A stretch of 64,000 nt of DNA. It comes from Bacteroidia bacterium. Lineage in GTDB: Bacteria; Bacteroidota; Bacteroidia; B-17B0; Aurantibacillaceae. The notes below the pieces were generated by a model that ran no database searches, had not been told where the DNA came from, and saw nothing but the letters and a program-made list of their open reading frames with translations. The translations under genes were made by a program, and so were the position numbers. The stretch spans positions 1 through 64,000 of the forward strand of contig JAEUTQ010000073.1 of the NCBI GenBank assembly GCA_016787445.1, written 5' to 3'. Of this stretch, positions 1-64,000 are shown piece after piece (position 1 is the stretch's first letter; each line of letters starts with the position of its first letter).

Positions 1-2100
1 TGCGTTTGCACCCGTTACCGTATAAACTGTTGTTGAACTTGGACTCACTGTAGTTGTAGCTCCTGTGGCTCCACCAGGATTCCAGGTATAGCTCACTGCG
101 CCCGTTGATGTTAATGTCACAGTCGTTCCTGCTCCACTACAAATATTCGTTGGACTTGCTGTAGCTGTTAAGGTTGGATTCGGATTCACCACTAAGGTTA
201 CTGTTCTTGTGTTTCTGCAACCTGTAGCATTGGCTCCTGTTAAAGTATATGTGGTCGTTACTGTTGGCGATACCACTGCGTTGCTTCCTGTTAAAGAGCC
301 CGGCATCCAGGTGTATGTAGTAGCTCCACCTCCGGTTAAAGTAGCACTGCTGCCTGAACATATTGCAGTCGGACTTACCACTGCTGTTACCGTTGGATTT
401 GGATTTACGATTAAGGTGATGGTTCTGGTACTTGAACAAGTTCCTGTAGCACCTCTCACTGTATAAGTTGTACTTGTAGTTGGTGTAACTACGATGCTGG
501 TTCCTGTTATTGCACCCGGATTCCAGGTATAGCTGGTTGCACCGGTTGCACTTAATGTAGCTGAACTTCCAACACATATCGCAGTCGGACTAGCCGTTAC
601 GTTAACTGTTGGGGTTGGAGTTACTGATACAGTTAATGTGGCTGTGCGTGAACATCCGGACGCATTCGTACCTGTTAGTGTAAATATCGTTGTGGTAGCA
701 GGGGTCGCAACCGTTGTTGCTCCTGTTAATGCGCCAGGCATCCAGGTATAAGTTACCGCTCCACTTGCCGTTAACGTTGTGCTGTTACCAGAACATATAG
801 CTGTTGGTGAGGCACTCGCTGTTAAAGTTGGATTTGGATTAACTAATAAGGTAACAGTTCTCGTACTTGTACAAGCACCATTAGCACCTGTTACGGTATA
901 GGTGGTTGTTACTGTTGGTGACACAACCGTTGAACTACCCGTTAATGCGCCAGGATTCCAGGTATAAGTTGTAGCTCCCGTTGATGTTAAGGTAGCTGAA
1001 CTTCCTGCACAAATTGCTGTTGGGTTGCTTGTCGCTGTTAAGGTTGGTGTTGGTGTTACTTGAACAGTAACGGTTCGCGTACTGCGGCAGCCTGATGCGT
1101 TGGCTCCGGTTACCGTATAAACTGTTGTTGAACTCGGACTCACTGTCGTAGTCGCTCCTGTGGCTCCACCAGGATTCCAGGTATAGCTCACTGCGCCGGT
1201 TGATGTTAAAGTAACTGTCGTTCCTGCTCCACTACAGATGTTTGTCGGACTTGCTGTTGCGGTAAGTGTTGGACTAGGGTTTACAACAAGTGTTATTGTT
1301 CTGGTATTCGAGCAAGTTCCATTAGCTCCAGTAACAGTAAATGTAGTGGTTACGGTTGGTGTAACAACAACAGCCGCTCCTGTTAATCCGCCGGGATTCC
1401 ATGTATATGTTGTAGCACCGGTTGCACTCAATGTTGCAGGACTTCCCGCACAAACTGAAGTTGGAGTTGCAGAAGCGTTAACAGTTGGAGTAGGCAGAAC
1501 CGATACGGTAACAACGGCACTTCCCGAACAAACTCCCGTTACTCCGGTTATTGTATAAGATGTTGTAATGGTTGGGTTCGCGATAACAGACGTACCAACG
1601 GAAGAAGATAATGTGGCAGAAGGAGTCCAAGTATAATTGGTTCCTCCGCTAGCTGTTAATGTAACACCCGGACCGGTTGAACATTTAACGGGATTAGCAG
1701 GCGAAACACTAATTGTAAGGGGAGCAATTGAACTGGTTACACTAATTGTTCCTGAACCAAGACATCCCGTTACAGGATTTCTAACTATAACGGTGTACAC
1801 CCCTGCTGCATTTACAATTGCAGTGGATAAGTTATTTGGACCAATAACACCCGGACCAGACCAAGTATAAGTATGAGGTGCTGTATTCGGTAGAACCGAC
1901 AAGGTTGCTGCAGGACTTGTACAAGTTAAGTTTCCTGAACTTGTAATCGTTGGGGTAATTACTGAGCCTGCGTTAATAACGGTAAAAGTGACACTGGTAG
2001 ATCTTGTTGGACATCCCGGACTAGATAGATTACAGGTATAAACACCTGCCGCATTAACATTCACACTTGCATTATTAACTGAAGTCATTATTCCGGGACC
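1..2100 (-). repeat. Tandem ~219-bp coding repeats with 1095-bp higher-order period
   Basis: Units of about 73 codons repeat through this part of the adhesin gene. The unit entering the left edge (from position 1) matches the unit beginning at 1096 almost base for base over about 150 bp. The offset is exactly 1095 bp, or five units. The neighbouring units are clearly less alike, so a five-unit block appears to have been duplicated or homogenised. Confidence 0.8.
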
Positions 2101-2937
2101 TGACCATGTATAAGTTAATGGCGTTATGGAAGCCGGTGCAGTTGCGGTTAATGTTACCATGGTGTTGGTACAGCTGATAGACGCATTAGGTACAGCAGTA
2201 ATAGTTGCAGGAAAATCTGTACGTAAATAACAAGAACCAAAATCACCCGGAGCCGGATATGTAGAAGGTGTTAAAGTAAAGTTGACAGTTGTTCCTGAAA
2301 TAACACCAACGTAATAACCGGTACCGTTGTTGGCAGTCACAGTATTTCCAACAATGGCAAATCCACCACCTAAAGCTGAAGTTGCAATTCCTGTCACCGC
2401 ATAGGAACAGGTTAAAACACCCAATGAATTGTATACTTGAAGTGCCTGTGGTGTTTGTGTTCTCAAGTAATAAAAATTGTCTTGGTCATCACCCACCAAA
2501 TCATAAGGTCCTCCTCCTGCCAATGCCGGAATAGTAGCAAGTAAAGTACCCGGACCTGTACCGTTATATCGCCACACTTGACCTGATGCACCAACGATAT
2601 TGTATAAAAAATTTAAACTTCCACCCGGATTTACTGCAGCGGCTACTCCGGGAGAATGTCCGGTGTTAACCCAAATTGTTCCATTGTGATACCAATAGGT
2701 TCCTCCGGCAACCATCCAATAAGTTGGATTTGGTGCAGGAAAACCAAAGTTTGGACCAATGGCTAAACCGGAACCACCGGTTGCTACAATCGGACTTATT
2801 GTTGAAGTGTTTGGAATACCAGTGGATGACTGGTAAATTGAGGTGCCTGATAAGGCATAATAATTGTTACAGTTTGGTAATTGTGCAAATGAAAAATAAG
2901 CAGCAATTGAAAAAAGTAGCAGATAAATTTTCTTCAT
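1..2937 (-). CDS. Repeat-rich secreted adhesin-like protein, 3' end outside window
   Basis: The frame is open from an ATG at 2937 to the left edge (979 codons, no stop), so the C-terminus, probably with a T9SS sorting domain, lies outside. It begins with a signal peptide (MKKIYLLLFSIAAYFSFAQ). About 250 non-repetitive residues follow, resembling surface proteins with NHL/beta-propeller-like text (GTxW, DQDNFYYL). Two Ig/PKD-like segments come next, then at least seven units of about 73 residues with the pattern NPxPTLTATASPTxICxGxxxTL...YTWNPGxxTG...TVTGANG. The low-complexity Thr/Ser/Ala units with paired Cys are typical of Bacteroidota surface adhesins. A role in surface adhesion or gliding is inferred. 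The unit array shows a higher-order period of 1095 bp. Confident as a real secreted repeat protein; exact function unknown. Confidence 0.85.
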   Translation of the reverse strand, partial: MKKIYLLLFSIAAYFSFAQLPNCNNYYALSGTSIYQSSTGIPNTSTISPIVATGGSGLAIGPNFGFPAPNPTYWMVAGGTYWYHNGTIWVNTGHSPGVAAAVNPGGSLNFLYNIVGASGQVWRYNGTGPGTLLATIPALAGGGPYDLVGDDQDNFYYLRTQTPQALQVYNSLGVLTCSYAVTGIATSALGGGFAIVGNTVTANNGTGYYVGVISGTTVNFTLTPSTYPAPGDFGSCYLRTDFPATITAVPNASISCTNTMVTLTATAPASITPLTYTWSGPGIMTSVNNASVNVNAAGVYTCNLSSPGCPTRSTSVTFTVINAGSVITPTITSSGNLTCTSPAATLSVLPNTAPHTYTWSGPGVIGPNNLSTAIVNAAGVYTVIVRNPVTGCLGSGTISVTSSIAPLTISVSPANPVKCSTGPGVTLTASGGTNYTWTPSATLSSSVGTSVIANPTITTSYTITGVTGVCSGSAVVTVSVLPTPTVNASATPTSVCAGSPATLSATGATTYTWNPGGLTGAAVVVTPTVTTTFTVTGANGTCSNTRTITLVVNPSPTLTATASPTNICSGAGTTVTLTSTGAVSYTWNPGGATGATTTVSPSSTTVYTVTGANASGCRSTRTVTVQVTPTPTLTATSNPTAICAGSSATLTSTGATTYTWNPGALTGSSTVVSPTVTTTYTVTGANGACTSTRTVTLLVNPNPTLTASASPTAICSGNSTTLTASGAVTYTWMPGALTGATTVATPATTTIFTLTGTNASGCSRTATLTVSVTPTPTVNVTASPTAICVGSSATLSATGATSYTWNPGAITGTSIVVTPTTSTTYTVRGATGTCSSTRTITLIVNPNPTVTAVVSPTAICSGSSATLTGGGATTYTWMPGSLTGSNAVVSPTVTTTYTLTGANATGCRNTRTVTLVVNPNPTLTATASPTNICSGAGTTVTLTSTGAVSYTWNPGGATGATTTVSPSSTTVYTVTGANA

Positions 2938-2984
2938 AATCTTAATGTCGTTTCATTAACCGGGGGAGACAGTTAAAGAGTTAC

Positions 2985-3014
2985 CAAAATTAAAAAAATG
3001 CCTGAAAACAACAA
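2985..3014 (-). promoter_or_regulatory. Putative Bacteroidota promoter for the adhesin gene
   Basis: On the minus strand TAATTTTG at 2992-2985 matches the TAnnTTTG -7 box. A TTGTTG lies at 3014-3009, 16-19 bp upstream, as the -33 element. Transcription would begin near 2979, about 40 nt before the ATG at 2937. Confidence 0.5.
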
Positions 3015-3113
3015 GTTTATTCACTCATTTCTCAAGAAGTTAAGCGCCTGATTATCAATAAATAAAATAAAGACAAAAAAGTAGCACTTTAACTGTAGGT
3101 AACATCTGGACTT

Positions 3114-4694
3114 TTATTGAATAACCACCTTTGCGCGGCCAACTTTGCCACTTGCTGATTTTTTTAAAAGCAAATAAATGCCCGGTGGCGGAGTTGCAAG
3201 TTGCAATGTGTAATATGACGACTCCATTAATTGATAATCAGTTTTTACGATTTGCTTTCCGGTAAAATCATAAAGTATAAACTGAGCAAATTCAAATCCT
3301 CCTGTTTCATTCGAAATATTGATGTAATCAGAAGAAGGATTAGGGAATACAGTCAAATTATAAAGTCCTTTATCTTCAATAGAACAGGTTTTATCCCAAC
3401 CTTTCAATTGATCTACCACCCACTCTCTTTGCATTTCTATGAATGGAAAAATACCGGGATATCGTATTCTTAAAACAAAAGAAGATTTCGTTAATGAAAC
3501 TTCATCTTTATTTTCTTCCGTTAAAGCATATTTAAAATCTTCATAAGAATTATATCTATAAGGATCGGTTTTATAGGAAGAATCAATGAGAGCTTGGCGC
3601 TTGACAGCGTACTTCCCCAGATGATTTAAGGTAAAATTATTTTGAATCAATTGGCAACTGAAATCCAAATATTCATTCTTATAATCTTCATAATCGAATA
3701 TACGTTTAATTAATGGACGGTCATTAATCTGTGGCGTTGGGATTAAATATCCGTTTAGCCAAGACGTTCCACTTATGATTTTTATATCCTGAAATGTTTC
3801 GTTCATGTCCCAAGGAATCCATCTTATTTTTCCATCGGGATGATCATAGAGATAAAAATTATTTCCTCCGCCCCAATAACTGTCCCAACTCCGCACACAC
3901 TTCTCAATTGCCAAGACTTTTAAATACGTATGTATATCGAAGCGTGCCTCTAATTTTTGTCTGAAATCGGACGAATAATCGTTATTTATTAAATCAACGA
4001 AATTGATAAAGCCGGTCCAGTCGTCGGCTGTTTCATTGGTGTTGAGCTTAAACTTTTTGTCTTTATACGCCTGTTTGTCATTACCCAACCATTGCAAAAA
4101 CATTTGCGCTCCCCTATCCGTTTTGTACAAGTTCCCATCATTAAAGGCGCTTCCGTAATGCATTTTCAAAAAGGTTTTATCTACATTTTCTATTATAATA
4201 TACAAACCAATATACTCTTCATTCACAAACAAGCGAGCAAAGGAAGTACGCGGTGCAGGAATTCCTTCATCTCTGAATAATTTATTACATAAAGCATCAT
4301 GCATTAAAGAAGGATCGTTAGTAAAATTATTCAGGTTAATTTTCTTTAAACCATCAAACGTTTGATTGTTGTTAAACTCATCAAAGGCTATTTTGTAAGG
4401 TTTCTTTTTACCAAAATTAGCAATGGAATTAGAGGCGTTTCCTTTTTCACGGAAACCGCAATTCATAATGGAAACTCCATCGAAAGTCACATTACTTTTA
4501 CGATACACTTCAGGATACAAATCAGGATTGGCAAAATTCAAATCAAAATCATTCTCTAACGTATCAAACCAATGTTCGAGGTCAATTGTCACTTTTATAA
4601 CGTGAACAACGGTATCGTTAAACACATTACTTCCAATCTGAGCAAAGGAGCCTAGATGGAAACACACAAACAGGTATATGATTAACCTCTTCAT
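3114..4694 (-). CDS. CotH kinase family protein with T9SS C-terminal sorting domain
   Basis: 526 residues. A signal peptide (MKRLIIYLFVCFHLGSFAQ) is followed by a CotH-type domain. Typical features are FREKGNAS, KKPYKIAFDEF, KINLNNFTNDPSLMHDALCN, an IGLYIIIENVDKTFL stretch, and RWIPWDMNETF near residue 290. The last ~80 residues (VFPNPSSDYINIS ... GIYLLLKK) form a type A sorting domain, so the protein should cross the outer membrane by T9SS and be anchored at or released from the surface. CotH proteins in spore formers are atypical protein kinases; whether this secreted relative phosphorylates anything is unknown. Its start overlaps the stop of the upstream lipoprotein gene by 4 bp, so the two are probably co-translated. 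Confidence 0.85.
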   Translation of the reverse strand: MKRLIIYLFVCFHLGSFAQIGSNVFNDTVVHVIKVTIDLEHWFDTLENDFDLNFANPDLYPEVYRKSNVTFDGVSIMNCGFREKGNASNSIANFGKKKPYKIAFDEFNNNQTFDGLKKINLNNFTNDPSLMHDALCNKLFRDEGIPAPRTSFARLFVNEEYIGLYIIIENVDKTFLKMHYGSAFNDGNLYKTDRGAQMFLQWLGNDKQAYKDKKFKLNTNETADDWTGFINFVDLINNDYSSDFRQKLEARFDIHTYLKVLAIEKCVRSWDSYWGGGNNFYLYDHPDGKIRWIPWDMNETFQDIKIISGTSWLNGYLIPTPQINDRPLIKRIFDYEDYKNEYLDFSCQLIQNNFTLNHLGKYAVKRQALIDSSYKTDPYRYNSYEDFKYALTEENKDEVSLTKSSFVLRIRYPGIFPFIEMQREWVVDQLKGWDKTCSIEDKGLYNLTVFPNPSSDYINISNETGGFEFAQFILYDFTGKQIVKTDYQLMESSYYTLQLATPPPGIYLLLKKSASGKVGRAKVVIQ

Positions 4695-5431
4695 TTACGT
4701 GGTAAACGATGATTGTTATTTAATGAAGTATAGTACTTCTTGTAATTCTTCTTTAAGAAATGTAAGCCAACACTGAAATTTACGCCGCTTTGATTGTTCT
4801 TATTCGCGAGATTAAACAGCATGCCAAGCTTTACATGTAAACGTAGCTGTTCGTTCAATTTGCGTTCAAATCCGCTGTATGGTTCAAAGGTAAATTGTAA
4901 TCCGTTATTATAACGAATAGCCATGGCATTCAAATCGGAACCTACAAAAAAGCAATTCCGCTTTGTTGTGTAATTTCCATAAACATAACGCTGAAATCCT
5001 AATCCAAACTTCTTTACATTATAAGGTGATGCAGAATTAAAGGAATAATGAAAATAATACATTTTTGTTCCGCGTAAGCCCCATCCCAACTTCAACTGCA
5101 TACCGGCGCCACTACCCGGATACGATTCATTTCTGAACACTGAAAAATAAGGCGAGTTATAAATACCGGTGTTAAAGCCCAAAAAGAATGTACTGAACTT
5201 TTTTCCAATAATGGTGTCTACATCACTCCACTTAACAATCGTGGTCGACTCATCAATACGCTTTAATTTAAGTTTAGTTGAATCGGTATAAAATATAGTT
5301 CCTGTAACTGAATTACTATCATTTAAAACAACCTCCTCCTTGATTAAACGCTTGTGGTTAATGCAAGATTGAGACAAGCAAATGACTATTGCAGTAATGG
5401 CCGATAATTTGAATTTGGATAACATACGCAT
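4691..5431 (-). CDS. Lipoprotein, probable outer-membrane beta-rich protein, unknown function
   Basis: 246 residues with a lipoprotein signal (ICLSQSC, Cys about 23). The first part (VVLNDSNSVTGTIFYTDSTKLKLKRID) resembles the small beta domain by which Bacteroidota proteins describe a cell-surface response element. The second half alternates aromatic and polar residues (FHYSFNSASPYNVKKFGLGFQRYVYG, LRLHVKLGMLFNLA), consistent with beta strands. The family was not recognised. An alternative ATG lies two codons downstream. It sits directly upstream of the CotH gene with a 4-bp overlap, suggesting a shared transcript and possibly shared surface location. Confidence 0.7.
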   Translation of the reverse strand: MRMLSKFKLSAITAIVICLSQSCINHKRLIKEEVVLNDSNSVTGTIFYTDSTKLKLKRIDESTTIVKWSDVDTIIGKKFSTFFLGFNTGIYNSPYFSVFRNESYPGSGAGMQLKLGWGLRGTKMYYFHYSFNSASPYNVKKFGLGFQRYVYGNYTTKRNCFFVGSDLNAMAIRYNNGLQFTFEPYSGFERKLNEQLRLHVKLGMLFNLANKNNQSGVNFSVGLHFLKKNYKKYYTSLNNNHRLPRK

Positions 5432-5493
5432 AACAGGGTTAATCCGTGCTATAACGAAGATACAATTTAAAAGGAAGGATTAAAAAAAGCTAA

Positions 5494-7836
5494 TTACTTT
5501 TGTTTGGCCTTTTGCATCGGATTCTCACCTGTGCTTTGTCCGCGTATAACAGCTTTGTTTTTAAACACATCGAATTTGGCGGGTTCTCCTGCTAAATTCC
5601 AGTTGTTATTTTTCTCATTGATATCACAAGTCTCCCGATAAGGATCTAATTGAATCGACACCACCTTATTTGGTTTCATAAACGTTTTTGTCACTTCATT
5701 TTCATTCTTGCGCCATATGTATGCATTAATCCTGTCAATTTCCGTTGTCCCATCTTCATAATTCCACTTAATGATTATAGGCATCACGGTTCCGCCTTTA
5801 TTTGTGAATTTTAATTCGTACACATAATTATTCTTGATCTTATTAAACTGACTATCGGGCATTAATTCCAGACTTTCATAACGATTTTTCACTTCTTTCG
5901 TTACTGTTTGTTCTGGTTTGTAGTGATAATAAAAATCGCGTAAGGTAGTATCCACATCAATTAAAAACTTCATTCCAGACTCGCGGTTACGGATTTTTGT
6001 AATGTGCTCAAAAGGCTTTGGTGAAGGGTAATGCTTTATGGTATCCATCTTCATCGGAATTTGTTTTCCGTTTTCCAAGCGATAAGCCTTTACTGTGTCT
6101 AAGGCAATATCTACCGGTGTAATGTCGTAAAACCAAGCTCTCCAAAACCAATCTAAATCAACTGCTGAGGCATCTTCCATGCTACGGAAAAAATCAGCCG
6201 GTGTTGGATGCTTAAACGCCCAGCGCGTACAATAGGTTTTAAAAGCGAAATCAAATAATTCGCGGCCCATAACGGTTTCACGTAATATGTTTAAAGCTGT
6301 TGCGGGTTTACCATAGGCATTCGGACCAAAATGAATAATATTCTCACTGTTGGTCATGATAGGTTCCAATTGATTTTTAGGTAAACGCATATAATCAACC
6401 ATTTTGTGCGCAGGTCCGCGTTGTGAATTAAAATTCGGATCAAATTCCTGCTCTGTCAAAAATTGAACAAAGGTATTTAATCCTTCATCCAACCAACTCC
6501 ACTGACGTTCATCGCTATTAATTATCATTGGGAAAAAGTTATGCCCCACCTCATGGATAATTACGAGTAACATTCCGTTTTTAGTTCCTTCAGTATAAGT
6601 TCCATCCTTCTCCGCTCGCCCGAAATTGAAACAAATCATTGGATATTCCATACCATTTGCTGCTTCTATACTTTGTGCAACAGGATACGGATAATCGATG
6701 GTGTATTTAGAATAGGTTTTGATTGTATGTGCTACTGTTTTTGTTGAGTATTTACGGTATAAAGGATACGCTTCCTTTCCATAAAAACTCATGCACATAG
6801 TTTTATGCTTCCCAACAAAAGCAGGCATAGCATCCCACACAAATTTTCTTGACGAACCCCAAGCGAAATCACGAACGCTATCCGCTTTGAAAATCCAGGT
6901 TTTGGTTGCCGTTGATTTATTCTTTTCTGCTGATTTTGCCTCCTCTAATGTTACCACTTCAATCACGTCTGTTGATGTTTGCGCTTTTTGCCAACGTTGC
7001 ATTTGTGCTGCATTTAAAACTTGTGAAGCATTTTGAATTTCACCTGTAGAACAAACCACGTGATCAGCAGGAACTGTCATTTTTACTTTGAAATTCCCGA
7101 AAGCCAATGCAAACTCACCACGACCTGTAAACTGTTTATGTTGCCAGCCTTGAAAATCGCTATACACACACATGCGCGGATACCATTGGGTTAACGTAAA
7201 AATATGATTGCCGTCTTCAGGAAAAAACTCATAACCACCGCGACCACCTGTTTCCATTCGGTTGCTCATTTTATATTTCCATTTTACTTTGAACTTAACT
7301 TTTGCGCCTGCATTCAATGCTTTTGGCAAATCAACGCGCATCATGGTTTGATTGATTGTGTATTTGAGCGGTTTTCCCAACTCATCTGTTACCTCCAAAA
7401 TTTTATCTCCCAAGCCAAGCTCCACTAAAGTTTGTTTGCGGGTGAGTCCCTTTAACTCATCTTTCGTCACCGGTTGATCAATTTTATTTTCGTCAAAATA
7501 ATTGGCGTCCACATTTGGGTCGTGTTGATTTTCATCGAGCTGTAACCAAAGGTATTCGAGTTTATCCGGCGATTGGTTGTAATATGTAATCCACTCACTA
7601 CCTAAGACAGTAAGATTTTTCTCATCCAAAGTTACATCGATATCGTAATCCGCTTTCTGTTGCCAGTATTTTGTTCCCGGTGCACCGGAAGCAGTACGGT
7701 ATTCATTCGGACTTTGCAAAATAGTACCAAGCTGTTCGAATTTATTACCGTGATTAGAAGTTGGATTATTTTGAATGTTTTGCGATTGCGAAAACAAAAA
7801 AGCAAATGCGGCCAAAGCCGTTGTTATTTTTTTCAT
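5494..7836 (-). CDS. M1 family metallopeptidase (secreted aminopeptidase-like)
   Basis: 780 residues from the chosen ATG at 7836. An in-frame ATG at 7869 exists, but the signal peptide (MKKITTALAAFAFLFSQSQ) starts here and this ATG overlaps the stop of the upstream HupE gene by 4 bp. The zinc site is complete: HEVGH at about 428-432 and the third ligand Glu 18 residues later in SWLDEGLNTF. GMEYP about 30 residues upstream takes the place of the GAMEN substrate motif. The N-terminal beta domain and the C-terminal portion fit the M1 fold. It probably cleaves N-terminal residues from peptides in the periplasm or outside. No T9SS tail is visible. Bacteroidota often keep this type of M1 gene near HupE-like and DUF6702 genes. 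Confidence 0.9.
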   Translation of the reverse strand: MKKITTALAAFAFLFSQSQNIQNNPTSNHGNKFEQLGTILQSPNEYRTASGAPGTKYWQQKADYDIDVTLDEKNLTVLGSEWITYYNQSPDKLEYLWLQLDENQHDPNVDANYFDENKIDQPVTKDELKGLTRKQTLVELGLGDKILEVTDELGKPLKYTINQTMMRVDLPKALNAGAKVKFKVKWKYKMSNRMETGGRGGYEFFPEDGNHIFTLTQWYPRMCVYSDFQGWQHKQFTGRGEFALAFGNFKVKMTVPADHVVCSTGEIQNASQVLNAAQMQRWQKAQTSTDVIEVVTLEEAKSAEKNKSTATKTWIFKADSVRDFAWGSSRKFVWDAMPAFVGKHKTMCMSFYGKEAYPLYRKYSTKTVAHTIKTYSKYTIDYPYPVAQSIEAANGMEYPMICFNFGRAEKDGTYTEGTKNGMLLVIIHEVGHNFFPMIINSDERQWSWLDEGLNTFVQFLTEQEFDPNFNSQRGPAHKMVDYMRLPKNQLEPIMTNSENIIHFGPNAYGKPATALNILRETVMGRELFDFAFKTYCTRWAFKHPTPADFFRSMEDASAVDLDWFWRAWFYDITPVDIALDTVKAYRLENGKQIPMKMDTIKHYPSPKPFEHITKIRNRESGMKFLIDVDTTLRDFYYHYKPEQTVTKEVKNRYESLELMPDSQFNKIKNNYVYELKFTNKGGTVMPIIIKWNYEDGTTEIDRINAYIWRKNENEVTKTFMKPNKVVSIQLDPYRETCDINEKNNNWNLAGEPAKFDVFKNKAVIRGQSTGENPMQKAKQK

Positions 7837-8423
7837 TCCTGAAGGATATTTAGAAAACGTGAGTAACATAATATTATAGCAACAACGAAAATAAGTGATG
7901 TAACTCCGGTTTTAAAGTACATTTCGACAGAGCTTAGTTTTTTATTCATCAGAAATAACAAACCAAATAAAGCTGCCACAAAAATGACCTGACCGACTTC
8001 CAATCCTAAATTAAACATCAGCAAAGGCATAACGATAGATTGTTGGTGCCCCAGCATGGATTTAAGCAGGAAAGAAAAACCCATTCCGTGTACTAAACCA
8101 AAGCAACAAATTATCAGGTAAATTACCGTCCCCCTATTTGGGGTATTTTTATTTTTCAGGAGTACAAATAAGGCTGTAACAGCGATAGTAAACACTATCA
8201 GAAACTCAATGAGAGATTGGTTAACATGAATAAGATTGGTAACGCTTAGTGCTAATGTTAAAGAATGACCGAGGGTGAATGCGGTAATTAAGCCTAAAAG
8301 TTTTTTCCATTGAGTTGGAGGATATGAAAGTGCTAATAAGGCCATAAACAACATATGATCGTAACCTTGCCAATCTAAAATGTGCTCGAAACCCGTGCTA
8401 AACCAAATGGAGTTGTTAATCAT
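7833..8423 (-). CDS. HupE/UreJ family membrane protein
   Basis: 196 residues with about six hydrophobic helices. The N-terminal helix carries GFEHILDWQGYDHMLF, the GxxHxxxGxDHxLF-type motif of HupE/UreJ proteins, and GHSLTLAL and GLVHGMGFSFLL follow. These His/Asp-rich helices are thought to move or bind nickel or cobalt in other bacteria; the substrate here is unknown because no nickel enzyme is nearby. The stop codon overlaps the M1 peptidase start (ATGA), so translation is coupled. A DUF6702-like gene is divergent at 8460, a common arrangement. Confidence 0.85.
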   Translation of the reverse strand: MINNSIWFSTGFEHILDWQGYDHMLFMALLALSYPPTQWKKLLGLITAFTLGHSLTLALSVTNLIHVNQSLIEFLIVFTIAVTALFVLLKNKNTPNRGTVIYLIICCFGLVHGMGFSFLLKSMLGHQQSIVMPLLMFNLGLEVGQVIFVAALFGLLFLMNKKLSSVEMYFKTGVTSLIFVVAIILCYSRFLNILQE

Positions 8424-8459
8424 TTTGCTAAATTTACAATGTAAAACAGGAATTAAAAA

Positions 8460-8945
8460 ATGACGCTAATAAAAATAGTCATTCTATACTTTTGGATGTT
8501 GATGCATCCGTATTATTTAAGTGTAACTGAATTAAAATACAAAGCTAAGGAGAAAACCATGGCTGTATCCTGTAAAATGTTTACCAATGATTTGGAAGAT
8601 GCCATTAAAAGAAGCTCAGGAAAAACTACCGACCTGCTAAACCCAAAAGATAAAAAAGAAGCAGACAAACAATTAGCGGAATATATTAGCAAGAGGCTTA
8701 AAATTTCAATCGACGGTAAACTTTGCAGCCTAAAATATTTAGGTTATGAGAAAGAAGAAGACTGCATTTGGACGTATTTGGAAATAGAAAAAATTGCCAA
8801 GCCGAAAAATTTGAAAATTGAAACCAGTTTACTGTACGATTATCTGAAAGAGCAGATAAATATTGTTCATGTTGAAATAGACGCTTTTAAAGAAAGCAGC
8901 AAAGTGAGCAATCCCGATAGTAAAATGGAGTTTAAAATACATTAG
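8460..8945 (+). CDS. DUF6702-like small exported protein
   Basis: 161 residues. A short hydrophobic N-terminus (LIKIVILYFWMLM) is followed at once by HPYYLSVTELKYKAKEKTMAVSCKMFTNDLEDAI, the signature I associate with DUF6702. In these proteins the His-Pro after the signal sequence would be at the mature N-terminus. The gene diverges from the HupE gene with a 36-bp gap, so both promoters must overlap there. Function unknown; the recurring partnership with HupE and an M1 peptidase suggests a common envelope role. Confidence 0.75.
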   Translation: MTLIKIVILYFWMLMHPYYLSVTELKYKAKEKTMAVSCKMFTNDLEDAIKRSSGKTTDLLNPKDKKEADKQLAEYISKRLKISIDGKLCSLKYLGYEKEEDCIWTYLEIEKIAKPKNLKIETSLLYDYLKEQINIVHVEIDAFKESSKVSNPDSKMEFKIH

Positions 8946-8946
8946 C

Positions 8947-9624
8947 CTATTTTGTATTCATCGAAGAAAACAAAAGGTTTTCCAAGAAGGCGGTCAATTT
9001 TTTATCCTCTTTCTCATTTGGAAAATCAGTTAAAGCAGGCAGATTATTTTTAAAGAATTTTTGCGCGTGAGCCATTTCAACCACCGTACTCGCTAATGAA
9101 TGCGGGAATTTGTATTTAGGACTGTAACTCAAAATCAAATCCGAAAGACGGGCACACAAATCTTTATACGGCTTAAACAATCTGTCTTTGTTATCGGTTC
9201 CTACATGTCGAGTTAAATAGGCTTTAGAGCCTTCCCACATTACTAATTGCTGGAGTTTTTTTACGCTTAAATAGCTTGGTACTTCAGCATCATCGCCTTC
9301 AACCACCAACAATTCAATAGCTTTCTTTAATTTCTTTTCGGGTGATGTGAGATTATTGATGGAAAAAACAATCTTATACTCGAGGTAACTCCAGTAAAAA
9401 GTCATTAAATAAATAAGGAGTCGGTGTTTATTCTCAAAATAACGATAGATACCTGCCTCGGTTGTATTTATGGCAACGGCCAGTTTTTTAAATGTAAACT
9501 CCTCGAAGCCAAGCTTATTAATAAGCTCTAACCCGTGCTTAAGTATTTTACGTCCCAATTCTGATTGCTCAGGGTCACGCAAATACAATTTTTCATTCAT
9601 TTTTATATGAACCGAGAACTCCAT
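8947..9624 (-). CDS. TetR/AcrR family transcriptional regulator
   Basis: 225 residues from the ATG at 9624. An in-frame ATG at 9645 is rejected because it overlaps the likely -7 box (9643-9650). The helix-turn-helix is residues ~20-65: GRKILKHGLELINKLGFEEFTFKKLA ... TTEAGIYRYFENKHRLLIYLM. The rest is a helical ligand-binding/dimer domain without recognised ligand. It faces the efflux operon starting at 9739, and the shared upstream region carries a perfect palindrome. It is therefore probably the local repressor of that operon and of itself. Confidence 0.9.
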   Translation of the reverse strand: MEFSVHIKMNEKLYLRDPEQSELGRKILKHGLELINKLGFEEFTFKKLAVAINTTEAGIYRYFENKHRLLIYLMTFYWSYLEYKIVFSINNLTSPEKKLKKAIELLVVEGDDAEVPSYLSVKKLQQLVMWEGSKAYLTRHVGTDNKDRLFKPYKDLCARLSDLILSYSPKYKFPHSLASTVVEMAHAQKFFKNNLPALTDFPNEKEDKKLTAFLENLLFSSMNTK

Positions 9625-9642
9625 AATATTGTTATGATGGTA

Positions 9643-9650
9643 CAAATGTA
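9643..9650 (-). promoter_or_regulatory. -7 box of the tetR gene
   Basis: TACATTTG on the minus strand matches TAnnTTTG exactly. It predicts a start site near 9636, just upstream of the ATG at 9624, and decides against the start at 9645. Confidence 0.55.
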
Positions 9651-9680
9651 TAAAAAATCTTAAATATTACTACTTTACAT

Positions 9681-9695
9681 GATAGTATTACTATC
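9681..9695. promoter_or_regulatory. Candidate TetR operator (15-bp perfect palindrome)
   Basis: GATAGTATTACTATC is a perfect inverted repeat with 7-bp arms around one central base. A third half-site, TACTATC, recurs at 9711-9717, overlapping the -7 box of the efflux operon. The palindrome lies where the -33 region of that promoter would be. Confidence 0.6.
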
Positions 9696-9713
9696 TTTTT
9701 TAACAATTATTAC

Positions 9714-9721
9714 TATCTTTG
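9714..9721 (+). promoter_or_regulatory. -7 box of the efflux operon
   Basis: TATCTTTG matches TAnnTTTG and predicts a start near 9728, about 10 nt before the ATG at 9739. The -33 region is weak (T-rich). A TACTATC half operator overlaps the box. Confidence 0.55.
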
Positions 9722-9738
9722 AAGCATAAATTACGAAA

Positions 9739-11991
9739 ATGAAACCAGTACAGTTAATTTACAAGTGGTTCTTTAATGAAAGGGAAACGCTTTACCGCAT
9801 ATACGGCTTAACGGCTTTGCAAGGTGCCATGTATCTTGTTATCCCTCTAGGCATACAAGGCATCATCACCTATACAATGGCCGGTCAGTTTTCCGCTTCC
9901 TTAGTAATGCTCGCTGCCATCACTGTATTAGCCGTATTATTTTCCGGTTTATTCCAATTATGGCAAATGCGCATTAATGAAACGCTTCATGAGAAAATCT
10001 TCGCCTCTATCACTGAAAAATTGGATTCATTAATAAAGAATAAAGACAAGGATAAAGAACTTAGAAAAAAAATAAACCATTTCTTTGAAGCGGTTACATT
10101 ACAGAAAGGTGTCAGCAAAATTCTTCTTGATTTCACATTCGCCGTTATTAGCATTGTATTTGGTTTAATTATTTTACCTGCTTATAACTCATGGTTCTTA
10201 ATCTTTACTGCTGTTATATCCATTTCGTTTTATTTGATAATTAAAAACTACGGCAAGAAGGCGGTAGAAACAAGTATTAAAACTTCTAAAAACAAATACA
10301 ATCTTGCAAACCAGTTTTCAGATTATTGCAATGATTTAATTCAAGATAATGAAGTTAAAGCCGAGTTAGAACTGGAAGAGTACCTTAAAAACCGACAAAG
10401 CCATTATAAAATTCTTGAAGCCCAATATAAAGTGATGCTTGTTTTCAAAACGATTTTTGTGGCTATACTTCTATTTATTGGCGCTTACATGGTACAGATT
10501 GGCCAACTCAACATAGGTCAGTTTGTGGCATCTGAAATTATTATTTTATTAGTTATAAACTCGGTGGAGAAAATATTAACCAGTTTAAACGATGTATATG
10601 ATTTAATTACGGCCCTTTACAAAGTAGAAGAAATGTTTCATTCCGCTCCCGATGATTCATTCCTTAACAACTCCAGAATTACCGAAGGAAACTTCACTAA
10701 AATTTATCGTCATAAATACTCTATGGCTATTCGTACCTTAAATTATTCAGTACTTGCCACCGGATTAATTTTACTTTTTTTACCATGGACACAAAGCGTA
10801 GAAGCTGATGGTAGAGTAACCACGGTTGACCCAGAAAACAGACCGCAAACGATAAATTCGAGAATCGCCGGACGAATTGAAAAGTGGTATGTTAACGAGG
10901 GGGATTTAGTAAAGAAAAACGACACCATTGCTTTCATTTCCGAGGTAAAGGAAGATTATTTTGACCCTAAATTAATTGACCGATCCGAAAGTCAGATAAA
11001 AGCTAAAGAATCTTCCATTGTTTCGTATGAGCAAAAAATTAATGCCATCGATTTACAGGTAGATGCTTTAACATCTAACTTAAAACTTAAAACAGAACAG
11101 GTAAAGAACAAATTTATTCAAGCTAAAAATAAGCTTGCCAGTGATAGCGCCGATATGATTTCTTCCGCTAATAATTACAAAGTGGCCGAAGAACAATTTA
11201 AACGCTATGAGGAATTATTAGGGAAAGGTGTGATTTCCAAAACGGATTTGGAGAACAGAAAAGTGAAAGTGCAAGATGCATTGGCTAAAAAAATAGAAAG
11301 TGAAAACAAATACATCAACAGCAAAAATGAATTATTGAATATCGAATTGGAATTAAATTCGGTACGACAAGACTATAATGAAAAATTGATGAAAGCCGAA
11401 TCTGACAAATTCTCGACACTATCGAATTTGTATGATGCGGAAGCTACATTAACAAAAATGCAGGGACAATTAGCCGGCTATTCGGTTCGTCAGACTTATT
11501 ATTATGTTTTAGCTCCGCAAAGCGGATTTATTACAAAAACTTTTGCTCAGGGTGTTGGAGAAGTGGTAAAAGAAGGAAGTGCCATTTGCAGTATTGTTCC
11601 TGAGAAAAGTGAAAAGACTGTTGAACTTTATGTTAATCCAATCGACCTTCCATTAATTCAAAAGGGAGAGCGTGTACAAATTACGTTTGACGGTTGGCCG
11701 GCTTTTGTTTTAAGCGGATGGCCGGGTGTTAGTTTTGGTACGTATAGTGCCGAAGTAATTGCTATTGACAGAACGATTAGTGATAATGGTAAATTCAGGA
11801 TTCTCGCTGTGCATAAATATGGCGATAAATGGCCCGACGCTATTCAAATCGGAGGAGGCGTTAAAGGTTTTGCTCTGCTTAAAGATGTTCCTTTAGTTTA
11901 TGAATTATGGCGAATTGTTAATGGATTCCCTCCGGAGTTTTATAACAATACGAATGCTTCAGCTAAAAACAATAAGGAGAAGAAAAAATAA
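9739..11991 (+). CDS. ABC-exporter transmembrane domain fused to HlyD-type adaptor, no ATPase domain
   Basis: 750 residues. Residues ~1-300 look like an ABC exporter transmembrane domain: five or six hydrophobic helices, with QMRINETLHEKIF, LQKGVSKILLDF, IGQFVASEIIILLVINSVEKIL and DVYDLITALYKVEEMF, the segment that normally precedes the nucleotide-binding domain. No Walker A, signature or Walker B motif follows. Instead a new helix (~330-352) opens a HlyD/membrane-fusion protein: barrel-sandwich half (NSRIAGRIEKWYVNEGDLVKKNDTIAFI), a coiled-coil hairpin (~405-560), the second half (LAPQSGFITKTFAQGVGEVVKEGSAIC) and a beta-barrel. With TolC next door it should form an envelope-spanning efflux or secretion complex; its energy source is unclear. 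Substrate unknown. TetR control is likely. Confidence 0.85.
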   Translation: MKPVQLIYKWFFNERETLYRIYGLTALQGAMYLVIPLGIQGIITYTMAGQFSASLVMLAAITVLAVLFSGLFQLWQMRINETLHEKIFASITEKLDSLIKNKDKDKELRKKINHFFEAVTLQKGVSKILLDFTFAVISIVFGLIILPAYNSWFLIFTAVISISFYLIIKNYGKKAVETSIKTSKNKYNLANQFSDYCNDLIQDNEVKAELELEEYLKNRQSHYKILEAQYKVMLVFKTIFVAILLFIGAYMVQIGQLNIGQFVASEIIILLVINSVEKILTSLNDVYDLITALYKVEEMFHSAPDDSFLNNSRITEGNFTKIYRHKYSMAIRTLNYSVLATGLILLFLPWTQSVEADGRVTTVDPENRPQTINSRIAGRIEKWYVNEGDLVKKNDTIAFISEVKEDYFDPKLIDRSESQIKAKESSIVSYEQKINAIDLQVDALTSNLKLKTEQVKNKFIQAKNKLASDSADMISSANNYKVAEEQFKRYEELLGKGVISKTDLENRKVKVQDALAKKIESENKYINSKNELLNIELELNSVRQDYNEKLMKAESDKFSTLSNLYDAEATLTKMQGQLAGYSVRQTYYYVLAPQSGFITKTFAQGVGEVVKEGSAICSIVPEKSEKTVELYVNPIDLPLIQKGERVQITFDGWPAFVLSGWPGVSFGTYSAEVIAIDRTISDNGKFRILAVHKYGDKWPDAIQIGGGVKGFALLKDVPLVYELWRIVNGFPPEFYNNTNASAKNNKEKKK

Positions 11992-11992
11992 T

Positions 11993-13399
11993 ATGACTGC
12001 TGTGAGAAATAGCTTAATTGTACTTTTTATTATTGCCATAAATTCTATTTATTCGCAAGAGAATTCAAATACCCCTACTCTAAGTATTAAACAATACCTC
12101 ACAAACATTGAGATGAATTATCCCCTATTTAAGAAGGCGGATAATATTATCAGGGAATCTGAATACAATTTAAAAGCGCAACGAGGGCTTTATGATCCTT
12201 TTGTAAAAGCAGATTATCAAAACAAATATTTTAATAGTAACAATTACTATTCTGTTTTATCATCCGAAATAAAACAACCTCTTTTCACGTCTCAATACTT
12301 AAAAGCAGGTTATGAATTTGGAGATGGTATTTATTTGAATCCGGAATCTAAAACCAGCTCCTATGGAATGCCATTCTTAGGTTTTGAAGCTTCCTTGCTT
12401 CAAGGAATGCTTTTTGATAAAAGAAGAGCTTCAGTACTTAAAGCACGTGAATACCTTAAGTATGGTAAAGCAGAAAGAAACGACATTGCAAATGATGTGT
12501 TTTTGGAAGCCAGCAACTTTTATGCTGAATTAAGTTTTGTGAATGCCCAATTAAATATCTACAACTACTTTATTCAATTAGCTAAAACAAGAAACCAGGG
12601 AATTATTGCTTTGGCAGAGATTGGAGAGAAACCATTCATTGACACTGTTGAAGCTTCAATTATTTATCAAAGCCGGGTTTTAGAACTTCAATCATTATCG
12701 GTAGACAATAGAAAAATAGCGGCCATTGTCAATAGCTTTAATTGGAAAAGCGATGGAACGGTTAATACGTCATTGAATTTTAACATAGATTCGCTAGAGA
12801 TAATATTTAATCATTATAAAGAAATCCTAATAAAGGAACTCAATAATGATACAATTAACAATCCTGAATTACAGCAATATCTTATTAAACAAAACATTCT
12901 AAAAATAGAGAAGCGTTATAGGGCAGAAATGATTAAACCTCAGCTTGACGTGAAATATAACTTTCTTTCCAATAATTACAATTCCTTTTCCCCTCAATTA
13001 AACAGCAACAATTATAAATGGGGAGCTACTTTATCATTTCCATTATTTTTAAGAACGCCGCGCAATGAATATAAAATTGCCGGACTTCAATTCCAGAACT
13101 CCCGATTGGAAACTGATGCTAAATCGAATGAATTACGTAACAAAGTCGAAAATTACGTCAAAGCCATTTCAATTATTAGTGAACAAATAAACAATGCACA
13201 ACGCAACAAAGTATTGAGCAAACGCTTATTGGAAGCTGAAAAATTAAAATTTGATAATGGAGAAAGCTCCTTGTTTTTACTCAATATGCGTGAAAATAAA
13301 TGGCTGGAAGCTGAAATTAAATTAAACGAATATAAATTCAAATTTATCACATCAGTACTTCAGCTTATTCATTTAAAGGGTAACTTAAATTATAAATAA
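11993..13399 (+). CDS. TolC family outer-membrane efflux protein
   Basis: 468 residues from the ATG at 11993, one base after the upstream stop codon. An AGGAG lies 14 nt before it and the signal peptide (NSLIVLFIIAINSIYSQ) begins here, so the longer frame from 11900 is rejected. The sequence has the two long helical repeats of TolC, with Asn/Tyr-rich strands between them (YQNKYFNSNNYYSVLSSEIKQPLF; LDVKYNFLSNNYNSFSPQLN; WGATLSFPLF) and a closing AEIKLNEYKFKFITSVLQLIHL segment. It should provide the outer-membrane channel for the HlyD fusion upstream. The stop overlaps the next start (TAATG). Confidence 0.9.
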   Translation: MTAVRNSLIVLFIIAINSIYSQENSNTPTLSIKQYLTNIEMNYPLFKKADNIIRESEYNLKAQRGLYDPFVKADYQNKYFNSNNYYSVLSSEIKQPLFTSQYLKAGYEFGDGIYLNPESKTSSYGMPFLGFEASLLQGMLFDKRRASVLKAREYLKYGKAERNDIANDVFLEASNFYAELSFVNAQLNIYNYFIQLAKTRNQGIIALAEIGEKPFIDTVEASIIYQSRVLELQSLSVDNRKIAAIVNSFNWKSDGTVNTSLNFNIDSLEIIFNHYKEILIKELNNDTINNPELQQYLIKQNILKIEKRYRAEMIKPQLDVKYNFLSNNYNSFSPQLNSNNYKWGATLSFPLFLRTPRNEYKIAGLQFQNSRLETDAKSNELRNKVENYVKAISIISEQINNAQRNKVLSKRLLEAEKLKFDNGESSLFLLNMRENKWLEAEIKLNEYKFKFITSVLQLIHLKGNLNYK

Positions 13400-13992
13400 T
13401 GACGGTAAAAAAAATTATACTATTGTTCGCAATTCTATCACTCAAAACCTTGAGTGCCCAGGATATTTTTCCGTCAAAAACTTATATCAATACCTGCTAT
13501 AATGATCAACAATGTTTTTCTTTAAATAGTGCGGCCTTTATTTTCTATAATAACGACAATCATGAGCTCAGTTTCTCTATTGATTTTTCCAAATTTAAAA
13601 CCGGTAACGACACCATCGATAATTGGCTGGATGATTTGGACGACACTAAGCTAACTTTTAAAGGTCAGTTAAATTATGACAATCTATTAGTTCTAACTCA
13701 TCACAACTCAAAAGCTATTAAAGTAAGCGGACTAATGACATTTAATAATGTATCACATGCACATAGTATCGAAGTCAATATTTTTGAAGTATCACGAGAA
13801 GGCGTATTATTTCAAAACAACCAACAAGATTATAATGACCGTATTAATGTCAATTTGGGATTTGCCTTTATGCCTAAAGAATTTAAAATTGACAAAAAAG
13901 CTCATCACTTGAAGAAAAAAATAACAGTAGGCATTTACAGAGGATATGTAAATAATTATAATTCTAATGCCGCTAAATACTTTGAAAATTAA
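13399..13992 (+). CDS. Exported YceI-like protein (tentative)
   Basis: 197 residues with signal peptide (MTVKKIILLFAILSLKTLSAQ). The core DFSKFKTGNDTIDNWLDDLDDTKLTFKGQL ... KVSGLMTFNNVSHAHSIEV follows the spacing of YceI proteins (a TGN-D-L segment, then FxG, then sGxLTxxGv). YceI proteins are periplasmic lipocalin-like binders of isoprenoid-type lipids. Sequence similarity is weak, so only fold-level kinship is suggested. It starts on the last base of the tolC stop codon, so it belongs to the efflux operon. Confidence 0.5.
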   Translation: MTVKKIILLFAILSLKTLSAQDIFPSKTYINTCYNDQQCFSLNSAAFIFYNNDNHELSFSIDFSKFKTGNDTIDNWLDDLDDTKLTFKGQLNYDNLLVLTHHNSKAIKVSGLMTFNNVSHAHSIEVNIFEVSREGVLFQNNQQDYNDRINVNLGFAFMPKEFKIDKKAHHLKKKITVGIYRGYVNNYNSNAAKYFEN

Positions 13993-13994
13993 CC

Positions 13995-14309
13995 ATGATA
14001 TTACTAAACATAATTACCAAGAAGGAAGAGGAAATCGAAAAGCTGATTGAACACGTTTTAAAAAACAAGTTTACTAAAAGCGTGCAATTGGATCATGAAA
14101 TTTTCTTTAATCTTGATGAAACTGGAAAAATCATTGAAATAAAAACTCCAAAGATCAGTTTCATTACAAAAGCATTATTGTATAAGGAAATAGAAGATTC
14201 GGTTTTTGGAATTATTCATCATGAAGAGATCATTATTTACGCCATACCTGTAGGTTCCATGAATGAGCAATATGGCAATGAATTAAGAAAGTTTATTAAA
14301 GCTGCGTAA
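13995..14309 (+). CDS. Small CutA-like protein (tentative)
   Basis: 104 residues, no signal peptide. The order of elements (ILLNIITKKEEEIEKLIEHVLKNKFTKSVQLD; IIEIKTPKISFITKALLYKEIE; EIIIYAIPVGSMNEQYGNELRKFI) resembles the ferredoxin-like CutA1 family, whose pattern is strand, helix, CV strand, KT strand, helix, then a strand reading ALPIxxGxxxYLxWI. The conserved CutA residues are mostly absent, so this is a fold-level guess. It lies 2 bp after the YceI-like gene and overlaps the next start (TAATG). Confidence 0.45.
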   Translation: MILLNIITKKEEEIEKLIEHVLKNKFTKSVQLDHEIFFNLDETGKIIEIKTPKISFITKALLYKEIEDSVFGIIHHEEIIIYAIPVGSMNEQYGNELRKFIKAA

Positions 14310-14911
14310 TGAAATGGTGCCTCGCCATAGTATTTTCCTTTATTAATATTATTTCGTCTGCTCAGTCATACGATTTAGGCACCAAAGTTATCTATCTCGG
14401 TTCATCAGCTGCCATTCGGCACCTCGATCAAAATATCACTAACTCGCAAACTAACGATTATTACAAAACACCTATTTTTGCCATAGGTTTAGACTATTGC
14501 TTTAGCCGAATCAGAGAGGTAAGTAATTCAAGACTTGGCATCGGTCCGTATTTTTCAACCTGGTCTGCCAAACGAATTTACACCGACGATAAAAACAATC
14601 AGTGGGAAAAAAGCTGGAGTGATTTTGCTTTTGGAGCAAGGTTCACACATCACTTAACTTACTTTATCCGTAAAAAATTAGATATGTGCAGCGGCGTAAT
14701 CATTGGAGCCCGTTACCGTCATTATCATTTCATTGAGAAAGAACAAGCTGGTTTACCGGTAAATTACCGTGACAAACAATGGTTGCCGATGGCTGGAATC
14801 ACTGCTACGGTTAAGTATTACTTTTATAAAGACATGGGCTTGTTTGTAGAAGGAACATTCGGCTATAAAACCGATTATTTTTTATTTGGACTTTGCTATA
14901 AGATTAACTAA
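14309..14911 (+). CDS. Exported beta-rich outer-membrane-like protein
   Basis: 200 residues with signal peptide (LAIVFSFINIISSAQS). Alternating aromatic and polar segments ending in aromatic residues (PIFAIGLDYCF, SRLGIGPYFSTW, FAFGARFTHHLTYFI, VIIGARYRHYHF, DMGLFVEGTFGYKTDYFLFGLCYKIN) suggest an eight-stranded outer-membrane barrel. Family not identified. It is the last gene of the efflux operon and overlaps the convergent phosphatase gene by 8 bp. Confidence 0.65.
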   Translation: MKWCLAIVFSFINIISSAQSYDLGTKVIYLGSSAAIRHLDQNITNSQTNDYYKTPIFAIGLDYCFSRIREVSNSRLGIGPYFSTWSAKRIYTDDKNNQWEKSWSDFAFGARFTHHLTYFIRKKLDMCSGVIIGARYRHYHFIEKEQAGLPVNYRDKQWLPMAGITATVKYYFYKDMGLFVEGTFGYKTDYFLFGLCYKIN

Positions 14912-16292
14912 TCTTTATACCAATTACCAATACATCATCTGTTTGTTCAACATTCCCTTTCCAATCAAAAAAAGCTTTACTTAAAACATCCTTTTGTTGT
15001 GGAAAAGGTTTAGAATGATTATTCAATAAAATTTCTTCGAATTGCTTATAGCGGAATTTCTTTCCTTTCGGACCGCCAAACTGGTCGGCGTAACCATCCG
15101 TGTAAGTATAAACACAATCACCCTTTTCTAATTGAAATTTATGCGTTGTAAATGGTTTTGGATCATGAAAAAATCCGCAAGGTTGCTTGTCGGCTTTCAT
15201 ATCAGAGATTTCATTGTTTCTTACTACATAAAATGAATTATTAGCCGCAGCATAATGCATTTCGTTTGTTTTAGTATTCAAACAACAAAGTACAATATCC
15301 ATTCCGTCTTTATTTTCTTCAGTGCTTGCTCCTTGCTTTAAGGTGTTAATGATTTTATCGCGCAAAAGTCCTAATACCTCGGCAGGGTCAATTGCATTTC
15401 TTGTGTCTATAATTTCTTCCAGAAAAGATAATCCCAGCATGGTCATAAATCCACCGGGCACACCATGACCGGTACAATCACCGGTTGCATAATATATAAA
15501 ATCATCCTTCTTACGTACCCAATAAAAATCGCCACTTACTATATCCTTTGGTTGAAACAACACAAAACTATCAGTAAAATGCTTATTAAAATCTCCCTCA
15601 GTTGGAATGAAGGCGCGTTGAATTCTCTTTGCGTAATTGATACTATCGGTGATTTCTTTTTTCTGTTCAACAACAATGTTACGCTCCTCCTCTATCACCT
15701 CTTTCGATTTTGCTAATTCGAGACGACTTCTGATTTCATTTAAAGTTAATCGATAACGCGTACGAATAAGGAAAGTACTGAATAAAGCAACTGTAAATAC
15801 CAATAAGCCTCCGCTAATTACAAATTGATCGACACTCAATGCACTATTAAGTTTGTAAAAAACAATGTTACTAATAACAGTAATTACCAATAAAATAACT
15901 GAGTAAATAAAATCCCAATACACCAGCATCCCAACTCCAATAAACAACACCATGTAAGCAAAAGCATGTTTCTGCAAATGCTCTAAATCCATCACACTCC
16001 ACATGTAGGCATTTTGAACGGAAATACCCAAAACCAAAACGAATAGCGTCATGTAAATGTTTAGCTTATGGAATTTTTTGGTTAGAAGTATTAGCGCCGT
16101 GATTCCGGAAACCGAGGCACGAAAAATTAAAAAGGGAATCCAGTAAGTTGGAATAATAAAATAGTCGCTGATGAACCAAACCAAATCCAAAACCACGCCA
16201 ACCCAACAGGTAATAACTTGAAAGCGTTCAGTGGATCGGTAGAATTCATTTTCTACGTCTTGGTTGGAAACAGTAATATCGCCTGCACTCAT
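14904..16292 (-). CDS. Membrane-bound SpoIIE/PP2C-type serine phosphatase
   Basis: 462 residues. About six hydrophobic helices fill residues ~25-190. A short coiled coil follows, then the linker EITDSINYAKRIQRAFIP and a SpoIIE-type PP2C domain from ~235 to the end. Metal-binding motifs are present: VSGDFYW, ATGDCTGHGVPGGFM, NKDGMDIVLCC and the final QTDDVLVIGIKI. Such phosphatases usually dephosphorylate a STAS-domain anti-anti-sigma partner; none is seen nearby. It is one of four phosphatases in this window with the same linker and catalytic domain but different sensors. No other gene is clearly co-transcribed. Confidence 0.9.
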   Translation of the reverse strand: MSAGDITVSNQDVENEFYRSTERFQVITCWVGVVLDLVWFISDYFIIPTYWIPFLIFRASVSGITALILLTKKFHKLNIYMTLFVLVLGISVQNAYMWSVMDLEHLQKHAFAYMVLFIGVGMLVYWDFIYSVILLVITVISNIVFYKLNSALSVDQFVISGGLLVFTVALFSTFLIRTRYRLTLNEIRSRLELAKSKEVIEEERNIVVEQKKEITDSINYAKRIQRAFIPTEGDFNKHFTDSFVLFQPKDIVSGDFYWVRKKDDFIYYATGDCTGHGVPGGFMTMLGLSFLEEIIDTRNAIDPAEVLGLLRDKIINTLKQGASTEENKDGMDIVLCCLNTKTNEMHYAAANNSFYVVRNNEISDMKADKQPCGFFHDPKPFTTHKFQLEKGDCVYTYTDGYADQFGGPKGKKFRYKQFEEILLNNHSKPFPQQKDVLSKAFFDWKGNVEQTDDVLVIGIKIS

Positions 16293-16340
16293 TATAGATG
16301 CAATTTAGAAAATAAAATGTAAAATCAAAACACTAAATAA

Positions 16341-17987
16341 TTAGTGCTGCTTTTTAGTAACCATTTTAAGGTTTAAAAGGTTCATTGGATTGGTTGACAA
16401 ACCTTCTATATTGTGGCTAACCAGACGGATAATTTGATCGTAATACAAAGGAATAACCGGAGCATCATCCATTACCATTTGGTCCATTTTCTGATATAAC
16501 ACTGTTTTTACGCTGTCGTTGGTTTCATGAATGGCATTTTCAAACAAAATATCGAAATCAGGATTTTTGTAGTGCGAAAAATTAAAGCCTGCCGGACAGA
16601 AATTTTTACTGTAGAACATGCTCATGTAATTTTCCTCATCGGCATAATCAGCCACCCATGATTTTTTATACATATTGTATTCGCATGAAGCAACCGCCTG
16701 TCGTAACACTGAAGGTTTATCTACACTGATTTTCATTTTTATATTGATTTCAGCCAATTGCGATTGGATAAATTCAACTTGTTCTTTATAATTATCTGTA
16801 GTATGTAAAGTAATTTCAGGCAAACCTTTTCCTCCCGGGAAACCGGCTTCAGTCAGTAACTGACGGGCTTTATCCTGATTAAATGTATAACCTTTAATCT
16901 TGTCGGTATCGTAGGCTTTTAATCCCTTCGGTATAAATCCGGCAGTAGCCGCAACCCCCACATTATTTCTCAAATAAGTAATAAGTTTCTGGCGGTCGAA
17001 ACCATAATTAATTGCCTGACGCACTTTCTTTAATCGTAAAGGAGAGTTTTTTACAATGTCGATGTTCTCATCAATCAAAATCCCAACATAATCAGTTTTA
17101 AGGAAGGTTTGTTTTTGAAGTACAAACTTTTTAGCGTAAACATCGCGAAGTTCTCCGCTTTTATCTAACACCTCGTTAATATTAAAGGCATCAGCGCCAC
17201 TTAACATATCAAACTTTCCGTTTAATAATTCCATAAATGCTGTTTCTCGGTCTTTTACAAACGAAACAGATACAGCGTCTAAATACGGTAATCTGCTACC
17301 TTTCTCATCTGTTTCAAAGTAGTTTGGATTTTTAATCATGTTAAGCTTTGTTCCTTCTTCCCACATTTTAAGAACAAAGGGACCTGTACCAACCGGGTTT
17401 CTTCTAAAATCCTGTTTGTATAAATCAACAGCTTCATGAGGCACCACTGAAAAATATTTCATGGTTAAAATATTCAAGAACGCACTGAATGGTTCTTTCA
17501 GATAAATCTCAAAGGTAGAATCATTGATAGCGGCAAATCCGCTGTAATTTGTTTTTTCACTGCGGTCGATATTATTTAAAAGCGATAAAGCACTGCTCAC
17601 TTTTGCATCAAACAAACGATTATAAGAGAACACAAAATCTTTTGCCGTTACCTTACGACCTTTACCGTTTTCGAAAGCTGGATTATCATGAAAGTATACA
17701 TCTGTGCGTAAATAAAATGTGTACTTCAATCCATCATTACTCACTGAAAATTTGCGGGCAATGCACGGAATGACATTCAACTTATCATCCGTTTGAACCA
17801 AGCCATTAAATAACTGATTAACGGCCCAGATATTCTCGAGGTTACTTGAAGCAGCAGGATCTAATGAGGTAATGCCTGCCATTTCATTATAGTTAAATAC
17901 CGTTTTGGTAGATGTTTCTTTTTTTTCGTCGCCGCAAGAGAAAGCCAATAGCGCGCTTGCTGCTATAAGTAATAGGGATTTACGCAT
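16341..17987 (-). CDS. ABC transporter substrate-binding lipoprotein, peptide family 5
   Basis: 548 residues, lipobox LLAFSC with Cys18. The sequence has the family-5 (DppA/OppA-like) layout: SLDPAASSNLENIWAVNQLFNGLVQTDD, then LKYTFYLRTDVYFHDNP, TAKDFVFSYNRLFD, NPVGTGPFVLKMWEEG, VRQAINYGFDRQKLI, DQDKARQLLTEAGFPGG-type text, and MVMDDAPVIPLYYD near the end. It should bind oligopeptides (or a similar solute) and hand them to an ABC permease, none of which is encoded next to it. It is probably anchored in the outer side of the inner membrane or in the outer membrane. Confidence 0.9.
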   Translation of the reverse strand: MRKSLLLIAASALLAFSCGDEKKETSTKTVFNYNEMAGITSLDPAASSNLENIWAVNQLFNGLVQTDDKLNVIPCIARKFSVSNDGLKYTFYLRTDVYFHDNPAFENGKGRKVTAKDFVFSYNRLFDAKVSSALSLLNNIDRSEKTNYSGFAAINDSTFEIYLKEPFSAFLNILTMKYFSVVPHEAVDLYKQDFRRNPVGTGPFVLKMWEEGTKLNMIKNPNYFETDEKGSRLPYLDAVSVSFVKDRETAFMELLNGKFDMLSGADAFNINEVLDKSGELRDVYAKKFVLQKQTFLKTDYVGILIDENIDIVKNSPLRLKKVRQAINYGFDRQKLITYLRNNVGVAATAGFIPKGLKAYDTDKIKGYTFNQDKARQLLTEAGFPGGKGLPEITLHTTDNYKEQVEFIQSQLAEINIKMKISVDKPSVLRQAVASCEYNMYKKSWVADYADEENYMSMFYSKNFCPAGFNFSHYKNPDFDILFENAIHETNDSVKTVLYQKMDQMVMDDAPVIPLYYDQIIRLVSHNIEGLSTNPMNLLNLKMVTKKQH

Positions 17988-18067
17988 ATTACAAATATTG
18001 CAAATCGAAGAGTGCTTTAAGGGGAAGCCGGCTTGCTTTTATGCACAGCGCATTGTGAAAAGGGAAA

Positions 18068-18970
18068 CTAGTTATTTGAGATCTTCAAATACTTAGTGGT
18101 GTTAGCCGGGTCGACCAGCATAAGCTTTTCTACAGCTTTGGATTTTTCTTCAGGCAAACCTTTAGAAAATACATTCACCAGTTCATCTCCCTTGGCATTA
18201 AAGAAGAGCTGCATGTTAAAGGAAGCGGGACGATTATTGTAAACCGGAATTAATAAATCGAGTGAGCTTAAAATGTTGGCACGGCCTTGATCTACTTTCT
18301 CGCTCATGATATCCAATCCTTCACGGTGATATTTGTAGTTACAGTCGCGGATGCCCTGAAACACAGGCTGCAATTGATTTTCGATTAACCAATAACGGTT
18401 CTTTGTACCCTCAGAAGATTTCCAACCTTTTTCGGATGTTGTTTGCGCATTGTTAACGATGGTTTGCGCCATTTGCCAATATGGTGTTCCGCCTAAAGGC
18501 GAATAACTGTCGTAGTCCATGGCAATAACCACATACGCATAAAATGCAAGAACTGAAGTTAAGTTGTTTTGGAACGTGTTTAAGTTAAATTCGAGCTGTG
18601 TAAACTGTTGAAATCTGAATTGAAAATTCTCATCAATGTAATTTAACAAAGGCGAATAGTACGAGCTTTTGTAAACCGGTCTACGACTCTGTATCTGTAT
18701 GGTTCCCAAATACTCATCCGTACTCAACTTCTGTGTTACGTTAATTAAAATGGAGCAGTCAATTCGTTCTTGTTGGGTATATAAATCTTTGGTCCATTTC
18801 GTATTATTCATGAACTCAAAAACAATCTTTTGCATTTGCTCGAACACTTGCTTTTCAACGGTACCTTGCACCTGTTGTGAAACAATACTTACCTGGCAAT
18901 TTAATTCTTGCGCAGAAATTCGGGAAACCGTCAGTACAAATAAAAGTGCTATGAAAATCCTTTTGAACAT
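18068..18970 (-). CDS. porD: PorD-like protein (DUF4835 family)
   Basis: 300 residues with signal peptide (MFKRIFIALLFVLTVSRISAQ). The sequence ELNCQVSIVSQQVQGTVEKQVFEQMQKIVFEFMNNTKWT ... IDCSILINVTQ ... VLAFYAYVVIAMDYDSYSPLGG matches what I know of the DUF4835 family, annotated as type IX secretion protein PorD. It starts on the last base of the coaBC frame, giving the conserved Bacteroidota order bamD, rpoZ, coaBC, DUF4835. Its precise job in secretion is not established. Confidence 0.8.
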   Translation of the reverse strand: MFKRIFIALLFVLTVSRISAQELNCQVSIVSQQVQGTVEKQVFEQMQKIVFEFMNNTKWTKDLYTQQERIDCSILINVTQKLSTDEYLGTIQIQSRRPVYKSSYYSPLLNYIDENFQFRFQQFTQLEFNLNTFQNNLTSVLAFYAYVVIAMDYDSYSPLGGTPYWQMAQTIVNNAQTTSEKGWKSSEGTKNRYWLIENQLQPVFQGIRDCNYKYHREGLDIMSEKVDQGRANILSSLDLLIPVYNNRPASFNMQLFFNAKGDELVNVFSKGLPEEKSKAVEKLMLVDPANTTKYLKISNN

Positions 18971-20175
18971 TATTTGATATTTAGAAAGTGAGCTTTAATG
19001 TGGTTAATGACATCTACCGCTATTTCCTGTTTACTTTTAAACTCAAAATTAACCAAATTATTGTGTTTATCAATGATAGTAACGGTGTTAAAGTCGGCAC
19101 CAAAAGCCGGATTTTTTTCAGAAGTTGTATTAGCGACAACCATATCCAGATTTTTTGCTACCATCTTTTTGCTGGCATAATCCAAAGTATCGTTTGTTTC
19201 AAGAGCAAAGCCTACCAAAATCTGTTTTTTCTTTTTACGACCCAATTCGGCAAGAATATCATTTGTTTTAGTGAGCTCTAGGCTCATTTCATTTTCCTTC
19301 TTTTTAATCTTGATATCACTCGCCGTAGAAGGTTTATAGTCTGCAACCGCAGCCGTTAAAATAGCTACATCACATTGGTCATAAACTTTTGTGCAAGCCT
19401 CATACATTTGTTGAGCCGACTCAACTCTTACCAGATTAACATTTTTGTTTTTTGGAGAATAGGCCGATGGTCCCAAAACTAAAGTAACCGCAGCGCCTTG
19501 TGAAGCTAGTTCGTCAGCAATGGCTATTCCGGTTTTACCTGAACTTCGGTTACCGATAAACCTTACCGGATCAATGGCTTCATAAGTTGGACCGGCGTTC
19601 ACTAAAAATTGCTTTCCTGCCAAAGGCAAAGCACTTAACAAATCACTTTCAATAAACTTAATAATATTCTCAGGCTCAGCCATTCTACCCTCACCACTTA
19701 AACCACTGGCTAACTCACCGCTCTCGGCAGGAATAATGATATTTCCATTGTTTTTTAAAGTCTCCAAATTTGATTTAGTACTTGGGTGTTGATACATATC
19801 CAAATCCATGGCGGGTGCAAAATAAACCTTAGAACGGGCCGATAAATACACTGCACAAAGCAAATTATCACAAATTCCCTGAGCCATTTTTGCCATGGTG
19901 TTTGCCGTGGCCGGAGCTATTAAAATCAAATCGGCCCATTCGGCTAATTGTACATGGTTATTCCAATTTGAACGAATATCAAAAAAATCAATCAGCACTT
20001 CGTTTTTACTGAGAACAGAAAGAGTTCCAGGCGTTACAAACTCTTTAGCGCTTGGCGTCATCACTACCTTCACATGTGCACCGGCTTTCACAAAAAGTCT
20101 AACCAAATGCGCGCATTTATAAGCAGCAATTCCACCGCTAATACCTAATACTATATTTTTATTCTGAAGCACCAT
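18970..20175 (-). CDS. coaBC: Bifunctional phosphopantothenoylcysteine decarboxylase / phosphopantothenate-cysteine ligase
   Basis: 401 residues, usual length. The CoaC half (1-190) has the flavin fold (VLGISGGIAAYKCAHLVRLF), the catalytic His in SNWNNHVQLAEWADLILIAPATANTMAKMA, and the FAPAMDLDMY motif. The CoaB half has NAGPTYEAIDPVRFIGNRSSGKTG, the nucleotide and dimer motif. It joins cysteine to 4'-phosphopantothenate and decarboxylates the product on the way to coenzyme A in the cytosol. It sits inside the conserved bamD/rpoZ/coaBC/porD cluster, 58 bp after rpoZ. Confidence 0.95.
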   Translation of the reverse strand: MVLQNKNIVLGISGGIAAYKCAHLVRLFVKAGAHVKVVMTPSAKEFVTPGTLSVLSKNEVLIDFFDIRSNWNNHVQLAEWADLILIAPATANTMAKMAQGICDNLLCAVYLSARSKVYFAPAMDLDMYQHPSTKSNLETLKNNGNIIIPAESGELASGLSGEGRMAEPENIIKFIESDLLSALPLAGKQFLVNAGPTYEAIDPVRFIGNRSSGKTGIAIADELASQGAAVTLVLGPSAYSPKNKNVNLVRVESAQQMYEACTKVYDQCDVAILTAAVADYKPSTASDIKIKKKENEMSLELTKTNDILAELGRKKKKQILVGFALETNDTLDYASKKMVAKNLDMVVANTTSEKNPAFGADFNTVTIIDKHNNLVNFEFKSKQEIAVDVINHIKAHFLNIK

Positions 20176-20233
20176 AAAAACAAAAGGCAGTAAGCGTAAA
20201 GCCGACTGCCTTTAATATAATTAAGATAAAATC

Positions 20234-20557
20234 TTATTCACTTTTGTTTGGGTTACGGTAATAGATTTTGTCTTCTAAAAATTCTTGAACTGAAATTAAG
20301 CTTGGTTTTGGAAGCTTTTCGTAGAATTTAGAAATTTCGATTTGCTCACGGTTTTCAAAAATCTCCTCTAAATTATCAGAATGACTTGAAAACTCCTGTA
20401 ATTTAGCCGATAACTCTTCCTTCATTTCAGAGCTGATTTGGTTAGCACGTTTGCTCATGATAGCCACCGCTTCATAAATATTTCCGGTAACTCCGTCAAA
20501 TTTGCGGATATCACGAGTTACTGTAGTTAATTCGGCGTTAGTTTTTTTAAAATCCAT
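20234..20557 (-). CDS. rpoZ: RNA polymerase omega/Rpb6-like subunit
   Basis: 107 residues. NIYEAVAIMSKRANQISSEMKEEL is the omega/Rpb6 signature (a helix with A-I-x-S-K-R-A). The first 20 residues and the long acidic C-terminal tail are the usual Bacteroidota extensions. It binds the beta' subunit of RNA polymerase. Position between bamD (1 bp gap) and coaBC supports the call. Confidence 0.88.
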   Translation of the reverse strand: MDFKKTNAELTTVTRDIRKFDGVTGNIYEAVAIMSKRANQISSEMKEELSAKLQEFSSHSDNLEEIFENREQIEISKFYEKLPKPSLISVQEFLEDKIYYRNPNKSE

Positions 20558-20558
20558 T

Positions 20559-21374
20559 TTATTGCGCTTTAATTAAATTCTCTTTTACTTGTTTGCTGCT
20601 TGTATAAACAGCTTCTACTTTTTCCAAAAATTTACTTTGGGGATACAAATCTACGAATTTTAAGTAATTATCAATAGCTCCATCCAATCTTTCGAGTTTT
20701 TTTGAAGGAATACTGTTAATAGCAAGCAAATAGTATGAATCTATCATCAAATAATAGCTCTCTTCCACGTATTTTGAGTCCGGAAACTCCTTAATAAAAT
20801 TCTTACTGGCGGTAATCGTAGCCTTGTAATCACTCAGCTTAAAATACTGTTTCATAATGTCATAATCCTTATTTTCAAGCTTTTGACGTAATTTATCGAT
20901 TAAAACATTACAAGTGTCAATACGGCTGCTTTCGGGAAAATTATCCACAAACGTTTGGAATTCCTTTATCGCGTTTTTTGTATCCGTTTGATCGAGGGTG
21001 TAATAGGGTGAATTCAAATAATAGCAATACGCATTCATGAAATAACACTCTTCGGCATGTTTACTGGAAGGAAATTGACGCACGAAATTCTTAAAGTGAT
21101 ACTGAGAAAGGGCGTAATCGCCTTGGTAATAATTACAATAGGTATAATAATAATAAACCTCTTCCGCCTTTTCGCTGCCTTTGTAAATTGGAATTAATTC
21201 TTCGTACAGCTGAATAGCTTTTACGTAATTTTCCTTTTTATAATATTCCGCTGCTTTAGTTAGTTTTTTATCGTAATCAGAGCTTTTTGTGAGCCGATTA
21301 AAACGCCAGGCTTCGCATGAAGCGCCAAGAATAAACAGACTAAAAACGAAAAGGTATTTGGTGATTTTTTTCAA
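20559..21374 (-). CDS. bamD: Outer-membrane assembly lipoprotein BamD
   Basis: 271 residues, lipobox LGASC with Cys20. TPR-like repeats fill the rest: KAAEYYKKENYVKAIQLYEELIPIYKGSEKAEEVYYYYTYCNYYQGDYALSQYHFKNF, then FPSSKHAEECYFMNAYC, and others. It is part of the BAM complex that inserts beta-barrel proteins into the outer membrane. First gene of the bamD, rpoZ, coaBC, porD run. Confidence 0.92.
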   Translation of the reverse strand: MKKITKYLFVFSLFILGASCEAWRFNRLTKSSDYDKKLTKAAEYYKKENYVKAIQLYEELIPIYKGSEKAEEVYYYYTYCNYYQGDYALSQYHFKNFVRQFPSSKHAEECYFMNAYCYYLNSPYYTLDQTDTKNAIKEFQTFVDNFPESSRIDTCNVLIDKLRQKLENKDYDIMKQYFKLSDYKATITASKNFIKEFPDSKYVEESYYLMIDSYYLLAINSIPSKKLERLDGAIDNYLKFVDLYPQSKFLEKVEAVYTSSKQVKENLIKAQ

Positions 21375-21433
21375 TGCTTTGCAAAAATAGGCAAATATGA
21401 GGTAGCAAAAAAGCTTTTGAAAGTATTCAAAAC

Positions 21434-21462
21434 AAAAAAGCCCCGGAAAACCGGGGCTTTTT
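21434..21462 (-). terminator. Rho-independent terminator
   Basis: A near-perfect hairpin (AGCCCCGG, AAAA loop, CCGGGGCT) flanked by A and T tracts lies just after the stop codon of the 21483-22532 gene. On the minus strand it ends in CTTTTTTG. It separates that strongly promoted gene from bamD. Confidence 0.85.
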
Positions 21463-21482
21463 AAATTAATTTAAGAAATTAA

Positions 21483-22532
21483 TTATTTGTTTAAGATTAA
21501 TTTCTTAGTGATAGTGTTATTACCGGAAGTAATATTTACAAAATAAACACCACTATTGTATTCTGTTAAGTTAAGTTCATTAACAGCTGCGCCATTAATT
21601 CCTTTTTTGCTCATAATTACCTGACCTAATGAATTAGTTACATTAACATCATAAGTTAAGTTAGACAATGTAGATACTAAAGTGAAAACACCATTAGATG
21701 GATTTGGAACAACTTGGAAGAAGTTTGCTAATTCATTCTCAGTTAAACCTGTGATTGAAGAACAACCTAAAATAGGCCAAATACCTAATTCGAAGTTGAT
21801 AGTACCACCCCAGTTAGTTTTCATATCAAACCAAGCGCCGGTAGCATCTTTTTCCCAACCACTTGTTGTAGTAGCCTGATACATTTGGTAAATAACAGCA
21901 GTATCACCCAAAATAGTTGGTAATTCAACTGAAGCGAAGAAACCTGAACCGGAAATAGCAACAGGATTAGTAAAAGAGAAAGGAACTACTCCAATTGAAC
22001 TAGTTGATGAAAAAGCAGCAACAACCTGACCCATTGTAGCTGAAGTACCACCAATAGCTGTAGTTGGTGATGGACCACCAGCCATAGTACCATTGTAAAT
22101 ATTAATTCCCATTGTGTTAGTTGGAGCACCCTTAGTACCACGACCAGTAGTTGGGTTTTTGTACATTACTACGAAACATCCTGTAACAGATGGAGAAGTT
22201 AATGCGCTATAAGATGAACCTGCGTAATAAGTAGCTTTTGCAGCATCACCATAACAGTTGTTACCTGCTACGAATCCACCATAACCAGGGATTGTAGATG
22301 AAGGAGAACAAGCTGAACCAGGAATTGTGTAAATAGTTACAGTTGTAGTTGGAGCAAATGCGTTAAAGTTGTAAAGTGTATCACACTGTAATGGCATTGC
22401 GCTAGTTTTTGCATAACCTGTGTTAGAGCTTAATGTCTCACGAACACCGATATCAACAACTTGTTTACCGCTTTGAGCGAAAGAGAATGCTGCAGCGAAA
22501 ACTGCAACTCCAGAAAGTAATTTTTTAATCAT
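21483..22532 (-). CDS. Secreted protein with T9SS type A sorting domain
   Basis: 349 residues with signal peptide (MIKKLLSGVAVFAAAFSFAQ). The middle (30-260) is Gly/Ser/Thr/Ala-rich with several Cys and is not a family I recognise. Residues ~270-349 (VVPNPSNGVFTLVS ... NSLGQVIMSKKG ... NSGVYFVNITSGNNTITKKLILNK) form a T9SS type A sorting domain, so the protein should be exported to the surface. It has its own -7 box and a strong terminator, so it is a single-gene unit and may be highly expressed. Confidence 0.85.
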   Translation of the reverse strand: MIKKLLSGVAVFAAAFSFAQSGKQVVDIGVRETLSSNTGYAKTSAMPLQCDTLYNFNAFAPTTTVTIYTIPGSACSPSSTIPGYGGFVAGNNCYGDAAKATYYAGSSYSALTSPSVTGCFVVMYKNPTTGRGTKGAPTNTMGINIYNGTMAGGPSPTTAIGGTSATMGQVVAAFSSTSSIGVVPFSFTNPVAISGSGFFASVELPTILGDTAVIYQMYQATTTSGWEKDATGAWFDMKTNWGGTINFELGIWPILGCSSITGLTENELANFFQVVPNPSNGVFTLVSTLSNLTYDVNVTNSLGQVIMSKKGINGAAVNELNLTEYNSGVYFVNITSGNNTITKKLILNK

Positions 22533-22558
22533 TTTGGTTTTTTTTATTGGTTAGGTTG

Positions 22559-22566
22559 CAAAGTTA
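22559..22566 (-). promoter_or_regulatory. -7 box for the T9SS cargo gene
   Basis: TAACTTTG on the minus strand fits TAnnTTTG, 27 nt upstream of the ATG at 22532. No clear TTG is found at the usual -33 spacing. Confidence 0.45.
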
Positions 22567-22689
22567 ATCAAAAAGTTTTGGATTATTGGACTTTTAACAA
22601 TTAACAAAGCTCCGATAAAAACTAATTTTTCCGCCAAAAAAATTTGTGAAAAAAATTGGTAAATAGCATCTTATATATAGCTTAAATGC

Positions 22690-22697
22690 TAATTTTG
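22690..22697 (+). promoter_or_regulatory. -7 box for the giant PD40/SPOR gene
   Basis: TAATTTTG fits TAnnTTTG. It lies downstream of an in-frame ATG at 22686 and 45 nt upstream of the ATG at 22743, so it supports the latter as the true start. No good -33 element. Confidence 0.45.
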
Positions 22698-22742
22698 ACT
22701 AAAATTCTGTATCATATCAATTCATTTGTCCGTATAAACGGT

Positions 22743-25700
22743 ATGTTTTCCAAAACCCGAGTTTTCTTTATTGGATTCATTCTACTTAATTTACTGTTTT
22801 CTAGTAATTTAAACGCACAGCAATTTAAGAACGAACAGGAATTAAGAAAAGAGGCCGACAAACTTTTTGATGATGATGACTTTACGAAAGCATACAATCT
22901 TTATGCGCAGTTAGTGGCGCTTTATCCAAAAGATCCGGAGTTGAATTACAAATTGGGCGTTTGTATGCTGTATTCGGAGGCAGATAAGAAAAAATGCTTT
23001 TCCTATTTGAAATTTGCTGCACTCCACCCTTCTGATGCCCCTAAAGACGCTAAGTTTTATTATGCAAAGGCTTTCCACATCAATTACCTGTTTGATGAGG
23101 CTATTTATTTTTATAAAGAGTATAAAAAAGTGGGCAGCCCCTCACAACAAAAGAAACTTCAGGTCGATAAAGAGATTACTTCCTGCGTTAACGGTAAACG
23201 TTTACTAGCCACATTGTCCGAATTGGTGGTGATGAATAAAAAACAATTAAACGAAACGGATTATTTCAGAAGTTACGACTTAAGTACCATCGGCGGAAAG
23301 CTCTTAGTAAAACCGGATCAATTCCGCACTTCTTACGATAAAAAGAAAAAGGAAAAGTCGGTTGTTTACATTCCGAAATCAGGCGATAAAATTTATTTCT
23401 CCAGTTTTGGTGAAGATGGCAGTACAGGAAGAGATATCTATTACGCCGTGAAAGTTTCTCCCGATAAATTCTCAAAACCCGTTAAACTTCCAACCATTAA
23501 TACTGAGTTTGATGAAGATTATCCTTTCCTGCATCCTGACGGTCGTACTTTATATTTCAGTTCAAAAGGCTTTAACAGCATGGGTGGATACGATGTTTTC
23601 AAATCTACCTATGATGATGCAACCGGTACCTGGTCATCTCCTGTTAATTTAGAATTCCCAATTAACTCTCCGGATGATGATTATTTATTCGTGACCGATT
23701 CATCTGAGAAATACGCTTACTTCTCCACCGGTCGTCAAAGTCCACCCGGTAAAATTGATGTATTGAAAGTAAAAACAGAACGCGTTCCTATGACTGTTGC
23801 CTTTATTAAGGGAACTGTTTTAAAAGAAGATGCGCGTCAAAGTTTACTTTCTAAAATTACCGTAAAGGATATGGAAACCGGCAAAGTAGTTGGCGTGTTT
23901 CAGGCAAAAGATAATGGTGACTACTCGATGGAGGTTCCAAACGGCGGTAAATTATTATACACCGTAGAAACTCCGGGCTTGCCAGTACAATCCGATAAAG
24001 TAATTCTTCCAATGGCCACTTCATTTGCGCCATTTAAGCAATCTATTTCTTACGATAATAAAGTGTTGAAGATTATCAATTACTTTGATTCACCACCGGA
24101 TGACAACAGCTATTTACAATACTTAGAGTTAATTGAAAAGAAAGCGAAACTTGAGGTTAATGAAAACGACGTAAAAGCTGCCACTGTAAGTCAACCGTTA
24201 GCTACTAACGAAAAAGACCCGAAAGCAGTAACTACAACCAACCCGACTATAACGCCACCTGTAACGGATACAAAAAAACCGAATGAGGATGTAAAAGTAA
24301 ACGCGGCCAATACAAATTCTACCACGGCTGTAAAACCGGCCTACTCAAACGACCAATTAGTAAACATTGCTAAAGAAGATGCACAAGAAGCTTATACGGA
24401 GGCTAACAAGATTAACCAGGATGCCAGTGATGCGAAAGAATTAGCTGAACAAAAGAAAATAGAAGCGGATAAATTAAAATCACAAGCGGATGAAGCGGCT
24501 ACGTATGCGGCTTCTGTAAGCGACCCTGTGAAAAAAGAAGAAGCGGTAAAAGAAGCTGAGAAGATTAAATCGGATGCCGAATCGGCCGCAAAGGTGGCTG
24601 AAACGCTAAACGAATTAGCGAAAAGTTTAGAAAAGGATGCACTTGCTAAGAAAAACGAAGCAGACTTAAACAACCAATATGCGATGCAACTTGAAAACGT
24701 TGCAAAAAACAAGAATAATAAAGAAGCTGCCAACAAACTGAATGAATTACAGCAACAAGTTTCTGCTATTGGAGAACCTAAAAAAGAATCGGATGCCGTT
24801 TATGAGAAAATAAAATCAAACGCCGAGCAAAAACAAACCGAGATAGCCAAAGCGGAAGCTAAATCCAATGAAATTAAAAATGAAATTATTGATATCAATA
24901 AGGAAATTAATCTAAATGAAACAGAAATTAAAAACACGAAAGATAAATCCTTAAAGAAAAGTTTAACGACACAGGTTAATGAATTAAAAGTTGATTTAGA
25001 AAAGAAAAACACAGAATTAGCCGCTAATGAAAAGAAAGTAGAAGATTTAAAAACTGCCGCTAAAACAAACGAAACAGAACTTTACTTAGCGAATCAAATA
25101 AAAACAACCGATTCCAAAACTGCGGTGGCTACTCCTATTCTTCCATCTGCAACAACAACCACCACTTCTTCTACACCGGTTACCGCCAAAGTTACACCTG
25201 AAAGTGTAGCGGCTAAGTATAATGAGAAACTAAATCCTATTGCAGGAAATGAAAGCAAGGAAAATCTTCAAAGCTCAAATATTATTTTATCCGATTATAA
25301 TAAAGAGTTGACTTCTTTAATTGTTGCCGACAATAATAAATTAAAGTCTGCCAAAACAGAAGCTGAAAAAACAGCGCTTAAAAATGAAATTGCGGCCTAC
25401 CAAAAACAAAAAGATGCTAACGTAAAGCAGATAGCGGCTAATACGAATAAAATAAACGGACAAGAACCGGCGGTGGCGATTACCAATACGCCAACTGCAA
25501 CATCCGAAAAAACAACGGCCATTGCTTCAAATACTACGCCTGCTTCCACTGCTAACACAGTTGCTTTTGACGGTAAGGACGATTTAAATAAATTAACGGC
25601 GCTTAAAGCCAATGTAAACACTTCTAACAATCCGGCCTTTGCATATAATGATTATAAAGATGCCAATGCCATTAACTTAAAGAAAGAAGCTGAGACTAAA

Positions 25701-28700
25701 TTAAAATCAACCGAAACAACCAAAGCTGAATTAGATAACGCGATTAGTAAAGCGGAAGAATCCATTAAAACAAATACTGCCACCACTGCCGGTGGAAACA
25801 AGGATGCTTTATTAGCACAAGGTGATGCCTTTGCTTCCAAAGCAAAAGAAACGCGCGCTACTGCTAACACCAAATCCGGTGCTGAAAAAGAAAAATTATT
25901 AACTGAGGCTAAACAATTAGACGCAGATGCGAATAAAAAATATTTGGAAGCAAGTGATCTAACTAAAAAACAAAACAAGTTTAACTTCGATTTAAATAAC
26001 CAAAATATTACTGAGCTAGTTAATCAGGCTACCTATTTAAATAAAAACACGCCTGAAAACACGGCCAACTTAAATGAAGCGAACAAATTAAATACCGAAG
26101 CAAATAATTATTTGAAGCAAGCTACCGCGATGCGCGATGAGGCTAACGGACTCGGAAGTGATGCTGCTAAGTTAGGTACCATTAGTAATGCGGAAGAAAA
26201 AGAAGCGGAAGCTTTAGCGAAGCAGGATGCAGCCATCAAAATATTATTAAAATCAAATCCGGGTTACGAACTTAAGAAAGCTGAGTTTAACGAAAACCCG
26301 AATGCTGCTGCTTTAACTCAGGTTAATCAGAAATACAACCAGTTGAACAAAGAAAAACTGGATGCCTATATGACCTTGAGTAAAGCCAATCAAAACGAAT
26401 ATAAAGCACAAAACACCAAGCTTTCTCAAAACCCTGCTATTAAGAACAACAGCAATGCGGAAGCCGTTAGTTTAAAGAAACAAGCCGAGACCGCCAATAC
26501 ACAAGCGGTGGGATTAATCAGCAAAGCTTTAACCGAAAACAACAGCGAAGCAAAACAGAACTTGTTGTTAGAAGCGAATAAAAAAGAAGTCGAAGCCTTG
26601 GCGCTCTTAACTAAAGCGAATGAACAATTACAAAGCGGTGCGATTGCTTCCAATGAAAAACCAATTAAAGAAACAAAAGAACCAGTTACTGAAACCAAAG
26701 AGCCCGTTACCACCAATACTGTTGCTGTAACGGAAACCAAAGAGCCTGTAACGACGAATACAGTAGCGGTAACTGAAACGAAAACGCCAGTAACCGAAAC
26801 TAAAGAACCTGTAACAACAAATACCGTAGCAGTTACTGAAACTAAAACACCGGTGAAGGAAACGAAAGAACCTGTTACCAGTGGTACTGTGGCTGTAAAT
26901 GAAACGAAAACACCGGTTAAAGAAACGAAAGAACCTGTGGTGAAGGAAACAAAAGAACCGGCTGTAAAAGAAACCAAGGAACCTGTTGCTACGGTAACAC
27001 CTACTAAAACTTCTACACCAAAAACCACTACTTCTGTTGCCGCTAATACACCAACCATCAATCCTGAATATAAAGTATTGAAGGATGAATCGGTGAAATC
27101 AACGATTGGCTTTATCGATCAAAATCCTGTGGCGCATAAAAATAGCGAAGCTTCTTCTGTGAAAACCAATGCTATTACAAACCTTATTGCTTTAGGTAAC
27201 GAATACAGCACTATCGAAGATGAGATAAAGAAAACACCGGGTAGTCAGATGGGCGTTGAAGCCACCAAAGCGAACATTGATAAATTAAATAACGAAGCAG
27301 ATAATTACGACAAACAAGCGTCTGTTAAACGTAAAGAAGCTGCTGAAAAATCAGGTGAAGAGAAAGATCAGTTGGTGAAAGAAATAACGGAACTTGAAAA
27401 TAGATCCTTTATCTCTAAAACAAATAGCGCCGACTTACAAAAACAATTGAACGAAGCGCAATTGAAATACAACGACGCGGCCATTGCTAATTACATAGAA
27501 AAAGCAAAAACCGCCGAAGCTCCTGAATTAGCGGAAATACAAGATGCCCTTACACAAATTAATAATTCCAAAAAACAAGCAAGTAATTTAAGAGATGAAG
27601 CCAACAGCATTACCAACTCTTCGGCTAAATTAGGTGCTTACAGTAACGCGGAAGAAAAAGAAGCGGAAGTTCTAAATAAACAAGCTGAAATCATCCGTTC
27701 ATTACGCAAATACGATTTAACTTACTCTCCTGCTCCATTGGTTATCAATACCAACGCGGAAGATAATATCAGTCCGGAGTTGAAGATGAAGAAAGACGCG
27801 GTGTTGCAAAAACAAAACACCGAACTTGAAAATCTGAACCGTGCTAATGTGATGGAGTATGAAACGCTTAATGAGCAATTACCTGTAGTATTAAACGAAA
27901 AACAAAAGCAGAATAAAGCCGACGCTGAAAATTTAATTACATCGAGCAAACAATTAAACGATAAAGCAAACCAAACATCGGATGCTAAATTAAAGAAGGA
28001 TTACCTAAGCCAGGCGGCTAAAAAGAGTCAGGAAGCTGTGGTTGCTTTAAACAAAGCGTACGAGAAAGACCTTATTGCTAAAAACACCAAGCCAACCAAA
28101 ACAACTACTAAACCTGTAAAAGAAAAACCTGTAACCGAAACTTCTGAGCCGGTGGCAACAACGAAGCCGGTGAAAGAAAAGCCGGTGAAGACTGTGAAAG
28201 AGAAACCTGTAAAAGAACCGTCTGAACCTGTTGCAACTACTAATACTTCAAAAGAAACAACAAGTGCAGGAACGAATCAGGTTAACTTAACTGTAAAAGG
28301 TTTAGAAATTAAAACCGGTAATGTTTACAGCGCTTCTAATCCAATTCCTGTAGATCAGAAAATTCCGGATGGACTTGTCTTCCGTGTGCAGGTTGGAGCG
28401 TTTAAATCGCCTATTCCTAATAATACATTTAAAGGTTTAACGCCTGTTAATGCGCAAACAACACCTAATGGTTTCTTACGTTATACTGTGGGTAATTTTG
28501 AGAAGTTTGAAGAAGCAACCGGCGTTAAAAATGATTTACGTAAAATGGGCTATAACGATGCATTTGTAGTTGTATTCTATAACGGTCAGCGTATTACGGT
28601 TAATGAGGCGATTAACATTTTACAGAAAGAGGGTAAAGAAGTTATTGCTACCAACAATACCAGTGCAGGTATTCCTAACAACGCTAACATTGCCAAGAAC

Positions 28701-29477
28701 ATCGCGCCTGCTGTGCCTAAAAATGAATTTGTGGTGGTAACCAAAGAATTAGAAAAATCAAACGGTCTCTTGTTTACGGTTCAGATTGGTGTTTACTCAC
28801 GCGAAATTACCCGCTCTCAATTATGGAAACTGGAGCCAATTTATACAGAGAAATTGCCTAGCGGTTTATACCGTTACACAGCCGGTATCTATAACGACGA
28901 TGTAAAAGTAGTGAGTGACAAACGCAAAGTGGTTGACTTAGGCATTAAAGACGCGTTCGTTTCGGCTTATTATAATGGTAAACGTGTTCCGTTCACAGAA
29001 GGACAAAAAATTAAATCGGAAAATCAGAACCTGAAAATGGAGCCTGAGAATCCGATTGTATTCCCAAGTGAAAATACAGGCGGATTACCTCCTAAAGCAA
29101 CTGCGGCCACTGAAGAACCTACACCAACGGTTGCGCCGTTTAAAAACAATGTTACCTCTGCTCCTGCTCCAACACCTGAAAATGGTGTGAAAGTTGGCGA
29201 TGAAGGTGTGAGCTTTAAAGTACAAATTGGTGCTTACCGTAATCAGGTGCCAAATGAAGTAGCTTCTAAATTCTTAAACATCAAAACATGGCCGGTAGAT
29301 GCTAAGTTTGTGAACGGATTATATATTTACACGGTTGGTAATTTTACCGATGCCAAGTTTGCAAAACAATTACGTGATGAAGTAATTGGTTTAGGAATCT
29401 CCGATGCATTTATCTCTGTTTACCAAAACGGTAAAAAACTCTACGGACAAGAAGCAAGTAATTACTTGAATAGATAA
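22743..29477 (+). CDS. Giant envelope protein: TPR, PD40 propeller, coiled coils, three SPOR domains
   Basis: 2244 residues from the ATG at 22743, where the signal peptide starts (VFFIGFILLNLLFSSNLNAQ). TPR-like helices cover ~25-150. PD40-type strands lie at ~210-340 (DKIYFSSFGEDGS, YPFLHPDGRTLYFSSKGFNSMGGYDVFKS) and a carboxypeptidase-regulatory-like domain at ~355-405. About 900 residues of Lys/Glu/Ala-rich coiled coil follow, then a KEPVTETKEPV tract (~1305-1433) and more coiled coil. Three C-terminal SPOR-type domains start with FRVQVGAF (~1878), FTVQIGVY (~2010) and FKVQIGAY (~2157). SPOR domains bind denuded peptidoglycan, so the protein probably spans periplasm or outer membrane and holds the cell wall. 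Its N-terminal half resembles the PorE-like lipoprotein at 62474. Role inferred. Confidence 0.85.
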   Translation: MFSKTRVFFIGFILLNLLFSSNLNAQQFKNEQELRKEADKLFDDDDFTKAYNLYAQLVALYPKDPELNYKLGVCMLYSEADKKKCFSYLKFAALHPSDAPKDAKFYYAKAFHINYLFDEAIYFYKEYKKVGSPSQQKKLQVDKEITSCVNGKRLLATLSELVVMNKKQLNETDYFRSYDLSTIGGKLLVKPDQFRTSYDKKKKEKSVVYIPKSGDKIYFSSFGEDGSTGRDIYYAVKVSPDKFSKPVKLPTINTEFDEDYPFLHPDGRTLYFSSKGFNSMGGYDVFKSTYDDATGTWSSPVNLEFPINSPDDDYLFVTDSSEKYAYFSTGRQSPPGKIDVLKVKTERVPMTVAFIKGTVLKEDARQSLLSKITVKDMETGKVVGVFQAKDNGDYSMEVPNGGKLLYTVETPGLPVQSDKVILPMATSFAPFKQSISYDNKVLKIINYFDSPPDDNSYLQYLELIEKKAKLEVNENDVKAATVSQPLATNEKDPKAVTTTNPTITPPVTDTKKPNEDVKVNAANTNSTTAVKPAYSNDQLVNIAKEDAQEAYTEANKINQDASDAKELAEQKKIEADKLKSQADEAATYAASVSDPVKKEEAVKEAEKIKSDAESAAKVAETLNELAKSLEKDALAKKNEADLNNQYAMQLENVAKNKNNKEAANKLNELQQQVSAIGEPKKESDAVYEKIKSNAEQKQTEIAKAEAKSNEIKNEIIDINKEINLNETEIKNTKDKSLKKSLTTQVNELKVDLEKKNTELAANEKKVEDLKTAAKTNETELYLANQIKTTDSKTAVATPILPSATTTTTSSTPVTAKVTPESVAAKYNEKLNPIAGNESKENLQSSNIILSDYNKELTSLIVADNNKLKSAKTEAEKTALKNEIAAYQKQKDANVKQIAANTNKINGQEPAVAITNTPTATSEKTTAIASNTTPASTANTVAFDGKDDLNKLTALKANVNTSNNPAFAYNDYKDANAINLKKEAETKLKSTETTKAELDNAISKAEESIKTNTATTAGGNKDALLAQGDAFASKAKETRATANTKSGAEKEKLLTEAKQLDADANKKYLEASDLTKKQNKFNFDLNNQNITELVNQATYLNKNTPENTANLNEANKLNTEANNYLKQATAMRDEANGLGSDAAKLGTISNAEEKEAEALAKQDAAIKILLKSNPGYELKKAEFNENPNAAALTQVNQKYNQLNKEKLDAYMTLSKANQNEYKAQNTKLSQNPAIKNNSNAEAVSLKKQAETANTQAVGLISKALTENNSEAKQNLLLEANKKEVEALALLTKANEQLQSGAIASNEKPIKETKEPVTETKEPVTTNTVAVTETKEPVTTNTVAVTETKTPVTETKEPVTTNTVAVTETKTPVKETKEPVTSGTVAVNETKTPVKETKEPVVKETKEPAVKETKEPVATVTPTKTSTPKTTTSVAANTPTINPEYKVLKDESVKSTIGFIDQNPVAHKNSEASSVKTNAITNLIALGNEYSTIEDEIKKTPGSQMGVEATKANIDKLNNEADNYDKQASVKRKEAAEKSGEEKDQLVKEITELENRSFISKTNSADLQKQLNEAQLKYNDAAIANYIEKAKTAEAPELAEIQDALTQINNSKKQASNLRDEANSITNSSAKLGAYSNAEEKEAEVLNKQAEIIRSLRKYDLTYSPAPLVINTNAEDNISPELKMKKDAVLQKQNTELENLNRANVMEYETLNEQLPVVLNEKQKQNKADAENLITSSKQLNDKANQTSDAKLKKDYLSQAAKKSQEAVVALNKAYEKDLIAKNTKPTKTTTKPVKEKPVTETSEPVATTKPVKEKPVKTVKEKPVKEPSEPVATTNTSKETTSAGTNQVNLTVKGLEIKTGNVYSASNPIPVDQKIPDGLVFRVQVGAFKSPIPNNTFKGLTPVNAQTTPNGFLRYTVGNFEKFEEATGVKNDLRKMGYNDAFVVVFYNGQRITVNEAINILQKEGKEVIATNNTSAGIPNNANIAKNIAPAVPKNEFVVVTKELEKSNGLLFTVQIGVYSREITRSQLWKLEPIYTEKLPSGLYRYTAGIYNDDVKVVSDKRKVVDLGIKDAFVSAYYNGKRVPFTEGQKIKSENQNLKMEPENPIVFPSENTGGLPPKATAATEEPTPTVAPFKNNVTSAPAPTPENGVKVGDEGVSFKVQIGAYRNQVPNEVASKFLNIKTWPVDAKFVNGLYIYTVGNFTDAKFAKQLRDEVIGLGISDAFISVYQNGKKLYGQEASNYLNR
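25800..28075 (+). repeat. Internal coding duplication in the coiled-coil region
   Basis: A module of roughly 280-330 codons occurs twice in the giant gene, about 25800-26640 and 27260-28075. Best anchor: RDEANGLGSDAAKLGTISNAEEKEAE (first) against RDEANSITNSSAKLGAYSNAEEKEAE (second), offset 1458 bp. The KEPV tract lies between the copies. Confidence 0.65.
26656..27000 (+). repeat. KEPV/TETK minisatellite-like coding tract
   Basis: Degenerate 8- to 12-residue units (KETKEPVT, TNTVAVTETK, TPVKETKEPV) run in tandem. They are Pro/Thr/Lys/Glu-rich and probably disordered. Length variation between strains is likely. Confidence 0.8.
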
Positions 29478-29606
29478 AAGTATTTAATTAATTTTATTCT
29501 AATAGGAGCGATAAACATTCCCCAATCTTGCCAAATTGGCGCGCTAAGGATGGTTTTATTAGTCCTATATGGAAGTTATAGGTAAAAAGCGCGGACGACT
29601 ACTCCA
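29478..29606. other. Left boundary of the cassette array
   Basis: Non-coding. CCTATA at 29564-29569 and TATAGG at 29577-29582 form a short inverted repeat. The right arm is part of GTTATAGGT at 29575-29583, the same R-box-like sequence that ends later repeats. A GACGAC follows shortly before the first cassette start. No complete attC-like fold is seen, so this could be the recombination-derived chromosomal junction. Confidence 0.45.
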
Positions 29607-29999
29607 ATGACAGACTCTAAGAAAAAAACAAACAACCTTGTACTGACAATTATTCTTTTAACTGTGATTTTTGTTGTTTTCGGTTATCTAAATAACACAA
29701 AACAAATGGACAGTATAAAAAAGAATAAATGTTACGCATTCGGACGAGTTACCAAATATGAACACAACTATAAAAGCACAAAAGGGTATGTTTACGAATT
29801 CTATATTAATGGCAAAACAAATACTGACATATATTTATTTGGTTTTAACGGACTACCAATAATTAATAAAGTATTTCCAGTAGTTTATGATTGCAACGAC
29901 CCAGACAACCATGCGCTACTTGTTTTACCAAAAAACTTTGCAGACAATGAAGAAAACTTCCCAGACAGCTTGACTTGGTTAAAACAATACGACAACTAA
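29607..29999 (+). CDS. Cassette gene 1: small membrane-anchored protein, unknown
   Basis: 130 residues. One N-terminal membrane helix (NLVLTIILLTVIFVVFGYL) is followed by a soluble part (KNKCYAFGRVTKYEHNYKSTKGYVYEFYINGKTNTD ... VFPVVYDCNDPDNHALLVLP). This layout resembles small proteins with a DUF3592-like beta domain, but I cannot name it firmly. Aspartate is encoded by GAC eight times and GAT once, unlike the neighbouring giant gene, which suggests acquisition. The stop is 17 bp before the next repeat. Confidence 0.65.
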   Translation: MTDSKKKTNNLVLTIILLTVIFVVFGYLNNTKQMDSIKKNKCYAFGRVTKYEHNYKSTKGYVYEFYINGKTNTDIYLFGFNGLPIINKVFPVVYDCNDPDNHALLVLPKNFADNEENFPDSLTWLKQYDN

Positions 30000-30017
30000 C
30001 CAATGGGGCGCTTTCAA

Positions 30018-30250
30018 CCTATAACAGCATGCAGCCGTCATCTGCGGACAGCGACGCACAAGCCTTCCCTACTCTCACGCACGGACACATTAATGTTTGC
30101 GGCAGTCGGCGCGCGGCTTCGGGCTGACAAATTTATTGCCGGCGCCTAGCAACTAATGTTGGGACGGAGGTAAAATTTTTATTTGTATCTTTAAGTGAAC
30201 GTTTCGGTAGCCGCAATCATTAACGTCGGCTGCACGCGGAACGTTATAAG
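30018..30250 (+). repeat. attC-like repeat S1 (family A)
   Basis: Outer arms CCTATAAC (30018-30025) and GTTATAAG (30243-30250), inner arms GCAGCCG (30031-30037) and CGGCTGC (30227-30233). The right arm has about four or five extra bases, making an asymmetric bulge as in attC sites. It shares 28 identical bases with S5 (30090-30117 against 33037-33064). A TATCTTTA box lies at 30186-30193, 80 bp before the next start codon. Confidence 0.65.
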
Positions 30251-30273
30251 CAACCAGTTGGACAAACATCGAA

Positions 30274-30750
30274 ATGAAAAAAATATTTTACCTGTTTAGC
30301 CTTTCTTTCAATTTGACAAACTGTGGGAATAATTCCCATGACAAAGTTGGAACTTGCTGCGACAAGACCTACTCAAATGTTGACAGCGCAATCAATTGTT
30401 TGAGCCGAACCGTGGACGGTAACGGAACAACCGCAGACGAAAGACTTATACTTATTGCCTTTGTTGACAAAGACCTTGGAGCAAATCAAAAGTTAGGATG
30501 GGACATAATCAAAGACCCAGACATAGTCAAAACGGCAAAGAGAAACTATGCCCTTGTAATTTTGGATGCCGACCAGTACAAAATATTAAATGACGACTGC
30601 TCTAACAATATTGCTGAAACCATAGAAAAAACTCATGACAAGACAATTTTTGTAATCGCAAATCAAGCATTATGTGTGTTTGGTGACTGGACACTTAATG
30701 ACGATAAAGAAAGTATTATCGACAGACTTCAGGTTGGCAATGGGCCCTAA
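30274..30750 (+). CDS. Cassette gene 2: lipoprotein with possible thioredoxin-like fold
   Basis: 158 residues, N-terminal MKKIFYLFSLSFNLTNCGNN with a plausible lipobox Cys. The segment LILIAFVDKDLGANQKLGWDIIKDPDIVKTAKRNYALVILDADQYKI, followed by KTIFVIANQALCVFGDW, has the strand-helix-strand rhythm of thioredoxin-fold proteins but no CxxC. GAC strongly dominates GAT for Asp (about 17 to 2). Preceded by GGACAAACATCG, a leader shared with other cassettes. Function unknown. Confidence 0.6.
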   Translation: MKKIFYLFSLSFNLTNCGNNSHDKVGTCCDKTYSNVDSAINCLSRTVDGNGTTADERLILIAFVDKDLGANQKLGWDIIKDPDIVKTAKRNYALVILDADQYKILNDDCSNNIAETIEKTHDKTIFVIANQALCVFGDWTLNDDKESIIDRLQVGNGP

Positions 30751-30768
30751 ACTGTGTGAGGCTGGCAG

Positions 30769-30903
30769 CTTATAACACGGGTTTTGCGTCAGGCGGGCTG
30801 ACGTGCAAACATGGAGCTTAGTGCTTCAAATGAACATTAGTAATAAATTGAAACTTTGTGCTTCGAAACCCGCCCGAACGCAAATCCCGAAACCGTTATA
30901 GGC
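30769..30903 (+). repeat. attC-like repeat S2 (family X)
   Basis: CTTATAAC (30769-30776) pairs with GTTATAGG (30895-30902). CGGG/CCCG, TTTGCGT (30783-30789) with ACGCAAA (30878-30884) and GGCGGG (30792-30797) with CCCGCC (30869-30874) give a long imperfect stem. Loop of about 70 nt. AAACTTTG at 30851-30858 is a weak -7-like box. Confidence 0.7.
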
Positions 30904-30921
30904 ATTTTAATAGACGACACC

Positions 30922-31596
30922 ATGCAGACAAGAAAACATACAGCTTGGAAGAAAAACCGAAAGTTTGGTGACGTTTGGGGTGGTCGGACTTTTCCAAAAC
31001 TTGCCGACAAAATTTTTAATCGAAAACATAATTTAACTGCTCCAAAAAGTGGCGAAACAACGCCAATTTATATAGTTGACAATCCCTCTCGAGACTTCTA
31101 TTTTCCCGTAACTGTTGACGAAATAAAATCGACACTTGAGAAGTTACCGAAAGACCACACCGACCATTTAACTCACATTTGGTTGCAGAAAATTAAAAAG
31201 ACTGATTACGTAAATGGAGACACTTTTCAAGGTTCTTTTATTTGTGGTAGTAAAGTGTATTTAATCGTTTTACACCCATTCCCAACTGACAACAAAATGA
31301 GGCTTGGAAAAAACAAACCATTAAGAAAGACTTTAAACTACTATAAAAACTATACTACAGACTTAAAAGAAGATAAAGACGGTTGGTATTTACAATGGAC
31401 AGATGAATTGATTAAAAAGTATTTTTTGGAAAGTTTATTGCTTCACGAAATTGGACACTCCATTGACAGTTTTTATAAACGATATTGGAGTAAAGCAACA
31501 AAAGCGAAAAGTGAAAATTTTGCTGACAATTATGTAGCCGTTTGGGCAGACAAAGTACGAGAGACTTATGAACCGAAAGAGAAAAACGCCCTATAA
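30922..31596 (+). CDS. Cassette gene 3: HEIGH zinc-metallopeptidase-like protein
   Basis: 224 residues from the ATG at 30922, preceded by GACGACACC. The frame extends upstream into the repeat, but that part is not coding-like. LLLHEIGHSIDSFYKRYW (~178) is a gluzincin/zincin HExxH motif, and SENFADNYVAVWADKVR about 25 residues later could give a third ligand (Glu or Asp). The N-terminal 170 residues show no known family. No signal peptide, so it may act inside the cell, for example as a regulator-cleaving protease. The stop codon TAA lies within the R-box of the next repeat. Asp is mostly GAC. Confidence 0.6.
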   Translation: MQTRKHTAWKKNRKFGDVWGGRTFPKLADKIFNRKHNLTAPKSGETTPIYIVDNPSRDFYFPVTVDEIKSTLEKLPKDHTDHLTHIWLQKIKKTDYVNGDTFQGSFICGSKVYLIVLHPFPTDNKMRLGKNKPLRKTLNYYKNYTTDLKEDKDGWYLQWTDELIKKYFLESLLLHEIGHSIDSFYKRYWSKATKAKSENFADNYVAVWADKVRETYEPKEKNAL

Positions 31597-31781
31597 CACG
31601 GGGTGTGGCGACAATTTTTCCTTTGGCCCGCACGGGCATGGCGGGAAAAAATAGCCTGCCGCCGGCAGAATTTAAAACGCCAGCCTTAAAGAAGAGCTTC
31701 AAAATAAATTCATTATCTTTATTAAACAGTTTCGTGGAAGCGCAAAGTAAAAACTGCGCCAAGCCGCAAAACGTTAGGGGC
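31588..31781 (+). repeat. attC-like repeat S3 (family B)
   Basis: GCCCTATAACA (31588-31598) opens and GTTAGGGGC (31773-31781) closes the element. GGTGTGGCG pairs imperfectly with CGCCAAGCC. Two blocks (31582-31624, 43 bp, and 31675-31776, 102 bp) are identical to S7. TATCTTTA at 31714-31721, 79 bp before the next start. Confidence 0.7.
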
Positions 31782-31799
31782 AACCGCTTGACAAACTAA

Positions 31800-32267
31800 A
31801 TGAAAATAAAATTTATCATACCTTTTTTTCTTTTGCTATCTTTCTTTTGCAATTCCCAGGACAAGTTAACTGGTAAGGATTATATATTTGGTGTAATTAT
31901 TACATGTGTAACAGATTCGACTTCCTTTTTAAACTCGGACACAATTGTTCTTGATTTGGCGGAACGGGACTATAATAATGACTGTCCGAATAAACCTAAA
32001 TCCTCAAGGTGTTGCATGCCATGGCCTTCGGAAATTTCATTAGACTTATCAAAAGGAAATATTTTTTTAGCAACTAACAAAGAAATTGTGCTTGACGCTA
32101 ATGGTGAAGTTAAATCGTTATCTCACAAGCCAAGGCAGGGAAAATTTAAATACAACAAAAAGGCAGACACTATAAAAATCAGTTTTAAACAATACCATTG
32201 GACAAGGACATTTAAAGTTTTATATCGTAAACAAGACAATTCGTTAACTTTGACAAAAACTTTATAA
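31800..32267 (+). CDS. Cassette gene 4: exported protein of unknown function
   Basis: 155 residues with signal peptide (IKFIIPFFLLLSFFCNSQ). Mature part has a Cys pair (SSRCCMP) and ends in strands (GKFKYNKKADTIKISFKQYHWTRTFKVLYRK). Family not recognised. Start fixed by the leader CTTGACAAACTAA immediately before the ATG, which is shared with cassette gene 10. Asp codons 8 GAC to 3 GAT. Confidence 0.6.
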   Translation: MKIKFIIPFFLLLSFFCNSQDKLTGKDYIFGVIITCVTDSTSFLNSDTIVLDLAERDYNNDCPNKPKSSRCCMPWPSEISLDLSKGNIFLATNKEIVLDANGEVKSLSHKPRQGKFKYNKKADTIKISFKQYHWTRTFKVLYRKQDNSLTLTKTL

Positions 32268-32271
32268 GCAG

Positions 32272-32380
32272 CCAACTACAACACTACATTTACGATATAC
32301 TGGCGGACGCGGGTTATCGCTTCAGCGCAATGCCTTCTACGCAGACAGAAAAATTTGTTGCGGCTTTCGCTAAAAAACAT
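32272..32380 (+). repeat. Truncated attC-like repeat S4 (family C)
   Basis: Left part matches S8 (ATAACAC-like start, then CATTTA...GGCxGAC) and 26 bases at 32354-32379 are identical to 35829-35854. The promoter-like box and right R box found in S8 are missing here. The remainder up to 32459 is unique sequence without clear signals. Confidence 0.6.
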
Positions 32381-32459
32381 TTCTGGAGTACGCAATAACT
32401 AATCCTGAAGACGAAACTATAGACAATATTTCTGAACAATTCCCGTTACTTTATTCGAA

Positions 32460-32951
32460 TTGGCAGACTCATTTTTTCATATAAGAAATTATATTTTGAT
32501 CCTAGCCTTTGGTTTGGTGACAGTAAGTTGTAAAAAGTACGAAGAGAATCCATGGTATAAACCCGGAATAAAAAAAGGATTGAACAGCAAATATTTCATC
32601 ACTTCATATACTGTAAATGATGTTGATTGTTTGACTTATGTTAACAGTAAGCTAAATACACAGCTTCAAAACATTGTCTGGACCATAGAACCCGCCGATG
32701 ATTTTGGTGAAAACACCTCCTTTAAATCTGAATTTTTCTGGGGATTATGTAAGACATCAAAAAAAGAAACGGAGTTCTCCATTTGCGGTGAATTGATCTC
32801 TATGACAGGCTCAAACATTACACCTTACAATATATTCATCACTTCTTGTAGTGATTGGAGAATTACAAAAAAATACATAAAAAACAAAAAGCGCATTTTT
32901 AAAATTAGCAGGCAATTTGAAAGCAAGACTTATGAAATACAATTTAACTAA
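32460..32951 (+). CDS. Lipoprotein of the CKKYxEN type, host-like gene inside the array
   Basis: 163 residues if translation starts at TTG (32460); no ATG, GTG or stronger start is in frame upstream before a stop at 32433. The lipobox reads LVTVSC followed by KKYEENPWYKPG. The protein resembles the lipoprotein at 43436 (CKKYPEN ... YxxxYTxN), so both belong to one Bacteroidota lipoprotein family, possibly lipocalin-like. Asp codons are mainly GAT, unlike the surrounding cassettes. I infer a native gene, or the 3' part of one, trapped in the array with a damaged 5' end. Confidence 0.6.
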   Translation: MADSFFHIRNYILILAFGLVTVSCKKYEENPWYKPGIKKGLNSKYFITSYTVNDVDCLTYVNSKLNTQLQNIVWTIEPADDFGENTSFKSEFFWGLCKTSKKETEFSICGELISMTGSNITPYNIFITSCSDWRITKKYIKNKKRIFKISRQFESKTYEIQFN

Positions 32952-32974
32952 GCGACACCACACTCTCAATTAAA

Positions 32975-33156
32975 GCCTACAAACGTTACCTGCGAACAGC
33001 AACGCACAACCTTCCCTACTCTTACACTCATACACTTTAATGTTTGCGGCAGTCGGCGCGCGGCAATTAATATTGAATTTGAGGTATTTTTTTTATCTTT
33101 ATTATACGTTTCGGGAGCCGCAATCATTAACGTTGGCTGCACGCGGAACGTTAGGC
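32975..33156 (+). repeat. attC-like repeat S5 (family A)
   Basis: Diverged left arm GCCTACAAAC, right arm GTTAGGC (33150-33156), a canonical attC R' box. Interior homologous to S1, including CTTCCCTACTC, 28 identical bases at 33037-33064, and GCCGCAATCATTAACGT. The promoter at 33073-33101 is inside. Confidence 0.65.
33073..33101 (+). promoter_or_regulatory. Putative promoter inside repeat S5
   Basis: TTG at 33073-33075, 18 bp spacer, then TATCTTTA at 33094-33101 (one mismatch to TAnnTTTG). The next start codon is 75 bp downstream. Confidence 0.45.
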
Positions 33157-33175
33157 GTAACCGTAGACATAAATA

Positions 33176-33784
33176 ATGAAAGAATATTTTTCTGTAAATC
33201 GACATAAATTTTTACGCCAGTTCATTGTGACATCAGTAATATTCACAATTGTTTGGACATTCATTATTTTGACGGACAAGAAAGGTATGAATATTGAAAC
33301 GAAAATATTAGGTTATTTTCTTTTTGCAATACCCCTCGCCTTTTTTGGTCAATTCGTTATGAATATTCGAGACGCACTAGAATTTAAACGAATTAATAAA
33401 ATATTTGATCACCCTCAACTCAATAAATTTACAAGTACTGGCTTCATTAAGACACTCTCTGAGAAAGACAGCAAATGGCTTTCGTCAAAACCTATCTTAA
33501 AAGGAACAATAGACAATTACCCTGTTAAATTTGAGGTTGAAAAAGGTATTTTAAGGGTAATCGCTGAGACAAATTTAGACTTAGTTGAAAAGACACATAT
33601 ACAAGAACTAAAATCAATATTTGGCAAAGACAATATCGAATACGACATTGGTATTGCTCTTCTATTCAGACCTGCGAGACGAAAAGACTTGTCGTTTCAA
33701 GACATTAATTCTGAACTTATAAAATTCATTTCATTCCTCAAGACAAATAAACTTGACGCATGGGTTGAAAACGGCAACGCCTAA
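33176..33784 (+). CDS. Cassette gene 5: two-helix membrane protein, unknown
   Basis: 202 residues. Two membrane helices near the N-terminus (FIVTSVIFTIVWTFIIL and ILGYFLFAIPLAFFGQFV) precede a soluble domain with WLSSKPILKGTIDNYPVKFEVEKGILRVIAET. No family recognised. No signal peptide. The stop codon forms part of the GCCTAAC box of the next repeat. The leader GTAGACATAAATA follows GTTAGGC directly. Confidence 0.6.
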   Translation: MKEYFSVNRHKFLRQFIVTSVIFTIVWTFIILTDKKGMNIETKILGYFLFAIPLAFFGQFVMNIRDALEFKRINKIFDHPQLNKFTSTGFIKTLSEKDSKWLSSKPILKGTIDNYPVKFEVEKGILRVIAETNLDLVEKTHIQELKSIFGKDNIEYDIGIALLFRPARRKDLSFQDINSELIKFISFLKTNKLDAWVENGNA

Positions 33785-33954
33785 CAGCAAGCAATTGCAC
33801 AATGCGGGCGGAAGTATAAGGCATTTGCAAAAGTCAGCGGCTGACAATTATTTTCATTTTGCAAATGTCTAAAAAGCATGTAGCTTTGTTAAGCAGGTTT
33901 CGGCAAGAAGCGGTTTCAAAGCCGCACTGTGCAAACTTGCAAACCGTTATAGGG
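33779..33954 (+). repeat. attC-like repeat S6 (family X')
   Basis: GCCTAAC (33779-33785, canonical R'') and GTTATAGGG (33946-33954). Stem: GCAAG/CTTGC, TTGCACA (33795-33801)/TGTGCAA (33928-33934), TGCGG/CCGCA, with small asymmetric bulges. Best folded element of the series. Contains the promoter at 33857-33888. Confidence 0.75.
33857..33888 (+). promoter_or_regulatory. Putative promoter inside repeat S6
   Basis: TTTTG ending at 33861, 19-bp spacer, then TAGCTTTG at 33881-33888, an exact TAnnTTTG match. The next start is 85 bp downstream. Sequence after the box (TTAAGCAGGTTTCG) aligns with that after TATCTTTA in S3 and S7. Confidence 0.55.
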
Positions 33955-33973
33955 TATTTTAAAAGACGATATT

Positions 33974-34687
33974 GTGCGGACATTAAAACAAGAATTCAGG
34001 CAATTTTTAAAAGATAATTTTAAAGGACTTCGACCTAGAAAACCTTTGTTTTACAGCTGGGAGTTCGGACTGCGGTTTGATCTACAGGTTGGAAATATTT
34101 CTAATTCAACAAGACTGGTTGTTGACGCAGATGGAAATTCTATAACCAAGAATGTTGACGTCGACACAGATGAGTATTTTATTCAAGTTGTGCATCGCGC
34201 TACGAATATTTTTCAATCAGCCTGTGACAGTTCAGATAGAATGTTTTTAGTTCTTATGGATTATAAACATAGGAGAAGAAAAATAAGACAATCAAATTTT
34301 GTGTTCAGACAAATTGCTGAACTAAAGCAAGACGAAATCGCTTACACAAAAGAATACAGGCTTTACGAACCAAGTGACAGATTAGATATTAGAAATATTG
34401 CATTGGTAAAACTTAATGCGGGCCGAATAAATCACAAAAACATTTTGACAGCCGTAAGTCACACAGACTTTCCGCCAAGACAACCAAGGCTTGACAGTAA
34501 AGGTTTTTTTTCAAGTAAAGAAATCTATTTTATAAACATTGACAAAAAATTAATTTTGCACATGTATGATGATCGCGGCTTTGACATCATTGCTACTGAC
34601 AAAGAAACCTTAAGGCCTATTTACCAAAAACACAATGACTGGATTCTTGACTACGACAGAAAAGAGATTGACAAACAGTTTAAATAA
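33974..34687 (+). CDS. Cassette gene 6: DUF3885-like protein
   Basis: 237 residues from a GTG at 33974, preceded by TAAAAGACGAT as before cassette gene 3. Recognisable features: LFYSWEFGLRFDLQ near residue 30, and the C-terminal IYFINIDKKLILHMYDDRGFDII followed by LRPIYQKHNDWILDYDRKEID. This C-terminal run is the DUF3885 signature as I know it. Cytosolic, function unknown; related proteins occur in polymorphic toxin/immunity loci of several phyla, so an immunity role is conceivable. Confidence 0.7.
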   Translation: MRTLKQEFRQFLKDNFKGLRPRKPLFYSWEFGLRFDLQVGNISNSTRLVVDADGNSITKNVDVDTDEYFIQVVHRATNIFQSACDSSDRMFLVLMDYKHRRRKIRQSNFVFRQIAELKQDEIAYTKEYRLYEPSDRLDIRNIALVKLNAGRINHKNILTAVSHTDFPPRQPRLDSKGFFSSKEIYFINIDKKLILHMYDDRGFDIIATDKETLRPIYQKHNDWILDYDRKEIDKQFK

Positions 34688-34692
34688 AAAAC

Positions 34693-34882
34693 GCCCTATA
34701 ACACGGGGTGTGGCGACAATTTTTCCTTTACGCCCGCACCGGCATGGCGCGGACAAATTGTCCCTTCGGGCAGTTTAAACGCCAGCCTTAAAGAAGAGCT
34801 TCAAAATAAATTCATTATCTTTATTAAACAGTTTCGTGGAAGCGCAAAGTAAAAACTGCGCCAAGCCGCAAAACGTTAAAGT
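34693..34882 (+). repeat. attC-like repeat S7 (family B)
   Basis: GCCCTATAACA (34693-34703) to GTTAAAGT (34875-34882, degenerate right box). Blocks 34687-34729 and 34777-34878 are identical to S3. TATCTTTA at 34816-34823, 86 bp before the next start. Confidence 0.7.
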
Positions 34883-34908
34883 TAATTGGGCGGCCAGACA
34901 GCCGAAAA

Positions 34909-35730
34909 ATGACAATAGACAAAAGTCTCATGACAAATTACTACGTATTAAACGTTGACGATGCTTTCGCAGGCGAGGCTCCAAAGGACTATGACTGGGA
35001 TAGCAAACTTTCTTCTCGTTCACTACGCGAATACATTAAGAACAAACGGGAGTTCCCTTCGTTTACGCCCAATCTGGAAATAAAAATTTATCGGGATCGA
35101 GAGTTTTCACAAGTAAGAGACTTTCTTCATTGTATGTTAGACGGGCTTTGTTTCTCTGAAAAAGTCAAAAACATTTTTTCGGAATTCAATTTACCAAAAC
35201 ATAAATTTTATCCTATAAAAGTAGTTCTTCCTAAAAAAAGACTTAAACTGCTCAAATCTTCTCCTACAGACACCCTGACCTATTATAACCTTTGGTATAG
35301 TTTTTACGACTTAACAAATCAATATAAGCTTATAGACTTCTCTAAAACAAAGATCATCGCTGAAACTCCCGCAATGACACGTGAAGTTGTAAAGGTCACG
35401 TCTTCCGAAGAATGGGAACAACTTCCAGAAAAGAACAAAATGCTTAGAGAAGAATTAAAAAAATACACAAATGAATTTGACATGCCCTTAAAAGACTGTT
35501 TCGAAAAAGTGGACAGCCTAAGACGACAAATAGTTGGCATGACATCAACGGACGAAATTGTTTTTTCAAAAGACTTTGACCATAGTATTGATCTGTTCGA
35601 AATTCCCGCATTTTCTTCCCGGACATACATTTCTGACAGACTTGGTGAAAGACTAAAAAAAGAAAACGTTACTGGTATCGACATTTATCGACCTCAGTCA
35701 ATCGGTGGACCAAAATTGACTTGGCAGTGA
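34909..35730 (+). CDS. Cassette gene 7: Imm11/Imm43-like candidate immunity protein
   Basis: 273 residues; a second ATG at 34930 (MTNYYVLNVDD) is an equally plausible start. The end, LFEIPAFSSRTYISDRLGERLKKENVTGIDIY, follows the pattern of imm11-family (DUF1629) and Imm43 proteins, whose C-terminus reads F-x-I-x-x-x-x-x-x-xVSxRLKxAxxxxxxTGxxF. These neutralise toxins from contact-dependent or polymorphic toxin systems. No toxin gene is present here, so it would be an orphan immunity gene. Cytosolic, GAC-rich Asp codons. Confidence 0.5.
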   Translation: MTIDKSLMTNYYVLNVDDAFAGEAPKDYDWDSKLSSRSLREYIKNKREFPSFTPNLEIKIYRDREFSQVRDFLHCMLDGLCFSEKVKNIFSEFNLPKHKFYPIKVVLPKKRLKLLKSSPTDTLTYYNLWYSFYDLTNQYKLIDFSKTKIIAETPAMTREVVKVTSSEEWEQLPEKNKMLREELKKYTNEFDMPLKDCFEKVDSLRRQIVGMTSTDEIVFSKDFDHSIDLFEIPAFSSRTYISDRLGERLKKENVTGIDIYRPQSIGGPKLTWQ

Positions 35731-35753
35731 ATTAAACTGTGCGCGCCCTACTA

Positions 35754-35938
35754 CCTATAACACCACATTTAGCTATGCGGGCTGACTTGGGTCATCGCTC
35801 AAGCCACTTGCCCCTTCGGGCCAGAAATTTTGTTGCGGCTTTCGCTAAAAAACAATTATCTTTAAATATAGTTTTTCGGGTATAGACGGTTGAGGGCAAT
35901 AAAGCCGCAAAGCGTAAATCTGGGGAACGTTAGCGGGC
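35754..35938 (+). repeat. attC-like repeat S8 (family C)
   Basis: CCTATAAC (35754-35761) and GTTAGCGGGC (35929-35938). ATTTA/TAAAT, GCT/AGC and TGCGG/CCGCA (35767-35780 with 35905-35919) form the stem. Shares 26 identical bases with S4. TATCTTTA at 35857-35864, 95 bp before the next start. Confidence 0.65.
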
Positions 35939-35958
35939 TAGCTTTAAGACGACAAACA

Positions 35959-36321
35959 ATGAAATTATCTTTATTTAAAAAATTAGCCAAAAAATATTCC
36001 AATTTACCTTTATCAAAGGACATTCAAGACATTGACGACTTTAATAAGTATCAAGACGCATTACTCAATGATAAAAAATGTACTGACTGGGTTTTAAAGC
36101 AACAAATTAAATCTGCCGGTTTAAATCCCAACAAATACTGTTGCCTTGATATGGGGTATCATTTAATCGAAGCCAAAAAAACTAAACGTAAGACAAAAAT
36201 AAATTACGACACAATAATAATAACGACTAAAAGCAAAGAGTTTGGTATTCCAATTCATGACGGTGGAACTTCTTTTATTAAAATTAATTACTGTCCTTGG
36301 TGCGGACACAAACTAAAGTAA
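35959..36321 (+). CDS. Cassette gene 8: small protein with CPWCG zinc-ribbon end (DUF6980-like)
   Basis: 120 residues from the ATG at 35959; GACGACAAACA precedes it. The region upstream in the same frame is repeat sequence. The C-terminus IPIHDGGTSFIKINYCPWCGHKL plus NKYCCLDMGYHL earlier gives two Cys pairs that could bind zinc. The ending is as I recall for DUF6980 proteins. Cytosolic; role unknown. Confidence 0.6.
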   Translation: MKLSLFKKLAKKYSNLPLSKDIQDIDDFNKYQDALLNDKKCTDWVLKQQIKSAGLNPNKYCCLDMGYHLIEAKKTKRKTKINYDTIIITTKSKEFGIPIHDGGTSFIKINYCPWCGHKLK

Positions 36322-36447
36322 GGTACAACCCTCTAATACAAAGTAAGCGATCATTTTTTGCGGGTTAACGCTCAAATGTTTAAGTTGGCATATAAAAAAT
36401 TTCAAGTGGACGAAAAAGAAAAGTGGTGGACAAACTAAATCGTAAAA
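36322..36447. other. Degenerate cassette junction
   Basis: CCCTCTAATACAAAG may be a decayed left box, but no right box GTTRRRY or hairpin is visible. It ends with GGACAAACTAAATCG before the next ATG. Confidence 0.35.
36427..36441 (+). repeat. 15-bp direct repeat, left copy
   Basis: TGGACAAACTAAATC occurs here, 7 bp before the start of cassette gene 9, and again at 37039-37053 across its stop codon. The copies are 612 bp apart. Confidence 0.7.
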
Positions 36448-37050
36448 ATGACATTCTTAAATAAATATATTTCGAAAATTATTCTGTTTTCCGGACTTGT
36501 CTACTCCTGCTCGACCTCTGACGATAATAAAAAATCAGACTCGGAAATGAAAATAGACAACAATATATACCCCATCGAATATGTTGGCGAGAAAATACTC
36601 GAATACAACAAGTCAATGGTCCCTCCAATCGGCGGTACAGCGAAGCACGCAGACACTTTTAATCTTTACAAACTTGTAAATAAAAGTTCCGACACTGTTT
36701 GGGTAAATACAATTAAACCTCTACTTGACACATCCATGTATTTTGTCAAAGACACTTCAATAAAGGAACTAACTAAAAATCGCATTAGCCTTCGTGATTT
36801 TGATAAAGGGTGGCTTATTTTATCAGACGGAAATTGTTGGAGTAATTGTGATTATCACGTATGTGTTTTACCTACACAAAGTTTATTTTTCACAATGGGA
36901 GTAAAAGGCAAACTCAGCTATGACAGTACACAGTTTGATATCTACATTAAAATAAAAAAAGGAAAAAAGGCTGTTGACTCTACGTTAACCAAAAGACTTG
37001 TGTTTATTAAAAACAACTTCGTCGACGACACAAGTAAATGGACAAACTAA
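36448..37050 (+). CDS. Cassette gene 9: lipoprotein of unknown function
   Basis: 200 residues, lipobox LVYSC followed by STSDDNKKSD. Mature part: IYPIEYVGEKILEYNKSM, an inner GWLILSDGNCWSNCDYHVCVLP with three Cys, and a Lys-rich end. Family not recognised. Asp codons about 13 GAC to 5 GAT. Flanked by a 15-bp direct repeat, the right copy of which contains the TAA stop. Last gene of the array. Confidence 0.6.
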   Translation: MTFLNKYISKIILFSGLVYSCSTSDDNKKSDSEMKIDNNIYPIEYVGEKILEYNKSMVPPIGGTAKHADTFNLYKLVNKSSDTVWVNTIKPLLDTSMYFVKDTSIKELTKNRISLRDFDKGWLILSDGNCWSNCDYHVCVLPTQSLFFTMGVKGKLSYDSTQFDIYIKIKKGKKAVDSTLTKRLVFIKNNFVDDTSKWTN

Positions 37051-37053
37051 ATC
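37039..37053 (+). repeat. 15-bp direct repeat, right copy
   Basis: Exact copy of 36427-36441, spanning the stop codon of cassette gene 9. AGCTAAC at 37061-37067 just after it looks like a final left R box and may mark the right end of the array. Confidence 0.65.
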
Positions 37054-37105
37054 AACCATCAGCTAACAGCCAAACACCCAATCAACAACACAATAAAAAC
37101 ATACC

Positions 37106-37366
37106 ATGAGCTTCTTCGATAAAATATTTGACCTTTTAGCCTGGATTAAAATCTTTTTATCTCCTTTTATTATTGGCTTAGTAATTGGGGCTTACTTATG
37201 GTTATCGAATGAAAACAATTATCTAATGCAACTACTTTCTTTAGGCGTCATAGCTATTGGCATTGCCGGCGGTATTGCCTTGGCAGAAAGAGCGAGAAAA
37301 AAACAAGGCACTCAGGAATTCATGGCCACCATTTACCGCACACCTGAATTGGATAAGGAAGATTAG
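37106..37366 (+). CDS. Small two-helix membrane protein
   Basis: 86 residues: two hydrophobic helices (IKIFLSPFIIGLVIGAYLWL and LMQLLSLGVIAIGIAGGIAL) and a short charged tail. GAT-type Asp codons and no attC-like repeat after it place it outside the array. Convergent with the propeller-phosphatase gene, overlapping by 4 bp. Function unknown. Confidence 0.6.
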   Translation: MSFFDKIFDLLAWIKIFLSPFIIGLVIGAYLWLSNENNYLMQLLSLGVIAIGIAGGIALAERARKKQGTQEFMATIYRTPELDKED

Positions 37367-40300
37367 ATTTTAATTCCAACAATTGTAATGTCATCCACCT
37401 GCTCCATTTGTCCGGCCCATTCACTCAAACTTTTTTCAAGTACTGTCTTTTGTTCTGCAAGTGATAAAGACGAATTGTTTACTATTAATTGACGCAAATT
37501 TTTTGTCATAAATTTCTTGCCCTTCGCGCCGCCAAACTGATCCGGAAATCCATCCGATAATGTATAAATCAAATCACCTTTCTGTATTTCCATTTCATGT
37601 AAAGTAAACTCTCTGTCTTGAAATTCATGTTTACCCACAGGCATTTTATCCGGTTTAATTTCTATTAATTGTTTATTTCTTACCACCCACACCGGATTAT
37701 GCGCAGCTGCAACCGATAATTTCATTTGTTTAAAGTCAAACACACACAGGCTACAATCCATGCCATCCTTTCCTCCTTCCGAACTACCATCTTTTTTTAA
37801 TCGGTCGATAATGATTGATCTTGCCAGGTTTAAAATTTTATGCGCGGAGGTTTCTGTTTCGATTGCCTTTTCCAAACTGGTAATGTTCAACAAACTCATA
37901 ATTGCGCCCGGTACACCATGTCCGGTTGAATCGGCCGTTACAAACACAAAATTTCCATTTGGCAGAGTGGCCGACCAATAAAAATCACCGCTAACAATAT
38001 CCTTTGGTTTAAAAAATATAAAGTACTCTTTTAAATAAGTTTTTAAATGCTCTTCAGTTGCTAAAAAGCTCTTTTGTATTCTGGAGGCGTAATTAATACT
38101 GTCGGTGATTTCTTTATGCTTTTCTTCAATCAATGATTTTTGCTGCTTAATTTCAAGGGTAGCTTCATCAATCTTCATTTCCAATTGCTTTTGTCTGTAC
38201 TTTAATTGTCGGTTTCTATAAGTTGAAAACCCATAGATAGAACCAACAAAAACAATGGCGTATAAAAAATAAGACCATGTTGTATTGTACCATGGCGGCA
38301 ATATCTCAAATTGAAATTCAACAGGATGACTCCACACTCCATTCGCACTTCGTGATTTAAGCATGAACGTATGAGTGCCCGCAGAAATATTTCTATAATC
38401 TACTTCCATCTTCGTCACCGGTAAGCTCCACCCCATATCCTCACCGGTGAGCTTATAACTGTAAACTACTTTTTCCGACTCGGCGCCAATTTGTATACCG
38501 GTAAACTTAAAGGTTAAGTGATTGTAAGCATAAGGAACTTTCAATCCGATTGGTAAATGATAAATAGTTGAAGTTGTGGAATCGTAACTAAAACTTGTGC
38601 TTAATTTTTCCAATGATTTTTTATCCAGCCAGTCGAGATTTTGTTCATTCACCATCACATCGGTGATGTAGGTTGGTAAAGCATCCTTGTTGATTTTAAG
38701 ATATGGCTCCAATTTAGTGAGTACAGAACCTATTCCGCTCCAAAGTTCACCTGAATGCGATGTGGACATGGAATTAGGATTAAAATCCATGTAACGTAAT
38801 CCATCTTTTTTATCGTAATTCTTCTCAAGTTTATAATAATTCCCTTCCGGAATCATTTTACATAATCCTTTACCTGTGCCAAGCCAGAGACATCCAAGAG
38901 TATCTTCAAAAATACTGATGACTTGTTCATTTGGCAATCCACACTTTTCAGTGTAATAATAAATACGATTTAATTTAAAATCTATCACATTTAATCCGCC
39001 ACCATTGGTACCAATAAGCAATTGACCTTTGGAATTTAAACATTGGGTATTAACGGTAATGTTATTTAATCCGTTATCAGTTGTAAATTCACTTAAGGTA
39101 CCTTTGTTTTTATCGTAAATGGTGAGACCTTTATCGGAGGTAGCGATTGAAAAAACACCCTTTTCAATTTCATTAACGTTTAAAATTAAATCTGAATTCA
39201 ATCCGTTTAACGTGTTTAGTTTATGAATGGAATCATGATTTTGATTTACAAAAACAAGACCATTCCCTTCGTTACCCGCCAAATAATTGCCATCGCTACA
39301 TTGTATAACAGACCACACAAAACCACTTCCAAAACCTTGTTTAATACCAAACTGTGTTATTTTATTTTTATCTCTTTCTACTACAAATAATCCTTTACCG
39401 GAGCTGCCCACTAACCATTTATTATCGTTAACAAGGTGCAATCCATAAGCTACATCAACCGGAAATCCGGATTCAGTATTATAAATCAAACTTTTTCCGT
39501 TTTTGAAATCAAGATAATTTATCCCACCGCCATCAGTTGCTAAAACTAAATTATCAGTATCCGTAAATTTTAAATTCATGATGGTATTATAGGAAATACC
39601 GCGCTCTGAATCGTAATGTTTGATATTCTGATTCACCAAGTCCAAAATATTTAATCCACCGCCGTAAGTGCCAATCAAATATTTTCCATCCATGGTTTGA
39701 TTGATGGAATACACGGTTGGATTACTTAATCCTTCTTCTGTTCCGTATGTCTCAATCGTGGATGCCTTAAGATCTATTATATTTATACCACCCAAATTTG
39801 TCCCAATGAGTAATTTACTATCGTTCTGAACATACATAGAATAAATTGTAGCATCTGATAAATTTTGTTCGACTGAAATGTTTTTTATTGAATTGGTCTT
39901 AGGGTTATAAACTTCTAGTCCGTTACCGTCTGTTCCCATATAAACTTCCTTGTTTATTATTCCCAGACACATGATTTTGTTGTTACTTAATCCGTTTAAT
40001 GTGGAATGAATTTTAGTGGTTGAAGTATTAAAATCCAATATGTTTAAACCACCTCCGTATGTACCGATACAAAACACACCCGGTTCTAAGGGTGCAATTC
40101 CTAACACAGTATTTTCACCTAATCCATTATCAATGGTGATTTGCTGTATGCTGTGATTTTTAAAATCGATAATATTCAAACCATCTCCCGAAGTACCAAT
40201 AAAGAGTTTACCATCTTCTAATTCATAGGTACTGATGATGAAATCGCCGGTTAATCCATTGTTTTTATTATAAATTTCCAATTGATTGGTAACGGTATTT

Positions 40301-40947
40301 AGAATTTGAAGTCCACCACCGTCAGTTCCAATTAAAAGTCTGCCATCTTTTAATAAGCGTAAACAAAAAATATAATTGTGACGCAAATTTTGACCGGTGT
40401 TATAGACCATCCATTTATGTCCATCGAATCTACACAAACCTCCATCGGTGCCAACCCAGAGATGTCCCATGCGATCAAAAACCATTGATTGAACAATGGT
40501 ACTTACCAAACCATTATCTTGATTATAAAATTTTAAATTACTGAAAGCCTTCTCGGATGTGTTGGCTGTTTGACATATTATTTCCTGAGGGGTTCCAAGA
40601 GTTGCCATCCCGGGTTTAATGTTGCTGATTAATTTCGGAGAGATTTTTTTCAGGAGTGGCTCACCCAATTTTCTTTCCTGAGATGGCCCCAGCACATTTA
40701 CATTACCTTTTAATTTTGAAACCGTGGGTGATTTTAATGGTAAAACAATGGGAGCTTCTAATTCTTTACCACCTAATTTTATGGATTTTAATACAACCTT
40801 TTTGCTTTTTGCTTTAACATTATCAAGGCTATCGGGTAAAATTAAAACTTCGTTATGGCTTCGTTGGGAATCATGGTCGGGTTTAGGGTTAGAACAACCA
40901 AACAAAACCAAGAGGCAAATATAAAATAGTGCCCATTTAAACTGCAT
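37363..40947 (-). CDS. Two-component-type propeller sensor with Y_Y_Y domain and SpoIIE phosphatase
   Basis: 1194 residues. Lipobox LVLFGC (Cys18), then a linker, then about thirteen propeller motifs of the form LIGTxGGGLNILD from ~150 to ~740, enough for two seven-bladed propellers. A Y_Y_Y-type beta domain (~800-880, VYSYKLTGEDMGWSLP, GTHTFMLKSRSANGVWS) precedes a membrane helix (YFLYAIVFVGSIYGF). A coiled coil, EITDSINYASRIQKSFL and a SpoIIE PP2C domain follow (VSGDFYW, TADSTGHGVPGAIM, GKDGMDCSLC, QVDDITIVGIKI). This is the layout of Bacteroidota hybrid sensors with a phosphatase in place of the kinase. Start overlaps the upstream NlpC/P60 stop (TAATG). Confidence 0.92.
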   Translation of the reverse strand: MQFKWALFYICLLVLFGCSNPKPDHDSQRSHNEVLILPDSLDNVKAKSKKVVLKSIKLGGKELEAPIVLPLKSPTVSKLKGNVNVLGPSQERKLGEPLLKKISPKLISNIKPGMATLGTPQEIICQTANTSEKAFSNLKFYNQDNGLVSTIVQSMVFDRMGHLWVGTDGGLCRFDGHKWMVYNTGQNLRHNYIFCLRLLKDGRLLIGTDGGGLQILNTVTNQLEIYNKNNGLTGDFIISTYELEDGKLFIGTSGDGLNIIDFKNHSIQQITIDNGLGENTVLGIAPLEPGVFCIGTYGGGLNILDFNTSTTKIHSTLNGLSNNKIMCLGIINKEVYMGTDGNGLEVYNPKTNSIKNISVEQNLSDATIYSMYVQNDSKLLIGTNLGGINIIDLKASTIETYGTEEGLSNPTVYSINQTMDGKYLIGTYGGGLNILDLVNQNIKHYDSERGISYNTIMNLKFTDTDNLVLATDGGGINYLDFKNGKSLIYNTESGFPVDVAYGLHLVNDNKWLVGSSGKGLFVVERDKNKITQFGIKQGFGSGFVWSVIQCSDGNYLAGNEGNGLVFVNQNHDSIHKLNTLNGLNSDLILNVNEIEKGVFSIATSDKGLTIYDKNKGTLSEFTTDNGLNNITVNTQCLNSKGQLLIGTNGGGLNVIDFKLNRIYYYTEKCGLPNEQVISIFEDTLGCLWLGTGKGLCKMIPEGNYYKLEKNYDKKDGLRYMDFNPNSMSTSHSGELWSGIGSVLTKLEPYLKINKDALPTYITDVMVNEQNLDWLDKKSLEKLSTSFSYDSTTSTIYHLPIGLKVPYAYNHLTFKFTGIQIGAESEKVVYSYKLTGEDMGWSLPVTKMEVDYRNISAGTHTFMLKSRSANGVWSHPVEFQFEILPPWYNTTWSYFLYAIVFVGSIYGFSTYRNRQLKYRQKQLEMKIDEATLEIKQQKSLIEEKHKEITDSINYASRIQKSFLATEEHLKTYLKEYFIFFKPKDIVSGDFYWSATLPNGNFVFVTADSTGHGVPGAIMSLLNITSLEKAIETETSAHKILNLARSIIIDRLKKDGSSEGGKDGMDCSLCVFDFKQMKLSVAAAHNPVWVVRNKQLIEIKPDKMPVGKHEFQDREFTLHEMEIQKGDLIYTLSDGFPDQFGGAKGKKFMTKNLRQLIVNNSSLSLAEQKTVLEKSLSEWAGQMEQVDDITIVGIKI

Positions 40948-41726
40948 TATAAAATTCGCTTTATAACTCTTAACATATGCGAGTACTTTTTATTTTCTGA
41001 ATGGAAAATACCGTAATGATCAAATCTGTCAATCCTTACTTGTCCGGATGCGTGAATGATGCGCTGATTGTCGAGTAATATTCCCACGTGGATTATTTTT
41101 CCTTCCTCATTATCGAAGAAAGCTAAATCACCGGCTTCCGCTTCTTCCACAAAACTTAAAGGATGTCCCAATTCAGCTTGCTGGTAGGCGTCTCTTGGTA
41201 ATTTATAACCATTGAGTTTGTACACCAATTGTGTGAAGCCTGAACAATCAATGCCAAATACACTTCTTCCACCCCATAAATAAGGCGCGTTTAAAAATAA
41301 GTGTGCGCTTGCTAAAATATCTTTGGCTTCTTTTTTATAAGATGAATTGGTAGAGCTTCCGTCGAAAGAAAAAACAGTATTCTCCACTTTGCATTCTCCG
41401 TTTAAAAACGAAGGCAAGGTGGCACCGATGGGAATCGGAAAAGTGAGTCCCGAATTTTTATTTGTAATTAACTGCATTAACTCGGTGGTCACAATCGGCG
41501 TTTGCAAATCGAGTAATTTGAAAGTTGCTTCTGAAATTTTGGTGTGTTGCTTTTTATTAATCCAGCATTCGTATTTATCGTAAGCGGTAACAATCTGCAC
41601 CCAATCTTCGGTTTGTTCTTTTACGCTGTAATGTTCGCCAAATAAAAGCTGCGTTACCATTTCGCTGGTATTAGAAGCTTCCTTACGGCAAGGCACCACA
41701 CTTAATAAACAAACACCGAAATACAT
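40947..41726 (-). CDS. NlpC/P60 cysteine peptidase with N-terminal SH3-like domain
   Basis: 259 residues. An SH3b-like N-terminus (LLSVVPCRKEASNTSEMVTQLLFGEHYSV) precedes the C40 domain, with catalytic Cys161 in GIDCSGFTQ, His213 in IIHVGILLDN, and His225 in IIHASG. Members cleave gamma-D-Glu/meso-DAP bonds in wall peptides. No signal peptide is seen, so it may work on recycled muropeptides in the cytosol, as the dipeptidyl-peptidase VI/YkfC type does. Co-transcribed with the propeller phosphatase. Confidence 0.88.
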   Translation of the reverse strand: MYFGVCLLSVVPCRKEASNTSEMVTQLLFGEHYSVKEQTEDWVQIVTAYDKYECWINKKQHTKISEATFKLLDLQTPIVTTELMQLITNKNSGLTFPIPIGATLPSFLNGECKVENTVFSFDGSSTNSSYKKEAKDILASAHLFLNAPYLWGGRSVFGIDCSGFTQLVYKLNGYKLPRDAYQQAELGHPLSFVEEAEAGDLAFFDNEEGKIIHVGILLDNQRIIHASGQVRIDRFDHYGIFHSENKKYSHMLRVIKRIL

Positions 41727-41794
41727 GGTACTAAGATAAGTTTTTAGATAAAGATTTCAAATTAACAGGATTTACTATGAAATTTAAAGGCTGT

Positions 41795-41840
41795 ATTAAT
41801 TCACTTCTGCGAAAATCTGCGTTATATGCGGGAAAATAAA
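41795..41840 (+). repeat. Intergenic repeat, copy 1
   Basis: Near-identical to 41976-42020; the first 27 bases are the same, the rest differ at a few positions. Confidence 0.7.
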
Positions 41841-41975
41841 GAACAGATTCCTCCCTTCGGTCGGAAAGACAAATCACTGCGAATGTCATGTCGTCCCGAT
41901 AACTATCGGGAGTAGTCGAGACATCTTATTAGCCACGGATTTCACGAATGGACACAAGTCAATATGAGCAACTCA

Positions 41976-42020
41976 ATTAATTCACTTCTGCGAAAATCTG
42001 CGCAATCCGCGGGAAATAAA
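41976..42020 (+). repeat. Intergenic repeat, copy 2
   Basis: Direct copy of 41795-41840, 181 bp apart, in the same orientation. Confidence 0.7.
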
Positions 42021-42023
42021 AAC

Positions 42024-42057
42024 AAAAAGACCTGCAGATTTACTCCACAGGCCTTTT
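42024..42057 (-). terminator. Rho-independent terminator of the thiolase gene
   Basis: On the minus strand AAAAGGCCTG pairs with CAGGTCTTTTT around a ~14-nt loop and ends in T-rich sequence, about 30 bp after the thiolase stop. Confidence 0.65.
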
Positions 42058-42084
42058 CTCGTTGTTTGTGTTTGTTTGTGTTTA

Positions 42085-43263
42085 TTATTGTAAGTTCTCG
42101 ATAACTACTGCTGAAGCTCCGCCTCCACCGTTACAAATTCCTGCAGCGCCATACTTCGCTTTGTTTTGTTTTAATACGTTAATTAAAGTAACAATGATAC
42201 GGCAACCTGAAGATCCTAATGGATGTCCTAATGATACTGCTCCACCGTTTACGTTAACTTTAGAAGGATCAAGTTTCATGATTTCCATATTCGCTAAACC
42301 AACTACAGCAAATGCTTCGTTTAATTCGTAATAAGAAATATCGCTCATTTTTAATCCTGCTTTCTCAACCGCTCGTGGTACCGCGATACTTGGCGTAGTT
42401 GTAAACCAATCCGGATTTTGTTCAGCATCGGCGTATCCTTTAATTTTTGCCAAAGGTTTAATTCCTAAAGCATCTGCTTTTTCTTTGCTCATTAAAATAA
42501 CAGCAGAAGCGCCATCATTCATGGTCGAAGCATTCGCAGCAGTTACAGTTCCGTCTTTAACGAACACCGGTTTTAAAGCCGCGATTTTTTCGAAATTTAC
42601 ATTTTTGTATTCTTCATCTTCCGCAAAAAGAACATCTCCCTTTTTTGTTTTAACGGTTAAAGGAATAATCTCATCATTAAATTTTCCTGCCGACCAAGCT
42701 GCTGCTGAACGTTTGTAAGATTCAATTGCAAAAGCATCTTGTTGTTCGCGGGTAATGTTTTTTTCCTTCGCGCAGATTTCAGCACAATTTCCCATTGGGT
42801 AATTACCATATACATCTGTTAAACCATCTTTCGCTAAACCATCGATGATTTGTCCGTGACCATATTTTGCGCCCCAACGGTTGTTCTCTAAATAATACGG
42901 CACTTGGCTCATGCTTTCCATTCCGCCTGCTACAACAACATCGTTATCGCCCAACATAATGCTTTGTGCGCCTAACATAATTGCTTTCATACCTGAAGCA
43001 CACACTTTATTTACGGTGGTGCAATGAACAGTATCAGGTAAGCCTGCAAATTTTGCGGCTTGACGCGCCGGAGCTTGTCCTAAATTCGCCTGCATAACCG
43101 AACCCATGAATACTTCCGTAACATGTTTCGGATCTAAGTTAATGCGCTCTAATGCACCTTTAATGGCGGCAGCGCCTAATTTTGTTGCAGGTACGCCTGC
43201 TAATGTTCCGCCAAACGAACCCATTGGAGTACGAACGGCTGCTACTATATAAACTTCTTTCAT
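42085..43263 (-). CDS. Acetyl-CoA C-acyltransferase (thiolase)
   Basis: 392 residues, normal thiolase length. Nucleophile Cys88 in NKVCASGMKA; the GHPLGSSG His near 348 and the Cys in GICNGGGGAS near 378 complete the site. MSQVPYYL and GAVSLGHPLG are typical of acetoacetyl-CoA thiolases. It condenses or cleaves acyl-CoA units in fatty-acid or ketone-body metabolism. It appears monocistronic with its own terminator. Whether it is biosynthetic or degradative cannot be told here. Confidence 0.95.
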   Translation of the reverse strand: MKEVYIVAAVRTPMGSFGGTLAGVPATKLGAAAIKGALERINLDPKHVTEVFMGSVMQANLGQAPARQAAKFAGLPDTVHCTTVNKVCASGMKAIMLGAQSIMLGDNDVVVAGGMESMSQVPYYLENNRWGAKYGHGQIIDGLAKDGLTDVYGNYPMGNCAEICAKEKNITREQQDAFAIESYKRSAAAWSAGKFNDEIIPLTVKTKKGDVLFAEDEEYKNVNFEKIAALKPVFVKDGTVTAANASTMNDGASAVILMSKEKADALGIKPLAKIKGYADAEQNPDWFTTTPSIAVPRAVEKAGLKMSDISYYELNEAFAVVGLANMEIMKLDPSKVNVNGGAVSLGHPLGSSGCRIIVTLINVLKQNKAKYGAAGICNGGGGASAVVIENLQ

Positions 43264-43435
43264 AATTCTAATGTTTAAACCCTTTTAAAAAGAGCGCACT
43301 AATGTAAGGTTTTACTTTAGATATGATAAAACCGTTAGACGAATTTTGATTAACAAATAAGGGATTTATTAACACCATGAGATATTTTAATAACCAGGGA
43401 ATATTCGTACATTAGATTGCGACAGGCCTTTCAAA

Positions 43436-43945
43436 ATGTTAAAAAATATTCATTTTAAAGTAAGTGCACTTATTCTGTTTGTTTTGTTTTTAGGATGTAA
43501 AAAATATCCTGAAAATGAAATGATAAACTTACGTACCGCTAAACAAAGACTCTGTAACAAAGGCTGGTATTTAAATAAATATACTATTAATGGCGATGAT
43601 CATACTCAGGATGAAGTTACTGTGACATGGGGGGGATTAGGAAGTATGGCGTCTGCAACATGTATACGTAAAAATACAGGATTTGGTTTTGAAACAAGTA
43701 AAGACACCTATGACAATAACATGTATGCATTCAAGGCTAAATTTAATTGTGAAGAAGGATGGTTTGGTGACAGATGGATATTTTCAAAAAAGAAAAGTCA
43801 TATAAATCTACAAACCAATTTCTTTCCAAAAATGGCTAGCTACGATTGGATGATTGTAAAATTAACGGATAAAGAATTAATAATTGAAAACACAGACTTA
43901 AACAATCGAAATTACAGAGCTGAATTGAGTCATACGAAGAATTAA
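43436..43945 (+). CDS. Lipoprotein of the CKKYxEN type
   Basis: 169 residues with lipobox LFLGC, then KKYPENEMINLRTAKQRLCNKGWYLNKYTINGDD. Relative of the protein at 32460 inside the cassette array. Typical small Bacteroidota lipoprotein with probable lipocalin-like beta sheet (GFGFETSKDTYD, FKAKFNCEEGWFGDRWIFS, WMIVKLTDKELIIEN). Function unknown. A weak -7-like box TACATTAG lies at 43408-43415. Confidence 0.7.
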   Translation: MLKNIHFKVSALILFVLFLGCKKYPENEMINLRTAKQRLCNKGWYLNKYTINGDDHTQDEVTVTWGGLGSMASATCIRKNTGFGFETSKDTYDNNMYAFKAKFNCEEGWFGDRWIFSKKKSHINLQTNFFPKMASYDWMIVKLTDKELIIENTDLNNRNYRAELSHTKN

Positions 43946-43975
43946 CAAAAATCTGTAGAGAAATCTATTTGCTAA

Positions 43976-45016
43976 TTAAATACGAAAACCGATTAAAACC
44001 ATATCATCGGTTTGTTCATTTTTTCCTTGCCAGTTTTTCAACTTAGTTTCAAAATGTTCTTTTTGTTTTGTGACATCATTTGTATAAATGAGAGCTAGGT
44101 CGCTAAAAATTTCTTTCTTGATTTTTTTATTCGCGGGTCCGCCAAACTGATCGGTAATACCATCAGAAAATAAATAAATCATATCGCCGTTTTGAACATT
44201 TAAAGTATGTGTAACAGGTGCATTTTTAATGTGTGGCTGAAAGCTGCCAACGGTACATTTATCGCCGCTTAAGGTGTGTACTCCATTTTTAGAAACCAAC
44301 ATCATACTGCGCGTTGCACCGGCAAATTCAACTATGCCTTTATTCTTATTAATGTGAACGATGCCCACTTCCATCCCATCGCGCAATGCTTCTTCATTAT
44401 TTTGTTTGAGGGTTGCTTTCACTAATGAATTCATCTTATCCATGATTTCAGATGGATTCGTTAATTTTTCATCCATCACCGCACGTTGCAAAGCTGTTTG
44501 TCCGACTAAGGACAAAAACGCACCAGGAACGCCATGTCCGGTACAATCAACCACCGCCATAATAACACATTCTCCGGTATGACAAGCGTAATAAAAATCA
44601 CCACTCACAATATCTTTTGGCTTGTATAACACAAAATGTTCTCCAATGGATTGCATGGTTTTGCTGTCGGGTAAAATGGTGTTTTGAATATGCTTCGCGT
44701 AATTAATGCTATCGGTAATGTCTTTGTTTTTTTGAGTCAACAACTCTGCATTTAAGCGATGAAGTTTGGCATTTTTTGAGCGGTTGTATAAGAAGAGTGA
44801 AAGAAAAACGATGGAGGCTACTGATAATAAAATAATATTGTTCAGTAACATTTTATGATCTTTAGGATAACAGACCATGTAAGCATCTTCACTGCCAAAA
44901 AACACATCTTTAAAACTTAGTTTTTCTTTAAATTTTGTGGTGTCTTTTGGTAATCCTGCAAAAGAGGAAAGACTAAGAGCGAAGAATAAAATGAATGGGA
45001 ATAATTTAAATTTCAT
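43976..45016 (-). CDS. SpoIIE/PP2C-type phosphatase with short periplasmic sensor
   Basis: 346 residues: signal peptide (LFPFILFFALSLSSFAG), about 30 periplasmic residues, one membrane helix (NIILLSVASIVFLSLFLY), a coiled coil with DITDSINYAKHIQNTILP, then the SpoIIE domain (VSGDFYY, VDCTGHGVPGAFL, RDGMEVGIVHI, QTDDMVLIGFRI). Smallest of the four phosphatases here; it looks like the TPR-phosphatase with its sensor removed. Substrate unknown. Confidence 0.9.
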   Translation of the reverse strand: MKFKLFPFILFFALSLSSFAGLPKDTTKFKEKLSFKDVFFGSEDAYMVCYPKDHKMLLNNIILLSVASIVFLSLFLYNRSKNAKLHRLNAELLTQKNKDITDSINYAKHIQNTILPDSKTMQSIGEHFVLYKPKDIVSGDFYYACHTGECVIMAVVDCTGHGVPGAFLSLVGQTALQRAVMDEKLTNPSEIMDKMNSLVKATLKQNNEEALRDGMEVGIVHINKNKGIVEFAGATRSMMLVSKNGVHTLSGDKCTVGSFQPHIKNAPVTHTLNVQNGDMIYLFSDGITDQFGGPANKKIKKEIFSDLALIYTNDVTKQKEHFETKLKNWQGKNEQTDDMVLIGFRI

Positions 45017-45045
45017 TTATTAAACTTAAGAAAATAATACCAAAA

Positions 45046-45447
45046 CTAAAACAGAACTACTTTATACTTTTGGGCCATTTTTTGGATTTGTTCATCGCTG
45101 ATGGCATGAATGTTTTTGCTCTGATGTCTGTTCTCAACGGTTAAAACGTGAATTTGATAATTATATTGTTGTGCCAATTTAAAATAAGGCTCCATCTCCC
45201 ACTCTAGCGTAAATGCATTATCTAAAAAAATCTTCCCGCTCCCCTGCTCCATGGCTTTTTGCGTATTCAGTTCGCAGTGTTTATAGGCTAAATGGTTTTC
45301 ATCGAATTTAAAATGATAAACACCATTCTCATTTGTAAAATAATCATCCACCGAAAACACCGGATATTTTCCATCTTCGCTTAAGAGTTTAGCGAGTGTA
45401 GATTTACCACTGCCGGGGAGTCCGCGTAATATAATGAGTGATTTCAT
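45046..45447 (-). CDS. P-loop kinase-like ATP-binding protein
   Basis: 133 residues. Walker A GLPGSGKST at 9-17; FSVDDYFTNENGVYHFKFDENHLAYKHC resembles the N4BP2L/polynucleotide-kinase-like group (D-D-Y/F-x, then YxF and LxxAHxxC). KIFLDNAFTLEWEMEPY supplies the Walker B-like strand. It probably phosphorylates a small molecule or nucleic acid end; substrate unknown. Confidence 0.82.
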   Translation of the reverse strand: MKSLIILRGLPGSGKSTLAKLLSEDGKYPVFSVDDYFTNENGVYHFKFDENHLAYKHCELNTQKAMEQGSGKIFLDNAFTLEWEMEPYFKLAQQYNYQIHVLTVENRHQSKNIHAISDEQIQKMAQKYKVVLF

Positions 45448-45451
45448 TTAA

Positions 45452-46066
45452 TTATTCCTTCGGAGCTTTAATGCCGGCTTCAACTTTCAGATTTAAAAAA
45501 TTCTCTTTTGGAGGGATGGGACAAGAATATTTATGATTGTAGGCGCAATAGGGATTGTAGGCTTTATTAAAATCAACAATGATGCGTTTGGCATCTGTAG
45601 CATTCAAATCAATATATCGTCCGCCACCATAAGAAGTAGTACCACTGGTTAAATCTTTAAAGGGTAAGAACAAATAATCTTTGTATTCGGGTTTGTTCAG
45701 CAAATCCATACTTTGATAGACATTTAGTTTATATTTTTTACGCTTTACTTTAAAAGTAATCTCACCGTACTTCACATATTTAGGTTTGCGTTCGGTGGTG
45801 GTTGGCATTTCAAAAATTTCTTGTCCGGGTGTTACTTTTAAATTCGCAACAACCACTAAGTTCAGATTGATGGGATAAAAATCGTGGCCTTTGAATTTTA
45901 GGCGGTCTTCACGCGTTAAAGGAGAATGGGTTGAATCGGCATACTCATTATTCATATCGTTCTGAAAAACATCAATCGTTTGCAAAATACTATCTTTTTT
46001 AATTTGCGCTTGATGCTTTGCAGTTAACAATAAAAAGAGGATAACTAGTACGTTACAGGCTTTCAT
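45452..46066 (-). CDS. DUF1684 family exported protein
   Basis: 204 residues with signal peptide (NVLVILFLLLTAKHQAQ). The C-terminal run GGGRYIDLNATDAKRIIVDFNKAYNPYCAYNHKYSCPIPPKENFLNLKVEAG is the DUF1684 hallmark, with NPYCAYN and CPIPP conserved. Function undefined. It lies 4 bp upstream of the P-loop kinase gene. Confidence 0.85.
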   Translation of the reverse strand: MKACNVLVILFLLLTAKHQAQIKKDSILQTIDVFQNDMNNEYADSTHSPLTREDRLKFKGHDFYPINLNLVVVANLKVTPGQEIFEMPTTTERKPKYVKYGEITFKVKRKKYKLNVYQSMDLLNKPEYKDYLFLPFKDLTSGTTSYGGGRYIDLNATDAKRIIVDFNKAYNPYCAYNHKYSCPIPPKENFLNLKVEAGIKAPKE

Positions 46067-46149
46067 TTCTCGATTAATTATGTGAATTTTAGAAATTAGG
46101 ATAAAGATAATTTAATTCCGCGTGAACAAATAAACTTGTTTGTTGTTTT

Positions 46150-47034
46150 ATGGAGAACATGACCGGAAAATATAATATAAAGGACCTTGAAGTGCTATCC
46201 GGCATTAAGGCTCACACGTTGCGCATTTGGGAGCAGCGTTATGGGATTTTACAGCCCGAAAGAACAGACACCAACATACGTTTATACAGCAACGAAGATT
46301 TAAAACGCATCTTAAACGTAAGTACCTTAAATAAAAGCGGAATTAAAATCTCGAAAATTGCGCAGTTAAAAGAAGCTGAAATAAACGATGCCGTTAAGAA
46401 ACTCATAGTTACAGGTGATGATAAAGATGGATTAATTGACGGACTCATTGTGGCGATGGTGGATTTGAATGAAGAAATGTTTAACAGAATCATTTCCATT
46501 AACACGGTGAAAGAAGGTTTTGAAAAAACGATTATTGAAGTCATCTTTCCATTTCTAAAAAAAACCGGTGTCATGTGGTTAACTGATTCGATTAATCCGG
46601 CTCAGGAACACTTTATCACTAATTTAATTCGCCAGAAACTAATCGCTGCCATTGATAGTGTTAACGGGCATCATACCGAAACATCTCCAAAAATCACTTT
46701 TTATCTTCCGGAAGCTGAATTACACGAAATATCACTTCTGCTATATAACTATATGGCAAAAACAAGGGGATATAATACGATTTACTTAGGTCAATCGGTA
46801 CCATTTAATGATTTAATAAAAGTTCAGTCTATCAGTCACACTGAAATTATGGTGACCGTGATTACACAGTCATTAAAAGAAATTGAATTTGAAGAGTACG
46901 TCAATAAACTTGCACATAGCTTACCAAATACTAAGATTTTCATCTCCGGCTATCAAGCCATTAAGAATCCGATAAAATCGCCTAAGAATGTTCGGATCTT
47001 TGAATCTCCTGCAGATTTTATCCAATTACTTTAA
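46150..47034 (+). CDS. MerR family regulator with B12-domain-like C-terminus
   Basis: 294 residues. MerR helix-turn-helix at ~8-75 (YNIKDLEVLSGIKAHTLRIWEQRYGILQPERT). The C-terminal half copies the CarH/LitR architecture: PAQEHFITNLIRQKL is the helical domain motif and PEAELHEISLLLYNYMAKTRGYNTIYLGQSVP the Rossmann part. The cobalamin-ligating DxHxxG is absent, so it probably does not bind B12 or sense light through it. It lies upstream of sigma factor, crtB and crtZ, and is the likely repressor of those genes. Confidence 0.85.
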   Translation: MENMTGKYNIKDLEVLSGIKAHTLRIWEQRYGILQPERTDTNIRLYSNEDLKRILNVSTLNKSGIKISKIAQLKEAEINDAVKKLIVTGDDKDGLIDGLIVAMVDLNEEMFNRIISINTVKEGFEKTIIEVIFPFLKKTGVMWLTDSINPAQEHFITNLIRQKLIAAIDSVNGHHTETSPKITFYLPEAELHEISLLLYNYMAKTRGYNTIYLGQSVPFNDLIKVQSISHTEIMVTVITQSLKEIEFEEYVNKLAHSLPNTKIFISGYQAIKNPIKSPKNVRIFESPADFIQLL

Positions 47035-47098
47035 TTCATTCGTTTGAGTTTTCTCCCTTGCGGTTAACGCAAGAATTTTTCTGTTCAATCATTTATAA

Positions 47099-47110
47099 GT
47101 TTAACTAAAC
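47099..47110. promoter_or_regulatory. Candidate MerR operator 1
   Basis: GTTTAACTAAAC: inverted arms GTTTA/TAAAC with a 2-bp centre. Same half-site as the two longer inverted repeats downstream. Confidence 0.5.
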
Positions 47111-47177
47111 AAAACCAAAATTTTAAATCATTGATATTTAATGATTTAACTTTTATAACGCGAAATTTGCATTATTT

Positions 47178-47207
47178 TGTTTAACCATATATTGTTTTTA
47201 TTAAACA
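47178..47207. promoter_or_regulatory. Candidate MerR operator 2
   Basis: TGTTTAA (47178-47184) and TTAAACA (47201-47207) are perfect inverted arms. The right arm lies between the -33 and -7 elements. Confidence 0.55.
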
Positions 47208-47221
47208 TATCAGTACATTTG
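47192..47221 (+). promoter_or_regulatory. Promoter of the sigma-crtB-crtZ operon
   Basis: TTG at 47192-47194, 19-bp spacer, TACATTTG at 47214-47221 (exact TAnnTTTG). Start of transcription would be near 47228, so an in-frame ATG at 47177 is excluded. Confidence 0.65.
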
Positions 47222-47249
47222 TTTAATAATTATAACAAATCATTAAACA
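47220..47249. promoter_or_regulatory. Candidate MerR operator 3
   Basis: TGTTTAAT (47220-47227) and ATTAAACA (47242-47249), perfect 8-bp arms. The left arm overlaps the last bases of the -7 box and the likely start site. Confidence 0.55.
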
Positions 47250-47257
47250 ATAATAAT

Positions 47258-47740
47258 ATGACTACAATAGAATTTAACACCTTATTGGTAGAGCAATCAA
47301 AATCCTTAAAAGGCTTTGCTCTAAATTTAACTCGTGATTCTGAAGCAGCCGCCGATTTATTACAAGACACTATTGTAAAAGCAATACAATATCGTGACAA
47401 GTTTGTGCGCTCCACTAACTTTAAGGCATGGATGCTGACTATCATGAAAAACACCTTTATTAATAATTACAGAAGAAATAAGCTACGTGAGAACTCGTTT
47501 AAGGAAATTATTTACACCAGCGATTCGAAGTATAGCTCAACGGAAAACATTATTAATACAAAGGAATTACAAAAAAATATTGATGCACTAAGCGACGAAT
47601 ACAAATTTCCTCTTGAACAATTTATTAACGGTTATAAATATCAGGAAATTGCCGAACAAATGAATTTGCCAATTGGTACAGTAAAAAGTCGTATCTTTTT
47701 CGCGCGAAATAAAGTCATTAAATCATATTTAAAAAATTAA
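47258..47740 (+). CDS. Sigma-70 family (ECF-like) sigma factor
   Basis: 160 residues from the ATG at 47258. Region 2: LVEQSKSLKGFALNLTRDSEAAADLLQDTIVKAIQYRDKF ... NFKAWMLTIMKNTFINNYRR. Region 4: FPLEQFINGYKYQEIAEQMNLPIGTVKSRIFFARNKV. ECF size. No anti-sigma gene adjacent. Sigma factors next to crtB and MerR are common in pigmented Bacteroidota, where they may drive carotenoid genes. Stop is 6 bp before crtB. Confidence 0.9.
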   Translation: MTTIEFNTLLVEQSKSLKGFALNLTRDSEAAADLLQDTIVKAIQYRDKFVRSTNFKAWMLTIMKNTFINNYRRNKLRENSFKEIIYTSDSKYSSTENIINTKELQKNIDALSDEYKFPLEQFINGYKYQEIAEQMNLPIGTVKSRIFFARNKVIKSYLKN

Positions 47741-47746
47741 TCAGGA

Positions 47747-48583
47747 ATGAAAGAATTATTTGATACCGTTAGCGTAAAATGCAGTAAACTAACTACCACA
47801 AGTTACAGTACTTCATTTTCACTTGGAATTAAACTATTGGATAAACAATTCCGTGATCCAATTTATTCCATTTATGGCTTTGTACGTTTTGCTGATGAAA
47901 TTGTGGATACGTTTCATGATTACAACAAACAATACTTACTCGACAAATTCAGAAAAGATACGCTGGAAGCCATTGAGCAAAAAATCAGCTTGAATCCAAT
48001 CTTAAATAGTTTTCAAAAAGTAGTGCATCAATTTAATATTGATATGCCACTCATTACTACTTTTTTGGATAGCATGGAGATGGATTTGAATAAAATGGAA
48101 TACGACAAAGCGCTATACGATAAATATATTTTGGGCTCTGCAGAAGTGGTTGGTTTAATGTGCTTGAAGATTTTCACGAACGGAAACCAGGAATTATATG
48201 ATCAGCTCGAATATTATGCCATGAAATTAGGTGCGGCGTTTCAGAAAATTAATTTCTTACGCGACTTGCAAGCCGACTATCATGTAATGGGTCGTACGTA
48301 TTTTCCGGGTATCAATTTCGAAACGTTTAACGAAACCGAAAAAGTAAAAATTGAGCGCGATATTGAAGCCGATTTCTCAATGGGATACGAAGGAATTAAA
48401 CAACTTCCGAAAAATTCACGCTTTGGTGTATATATAGCTTATGTATACTACTATGCCCTCTTCAAGAAGATTAAAAACACGCCTGCTCACCGTATTATGA
48501 ACGAACGCATTCGTGTACCGGATAATGAAAAATATTCATTGCTTTTACGCTCTTACGTGAAGCATAGTTTGAATATGATATAA
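47747..48583 (+). CDS. crtB: Phytoene synthase
   Basis: 278 residues. First Asp-rich motif in FADEIVDTFHD (~47-57), second in INFLRDLQADYHVMGRTYFP (~165-180); SYSTSFSLGIKLL near the start. It joins two geranylgeranyl diphosphates into phytoene. Squalene-type synthase activity cannot be fully excluded, but the crtZ neighbour favours carotenoids. Stop overlaps the crtZ start (TAATG). Confidence 0.9.
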   Translation: MKELFDTVSVKCSKLTTTSYSTSFSLGIKLLDKQFRDPIYSIYGFVRFADEIVDTFHDYNKQYLLDKFRKDTLEAIEQKISLNPILNSFQKVVHQFNIDMPLITTFLDSMEMDLNKMEYDKALYDKYILGSAEVVGLMCLKIFTNGNQELYDQLEYYAMKLGAAFQKINFLRDLQADYHVMGRTYFPGINFETFNETEKVKIERDIEADFSMGYEGIKQLPKNSRFGVYIAYVYYYALFKKIKNTPAHRIMNERIRVPDNEKYSLLLRSYVKHSLNMI

Positions 48584-49053
48584 TGATTGCTATTTATATA
48601 TTAATTACCATTGTTTTCTTTTGTGCCATGGAATTTGTTGCGTGGTTTACGCACAAATACATTATGCATGGTTTATTATGGGTGTTGCATAAAGATCATC
48701 ACACAGGGCATAAACACGCGTTTGAGCGTAACGATGCTTTCTTCGTTATCTTTGCTTTACCGGGCGCTTCTTTAATCATAGCCGGTGCCATGAACGGATT
48801 TAATGAGTTGTTTTTTGCCGGACTGGGAATTACAATTTACGGTGCTGCTTATTTTCTGGTGCATGATGTCTTTATTCATCAACGTTTCAAAATTTTCAGA
48901 AACTCAACGAATCCATATTTACTCGCTATACGTCGTGCGCATAAAGTGCATCATAAGAAAACTGAAAAAAATGGCGGTGAATGTTTCGGTATGCTCATTG
49001 TTCCGATGAAATACTTTCGCAATGAAATTGGAACCTTAGCTAAACAAGGCTGA
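48583..49053 (+). CDS. crtZ: Beta-carotene hydroxylase
   Basis: 156 residues, four hydrophobic segments. Di-iron His clusters HKYIMH (24-29), HKDHHTGH (36-43), HDVFIHQ and RRAHKVHHKK. It hydroxylates beta-ionone rings to give zeaxanthin. No lycopene cyclase or phytoene desaturase is encoded here, so those steps must be elsewhere. Last gene of the operon, 2 bp from the convergent phosphatase gene. Confidence 0.92.
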   Translation: MIAIYILITIVFFCAMEFVAWFTHKYIMHGLLWVLHKDHHTGHKHAFERNDAFFVIFALPGASLIIAGAMNGFNELFFAGLGITIYGAAYFLVHDVFIHQRFKIFRNSTNPYLLAIRRAHKVHHKKTEKNGGECFGMLIVPMKYFRNEIGTLAKQG

Positions 49054-49055
49054 TT

Positions 49056-51068
49056 CTAAATTTTAATTCCCATTACTAAGACATCGTCTAACTGTTCGTA
49101 AGCAGCTTTCCAGTCGTTGAAAGTTTTACTTAATTCCTGTTTTTGTTCCGGTAAGGACAAAGAATTTATCTGAACAAATTTCTCTTCAAGCTGCTTGAAT
49201 TTAAATTTCTTTCCTTTTGGTCCGCCAAACTGATCCGGATATCCATCAGAAGTTAAATAAAACATATCGCCTTTCTCAATCGTGATATTAATGTTTGTAA
49301 AATCACGATGCATTTCAGTATAAGAAGCGCCAATCGGATGTTTGTCGCCACGATGTGTAATTAATTCCCCGTTTCTTACCTGATACATGATATGATTGGC
49401 GCCGGCAAAAACAAATTCGTTCTTCTTTTTATTCCATTTGCACAAAGTGATTTCCATACCATCTCTGATCACACTCTCCTCCTCTGTTTGCTTTACGGTT
49501 GCTTCAAGTCCGATATTAACCTGATTTAAGATTTGTGCGGGAGAAGTAAGCTTACTTTCAAATAAAGCCTGATTCAATAAGTTAACGCCCACAATACTCA
49601 TAAACGCCCCCGGAACGCCATGTCCGGTACAATCTACCAAAGCAAAATAAACATCGTCACCTATGTTTTCTACCCAATAAAAATCACCACTCACAATATC
49701 CTTTGGCTGAAAAAACACGAATGAGTCAGGTAAACAGCGTTGCATTTTTTCCTTTGTCGGGAAAATAGCTTGTTGAATGCGCTTTGCGTATCGAATACTA
49801 TCTGTAATGTTCTTATTAAACTCAGCTAATTCAGCATACGCTTTATCAATTATAAGTTTTTGTGATTGAATGGCTGTGTTTTTTTTCTCTAGTTCTTCCG
49901 CAACTTTTTGTTTGTCTTTAAAGCGCTTAAATATTAAAGTTGATATTAGTAAAAAAGAAATACCGCTTACAACCAAAATAATAATTAAAGAGTTTTTCTT
50001 ACGATTACTGATTTCATTCTCTTGCTCCTTTAATTTTTGCTGAAGTTTTATTTCTCCTAACTCCGCCTCTTGTTCCTTGTTCTTAAACCGGGCTTCCATC
50101 TCCGCAATATGATTCATGTTTTCGATATTACGGATACTGTCTTTTAAACCCATCAATTGTTTTTGAATTTGATAGGCTGATTTAATATCACCTTTCATCT
50201 CATAAGCATCCCGCAAATTAAACAAGGCATACTTAACATCTTCTTTCGCCTGGAATCTTCGTGCTATTCCTAAAACCTGATTAGACACTTCAATGGCCTT
50301 ATCCGGATTCTTTTGTTTGATATAAATAGTTCCGAGATTTTCCATGCTTGCCATAATTCCCATGGTGTCGGCAATATTTTTTCTAATATCATAACCCTTG
50401 CCATGAAACTCTAAGGCATTCTTAAAATCTCCTTTTTGCAAATAAATGAGCGACATGTTATCATAACAAGAACCTAATTGCATCAGATTATTGTCTCTTT
50501 CATAAATGGCCAGTGCTTTCTTATAATAGGTTAATGAACTGTCTAATTTACCTAACTCATCAAAAATAATGGCGAGATTTCCATAACTGGCGGCCATGCC
50601 TTCATCATCACCCAGCTCCTTACTTAAACGAATGTTCTTATAAAAATAATCCTGCGCCTGATTATACATTCCCTGATACCAATATATCACACCCATACTG
50701 GTGTAACATTTAGCTAATCCGGATTTATGGCGGTTTTTTGTAAAGAGATTTGCCGCTAATAAATTATACTTTAAAGCCGCACGGAAATTACTTTTATATT
50801 CTTCACAAAACGCGAACTGTAATGCAGCTTCAGCCTGCAATATTTCATTTTTAATAGCGATGGCTTCTTCGTATGCTACGCGAATCCATTTTTGTGCCGA
50901 ATCAACATTTACATTTTTAAATTCGAAAGTAAATGCCAATAAACAAGAAACGCTTTTGGTTCTGCTCTCCGCGTTTTTATAAACGTTAAACAAGCTATCT
51001 AAGCTGTCTGCCGAAAGCCTATTTAACGTAATGGTTAAAAACGCGAATATGTAAAGTACTTTCTTGAT
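49056..51068 (-). CDS. TPR sensor SpoIIE/PP2C-type phosphatase, probable AUC start
   Basis: 670 residues if started at the ATC codon at 51068; the first accepted start (TTG, 50993) would leave it without a signal peptide. Read from 51068 the N-terminus is (M)KKVLYIFAFLTITLNRLSA, a good signal peptide, only 11 bp after the mutase stop. TPRs with the ASYGNLAIIFDELGKLDSSLTYYKKAL pattern fill ~60-310, then coiled coil, a membrane helix (SLIIILVVSGISFLLISTLIF), NITDSIRYAKRIQQAIFP and the SpoIIE domain (VSGDFYWV, VDCTGHGVPGAFM, RDGMEITLC, QLDDVLVMGIKI). The periplasmic TPR part probably binds a protein or peptide signal. Confidence 0.85.
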   Translation of the reverse strand: MKKVLYIFAFLTITLNRLSADSLDSLFNVYKNAESRTKSVSCLLAFTFEFKNVNVDSAQKWIRVAYEEAIAIKNEILQAEAALQFAFCEEYKSNFRAALKYNLLAANLFTKNRHKSGLAKCYTSMGVIYWYQGMYNQAQDYFYKNIRLSKELGDDEGMAASYGNLAIIFDELGKLDSSLTYYKKALAIYERDNNLMQLGSCYDNMSLIYLQKGDFKNALEFHGKGYDIRKNIADTMGIMASMENLGTIYIKQKNPDKAIEVSNQVLGIARRFQAKEDVKYALFNLRDAYEMKGDIKSAYQIQKQLMGLKDSIRNIENMNHIAEMEARFKNKEQEAELGEIKLQQKLKEQENEISNRKKNSLIIILVVSGISFLLISTLIFKRFKDKQKVAEELEKKNTAIQSQKLIIDKAYAELAEFNKNITDSIRYAKRIQQAIFPTKEKMQRCLPDSFVFFQPKDIVSGDFYWVENIGDDVYFALVDCTGHGVPGAFMSIVGVNLLNQALFESKLTSPAQILNQVNIGLEATVKQTEEESVIRDGMEITLCKWNKKKNEFVFAGANHIMYQVRNGELITHRGDKHPIGASYTEMHRDFTNINITIEKGDMFYLTSDGYPDQFGGPKGKKFKFKQLEEKFVQINSLSLPEQKQELSKTFNDWKAAYEQLDDVLVMGIKI

Positions 51069-51079
51069 ACAGCAATACC

Positions 51080-54000
51080 TTACATATTTCTTCTATACTG
51101 TCCGCCTACTTCAAACAATGAATTGGTAATTTGTCCGAGCGAACAATATTTCACCACTTCCATTAATTCCGCGAATATATTTTGATTTTGAATAGCGGTG
51201 TGTTGCAATTTAGATAAAACCTCAGCCGATTTCTCTTTATGAGATTTGTGTAATTCCTGCAACATGGCAATTTGATATTCCTTTTCTTCTTTGGTTGAGC
51301 GGATTACTTCCTGTGGTATAACAGTTGGAGATCCTTTAGAACTTAAGAAGGTATTTACACCTACAATCGGATATTCTCCAGTATGCTTCAACATTTCGTA
51401 ATACAAACTTTCTTCCTGTATTTTTCCGCGTTGGTACATGGTTTCCATAGCACCTAATACGCCGCCACGCTCTGTTATCTTGTCAAACTCACTTAATACC
51501 GCTTCTTCTACTAAGTCGGTTAATTCTTCAATGATAAATGAACCTTGTAAAGGATTTTCATTCTTCGCTAAGCCTAATTCGCGGTTAATGATTAACTGAA
51601 TAGCCATAGCTCTACGCACCGATTCTTCGGTTGGAGTTGTGATGGCTTCATCATACGCGTTTGTATGTAATGAATTACAGTTATCATAGATAGCATACAA
51701 GGCTTGTAAGGTGGTACGAATATCATTGAAATCAATTTCCTGTGCATGTAATGAACGTCCAGATGTTTGAATATGATACTTCAACATCTGACTTCTTTCA
51801 TTGCCACCGTATTTTAATTTCATGGCTTTGGCCCAAATTCTTCTGGCAACGCGACCAATCACACTATACTCTGGGTCAATACCATTACTGAAGAAGAAGG
51901 ATAAGTTTGGTGCGAAATCATCAATGTGCATTCCGCGACTTAAATAATACTCCACAAATGTAAATCCGTTTGCAATGGTAAATGCCAATTGAGAAATAGG
52001 ATTCGCGCCTGCTTCTGCAATGTGATAGCCTGAAATAGAAACAGAGTAAAAGTTTCTTACTTTGTTATCGATGAAATACTGCTGTACATCACCCATCACA
52101 CGTAAGCTAAACTCCGTACTGAAAATACAGGTATTTTGTGCCTGATCTTCTTTTAAAATATCCGCCTGTACAGTTCCTCTTACTTGCGATAAAGTACTGG
52201 CTTTGATTTTTTCATAAACATCTTTTGGTAAAACCTGATCACCGGTTACACCTAATAACATTAAGCCTAATCCGTCGTTTCCATCGGGCAATGCTCCCTG
52301 GTATTGCGGACGCTTAGTTCCTTTAGCTTTATAAATGGCTTCGATTTTCTTATTAACCTCTGCCTCCAGACCGTTAGCTTTAATATACAATTCACATTGT
52401 TGGTCGATAGCTGTATTCATGAAAAATGCGGCCATGGTTGGAGCCGGACCGTTAATAGTCATTGATACTGAAGTTTTAGGATCTGCCAGATTAAATCCAC
52501 TGTAAAGTTTCTTGGCATCATCCAAACAACAAATACTTACACCACTGTTTCCGATTTTACCATAAATATCCGGACGGTAATCAGGGTCGTTACCATAAAG
52601 TGTTACACTGTCGAAAGCTGTACTTAAACGTGCAGCAGGTAAACCTTTACTTACATAATGGAAACGTTTGTTGGTACGTTCCGGTCCGCCCTCTCCGGCA
52701 AACATACGTGTTGGATCTTCACCTTCACGTTTAAACGGATAAATTCCGGATGTATATGGAAATTCCCCGGGGAAATTTTCCTGAAGATTCCATTGCAGAA
52801 TATCGCCCCAAGCCGTGTATTTTGGTGAAGCAATTTTCGGAACCTGTGTATGAGACAGAGATTCGTAATGTGTTTTAATCTTTAATTCTTTGTCGCGCAC
52901 TTTGAAAACATAAAACTCATCGCTATATAATTTCTTCTTCGCTTCCCAGCCTTCAATTAATTTTAAGTTATGTGGATCTAAATCTAGTTTTGTTTTCTCG
53001 AATGCTTCTTGCAATCCTTTAATCAATCTGTCTTTATCATCAACTGATGACGTTTTCAATGTTTCGATGGATTTTTGTAAACTGTAAAGTCGCTGAGCGA
53101 TTTCAGATTGTTGTTTTGCTTTTTTATCGTAATTGCGGTTATTCTCACTGATTTCACTTAAGTAACGCGTTTTTGATGGTGGAATGATGTAAATCTTCTC
53201 ACTCATTTCGTTCGTAATAACGAAATTGGATTTTAATTTTTGGTTACCTGTTTTTTCTACCATTTTATCCATCACCGCACGATACAAACGGTTCATGCCG
53301 GGATCATTAAATTGAGAGGCAATGGTACCGTGTACAGGTAATGTTTCATCATCCGCTTCAAACAAATTATGATTGCGCTTGTATTGTTTCTTCACATCAC
53401 GTAATGCATCGAGTGCACCACGCTTATCAAATTTATTCACCGCAATAATATCTGCGAAATCAAGCATGTCGATTTTCTCTAATTGTGATGCTGCTCCGTA
53501 CTCCGGTGTCATCACATATAAGCTCATATTGCTATGCTCAATGATTTCAGTGTCGCTTTGTCCGATTCCACTGGTTTCGAGAATCACTAAATCAAATCCG
53601 GCAGCTTTACAAATATCAACTGAATCCTGAACATGTTTACTTAATGCCAAATTACTCTGACGCGTAGCTAATGAACGCATGTAAACTCTGTCGTTCTTGA
53701 TAGCGTTCATTCGAATACGGTCGCCTAACAATGCACCGCCTGTTTTGCGTTTACTTGGATCAACTGAAATAATCGCAACCTGTTTATCTTTAAAATCAAT
53801 TAAGAAACGACGAACCAATTCATCCACCAAACTCGATTTACCCGAACCACCGGTACCGGTAATACCAAGCACAGGAGTAGTAGAAACTTTTGCTTTCTCA
53901 CGAACTTTATTCAGCATAGCGGTACTTTCTTCATTAAAGTTTTCTGCTGCCGAAATTAGTTTTGCGATTGATTTATGATCGCGTTCGATTAAATGAGCGA

Positions 54001-54460
54001 CCTCACCATTTAAATTTTTTCCGGTTGGGAAATCACACTTCTGTAATAAGTCATTAATCATTCCCTGCAATCCCATGGCACGTCCGTCGTCGGGAGAATA
54101 GATACGAGTGATGCCGTAATTATGTAATTCTTCGATTTCTGTAGGAAGAATAACACCGCCGCCGCCGCCAAATAATTTAATATGACTGCATCCCTTCTCT
54201 TTTAAAAGATCGTACATGTATTTGAAATACTCCACGTGACCTCCCTGATAGGAAGTAACGGCAATTGCATTTGCATCTTCTTGTATCGCACAGTTGACAA
54301 CTTCTTGCGCACTTCTGTCGTGACCAAGATGTATCACCTCAGCTCCGCTTGATTGAATAATACGACGCATGATATTGATAGCGGCATCATGTCCGTCGAA
54401 CAAAGCAGCAGCTGTTACTATTCGAATTTTATTTTTTGATTGATAAGGGGTTGTTTCCAT
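51080..54460 (-). CDS. icmF: Fused acyl-CoA mutase with G-protein chaperone (IcmF type)
   Basis: 1126 residues from the ATG at 54460; an upstream in-frame ATG at 54490 lies in the -7 box. The N-terminal B12-binding domain has [13 protein letters not shown] and [10 protein letters not shown] MeaI-type GTPase follows, with [12 protein letters not shown] at ~198 and [13 protein letters not shown] large TIM-barrel mutase domain (~530-1120) has [22 protein letters not shown] and the [23 protein letters not shown] stretch. This fused order is IcmF, which rearranges isobutyryl-CoA and n-butyryl-CoA (sometimes pivalyl-CoA). Methylmalonyl-CoA specificity is less likely. Requires adenosylcobalamin. Transcription probably continues into the TPR phosphatase. 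Confidence 0.92.
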
Positions 54461-54487
54461 AATAAGTCTAGTAGCATTATATCCAAC

Positions 54488-54518
54488 CAAATTTAAGTTT
54501 CTAAGGGGATTTTAGCAA
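54488..54518 (-). promoter_or_regulatory. Putative promoter of icmF
   Basis: Minus strand TTG at 54518-54516, 20-bp spacer, TAAATTTG at 54495-54488 (exact TAnnTTTG). Start near 54481, 21 nt before the ATG at 54460. Confidence 0.55.
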
Positions 54519-54698
54519 ATTATTACAATAACTAATAAGAATAAATTCATTTGCTAATCAGTTACTTAAAACTCATTTTTTTACTCATATCAAATTACAT
54601 TATTCTGAAAAATCAATTTAACGTTACAACACATCCTTTTGTGACTTTAGTCATCTTAATGTATGTCCAAAGTCAATTTCTCTAAATGATTTAGCGAA

Positions 54699-54706
54699 TA
54701 GATTTG
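54699..54706 (+). promoter_or_regulatory. -7 box of the SprB-like adhesin gene
   Basis: TAGATTTG fits TAnnTTTG, 25 bp before the ATG at 54731, and overlaps an earlier in-frame start at 54704. -33 region weak. Confidence 0.4.
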
Positions 54707-54730
54707 CCGCTGAACTTAAAATTTCCCGCA

Positions 54731-57700
54731 ATGAAAAAAACGATCAAAAATTCCTTGAAAACCATCAGGTTAGTGACTCTAGGATTTATTTCAATGCTTG
54801 GAACTGTAATTACAACGCACGCACAAAGCCCTTGTATGCCTACGGTTCCATCCTTTACAATTAACCTTACCGGTAATCCCGACAGTGTTTGGTACTCACC
54901 AAACGTTTCTAGAAATGATCAATGTTGTACTGCAACTTCTCCTGATCAATGTGTTTATTTTAACCTGACGCTTGATCCAAATGTAGCCGGTATTCAGATT
55001 GACATGGTTGGTGCCGATCCAGCCGGTTCCTTATTTTACGACATTGGGTGCGCCGGTGCATATCCCGGTGGTACCGTAAAATGTATCAGCGGTGTGGGAC
55101 CTCACCAGATTACTTTTTGTAAACCTGGAAAAAACAAAAACGTTTATATCATTACCTCTGTATCAAAACCAATGTTTCCAAAAGATGATACAGTTCGTAT
55201 TGGTTGTCGTAAAAAATTAAATTCATATGGAATCTTAAAAGGCACCGCTGTTTGGGCAGCTATCTCAGGTACTTCTGCAGCGCAAAACGCTTATTTCAAT
55301 ACTTTTTTAGATTCAGTTAATATTGCAAGTCCAACTTATAGTCCGGCTGCAAATGCTCCTGCCTATATAGATTATCGAGTTTGCGGTTATCCAACTGCTT
55401 CGGCTTGCGGATTTAGCTTAACCGTTTGCGATACTGTTCGCATCTACAACTTCCCAACTTTAACAGGAACTGTAACTCCTAATCCGGCTACATTCTGTAA
55501 TATTGGCCCAGGCAGCGGCGTAACCTTAACAGGACTTGCGAGCGGCGGATTAGCGCCATATTCTTATGCATGGATTAATACATCAAGTGTTGTTGTTGGA
55601 ACAGGAACCTCCTACTTTGCTAATACGGCAGGTTCATATCAATTAAGAATTAACGATGCATTATCTAATCCAGGCACTTGTCCGGCTTATTTTGCTCCGG
55701 TATCAGTTAGTCAGGGAACTTTACCAATAGTAAATGCCGGACCTAGCCAAAAAGTGTGTGCCAATACTCCTACAGCCACTTTAACCGGAACGGTTCAATA
55801 TGCAAGCGGAGGTGTATGGTCAGGAGGTACTGGTTCTTTCAATCCGGGCAACACATTTTTAAACACAAATTATACAGCGAGTCCGGCTGAAATTGCTGCC
55901 GGCTTTGTAAAATTATATTTGACAAGTTCAGGTTCAGGAGGAGGTTGTTCCAATACAAAAGATTCAACTATAATTTATTTCTCGCCTTCAATGACAGTAG
56001 GAATTAATTCAGGAACACTAGCTTGTTATAATAGTACAACAACATTAAATGCAACCTTCAGCGGTGGAACTGCACCGTATACTTATTTATGGTCGACCGG
56101 TGCAGTTACAAGTTCGATAACAGGTGGGCAAGGAAATTATGGAGTAACCGTTACAGACAGTGTGGGATGTAGCGCTACAACAATTCCATATATCAATGTA
56201 ATTGCACCTCCTGCATTAGCATTAACATTTAATGTAAGTAACGTAACAGTGAATGGAGGAAATAATGGATCTGCAACTGTAAACGTTACAGGCGGTACAC
56301 CTGTTTATTCTGTAACCTGGACTCCTGGTGGAGCGAATACCTTCTCCATTGGTGGATTGACTTACGGTATCTACACTGCTACAATTAAAGACGCAAATGG
56401 TTGTGATATTTCAGGTAGTACAGTGGTAAACGAACCAAGATGTTTAGCCTTTACTGCCAATGCAACCTCAACAAATGTTTTATGTTATGGTGATGCAAAT
56501 GGAATTGCAACAGTAACAGTTTCAGGCGGAGTACCGGCTTATACATATACCTGGAATTCCTCTCCTCAGCAAACTACACAAACCGCTACAGGTTTACCTG
56601 CCGGTGTGTATTCTGTTTTAATTAAAGATTCAAATGTACCGGCCTGTTTTCAAACGGCGAATGTAGTTATCTCTGAGCCAGCACAATTATTAAATGTAAT
56701 GACACATACCAATGTTTCTACGGTAGGTGGAAATAATGGTGCTGCTGCTTCGAATCCATTTAACGGAACCACTCCTTACACATACTTATGGAGTACTGCA
56801 GCTACAACTTCTTTGATTACGAATTTAACTGCGGGATCTTATTCAGTAAACATTACGGATAAGAACGGATGTACAAAAGCGGATAGTGTACGTATCACCC
56901 AACCTCCTTGTAACGGATTAACTTTAAATGTTCTTACCAATAATATTTTATGTTATGGAGGAAATAACGGTTCGGCCCTTGCAGTTGTTGGTGGTGCGAG
57001 CGGAAGTTATACTGTAAATTGGAGTACCGGAGCAACCGGATTATCAATTAGCGGATTATCTGCAGGAAACTACTCTGTAACCGTAACCACAAAAGAATGT
57101 TACGAGAATTTCAATTTTACAATTACACAACCACCACTGTTATCGGTTGGTTTATTACCAACTAATGTAAGTTGTGCGGGTGCAGGCGATGGCTCTATCA
57201 ACTTAACTGTTTCAGGCGGAACATTCCCGTATAATTTTGTTTGGAATACAGGCCTAGGTTCTGAAGACTTGACTTGGTTGAGTCCGGGAACATACTCTGT
57301 ACAAATCACTGATGCGAATGGTTGTACTGCTATAGCTTCAGCTGTAATTACTGAACCAAACACATTAACTATTACCGCTGTAACATCAAGTAGTTTTTCA
57401 TGTGTAAACGGAACCAATGGATCTGCATCCATCAACGTAAGTGGTGGTACTGCACCTTATACTTACACCTGGTCAACAGGAGCAACCACTTCTACCATTT
57501 CTAATTTAGCAGGTGGTGGATATACAGTTGTAGTAAAAGATGCTAATAATTGTATCGCTACTCCATCTGTTGTTGTAATCGGTATTCAGTCTCCTGATTC
57601 AGTGAAAGTAGGAACATTCAGTGTTTCATGTTCTGTACCGGGTTCAGGATTAACTCAAGTTTACACCACTCCAACCGGCGGCGTTGGATCTTATTCTGTT

Positions 57701-60700
57701 TCTTATAACGGAGGTTCTTATATCGCTGCGGGAACACCTACCTTATTAGCTAATGGCACAACATACACTGTTTTAGCAAAAGACTTAAACGGATGTATCT
57801 CTCCATTATCTCAAACTTTAAGCATCTTAAATGAAGTTAAAATCGACAGTGTACGCTTCGCAAAATGTTATACTGTAGGTACAACTTCTACTGTGGTAAC
57901 AGCCTACCCTAGCGGTGGAGCATCCGGTAGTTACTCTGTATCCTTCAATAATGGCACCAGCTATCTTGCTGCAGGAACTTACACAAGTAATTTAGCAGTA
58001 GGTGCTTCTTATACTGTTGTAGTAAAAGATTCCAGAGGTTGTATCTCTGGGTCTCAGGTTATCACACTTCCAACAGTATTAAACGGAACTGCAACTGTAA
58101 CTTCTAATTACAACGGTCAAAACATCAGCTGCTTCGGATTAACTGACGGAAGTGCTTTGGCTACTGCAAGCGGAGGTACAGGTGCGTATACTTATACTTG
58201 GTCTACCAGCCCTGTACAAAACACAGCAGCAGCATCCAATTTAGGCGCTGCAACCTATAGCGTAATCATTAAGGATGGCAACTCATGTTCAATTACAAGA
58301 ACTGTAACCTTAACACAACCGGTAGCAGTTACTGCTACAGCGGTAGCCACATCTAACTACAACGGACAAAACATCAGCTGTTTTGGATTCAGCAACGGTA
58401 CAGCAAGTGTATCTGCCAGCGGCGGAACATCTCCATTTACCTATGCATGGAACTCCATTCCTACTCAAACAACAGCTAGCGCAAGCGGATTAAGCGCAGG
58501 TACTTATTCAGTTGTTGTGAAAGACGCTAATAATTGCAGTGTAACAAAAACAGTTACATTAACTCAGCCTGCTTCTATTACTTCAACTGTATCTGTAACT
58601 TCTAACTTTAACGGTCAGCAAGTATCTTGCTTTGGCGCAACTAACGGTTCAATTACCGCTCTTGCTTCCAATGGTACTGCACCGTTTACTTATACATGGT
58701 CAACTTCACCGGTACAAACCGGCACAATAGCAACGAATGTTGGCGCAGGAACTTACAGTGTTATCATTATTGACGTAAACGGATGTAATGTTACCCGTAC
58801 AGTCTCAGTTTCTCAACCTCCGGCTATTGCAGCTACAACTTCAATCACATCGAACTTTAACGGACAAAACGTAAGTTGTTTTGGTTCTACCAATGGTTCT
58901 GCAAGTGTTACAACTTCAGGCGGAACCACTCCGTATACTTATACTTGGACTACAACTCCTGCACAAACTACAGCATCAGCGACTAACTTAGGCGCAGGTG
59001 TATATAGTGTGACAGTTACCGATGTTAATGGATGTGCAACTGTAAAAACAGTAACATTAACTCAGCCAACTGCTGTTGCTTCTACAATGTCGATTACATC
59101 TAACTACAACGGACAAAACATCAGCTGTTTCGGATTAAGCGACGGTTCTGCTTTAGCAACAGTTACAGGCGGTACTGGAGTTTATTCATACACATGGACT
59201 ACAGTTCCTGTTCAAAATACAGCAGCAGCATCTAATTTAAGTGCCGGTACGTATACAGTGACTATCAAAGACATTAACAACTGTACAATTACCAATACTG
59301 TTACATTAACTCAACCAACAGCGGTTACATCAACTGCAGTGGTTACATCTAATTATAACGGTCAAAACATCAGCTGTAATGGTTACAGCGATGGTACTGC
59401 TACAGTAACAGCCAATGGCGGAACAAGTCCATATACTTACCAATGGAACTCTATTCCAACACAAACCACAGCCTTAGCGACTGGTTTAAGTGCAGGCACC
59501 TACTCTGTAGTAGTAAAAGACGTGAATAACTGTTCTATAACAACTACCGTAAACTTAACACAGCCTGCTGCTATCACTTCTACCTTAGCTGTGATTTCTA
59601 ATTACAACGGTCAAAACGTAACTTGCTTCGGTGCAACTAACGGTTCGATTACTGCTGTTGCTTCGAATGGAACTGCTCCATTCACTTATACTTGGTCTAC
59701 TACTCCTGTACAAACAGGAACCATCGCAACTGGTGTTGGCGCAGGAACATACAGTGTGATCATTACTGACGCTAACGGTTGTAATTACACTCGCACCATT
59801 TCAGTATCTCAACCTCCTGCAATTGCAGCTACAACTTCAATCACTTCAAACTATAACGGACAAAACGTAAGCTGTTTTGGTTCTACGAATGGATCTGCAA
59901 GTGTGACGACAACAGGCGGCACTTCTCCATTCACTTACTCTTGGACAACTGTTCCTAGTCAAACTACGGCAGCAGCCAACAATATCGGAGCCGGCACTTA
60001 TAGTGTTACCGTAACCGACGTAAATGGTTGTAATATTACAAGTACTGTTACATTAACTCAACCAACTGTAGTAAATGCGCAGATCTTTGACTTAAGTAAC
60101 TACGCAGGTTACAACATCAGCTGTTTTGGTGCATCTAACGGATATATCGATATAACAGTTAATGGCGGAACAGGTGCATATACTTACACTTGGTCGAATG
60201 CTGCAACAACCCAAGACTTAAACGGGTTAACAGCAGGTAACTACTCTGTAGTTGTGACTGATATAAATGGTTGTAAAGACACATTAAATGTACCATTAAC
60301 AGAACCAACACAATTAGTTGTTACCATAGATTCTTTGAGTAATTACAATGGATACAACATTAGTTGTTACGGCGGAAATAATGGATTTGCTTATGTAAGT
60401 GTTATTGGTGGCGTAACTAACTACACCTACACTTGGAGCAACACCAGCACTAATCAAAACTTATCCAATGTAACTGCAGGCACTTACTCTTTATTGGTAA
60501 CTGACCAAAACAGATGTAATGCAACTATCGACACTACATTAACACAGCCTCCTGCAATTACCTTTAGCGCTGCGGTAACATCTCCATTGTGTAATGGCGT
60601 GCCTACCGGATCTATCAACGCAACATTAGGCGGCGGTGTAACACCTTTCACTTACACTTGGTCAACAACAGCAACAACTGAAGACTTGATCAACATCGGT

Positions 60701-61513
60701 GCAGGAACTTACACATTAGTTTATTCTGACAATAATGGTTGTAAGGATACAGTTAGTGTAAGCGTTACTCAACCCGACTCGATTAAGATTGACGACAGAG
60801 TTGATAATTTAAAATGTAATGGCGATACTATTGGTAACATCTTTATCAACCCGGTTGGAGGTACTGCTCCTTATACTTATAGCTGGTCGACTGGGGATAC
60901 TACTCAGAACTTACTGAACATTAACAGCGGTACTTATGTACTGGTTATTACAGATGCTAATGGCTGTACTTTCACTGACACCACAAAGATCACTGAACCG
61001 GATTCATTGAAGCTAACCTTAACGAGTCCGATACAGTTCAGCGGTTATAACATCAGTGGCTATAATGGTAATGATGGTTCAATTAACCTGAATGTAACAG
61101 GCGGTACTACTCCTTACACCTACTTATGGTCGAACGGAAGTACCTCTCAAAACCCAAGCAACCTGACTGCCGGAAATTACTTTGTAACAGTTACCGACAC
61201 TAATGGTTGCAGAATTTCAGGAGACATCACCTTAACTCAGCCTTTAATTCTTGAAATGCCACAAGGTTTCTCGCCAAACAACGACGGTAAAAATGATTTC
61301 TTCGTTGTGCACGGTATTGAAGCTTATCCGGACAATAAGCTAACTATCTACAACCGTTGGGGCAACATTGTTTACAGCAAAGAAGGATATCTCAACGAAT
61401 GGGATGGACAAAGTAACAACGGACAGGAATTGCCAAACGCGACTTACTTCGCAATTCTAGAAGTAAACAAAGGAGAAATTGTATTAAAAGGATTTGTTGA
61501 ATTAAGAAAATAA
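54731..61513 (+). CDS. SprB-repeat adhesin with gliding-associated (CHU_C) C-terminal domain
   Basis: 2260 residues from the ATG at 54731, where the signal sequence begins (RLVTLGFISMLGTVITTHAQ). Residues ~30-430 form a Cys-rich globular head (FTINLTGNPDSVWYSPNVSRNDQCC). About twenty SprB-like repeats follow, each ~75-83 residues: SCxGxxxGxAxVxxxGGxxPYTYxWS, then LxAGxYSVxVxDxNxCxxTxxVTLTQP. The end, MPQGFSPNNDGKNDFFVVHGIEAYPDNKLTIYNRWGNIVY, is the type B (CHU_C) sorting domain, so export is by T9SS. SprB-like adhesins move on the surface during gliding. Next genes are PorP/SprF and PorE-like, the usual partners of type B cargo. Confidence 0.93.
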   Translation: MKKTIKNSLKTIRLVTLGFISMLGTVITTHAQSPCMPTVPSFTINLTGNPDSVWYSPNVSRNDQCCTATSPDQCVYFNLTLDPNVAGIQIDMVGADPAGSLFYDIGCAGAYPGGTVKCISGVGPHQITFCKPGKNKNVYIITSVSKPMFPKDDTVRIGCRKKLNSYGILKGTAVWAAISGTSAAQNAYFNTFLDSVNIASPTYSPAANAPAYIDYRVCGYPTASACGFSLTVCDTVRIYNFPTLTGTVTPNPATFCNIGPGSGVTLTGLASGGLAPYSYAWINTSSVVVGTGTSYFANTAGSYQLRINDALSNPGTCPAYFAPVSVSQGTLPIVNAGPSQKVCANTPTATLTGTVQYASGGVWSGGTGSFNPGNTFLNTNYTASPAEIAAGFVKLYLTSSGSGGGCSNTKDSTIIYFSPSMTVGINSGTLACYNSTTTLNATFSGGTAPYTYLWSTGAVTSSITGGQGNYGVTVTDSVGCSATTIPYINVIAPPALALTFNVSNVTVNGGNNGSATVNVTGGTPVYSVTWTPGGANTFSIGGLTYGIYTATIKDANGCDISGSTVVNEPRCLAFTANATSTNVLCYGDANGIATVTVSGGVPAYTYTWNSSPQQTTQTATGLPAGVYSVLIKDSNVPACFQTANVVISEPAQLLNVMTHTNVSTVGGNNGAAASNPFNGTTPYTYLWSTAATTSLITNLTAGSYSVNITDKNGCTKADSVRITQPPCNGLTLNVLTNNILCYGGNNGSALAVVGGASGSYTVNWSTGATGLSISGLSAGNYSVTVTTKECYENFNFTITQPPLLSVGLLPTNVSCAGAGDGSINLTVSGGTFPYNFVWNTGLGSEDLTWLSPGTYSVQITDANGCTAIASAVITEPNTLTITAVTSSSFSCVNGTNGSASINVSGGTAPYTYTWSTGATTSTISNLAGGGYTVVVKDANNCIATPSVVVIGIQSPDSVKVGTFSVSCSVPGSGLTQVYTTPTGGVGSYSVSYNGGSYIAAGTPTLLANGTTYTVLAKDLNGCISPLSQTLSILNEVKIDSVRFAKCYTVGTTSTVVTAYPSGGASGSYSVSFNNGTSYLAAGTYTSNLAVGASYTVVVKDSRGCISGSQVITLPTVLNGTATVTSNYNGQNISCFGLTDGSALATASGGTGAYTYTWSTSPVQNTAAASNLGAATYSVIIKDGNSCSITRTVTLTQPVAVTATAVATSNYNGQNISCFGFSNGTASVSASGGTSPFTYAWNSIPTQTTASASGLSAGTYSVVVKDANNCSVTKTVTLTQPASITSTVSVTSNFNGQQVSCFGATNGSITALASNGTAPFTYTWSTSPVQTGTIATNVGAGTYSVIIIDVNGCNVTRTVSVSQPPAIAATTSITSNFNGQNVSCFGSTNGSASVTTSGGTTPYTYTWTTTPAQTTASATNLGAGVYSVTVTDVNGCATVKTVTLTQPTAVASTMSITSNYNGQNISCFGLSDGSALATVTGGTGVYSYTWTTVPVQNTAAASNLSAGTYTVTIKDINNCTITNTVTLTQPTAVTSTAVVTSNYNGQNISCNGYSDGTATVTANGGTSPYTYQWNSIPTQTTALATGLSAGTYSVVVKDVNNCSITTTVNLTQPAAITSTLAVISNYNGQNVTCFGATNGSITAVASNGTAPFTYTWSTTPVQTGTIATGVGAGTYSVIITDANGCNYTRTISVSQPPAIAATTSITSNYNGQNVSCFGSTNGSASVTTTGGTSPFTYSWTTVPSQTTAAANNIGAGTYSVTVTDVNGCNITSTVTLTQPTVVNAQIFDLSNYAGYNISCFGASNGYIDITVNGGTGAYTYTWSNAATTQDLNGLTAGNYSVVVTDINGCKDTLNVPLTEPTQLVVTIDSLSNYNGYNISCYGGNNGFAYVSVIGGVTNYTYTWSNTSTNQNLSNVTAGTYSLLVTDQNRCNATIDTTLTQPPAITFSAAVTSPLCNGVPTGSINATLGGGVTPFTYTWSTTATTEDLINIGAGTYTLVYSDNNGCKDTVSVSVTQPDSIKIDDRVDNLKCNGDTIGNIFINPVGGTAPYTYSWSTGDTTQNLLNINSGTYVLVITDANGCTFTDTTKITEPDSLKLTLTSPIQFSGYNISGYNGNDGSINLNVTGGTTPYTYLWSNGSTSQNPSNLTAGNYFVTVTDTNGCRISGDITLTQPLILEMPQGFSPNNDGKNDFFVVHGIEAYPDNKLTIYNRWGNIVYSKEGYLNEWDGQSNNGQELPNATYFAILEVNKGEIVLKGFVELRK
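58100..60091 (+). repeat. Four-unit higher-order repeat in the SprB-like gene
   Basis: Four successive repeats from 58100 are matched one by one by the four from 59096 (offset 996 bp, 332 codons). Order: LTDGSALAT/LSDGSALAT, FSNGTASVS/YSDGTATVT, ATNGSITAL/ATNGSITAV, STNGSASVT/STNGSASVT. Units within a block differ more than units between blocks. Confidence 0.85.
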
Positions 61514-61540
61514 AACCATAAACATTAATAGATATTAATC

Positions 61541-62464
61541 ATGAAAAAAATAAGTTTAATAATCATCTGCGTACTTTCTTTATCGAAGGCCTTTGCTCAG
61601 CAAGACCCTATGATAAGCCAGTACATGTTTAATGGCTTGTTCCTAAACCCTGCATATTCAGGTAGCCACAAGTATTATACATCCAGTTTATTGCACAGAA
61701 CCCAATGGGTTAATTTTCCCGGAGCACCAAAAACCTTATTGTTGGCAGTTGACGGATTAGCACCAACAAAATCAGAAAACATGGGTGTGGGATTAATAGT
61801 TTCCCACGACCGAATCGGTGCCGTTGAACAAACCGACATCTATGCTAACTATGCTTATCAATTAAAACTTAAAAAAGGAAAATTAGCATTTGGTTTAAAA
61901 GCCGGTGTTTCTAATTATGTTTTTAAGAGCGATGGTTTAGTTATTTGGGATCAAGGTGACGAAATGTTTACAGGAAGAAGAAATGCCTGGTTACCTAAAT
62001 TTGGTTTCGGCGCGTATTACTTTGCGGACAATTGGTATGCAGGACTCTCCATCCCTACTTTAGTTGCCTATGACGCGAGAAAAGATTTCAGCTTTGACGT
62101 GAACAAAGGTTCCTTCTTACACCGACACTATTATGCTTATGGCGGATATGTATTCAAGCTTAACGATAAGTTTAAATTAAAGCCAAGCGCATTAATTAAA
62201 TACTTACCGGCTGCACCGATAGAAGCAGACATAAACATGAATTTACTGTATAATGATCAATTCTGGATCGGATGCTCTTACCGCTCTATGGATGCCGTAG
62301 TATTTATGGTTGAATACCAAACCAACGCGCGCTTCAGAGTTGGCTATGCTTTCGATCTTACCACAACTAAGATCCGTAAGTACTCTGCAGGAACTCATGA
62401 AATCATGATCGGTTACGATTTTGGTAAAGACATCATTAAAGAAAAAACACCACGTTACTTCTAA
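61541..62464 (+). CDS. PorP/SprF family T9SS outer-membrane protein
   Basis: 307 residues with signal peptide (ISLIIICVLSLSKAFAQ). Opens with QDPMISQYMFNGLFLNPAYSGSHKYYTSSLLHRTQWVNFPGAPKT, the PorP/SprF hallmark, and ends in beta strands (EIMIGYDFGKDI). SprF-type proteins attach or stabilise type B cargo such as SprB at the surface. Placed 28 bp after the adhesin gene, so it is probably dedicated to that adhesin. Confidence 0.93.
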   Translation: MKKISLIIICVLSLSKAFAQQDPMISQYMFNGLFLNPAYSGSHKYYTSSLLHRTQWVNFPGAPKTLLLAVDGLAPTKSENMGVGLIVSHDRIGAVEQTDIYANYAYQLKLKKGKLAFGLKAGVSNYVFKSDGLVIWDQGDEMFTGRRNAWLPKFGFGAYYFADNWYAGLSIPTLVAYDARKDFSFDVNKGSFLHRHYYAYGGYVFKLNDKFKLKPSALIKYLPAAPIEADINMNLLYNDQFWIGCSYRSMDAVVFMVEYQTNARFRVGYAFDLTTTKIRKYSAGTHEIMIGYDFGKDIIKEKTPRYF

Positions 62465-62473
62465 ATAAGTTTT

Positions 62474-64000
62474 ATGAAAAAGATTATAATAACATCCCTA
62501 GCTATCTCCATATTTATATCCAGCTGTACAAATGGCTTGTATAAAAAAGGGGTAAAAAATTACGACAAACTGGCCTACCACAAAGCCATCGAGAACTTTG
62601 AAAAGTACTTAACAAAGAAGGATGAGCCAATTGACGCTAAAGTAAAATTAGCCAACGCCTATCGCCTGGTAAATGATTACCCGAATGCCGAAAAATGGTA
62701 TTCGCGTATAGTGAATTCAGCCGATATTGATCCAAGTAATTATTTCTACTATGGTAAAATATTAATGAATGCGGGTAAATACGATGAGGCTAAAATCTGG
62801 TTAACAAAGTATTTAGAAAAAGTACCGGATGATTTTGTAGCGGAAATGCTATTGGTGTCTTGCAAATCAATTGACACCTTTAAAAAAGACACAACCCTTT
62901 ATTCAGTAAAAGAAGCTGAAATTCCTGAAATCGCCACTGCATTTGGGGAAACGCCATACGGCAAAGGCATCATGTTTACTGCCGATAAGGTTTCCTTCAA
63001 AAATTCAAACACCTCCACCTGGACCGGACGTTCGTACCTGGATATTTACTTTACAGCCAAAGATGAAAACGGAAAATGGTTAAGTCCGATGTTATTGAAA
63101 GGTGATGTGAACGGAAGATATCATGAAGGTCCTGCTTGTTTTAGCAAAGACGGGAAAGTTGTGTACTTCACCAGAAGTAATTACATAAAAAAGAAACGCG
63201 CTAAAAGTTCTAAGGATGAAAACAACCTTAAGATATTCAGAGCTGAATTAGTAGGCGATAAGTGGACCAATGTTACGGAATGCTCATTTAACAGCGATGA
63301 GTATTCTTGTGGTCACCCTACCATGGCGGATGACGGAAAAACATTGTACTTTATTTCTGACATGCCGGGCGGACTAGGCGGAACAGATATTTACAAAACC
63401 GTTTGTGATGGTGCTTCCTGTACTAAGCCTGAAAATTTAGGAACAGCAGTTAATACGAATGGAAACGAAATGTTCCCATACATGCACAGTGATGGTACAC
63501 TTTATTTTTCATCGGATGCGCATAATAATTTGGGAGGATTGGATGTATTTATGACATCTTATGATGAAAGAAATAAGAAATGGTTGCAGGTTGAAAACCT
63601 TAATTATCCTTTAAATACCAATAAAGATGATTTCGCTTTTGTTTTAAACGAAGACAATAAAACCGGTTATGTTTCCTCAAACCGTGATGAAAATGATAAG
63701 ATTTATGAGATTACTAAAAACGATCCAACTTTTATCTTATCGGGATATGTAAATCAAAAAGGAAAACCAAATCAGGCAATTGATTCGGCGATTATTGAGA
63801 TTCATAACTTAACCACAAAGACAAAAGAAATGGTTCTTACCAACAAAGCCGGCACTTATAAAATCAAACTGAATGCCAAGTGCGAGTACATGGTTAAATC
63901 ATGGAAACCGATGTATTTTACCATTACCCCTCCGAAAAGCTTTTGTATGATTGGTAAAAAAATATCTGAAAACTTCACTGCTAATTTTGAATTGGATCAG
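62474..64000 (+). CDS. PorE-like TPR/PD40 lipoprotein, 3' end outside window
   Basis: 509 codons, open to the right edge. Lipobox ISSC (Cys17), TPRs (YDKLAYHKAIENFEKYL, DYPNAEKWYSRIV, GKYDEAKIWLTKYL) to ~120, PD40-type repeats from ~170 (GPACFSKDGKVVYFTRS, HPTMADDGKTLYFISDMPGGLGGTDIYK, PYMHSDGTLYFSSDAHNNLGGLDVFM), then a carboxypeptidase-regulatory-like domain from ~420 (GYVNQKGKPNQAIDSAIIEI). An OmpA-type peptidoglycan-binding domain is expected beyond the edge. Such PorE-like proteins link T9SS outer-membrane parts to the wall. 9 bp after the PorP gene. Confidence 0.88.
   Translation, partial: MKKIIITSLAISIFISSCTNGLYKKGVKNYDKLAYHKAIENFEKYLTKKDEPIDAKVKLANAYRLVNDYPNAEKWYSRIVNSADIDPSNYFYYGKILMNAGKYDEAKIWLTKYLEKVPDDFVAEMLLVSCKSIDTFKKDTTLYSVKEAEIPEIATAFGETPYGKGIMFTADKVSFKNSNTSTWTGRSYLDIYFTAKDENGKWLSPMLLKGDVNGRYHEGPACFSKDGKVVYFTRSNYIKKKRAKSSKDENNLKIFRAELVGDKWTNVTECSFNSDEYSCGHPTMADDGKTLYFISDMPGGLGGTDIYKTVCDGASCTKPENLGTAVNTNGNEMFPYMHSDGTLYFSSDAHNNLGGLDVFMTSYDERNKKWLQVENLNYPLNTNKDDFAFVLNEDNKTGYVSSNRDENDKIYEITKNDPTFILSGYVNQKGKPNQAIDSAIIEIHNLTTKTKEMVLTNKAGTYKIKLNAKCEYMVKSWKPMYFTITPPKSFCMIGKKISENFTANFELDQ

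What the first reader, a model, noticed from the sequence alone, without database searches (positions are those of the whole stretch)
29575..37067. Integron-like cassette array without an integrase (CALIN-like) in a Bacteroidota chromosome
Seen: ten plus-strand genes of 86-273 residues-scale, nine separated by 135-230 bp imperfect inverted repeats. Left arms read CCTATAAC or GCCTAAC, right arms GTTATAGG or GTTAGGC, with inner paired arms and asymmetric bulges. Two stop codons fall in the left box and most right boxes are followed within 20-40 bp by a start codon. Known: integron attC sites have R''/R' boxes RYYYAAC/GTTRRRY, bulged stems and lie just behind promoter-poor ORFs. Inference: these are mobile gene cassettes; the CCTATAAC/GTTATAGG variant is an extended box that standard attC models may miss. 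No integrase gene is in the window.
Basis: partly seen in the sequence, partly recalled or inferred. Interest (0 to 1): 0.85.

Follow-up and report, generated by a model that had tools for sequence, protein, structure and literature searches.

The report
Bacteroidota integron with non-IntI integrase
The window holds a real array of mobile gene cassettes that still has its own landing site; a different enzyme in the same genome, lacking the part thought essential in all integron integrases, very probably moves them, and the same system is widespread in Bacteroidota and seems to be the source of some clinical resistance cassettes.

Summary
In detail: 29575-37067 is a cassette array with seven well-formed attC sites, one truncated site and a terminal half box. 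It is not merely a CALIN. An attI-like site (about 29497-29584) opens it, and the same genome encodes an integrase (contig C74) followed by attI and its own attC array. That integrase and its Bacteroidota relatives lack the IntI-specific I2 patch, fall outside IntI in a tree, and carry a HARP-like N-terminal domain. A covariance model found 66 attC sites 3' of the integrase in the same sense, none downstream antisense and 7 upstream, in 80 named loci; in 20 further genomes 75, 0 and 1. Over 75 cassettes, the box at a cassette's start matches the box at its own end at 5.7 of 6 bases (random 2.3). Flavobacterium enshiense and an unrelated genome share a 1442-bp cassette at 98% ending within 4 nt of boxes. 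A sister species keeps this locus's flanks but has other cassettes. Truncated relatives of the integrase plus an attI-like box sit directly 5' of blaVEB-3 and tet(X3) on plasmids; the blaVEB-1 attC matches the model. Recombination itself is inferred. No prior description was found in the papers searched.

The parts
29497..29584 (+). attI-like site opening the array (core GTTATAGG at 29575), no integrase gene beside it
   Evidence: 19.4 bits with a PWM of attI sites lying 3' of relatives' integrases, next best in window 9.4; aligns over about 80 nt with them; no integrase remnant
29576..30243 (+). cassette A: ORF 29607-29999 (130 aa); attC 1 at 30016-30252 (AAC 30023, GTT 30243-30245)
   Evidence: boxes GTTATAGG/CCTATAAC match; bottom strand -19.8, top -16.2; attC 95% identical to one in the sister species' integrase-linked array
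30244..30895 (+). cassette B: ORF 30274-30750 (158 aa); attC 2 at 30767-30904
   Evidence: boxes GTTATAAGC/GCTTATAAC; attC 2 was one of the 24 rows of model R1, so its 111 bits are by construction; bottom strand -24.3, top -22.2
30896..31773 (+). cassette C: ORF 30922-31596 (224 aa, stop codon in the left box); attC 3 at 31588-31782
   Evidence: boxes GTTATAGGC/GCCCTATAAC; duplex scan, R1 E 0.18 in its own genome
31774..33150 (+). unit D/E: ORFs 31800-32267 and 32460-32951; truncated attC 4 (about 32278-32382) between them; attC 5 at 32975-33159
   Evidence: left half of attC 4 aligns to attC 8 (repeat D10); attC 5 found by duplex scan
33151..33946 (+). cassette F: ORF 33176-33784 (202 aa, stop codon in the left box); attC 6 at 33776-33955
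   Evidence: boxes GTTAGGCG/CGCCTAAC; R1 34.8 bits; duplex scan -20.8
33947..34875 (+). cassette G: ORF 33974-34687 (DUF3885, 237 aa); attC 7 at 34693-34884
   Evidence: boxes GTTATAGGG/CCCTATAAC; attC 7 nearly identical to attC 3 (repeats D1, D5); Pfam E 2.8e-48
34876..35929 (+). cassette H: ORF 34909-35730 (Imm11-like, 273 aa); attC 8 at 35752-35938
   Evidence: R1 34 bits; duplex scan; Pfam E 1e-6
35930..37067 (+). unit I/J: ORFs 35959-36321 (DUF6980) and 36448-37050; closes with the half box GCTAAC at 37062
   Evidence: GTTAGC at 35929 matches GCTAAC at 37062; the stretch at 36330-36440 does not fold as an attC; homology to the sister species resumes at 37057

Best explanation
The window array is the cassette platform of a Bacteroidota integron whose recombinase is not IntI. 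An XerA-like tyrosine recombinase (377 aa, contig C74 of the same genome) without the IntI I2 patch, but with an N-terminal HARP-like domain, recombines folded bottom-strand attC hairpins with attI-like sites. One such attI lies 3' of its own gene; solo copies lie elsewhere in the chromosome, one of them opening this array. Cassettes are exchanged at the GTT of the boxes. Shown by sequence: array, attI and attC anatomy, bottom-strand folding preference with covariation, box matching within cassettes, integrase-attI-attC linkage across the phylum, cassette turnover at this locus, and cross-genus sharing of a cassette that ends at boxes. Inferred: that this enzyme does the recombination, that it acts in trans on the window array, and that the HARP-like domain does the hairpin recognition done by I2 in IntI.
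For: C74 integrase followed directly by attI and attC array. Lacks IntI domain: TIGR02249 210 bits, profile positions 179-239 skipped, against 485-489 bits full length for three canonical IntI. Linkage: 66 sites downstream same sense, 0 downstream antisense, 7 upstream in 80 loci; 75/0/1 in 20 further genomes not used for the model. Covariation score 0.591 against 0.172 +- 0.018 in shuffles, with a fixed G.U pair that is a C.A mismatch on the top strand. Boxes match within cassettes 5.69/6 against 2.58 within sites and 2.32 at random. attI conserved 70-119 nt after the integrase stop and present in the window. Cassette content replaced between 29489 and 37057 in the sister species. A 1442-bp cassette shared at 98.1% between F. 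enshiense and G017, ends 1-4 nt from boxes. IntI monophyletic (100) and array integrases outside it. N-terminal domain model pLDDT 93, HARP/XPB-like weak matches, Pfam HARP 7.5e-7 in a relative.
Against: No recombination was observed. The C74 contig ends inside its array, so the full integron is not seen. Two of ten units of the window are decayed (truncated site, non-folding stretch), so this array may be partly dead. Structural matches of the N-terminal domain are weak (E 0.05-0.2). Some family members with 2 kb or more downstream show no R1 site; these are mostly distant homologues of other phyla, but a few are Bacteroidota. Internal support of the tree is modest (41-94).
Confidence: 0.85

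Rival explanations
1. An ordinary CALIN: cassettes of a classical IntI integron, deposited here by an IntI elsewhere or by one that has since been lost.
For: The sites share the general attC plan with those of canonical IntI loci: R1 gives 22-28 bits to the attC of a Calditrichia IntI (L139), and the blaVEB-1 cassette with such a site sits in arrays with class 1 integron cassettes such as aadB and arr-2, so IntI1 can probably use it.
Against: No IntI over the cut-off in a genome estimated 100% complete; patch-less integrases, not IntI, sit next to these arrays across the phylum; the array's attI-like site matches the attI of the patch-less family.
Confidence: 0.1
2. The window array is a dead relic: the integron machinery is real in this genome (C74) but the C50 array is no longer moved, and its attI is a remnant of an integron copy that lost its integrase.
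For: Truncated attC 4, non-folding stretch at 36330-36440, and a degraded attI at the same place in the sister species G007.
Against: The attI of the window keeps a full core; five cassettes have perfectly matching boxes; content has been fully replaced since the split from a sister with 95% identical flanks. No integrase remnant.
Confidence: 0.3
3. MITE-like dispersed repeats that happen to lie between genes.
For: Imperfect inverted repeats of 80-240 bp, several of them single copies elsewhere in the genome.
Against: All downstream sites have the same sense as the genes and the integrase; boxes match across the gene, not across the repeat.
Confidence: 0.02

Closest known systems
Sedentary chromosomal integrons and class 1 integrons (IntI, attI, attC)
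   Same: Tyrosine recombinase, attI beside it, tandem one-gene cassettes in one sense, attC with R and L boxes, spacer, bottom-strand folding, GTT crossover, CALIN-like satellites
   Different: Integrase lacks the I2 additional domain and lies outside IntI; N-terminal HARP-like domain; in the core subfamily attI and array lie 3' of the integrase in the same sense; attC spacer next to the R box strongly asymmetric (1 against 5 nt); solo attI sites elsewhere in the genome
CALIN (cluster of attC lacking integrase)
   Same: Seven attC in 8 kb without an integrase in the window
   Different: The array begins with an attI-like site, which a CALIN is not expected to have
XerA / XerC / XerD recombinases (NCBIfam NF040815, named 'site-specific tyrosine recombinase/integron integrase')
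   Same: Catalytic domain and tree position; the C74 protein scores 224 bits against a 220-bit cut-off for NF040815
   Different: Xer enzymes act on dif-like double-stranded sites and are not tied to attC arrays; extra N-terminal domain here

Membership tests
Integron (classical definition) | IntI with the additional domain (patch / I2 helix) | tested here: not met
   Profile positions 179-239 of TIGR02249 unmatched, 190-217 bits below the 265 cut-off; three canonical IntI match in full
Integron (classical definition) | Tyrosine recombinase with RKHRHY catalytic residues | tested here: met
   R234, K259, H324, R327, H350, Y359 conserved in A2
Integron (classical definition) | attI beside the integrase | tested here: met
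   Conserved TATAARCnAGTTA 70-119 nt 3' of the stop codon in most core members; 13 of 20 further genomes at 12.9 bits or more; several members of the distant subfamily without a match
Integron (classical definition) | attC sites: paired boxes, folded bottom strand, conserved structure with variable sequence | tested here: met
   Covariation 0.591 against 0.172 in shuffles; bottom strand more stable in 10/10 and 37/45 sites
Integron (classical definition) | Cassettes bounded at GTT, start box matching end box | tested here: met
   75 cassettes, 5.69/6 positions against 2.32 at random
Integron (classical definition) | Cassettes move between genomes as units | tested here: met
   1442-bp cassette at 98.1% identity in two distant genomes with ends at boxes; content replaced at this locus in a sister species. 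Comparative evidence only
Integron (classical definition) | Cassette promoter Pc | not tested
   No promoter analysis made
Integron (classical definition) | Integrase catalyses attI x attC recombination on single strands | not testable with these tools
   Needs an assay
CALIN | At least two attC within 4 kb of each other, no integrase nearby | tested here: met
   Seven sites in 8 kb; no integrase remnant beside the attI and none of the integrase matches of the genome lies on this contig. IntegronFinder itself was not run
XerA-like recombinase (NF040815) | Score over the curated cut-off | tested here: met
   C74 224 bits against 220; relatives 196-235, so borderline
HARP domain (Pfam PF07443) for the N-terminal domain | Score over the curated cut-off, fold like 4o66 | tested here: inconclusive
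   C74 E 0.1, below cut-off; relative L100 29 bits over 25; fold match E 0.064

The most novel reading that the evidence does not exclude
A second class of integron in which hairpin (single-strand) cassette recombination evolved without the I2 patch, in an XerA-like recombinase that uses a HARP-like domain to recognise folded attC, and in which one integrase serves several solo attI platforms spread through the chromosome; cassettes of this class (blaVEB, tet(X3)) have leaked into pathogens' plasmids and class 1 integrons.
Probability: 0.55. Interest if true: 0.94.

Novelty: new variant of a known kind. Interest (0 to 1): 0.88.

Why it matters
The I2 helix is held to be necessary for cassette capture, to give IntI its single-strand activity, and to occur in no other protein (PMC7790495). 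A patch-less integrase family tied to the same kind of hairpin cassettes makes that directly testable. It would also change the census: the IntegronFinder 2.0 survey reports one complete integron in Bacteroidetes proper (Salinibacter ruber; PMC9024848), whereas here 46 of 49 high-quality relatives have attC sites and 67 of 198 sampled genomes of the phylum have the integrase. Truncated integrases of this type and attI-like boxes in front of blaVEB-3 and tet(X3) offer a concrete route by which resistance genes of Bacteroidota entered pathogens.

Tried and rejected
Rfam gave nothing in the window. A first duplex scan that demanded paired GTT/AAC ends found nothing and was loosened. The 1194-residue flank protein was useless as a synteny marker because its family is too large; the C-terminus of the 2263-residue protein worked. 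MITE-like repeats were rejected on sense and box matching. In the phage collection only distant relatives turned up, none covering 80% of the protein. Pfam gives little for most cassette proteins. Literature searches for a prior description found none, but preprints and most subscription journals are not held.

Full report
What is there. Between the stop codon of a 2263-residue gene (29477) and an 86-residue ORF (37106) lies a run of short plus-strand genes separated by long imperfect inverted repeats. A scan for bottom-strand duplexes between AAC+27 nt and 32 nt+GTT found seven sites in the array and few elsewhere. The box at the start of a cassette matches the box at its own end (A GTTATAGG/CCTATAAC; B GTTATAAGC/GCTTATAAC; C GTTATAGGC/GCCCTATAAC; F GTTAGGCG/CGCCTAAC; G GTTATAGGG/CCCTATAAC), as expected if a circular cassette is opened at the GTT.

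The integrase. The genome has no IntI over the TIGR02249 cut-off. The best sub-threshold match, a 377-residue recombinase on contig C74, is directly followed by an attI-like hairpin, three attC sites and two cassette ORFs with matching boxes before the contig ends. It is XerA-like by NCBIfam; the closest solved structures to a model of its Algoriphagus relative are IntI4 and XerA. The catalytic residues are intact. HMM coverage and alignment show that the family lacks the IntI additional domain, while three canonical IntI recovered in the same search have it. A tree of 40 recombinases keeps IntI together (support 100) and puts the Bacteroidota array integrases outside it (72), with modest support inside. 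The N-terminal 77 residues of the relative form a confident domain (pLDDT 93) whose weak best matches are YciH, the SMARCAL1 HARP domain and fork-bound XPB; Pfam HARP is significant in one relative.

The sites. A hand-set structure on 24 attC, 23 of relatives and one of the window, gave strong covariation. The covariance model R1 found 20 sites in the window's genome at E up to 0.5, on contigs C13, C14, C17, C46, C50, C59, C68 and C74, and sites in 54 of 60 relatives. In 80 named loci around integrase relatives it found 66 sites 3' of the integrase in the same sense, none downstream antisense and seven upstream, three of the seven belonging to a canonical IntI; 18 of 47 loci with at least 2 kb downstream have a site, and the loci without are mostly distant homologues from other phyla. 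Some of these loci also supplied rows to the model. In 20 further genomes, none of them in the model, the counts were 75, 0 and 1, but more sequence was taken downstream than upstream there, so only the zero antisense is unbiased. Over 75 cassettes the boxes match at 5.69 of 6 positions, against 2.58 within a site and 2.32 for random pairs (maximum of 500: 2.77). The bottom strand is the more stable in 37 of 45 independent sites.

attI. A conserved TATAARCnAGTTA lies about 70-119 nt 3' of the integrase stop codon in most core members; 13 of 20 further genomes score at least 12.9 bits there (shuffles: 95% at 7.5, maximum 13.4). The window's first box scores 19.4 bits and aligns over about 80 nt with these sites. 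Two more attI-like sites without an integrase lie on C68 (just after a dihydrolipoyl dehydrogenase-like gene; 20.7 bits) and C59 (15.6 bits), each followed by an attC. I read these as solo landing platforms served in trans; loss of a neighbouring integrase is the alternative, but no remnants are seen.

Movement. In the sister species G007 (95% nucleotide identity in the flank) homology stops at 29489 and resumes at 37057; the interior holds other genes plus part of one attC, and a degraded attI. Flavobacterium enshiense and the distant genome G017 share one 1442-bp cassette at 98.1% identity whose ends lie 1-4 nt from boxes. The window's first attC is 95% identical to one in G007's integrase-linked array.

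Reach. In a phylum sample 67 of 198 genomes have the integrase at E up to 1e-80. A Chryseobacterium plasmid carries an integrase with attC sites downstream. In a second subfamily (G017, G032, G008) the array lies on the 5' side of the integrase, as in most classical integrons. Truncated relatives stand directly before blaVEB-3 (Klebsiella michiganensis IncC plasmid) and tet(X3) (pHH1107), with boxes GTTAGCGG and GTTATGTG just before the genes; the attI score is 13.4 bits for the former and low for the latter. The blaVEB-1 attC, next to aadB and arr-2 cassettes, hits R1 at 49.7 bits, E 1.6e-9. R1 found no complete attC beside tet(X3); a left half-site after it (L143 about 7060) is my reading of the sequence. 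Flavobacteriaceae were already proposed as the source of tet(X) (PMC7494873, PMC8693923); the word integron does not occur in the main text of PMC8693923.

Verdict. It works like an integron; by the strict definition (IntI with its patch) it is not one, since that feature was tested and not met. I call it a new variant of integron. Recombination, action in trans and the role of the HARP-like domain are inferred.

Noticed in passing
L142:5142-6763 (NZ_CP084417.1); L145:3443-3582 (NZ_MK388209.1): A truncated integrase of this family (50% identity) and an attI-like box (GTTAGCGG) directly precede blaVEB-3; the blaVEB-1 attC beside class 1 integron cassettes matches R1 (49.7 bits, E 1.6e-9), suggesting the VEB cassette came from a Bacteroidota integron.
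   Followed up: partly
L143:5019-7100 (FJ012881.1): The 'TnpF' upstream of tet(X3) is a truncated relative (51% identity) that nests with Aquiflexum in the tree (100); tet(X3) starts after a box GTTATGTG and is followed by what looks like half an attC, as if it were the first cassette.
   Followed up: partly
L144:3868-4715 (NZ_CP092416.1): A Flagellimonas plasmid has a dihydrofolate-reductase-family gene between two R1 sites (33.6 and 94.2 bits), near erm(F) and a patch-less recombinase.
   Followed up: no
L179:4692 (C68) and L178:6245 (C59): Two further attI-like sites without an integrase (20.7 and 15.6 bits) in the window's genome, one just after a dihydrolipoyl dehydrogenase-like gene, each followed by an attC.
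   Followed up: partly
G032:C2 2-59 kb, L181, L186, L187: At least 57 kb of attC sites in one sense on a single contig: a superintegron-sized array with a second integrase subfamily at its 5' side.
   Followed up: no
window:33974-34687, 34909-35730, 35959-36321: Three cassette proteins match DUF3885, Imm11 and DUF6980; Imm11 is an immunity-protein family.
   Followed up: no
L077 (JARKUF010000008.1): A MAG labelled Spirochaetota carries a member of the family with one site by the duplex scan 3' of it (not confirmed by R1), so the system may reach beyond Bacteroidota (or the contig is misbinned).
   Followed up: no
window:37363-40947: The SpoIIE-like/PP2C-type protein beside the array belongs to a family with 32 matches in this genome.
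   Followed up: no
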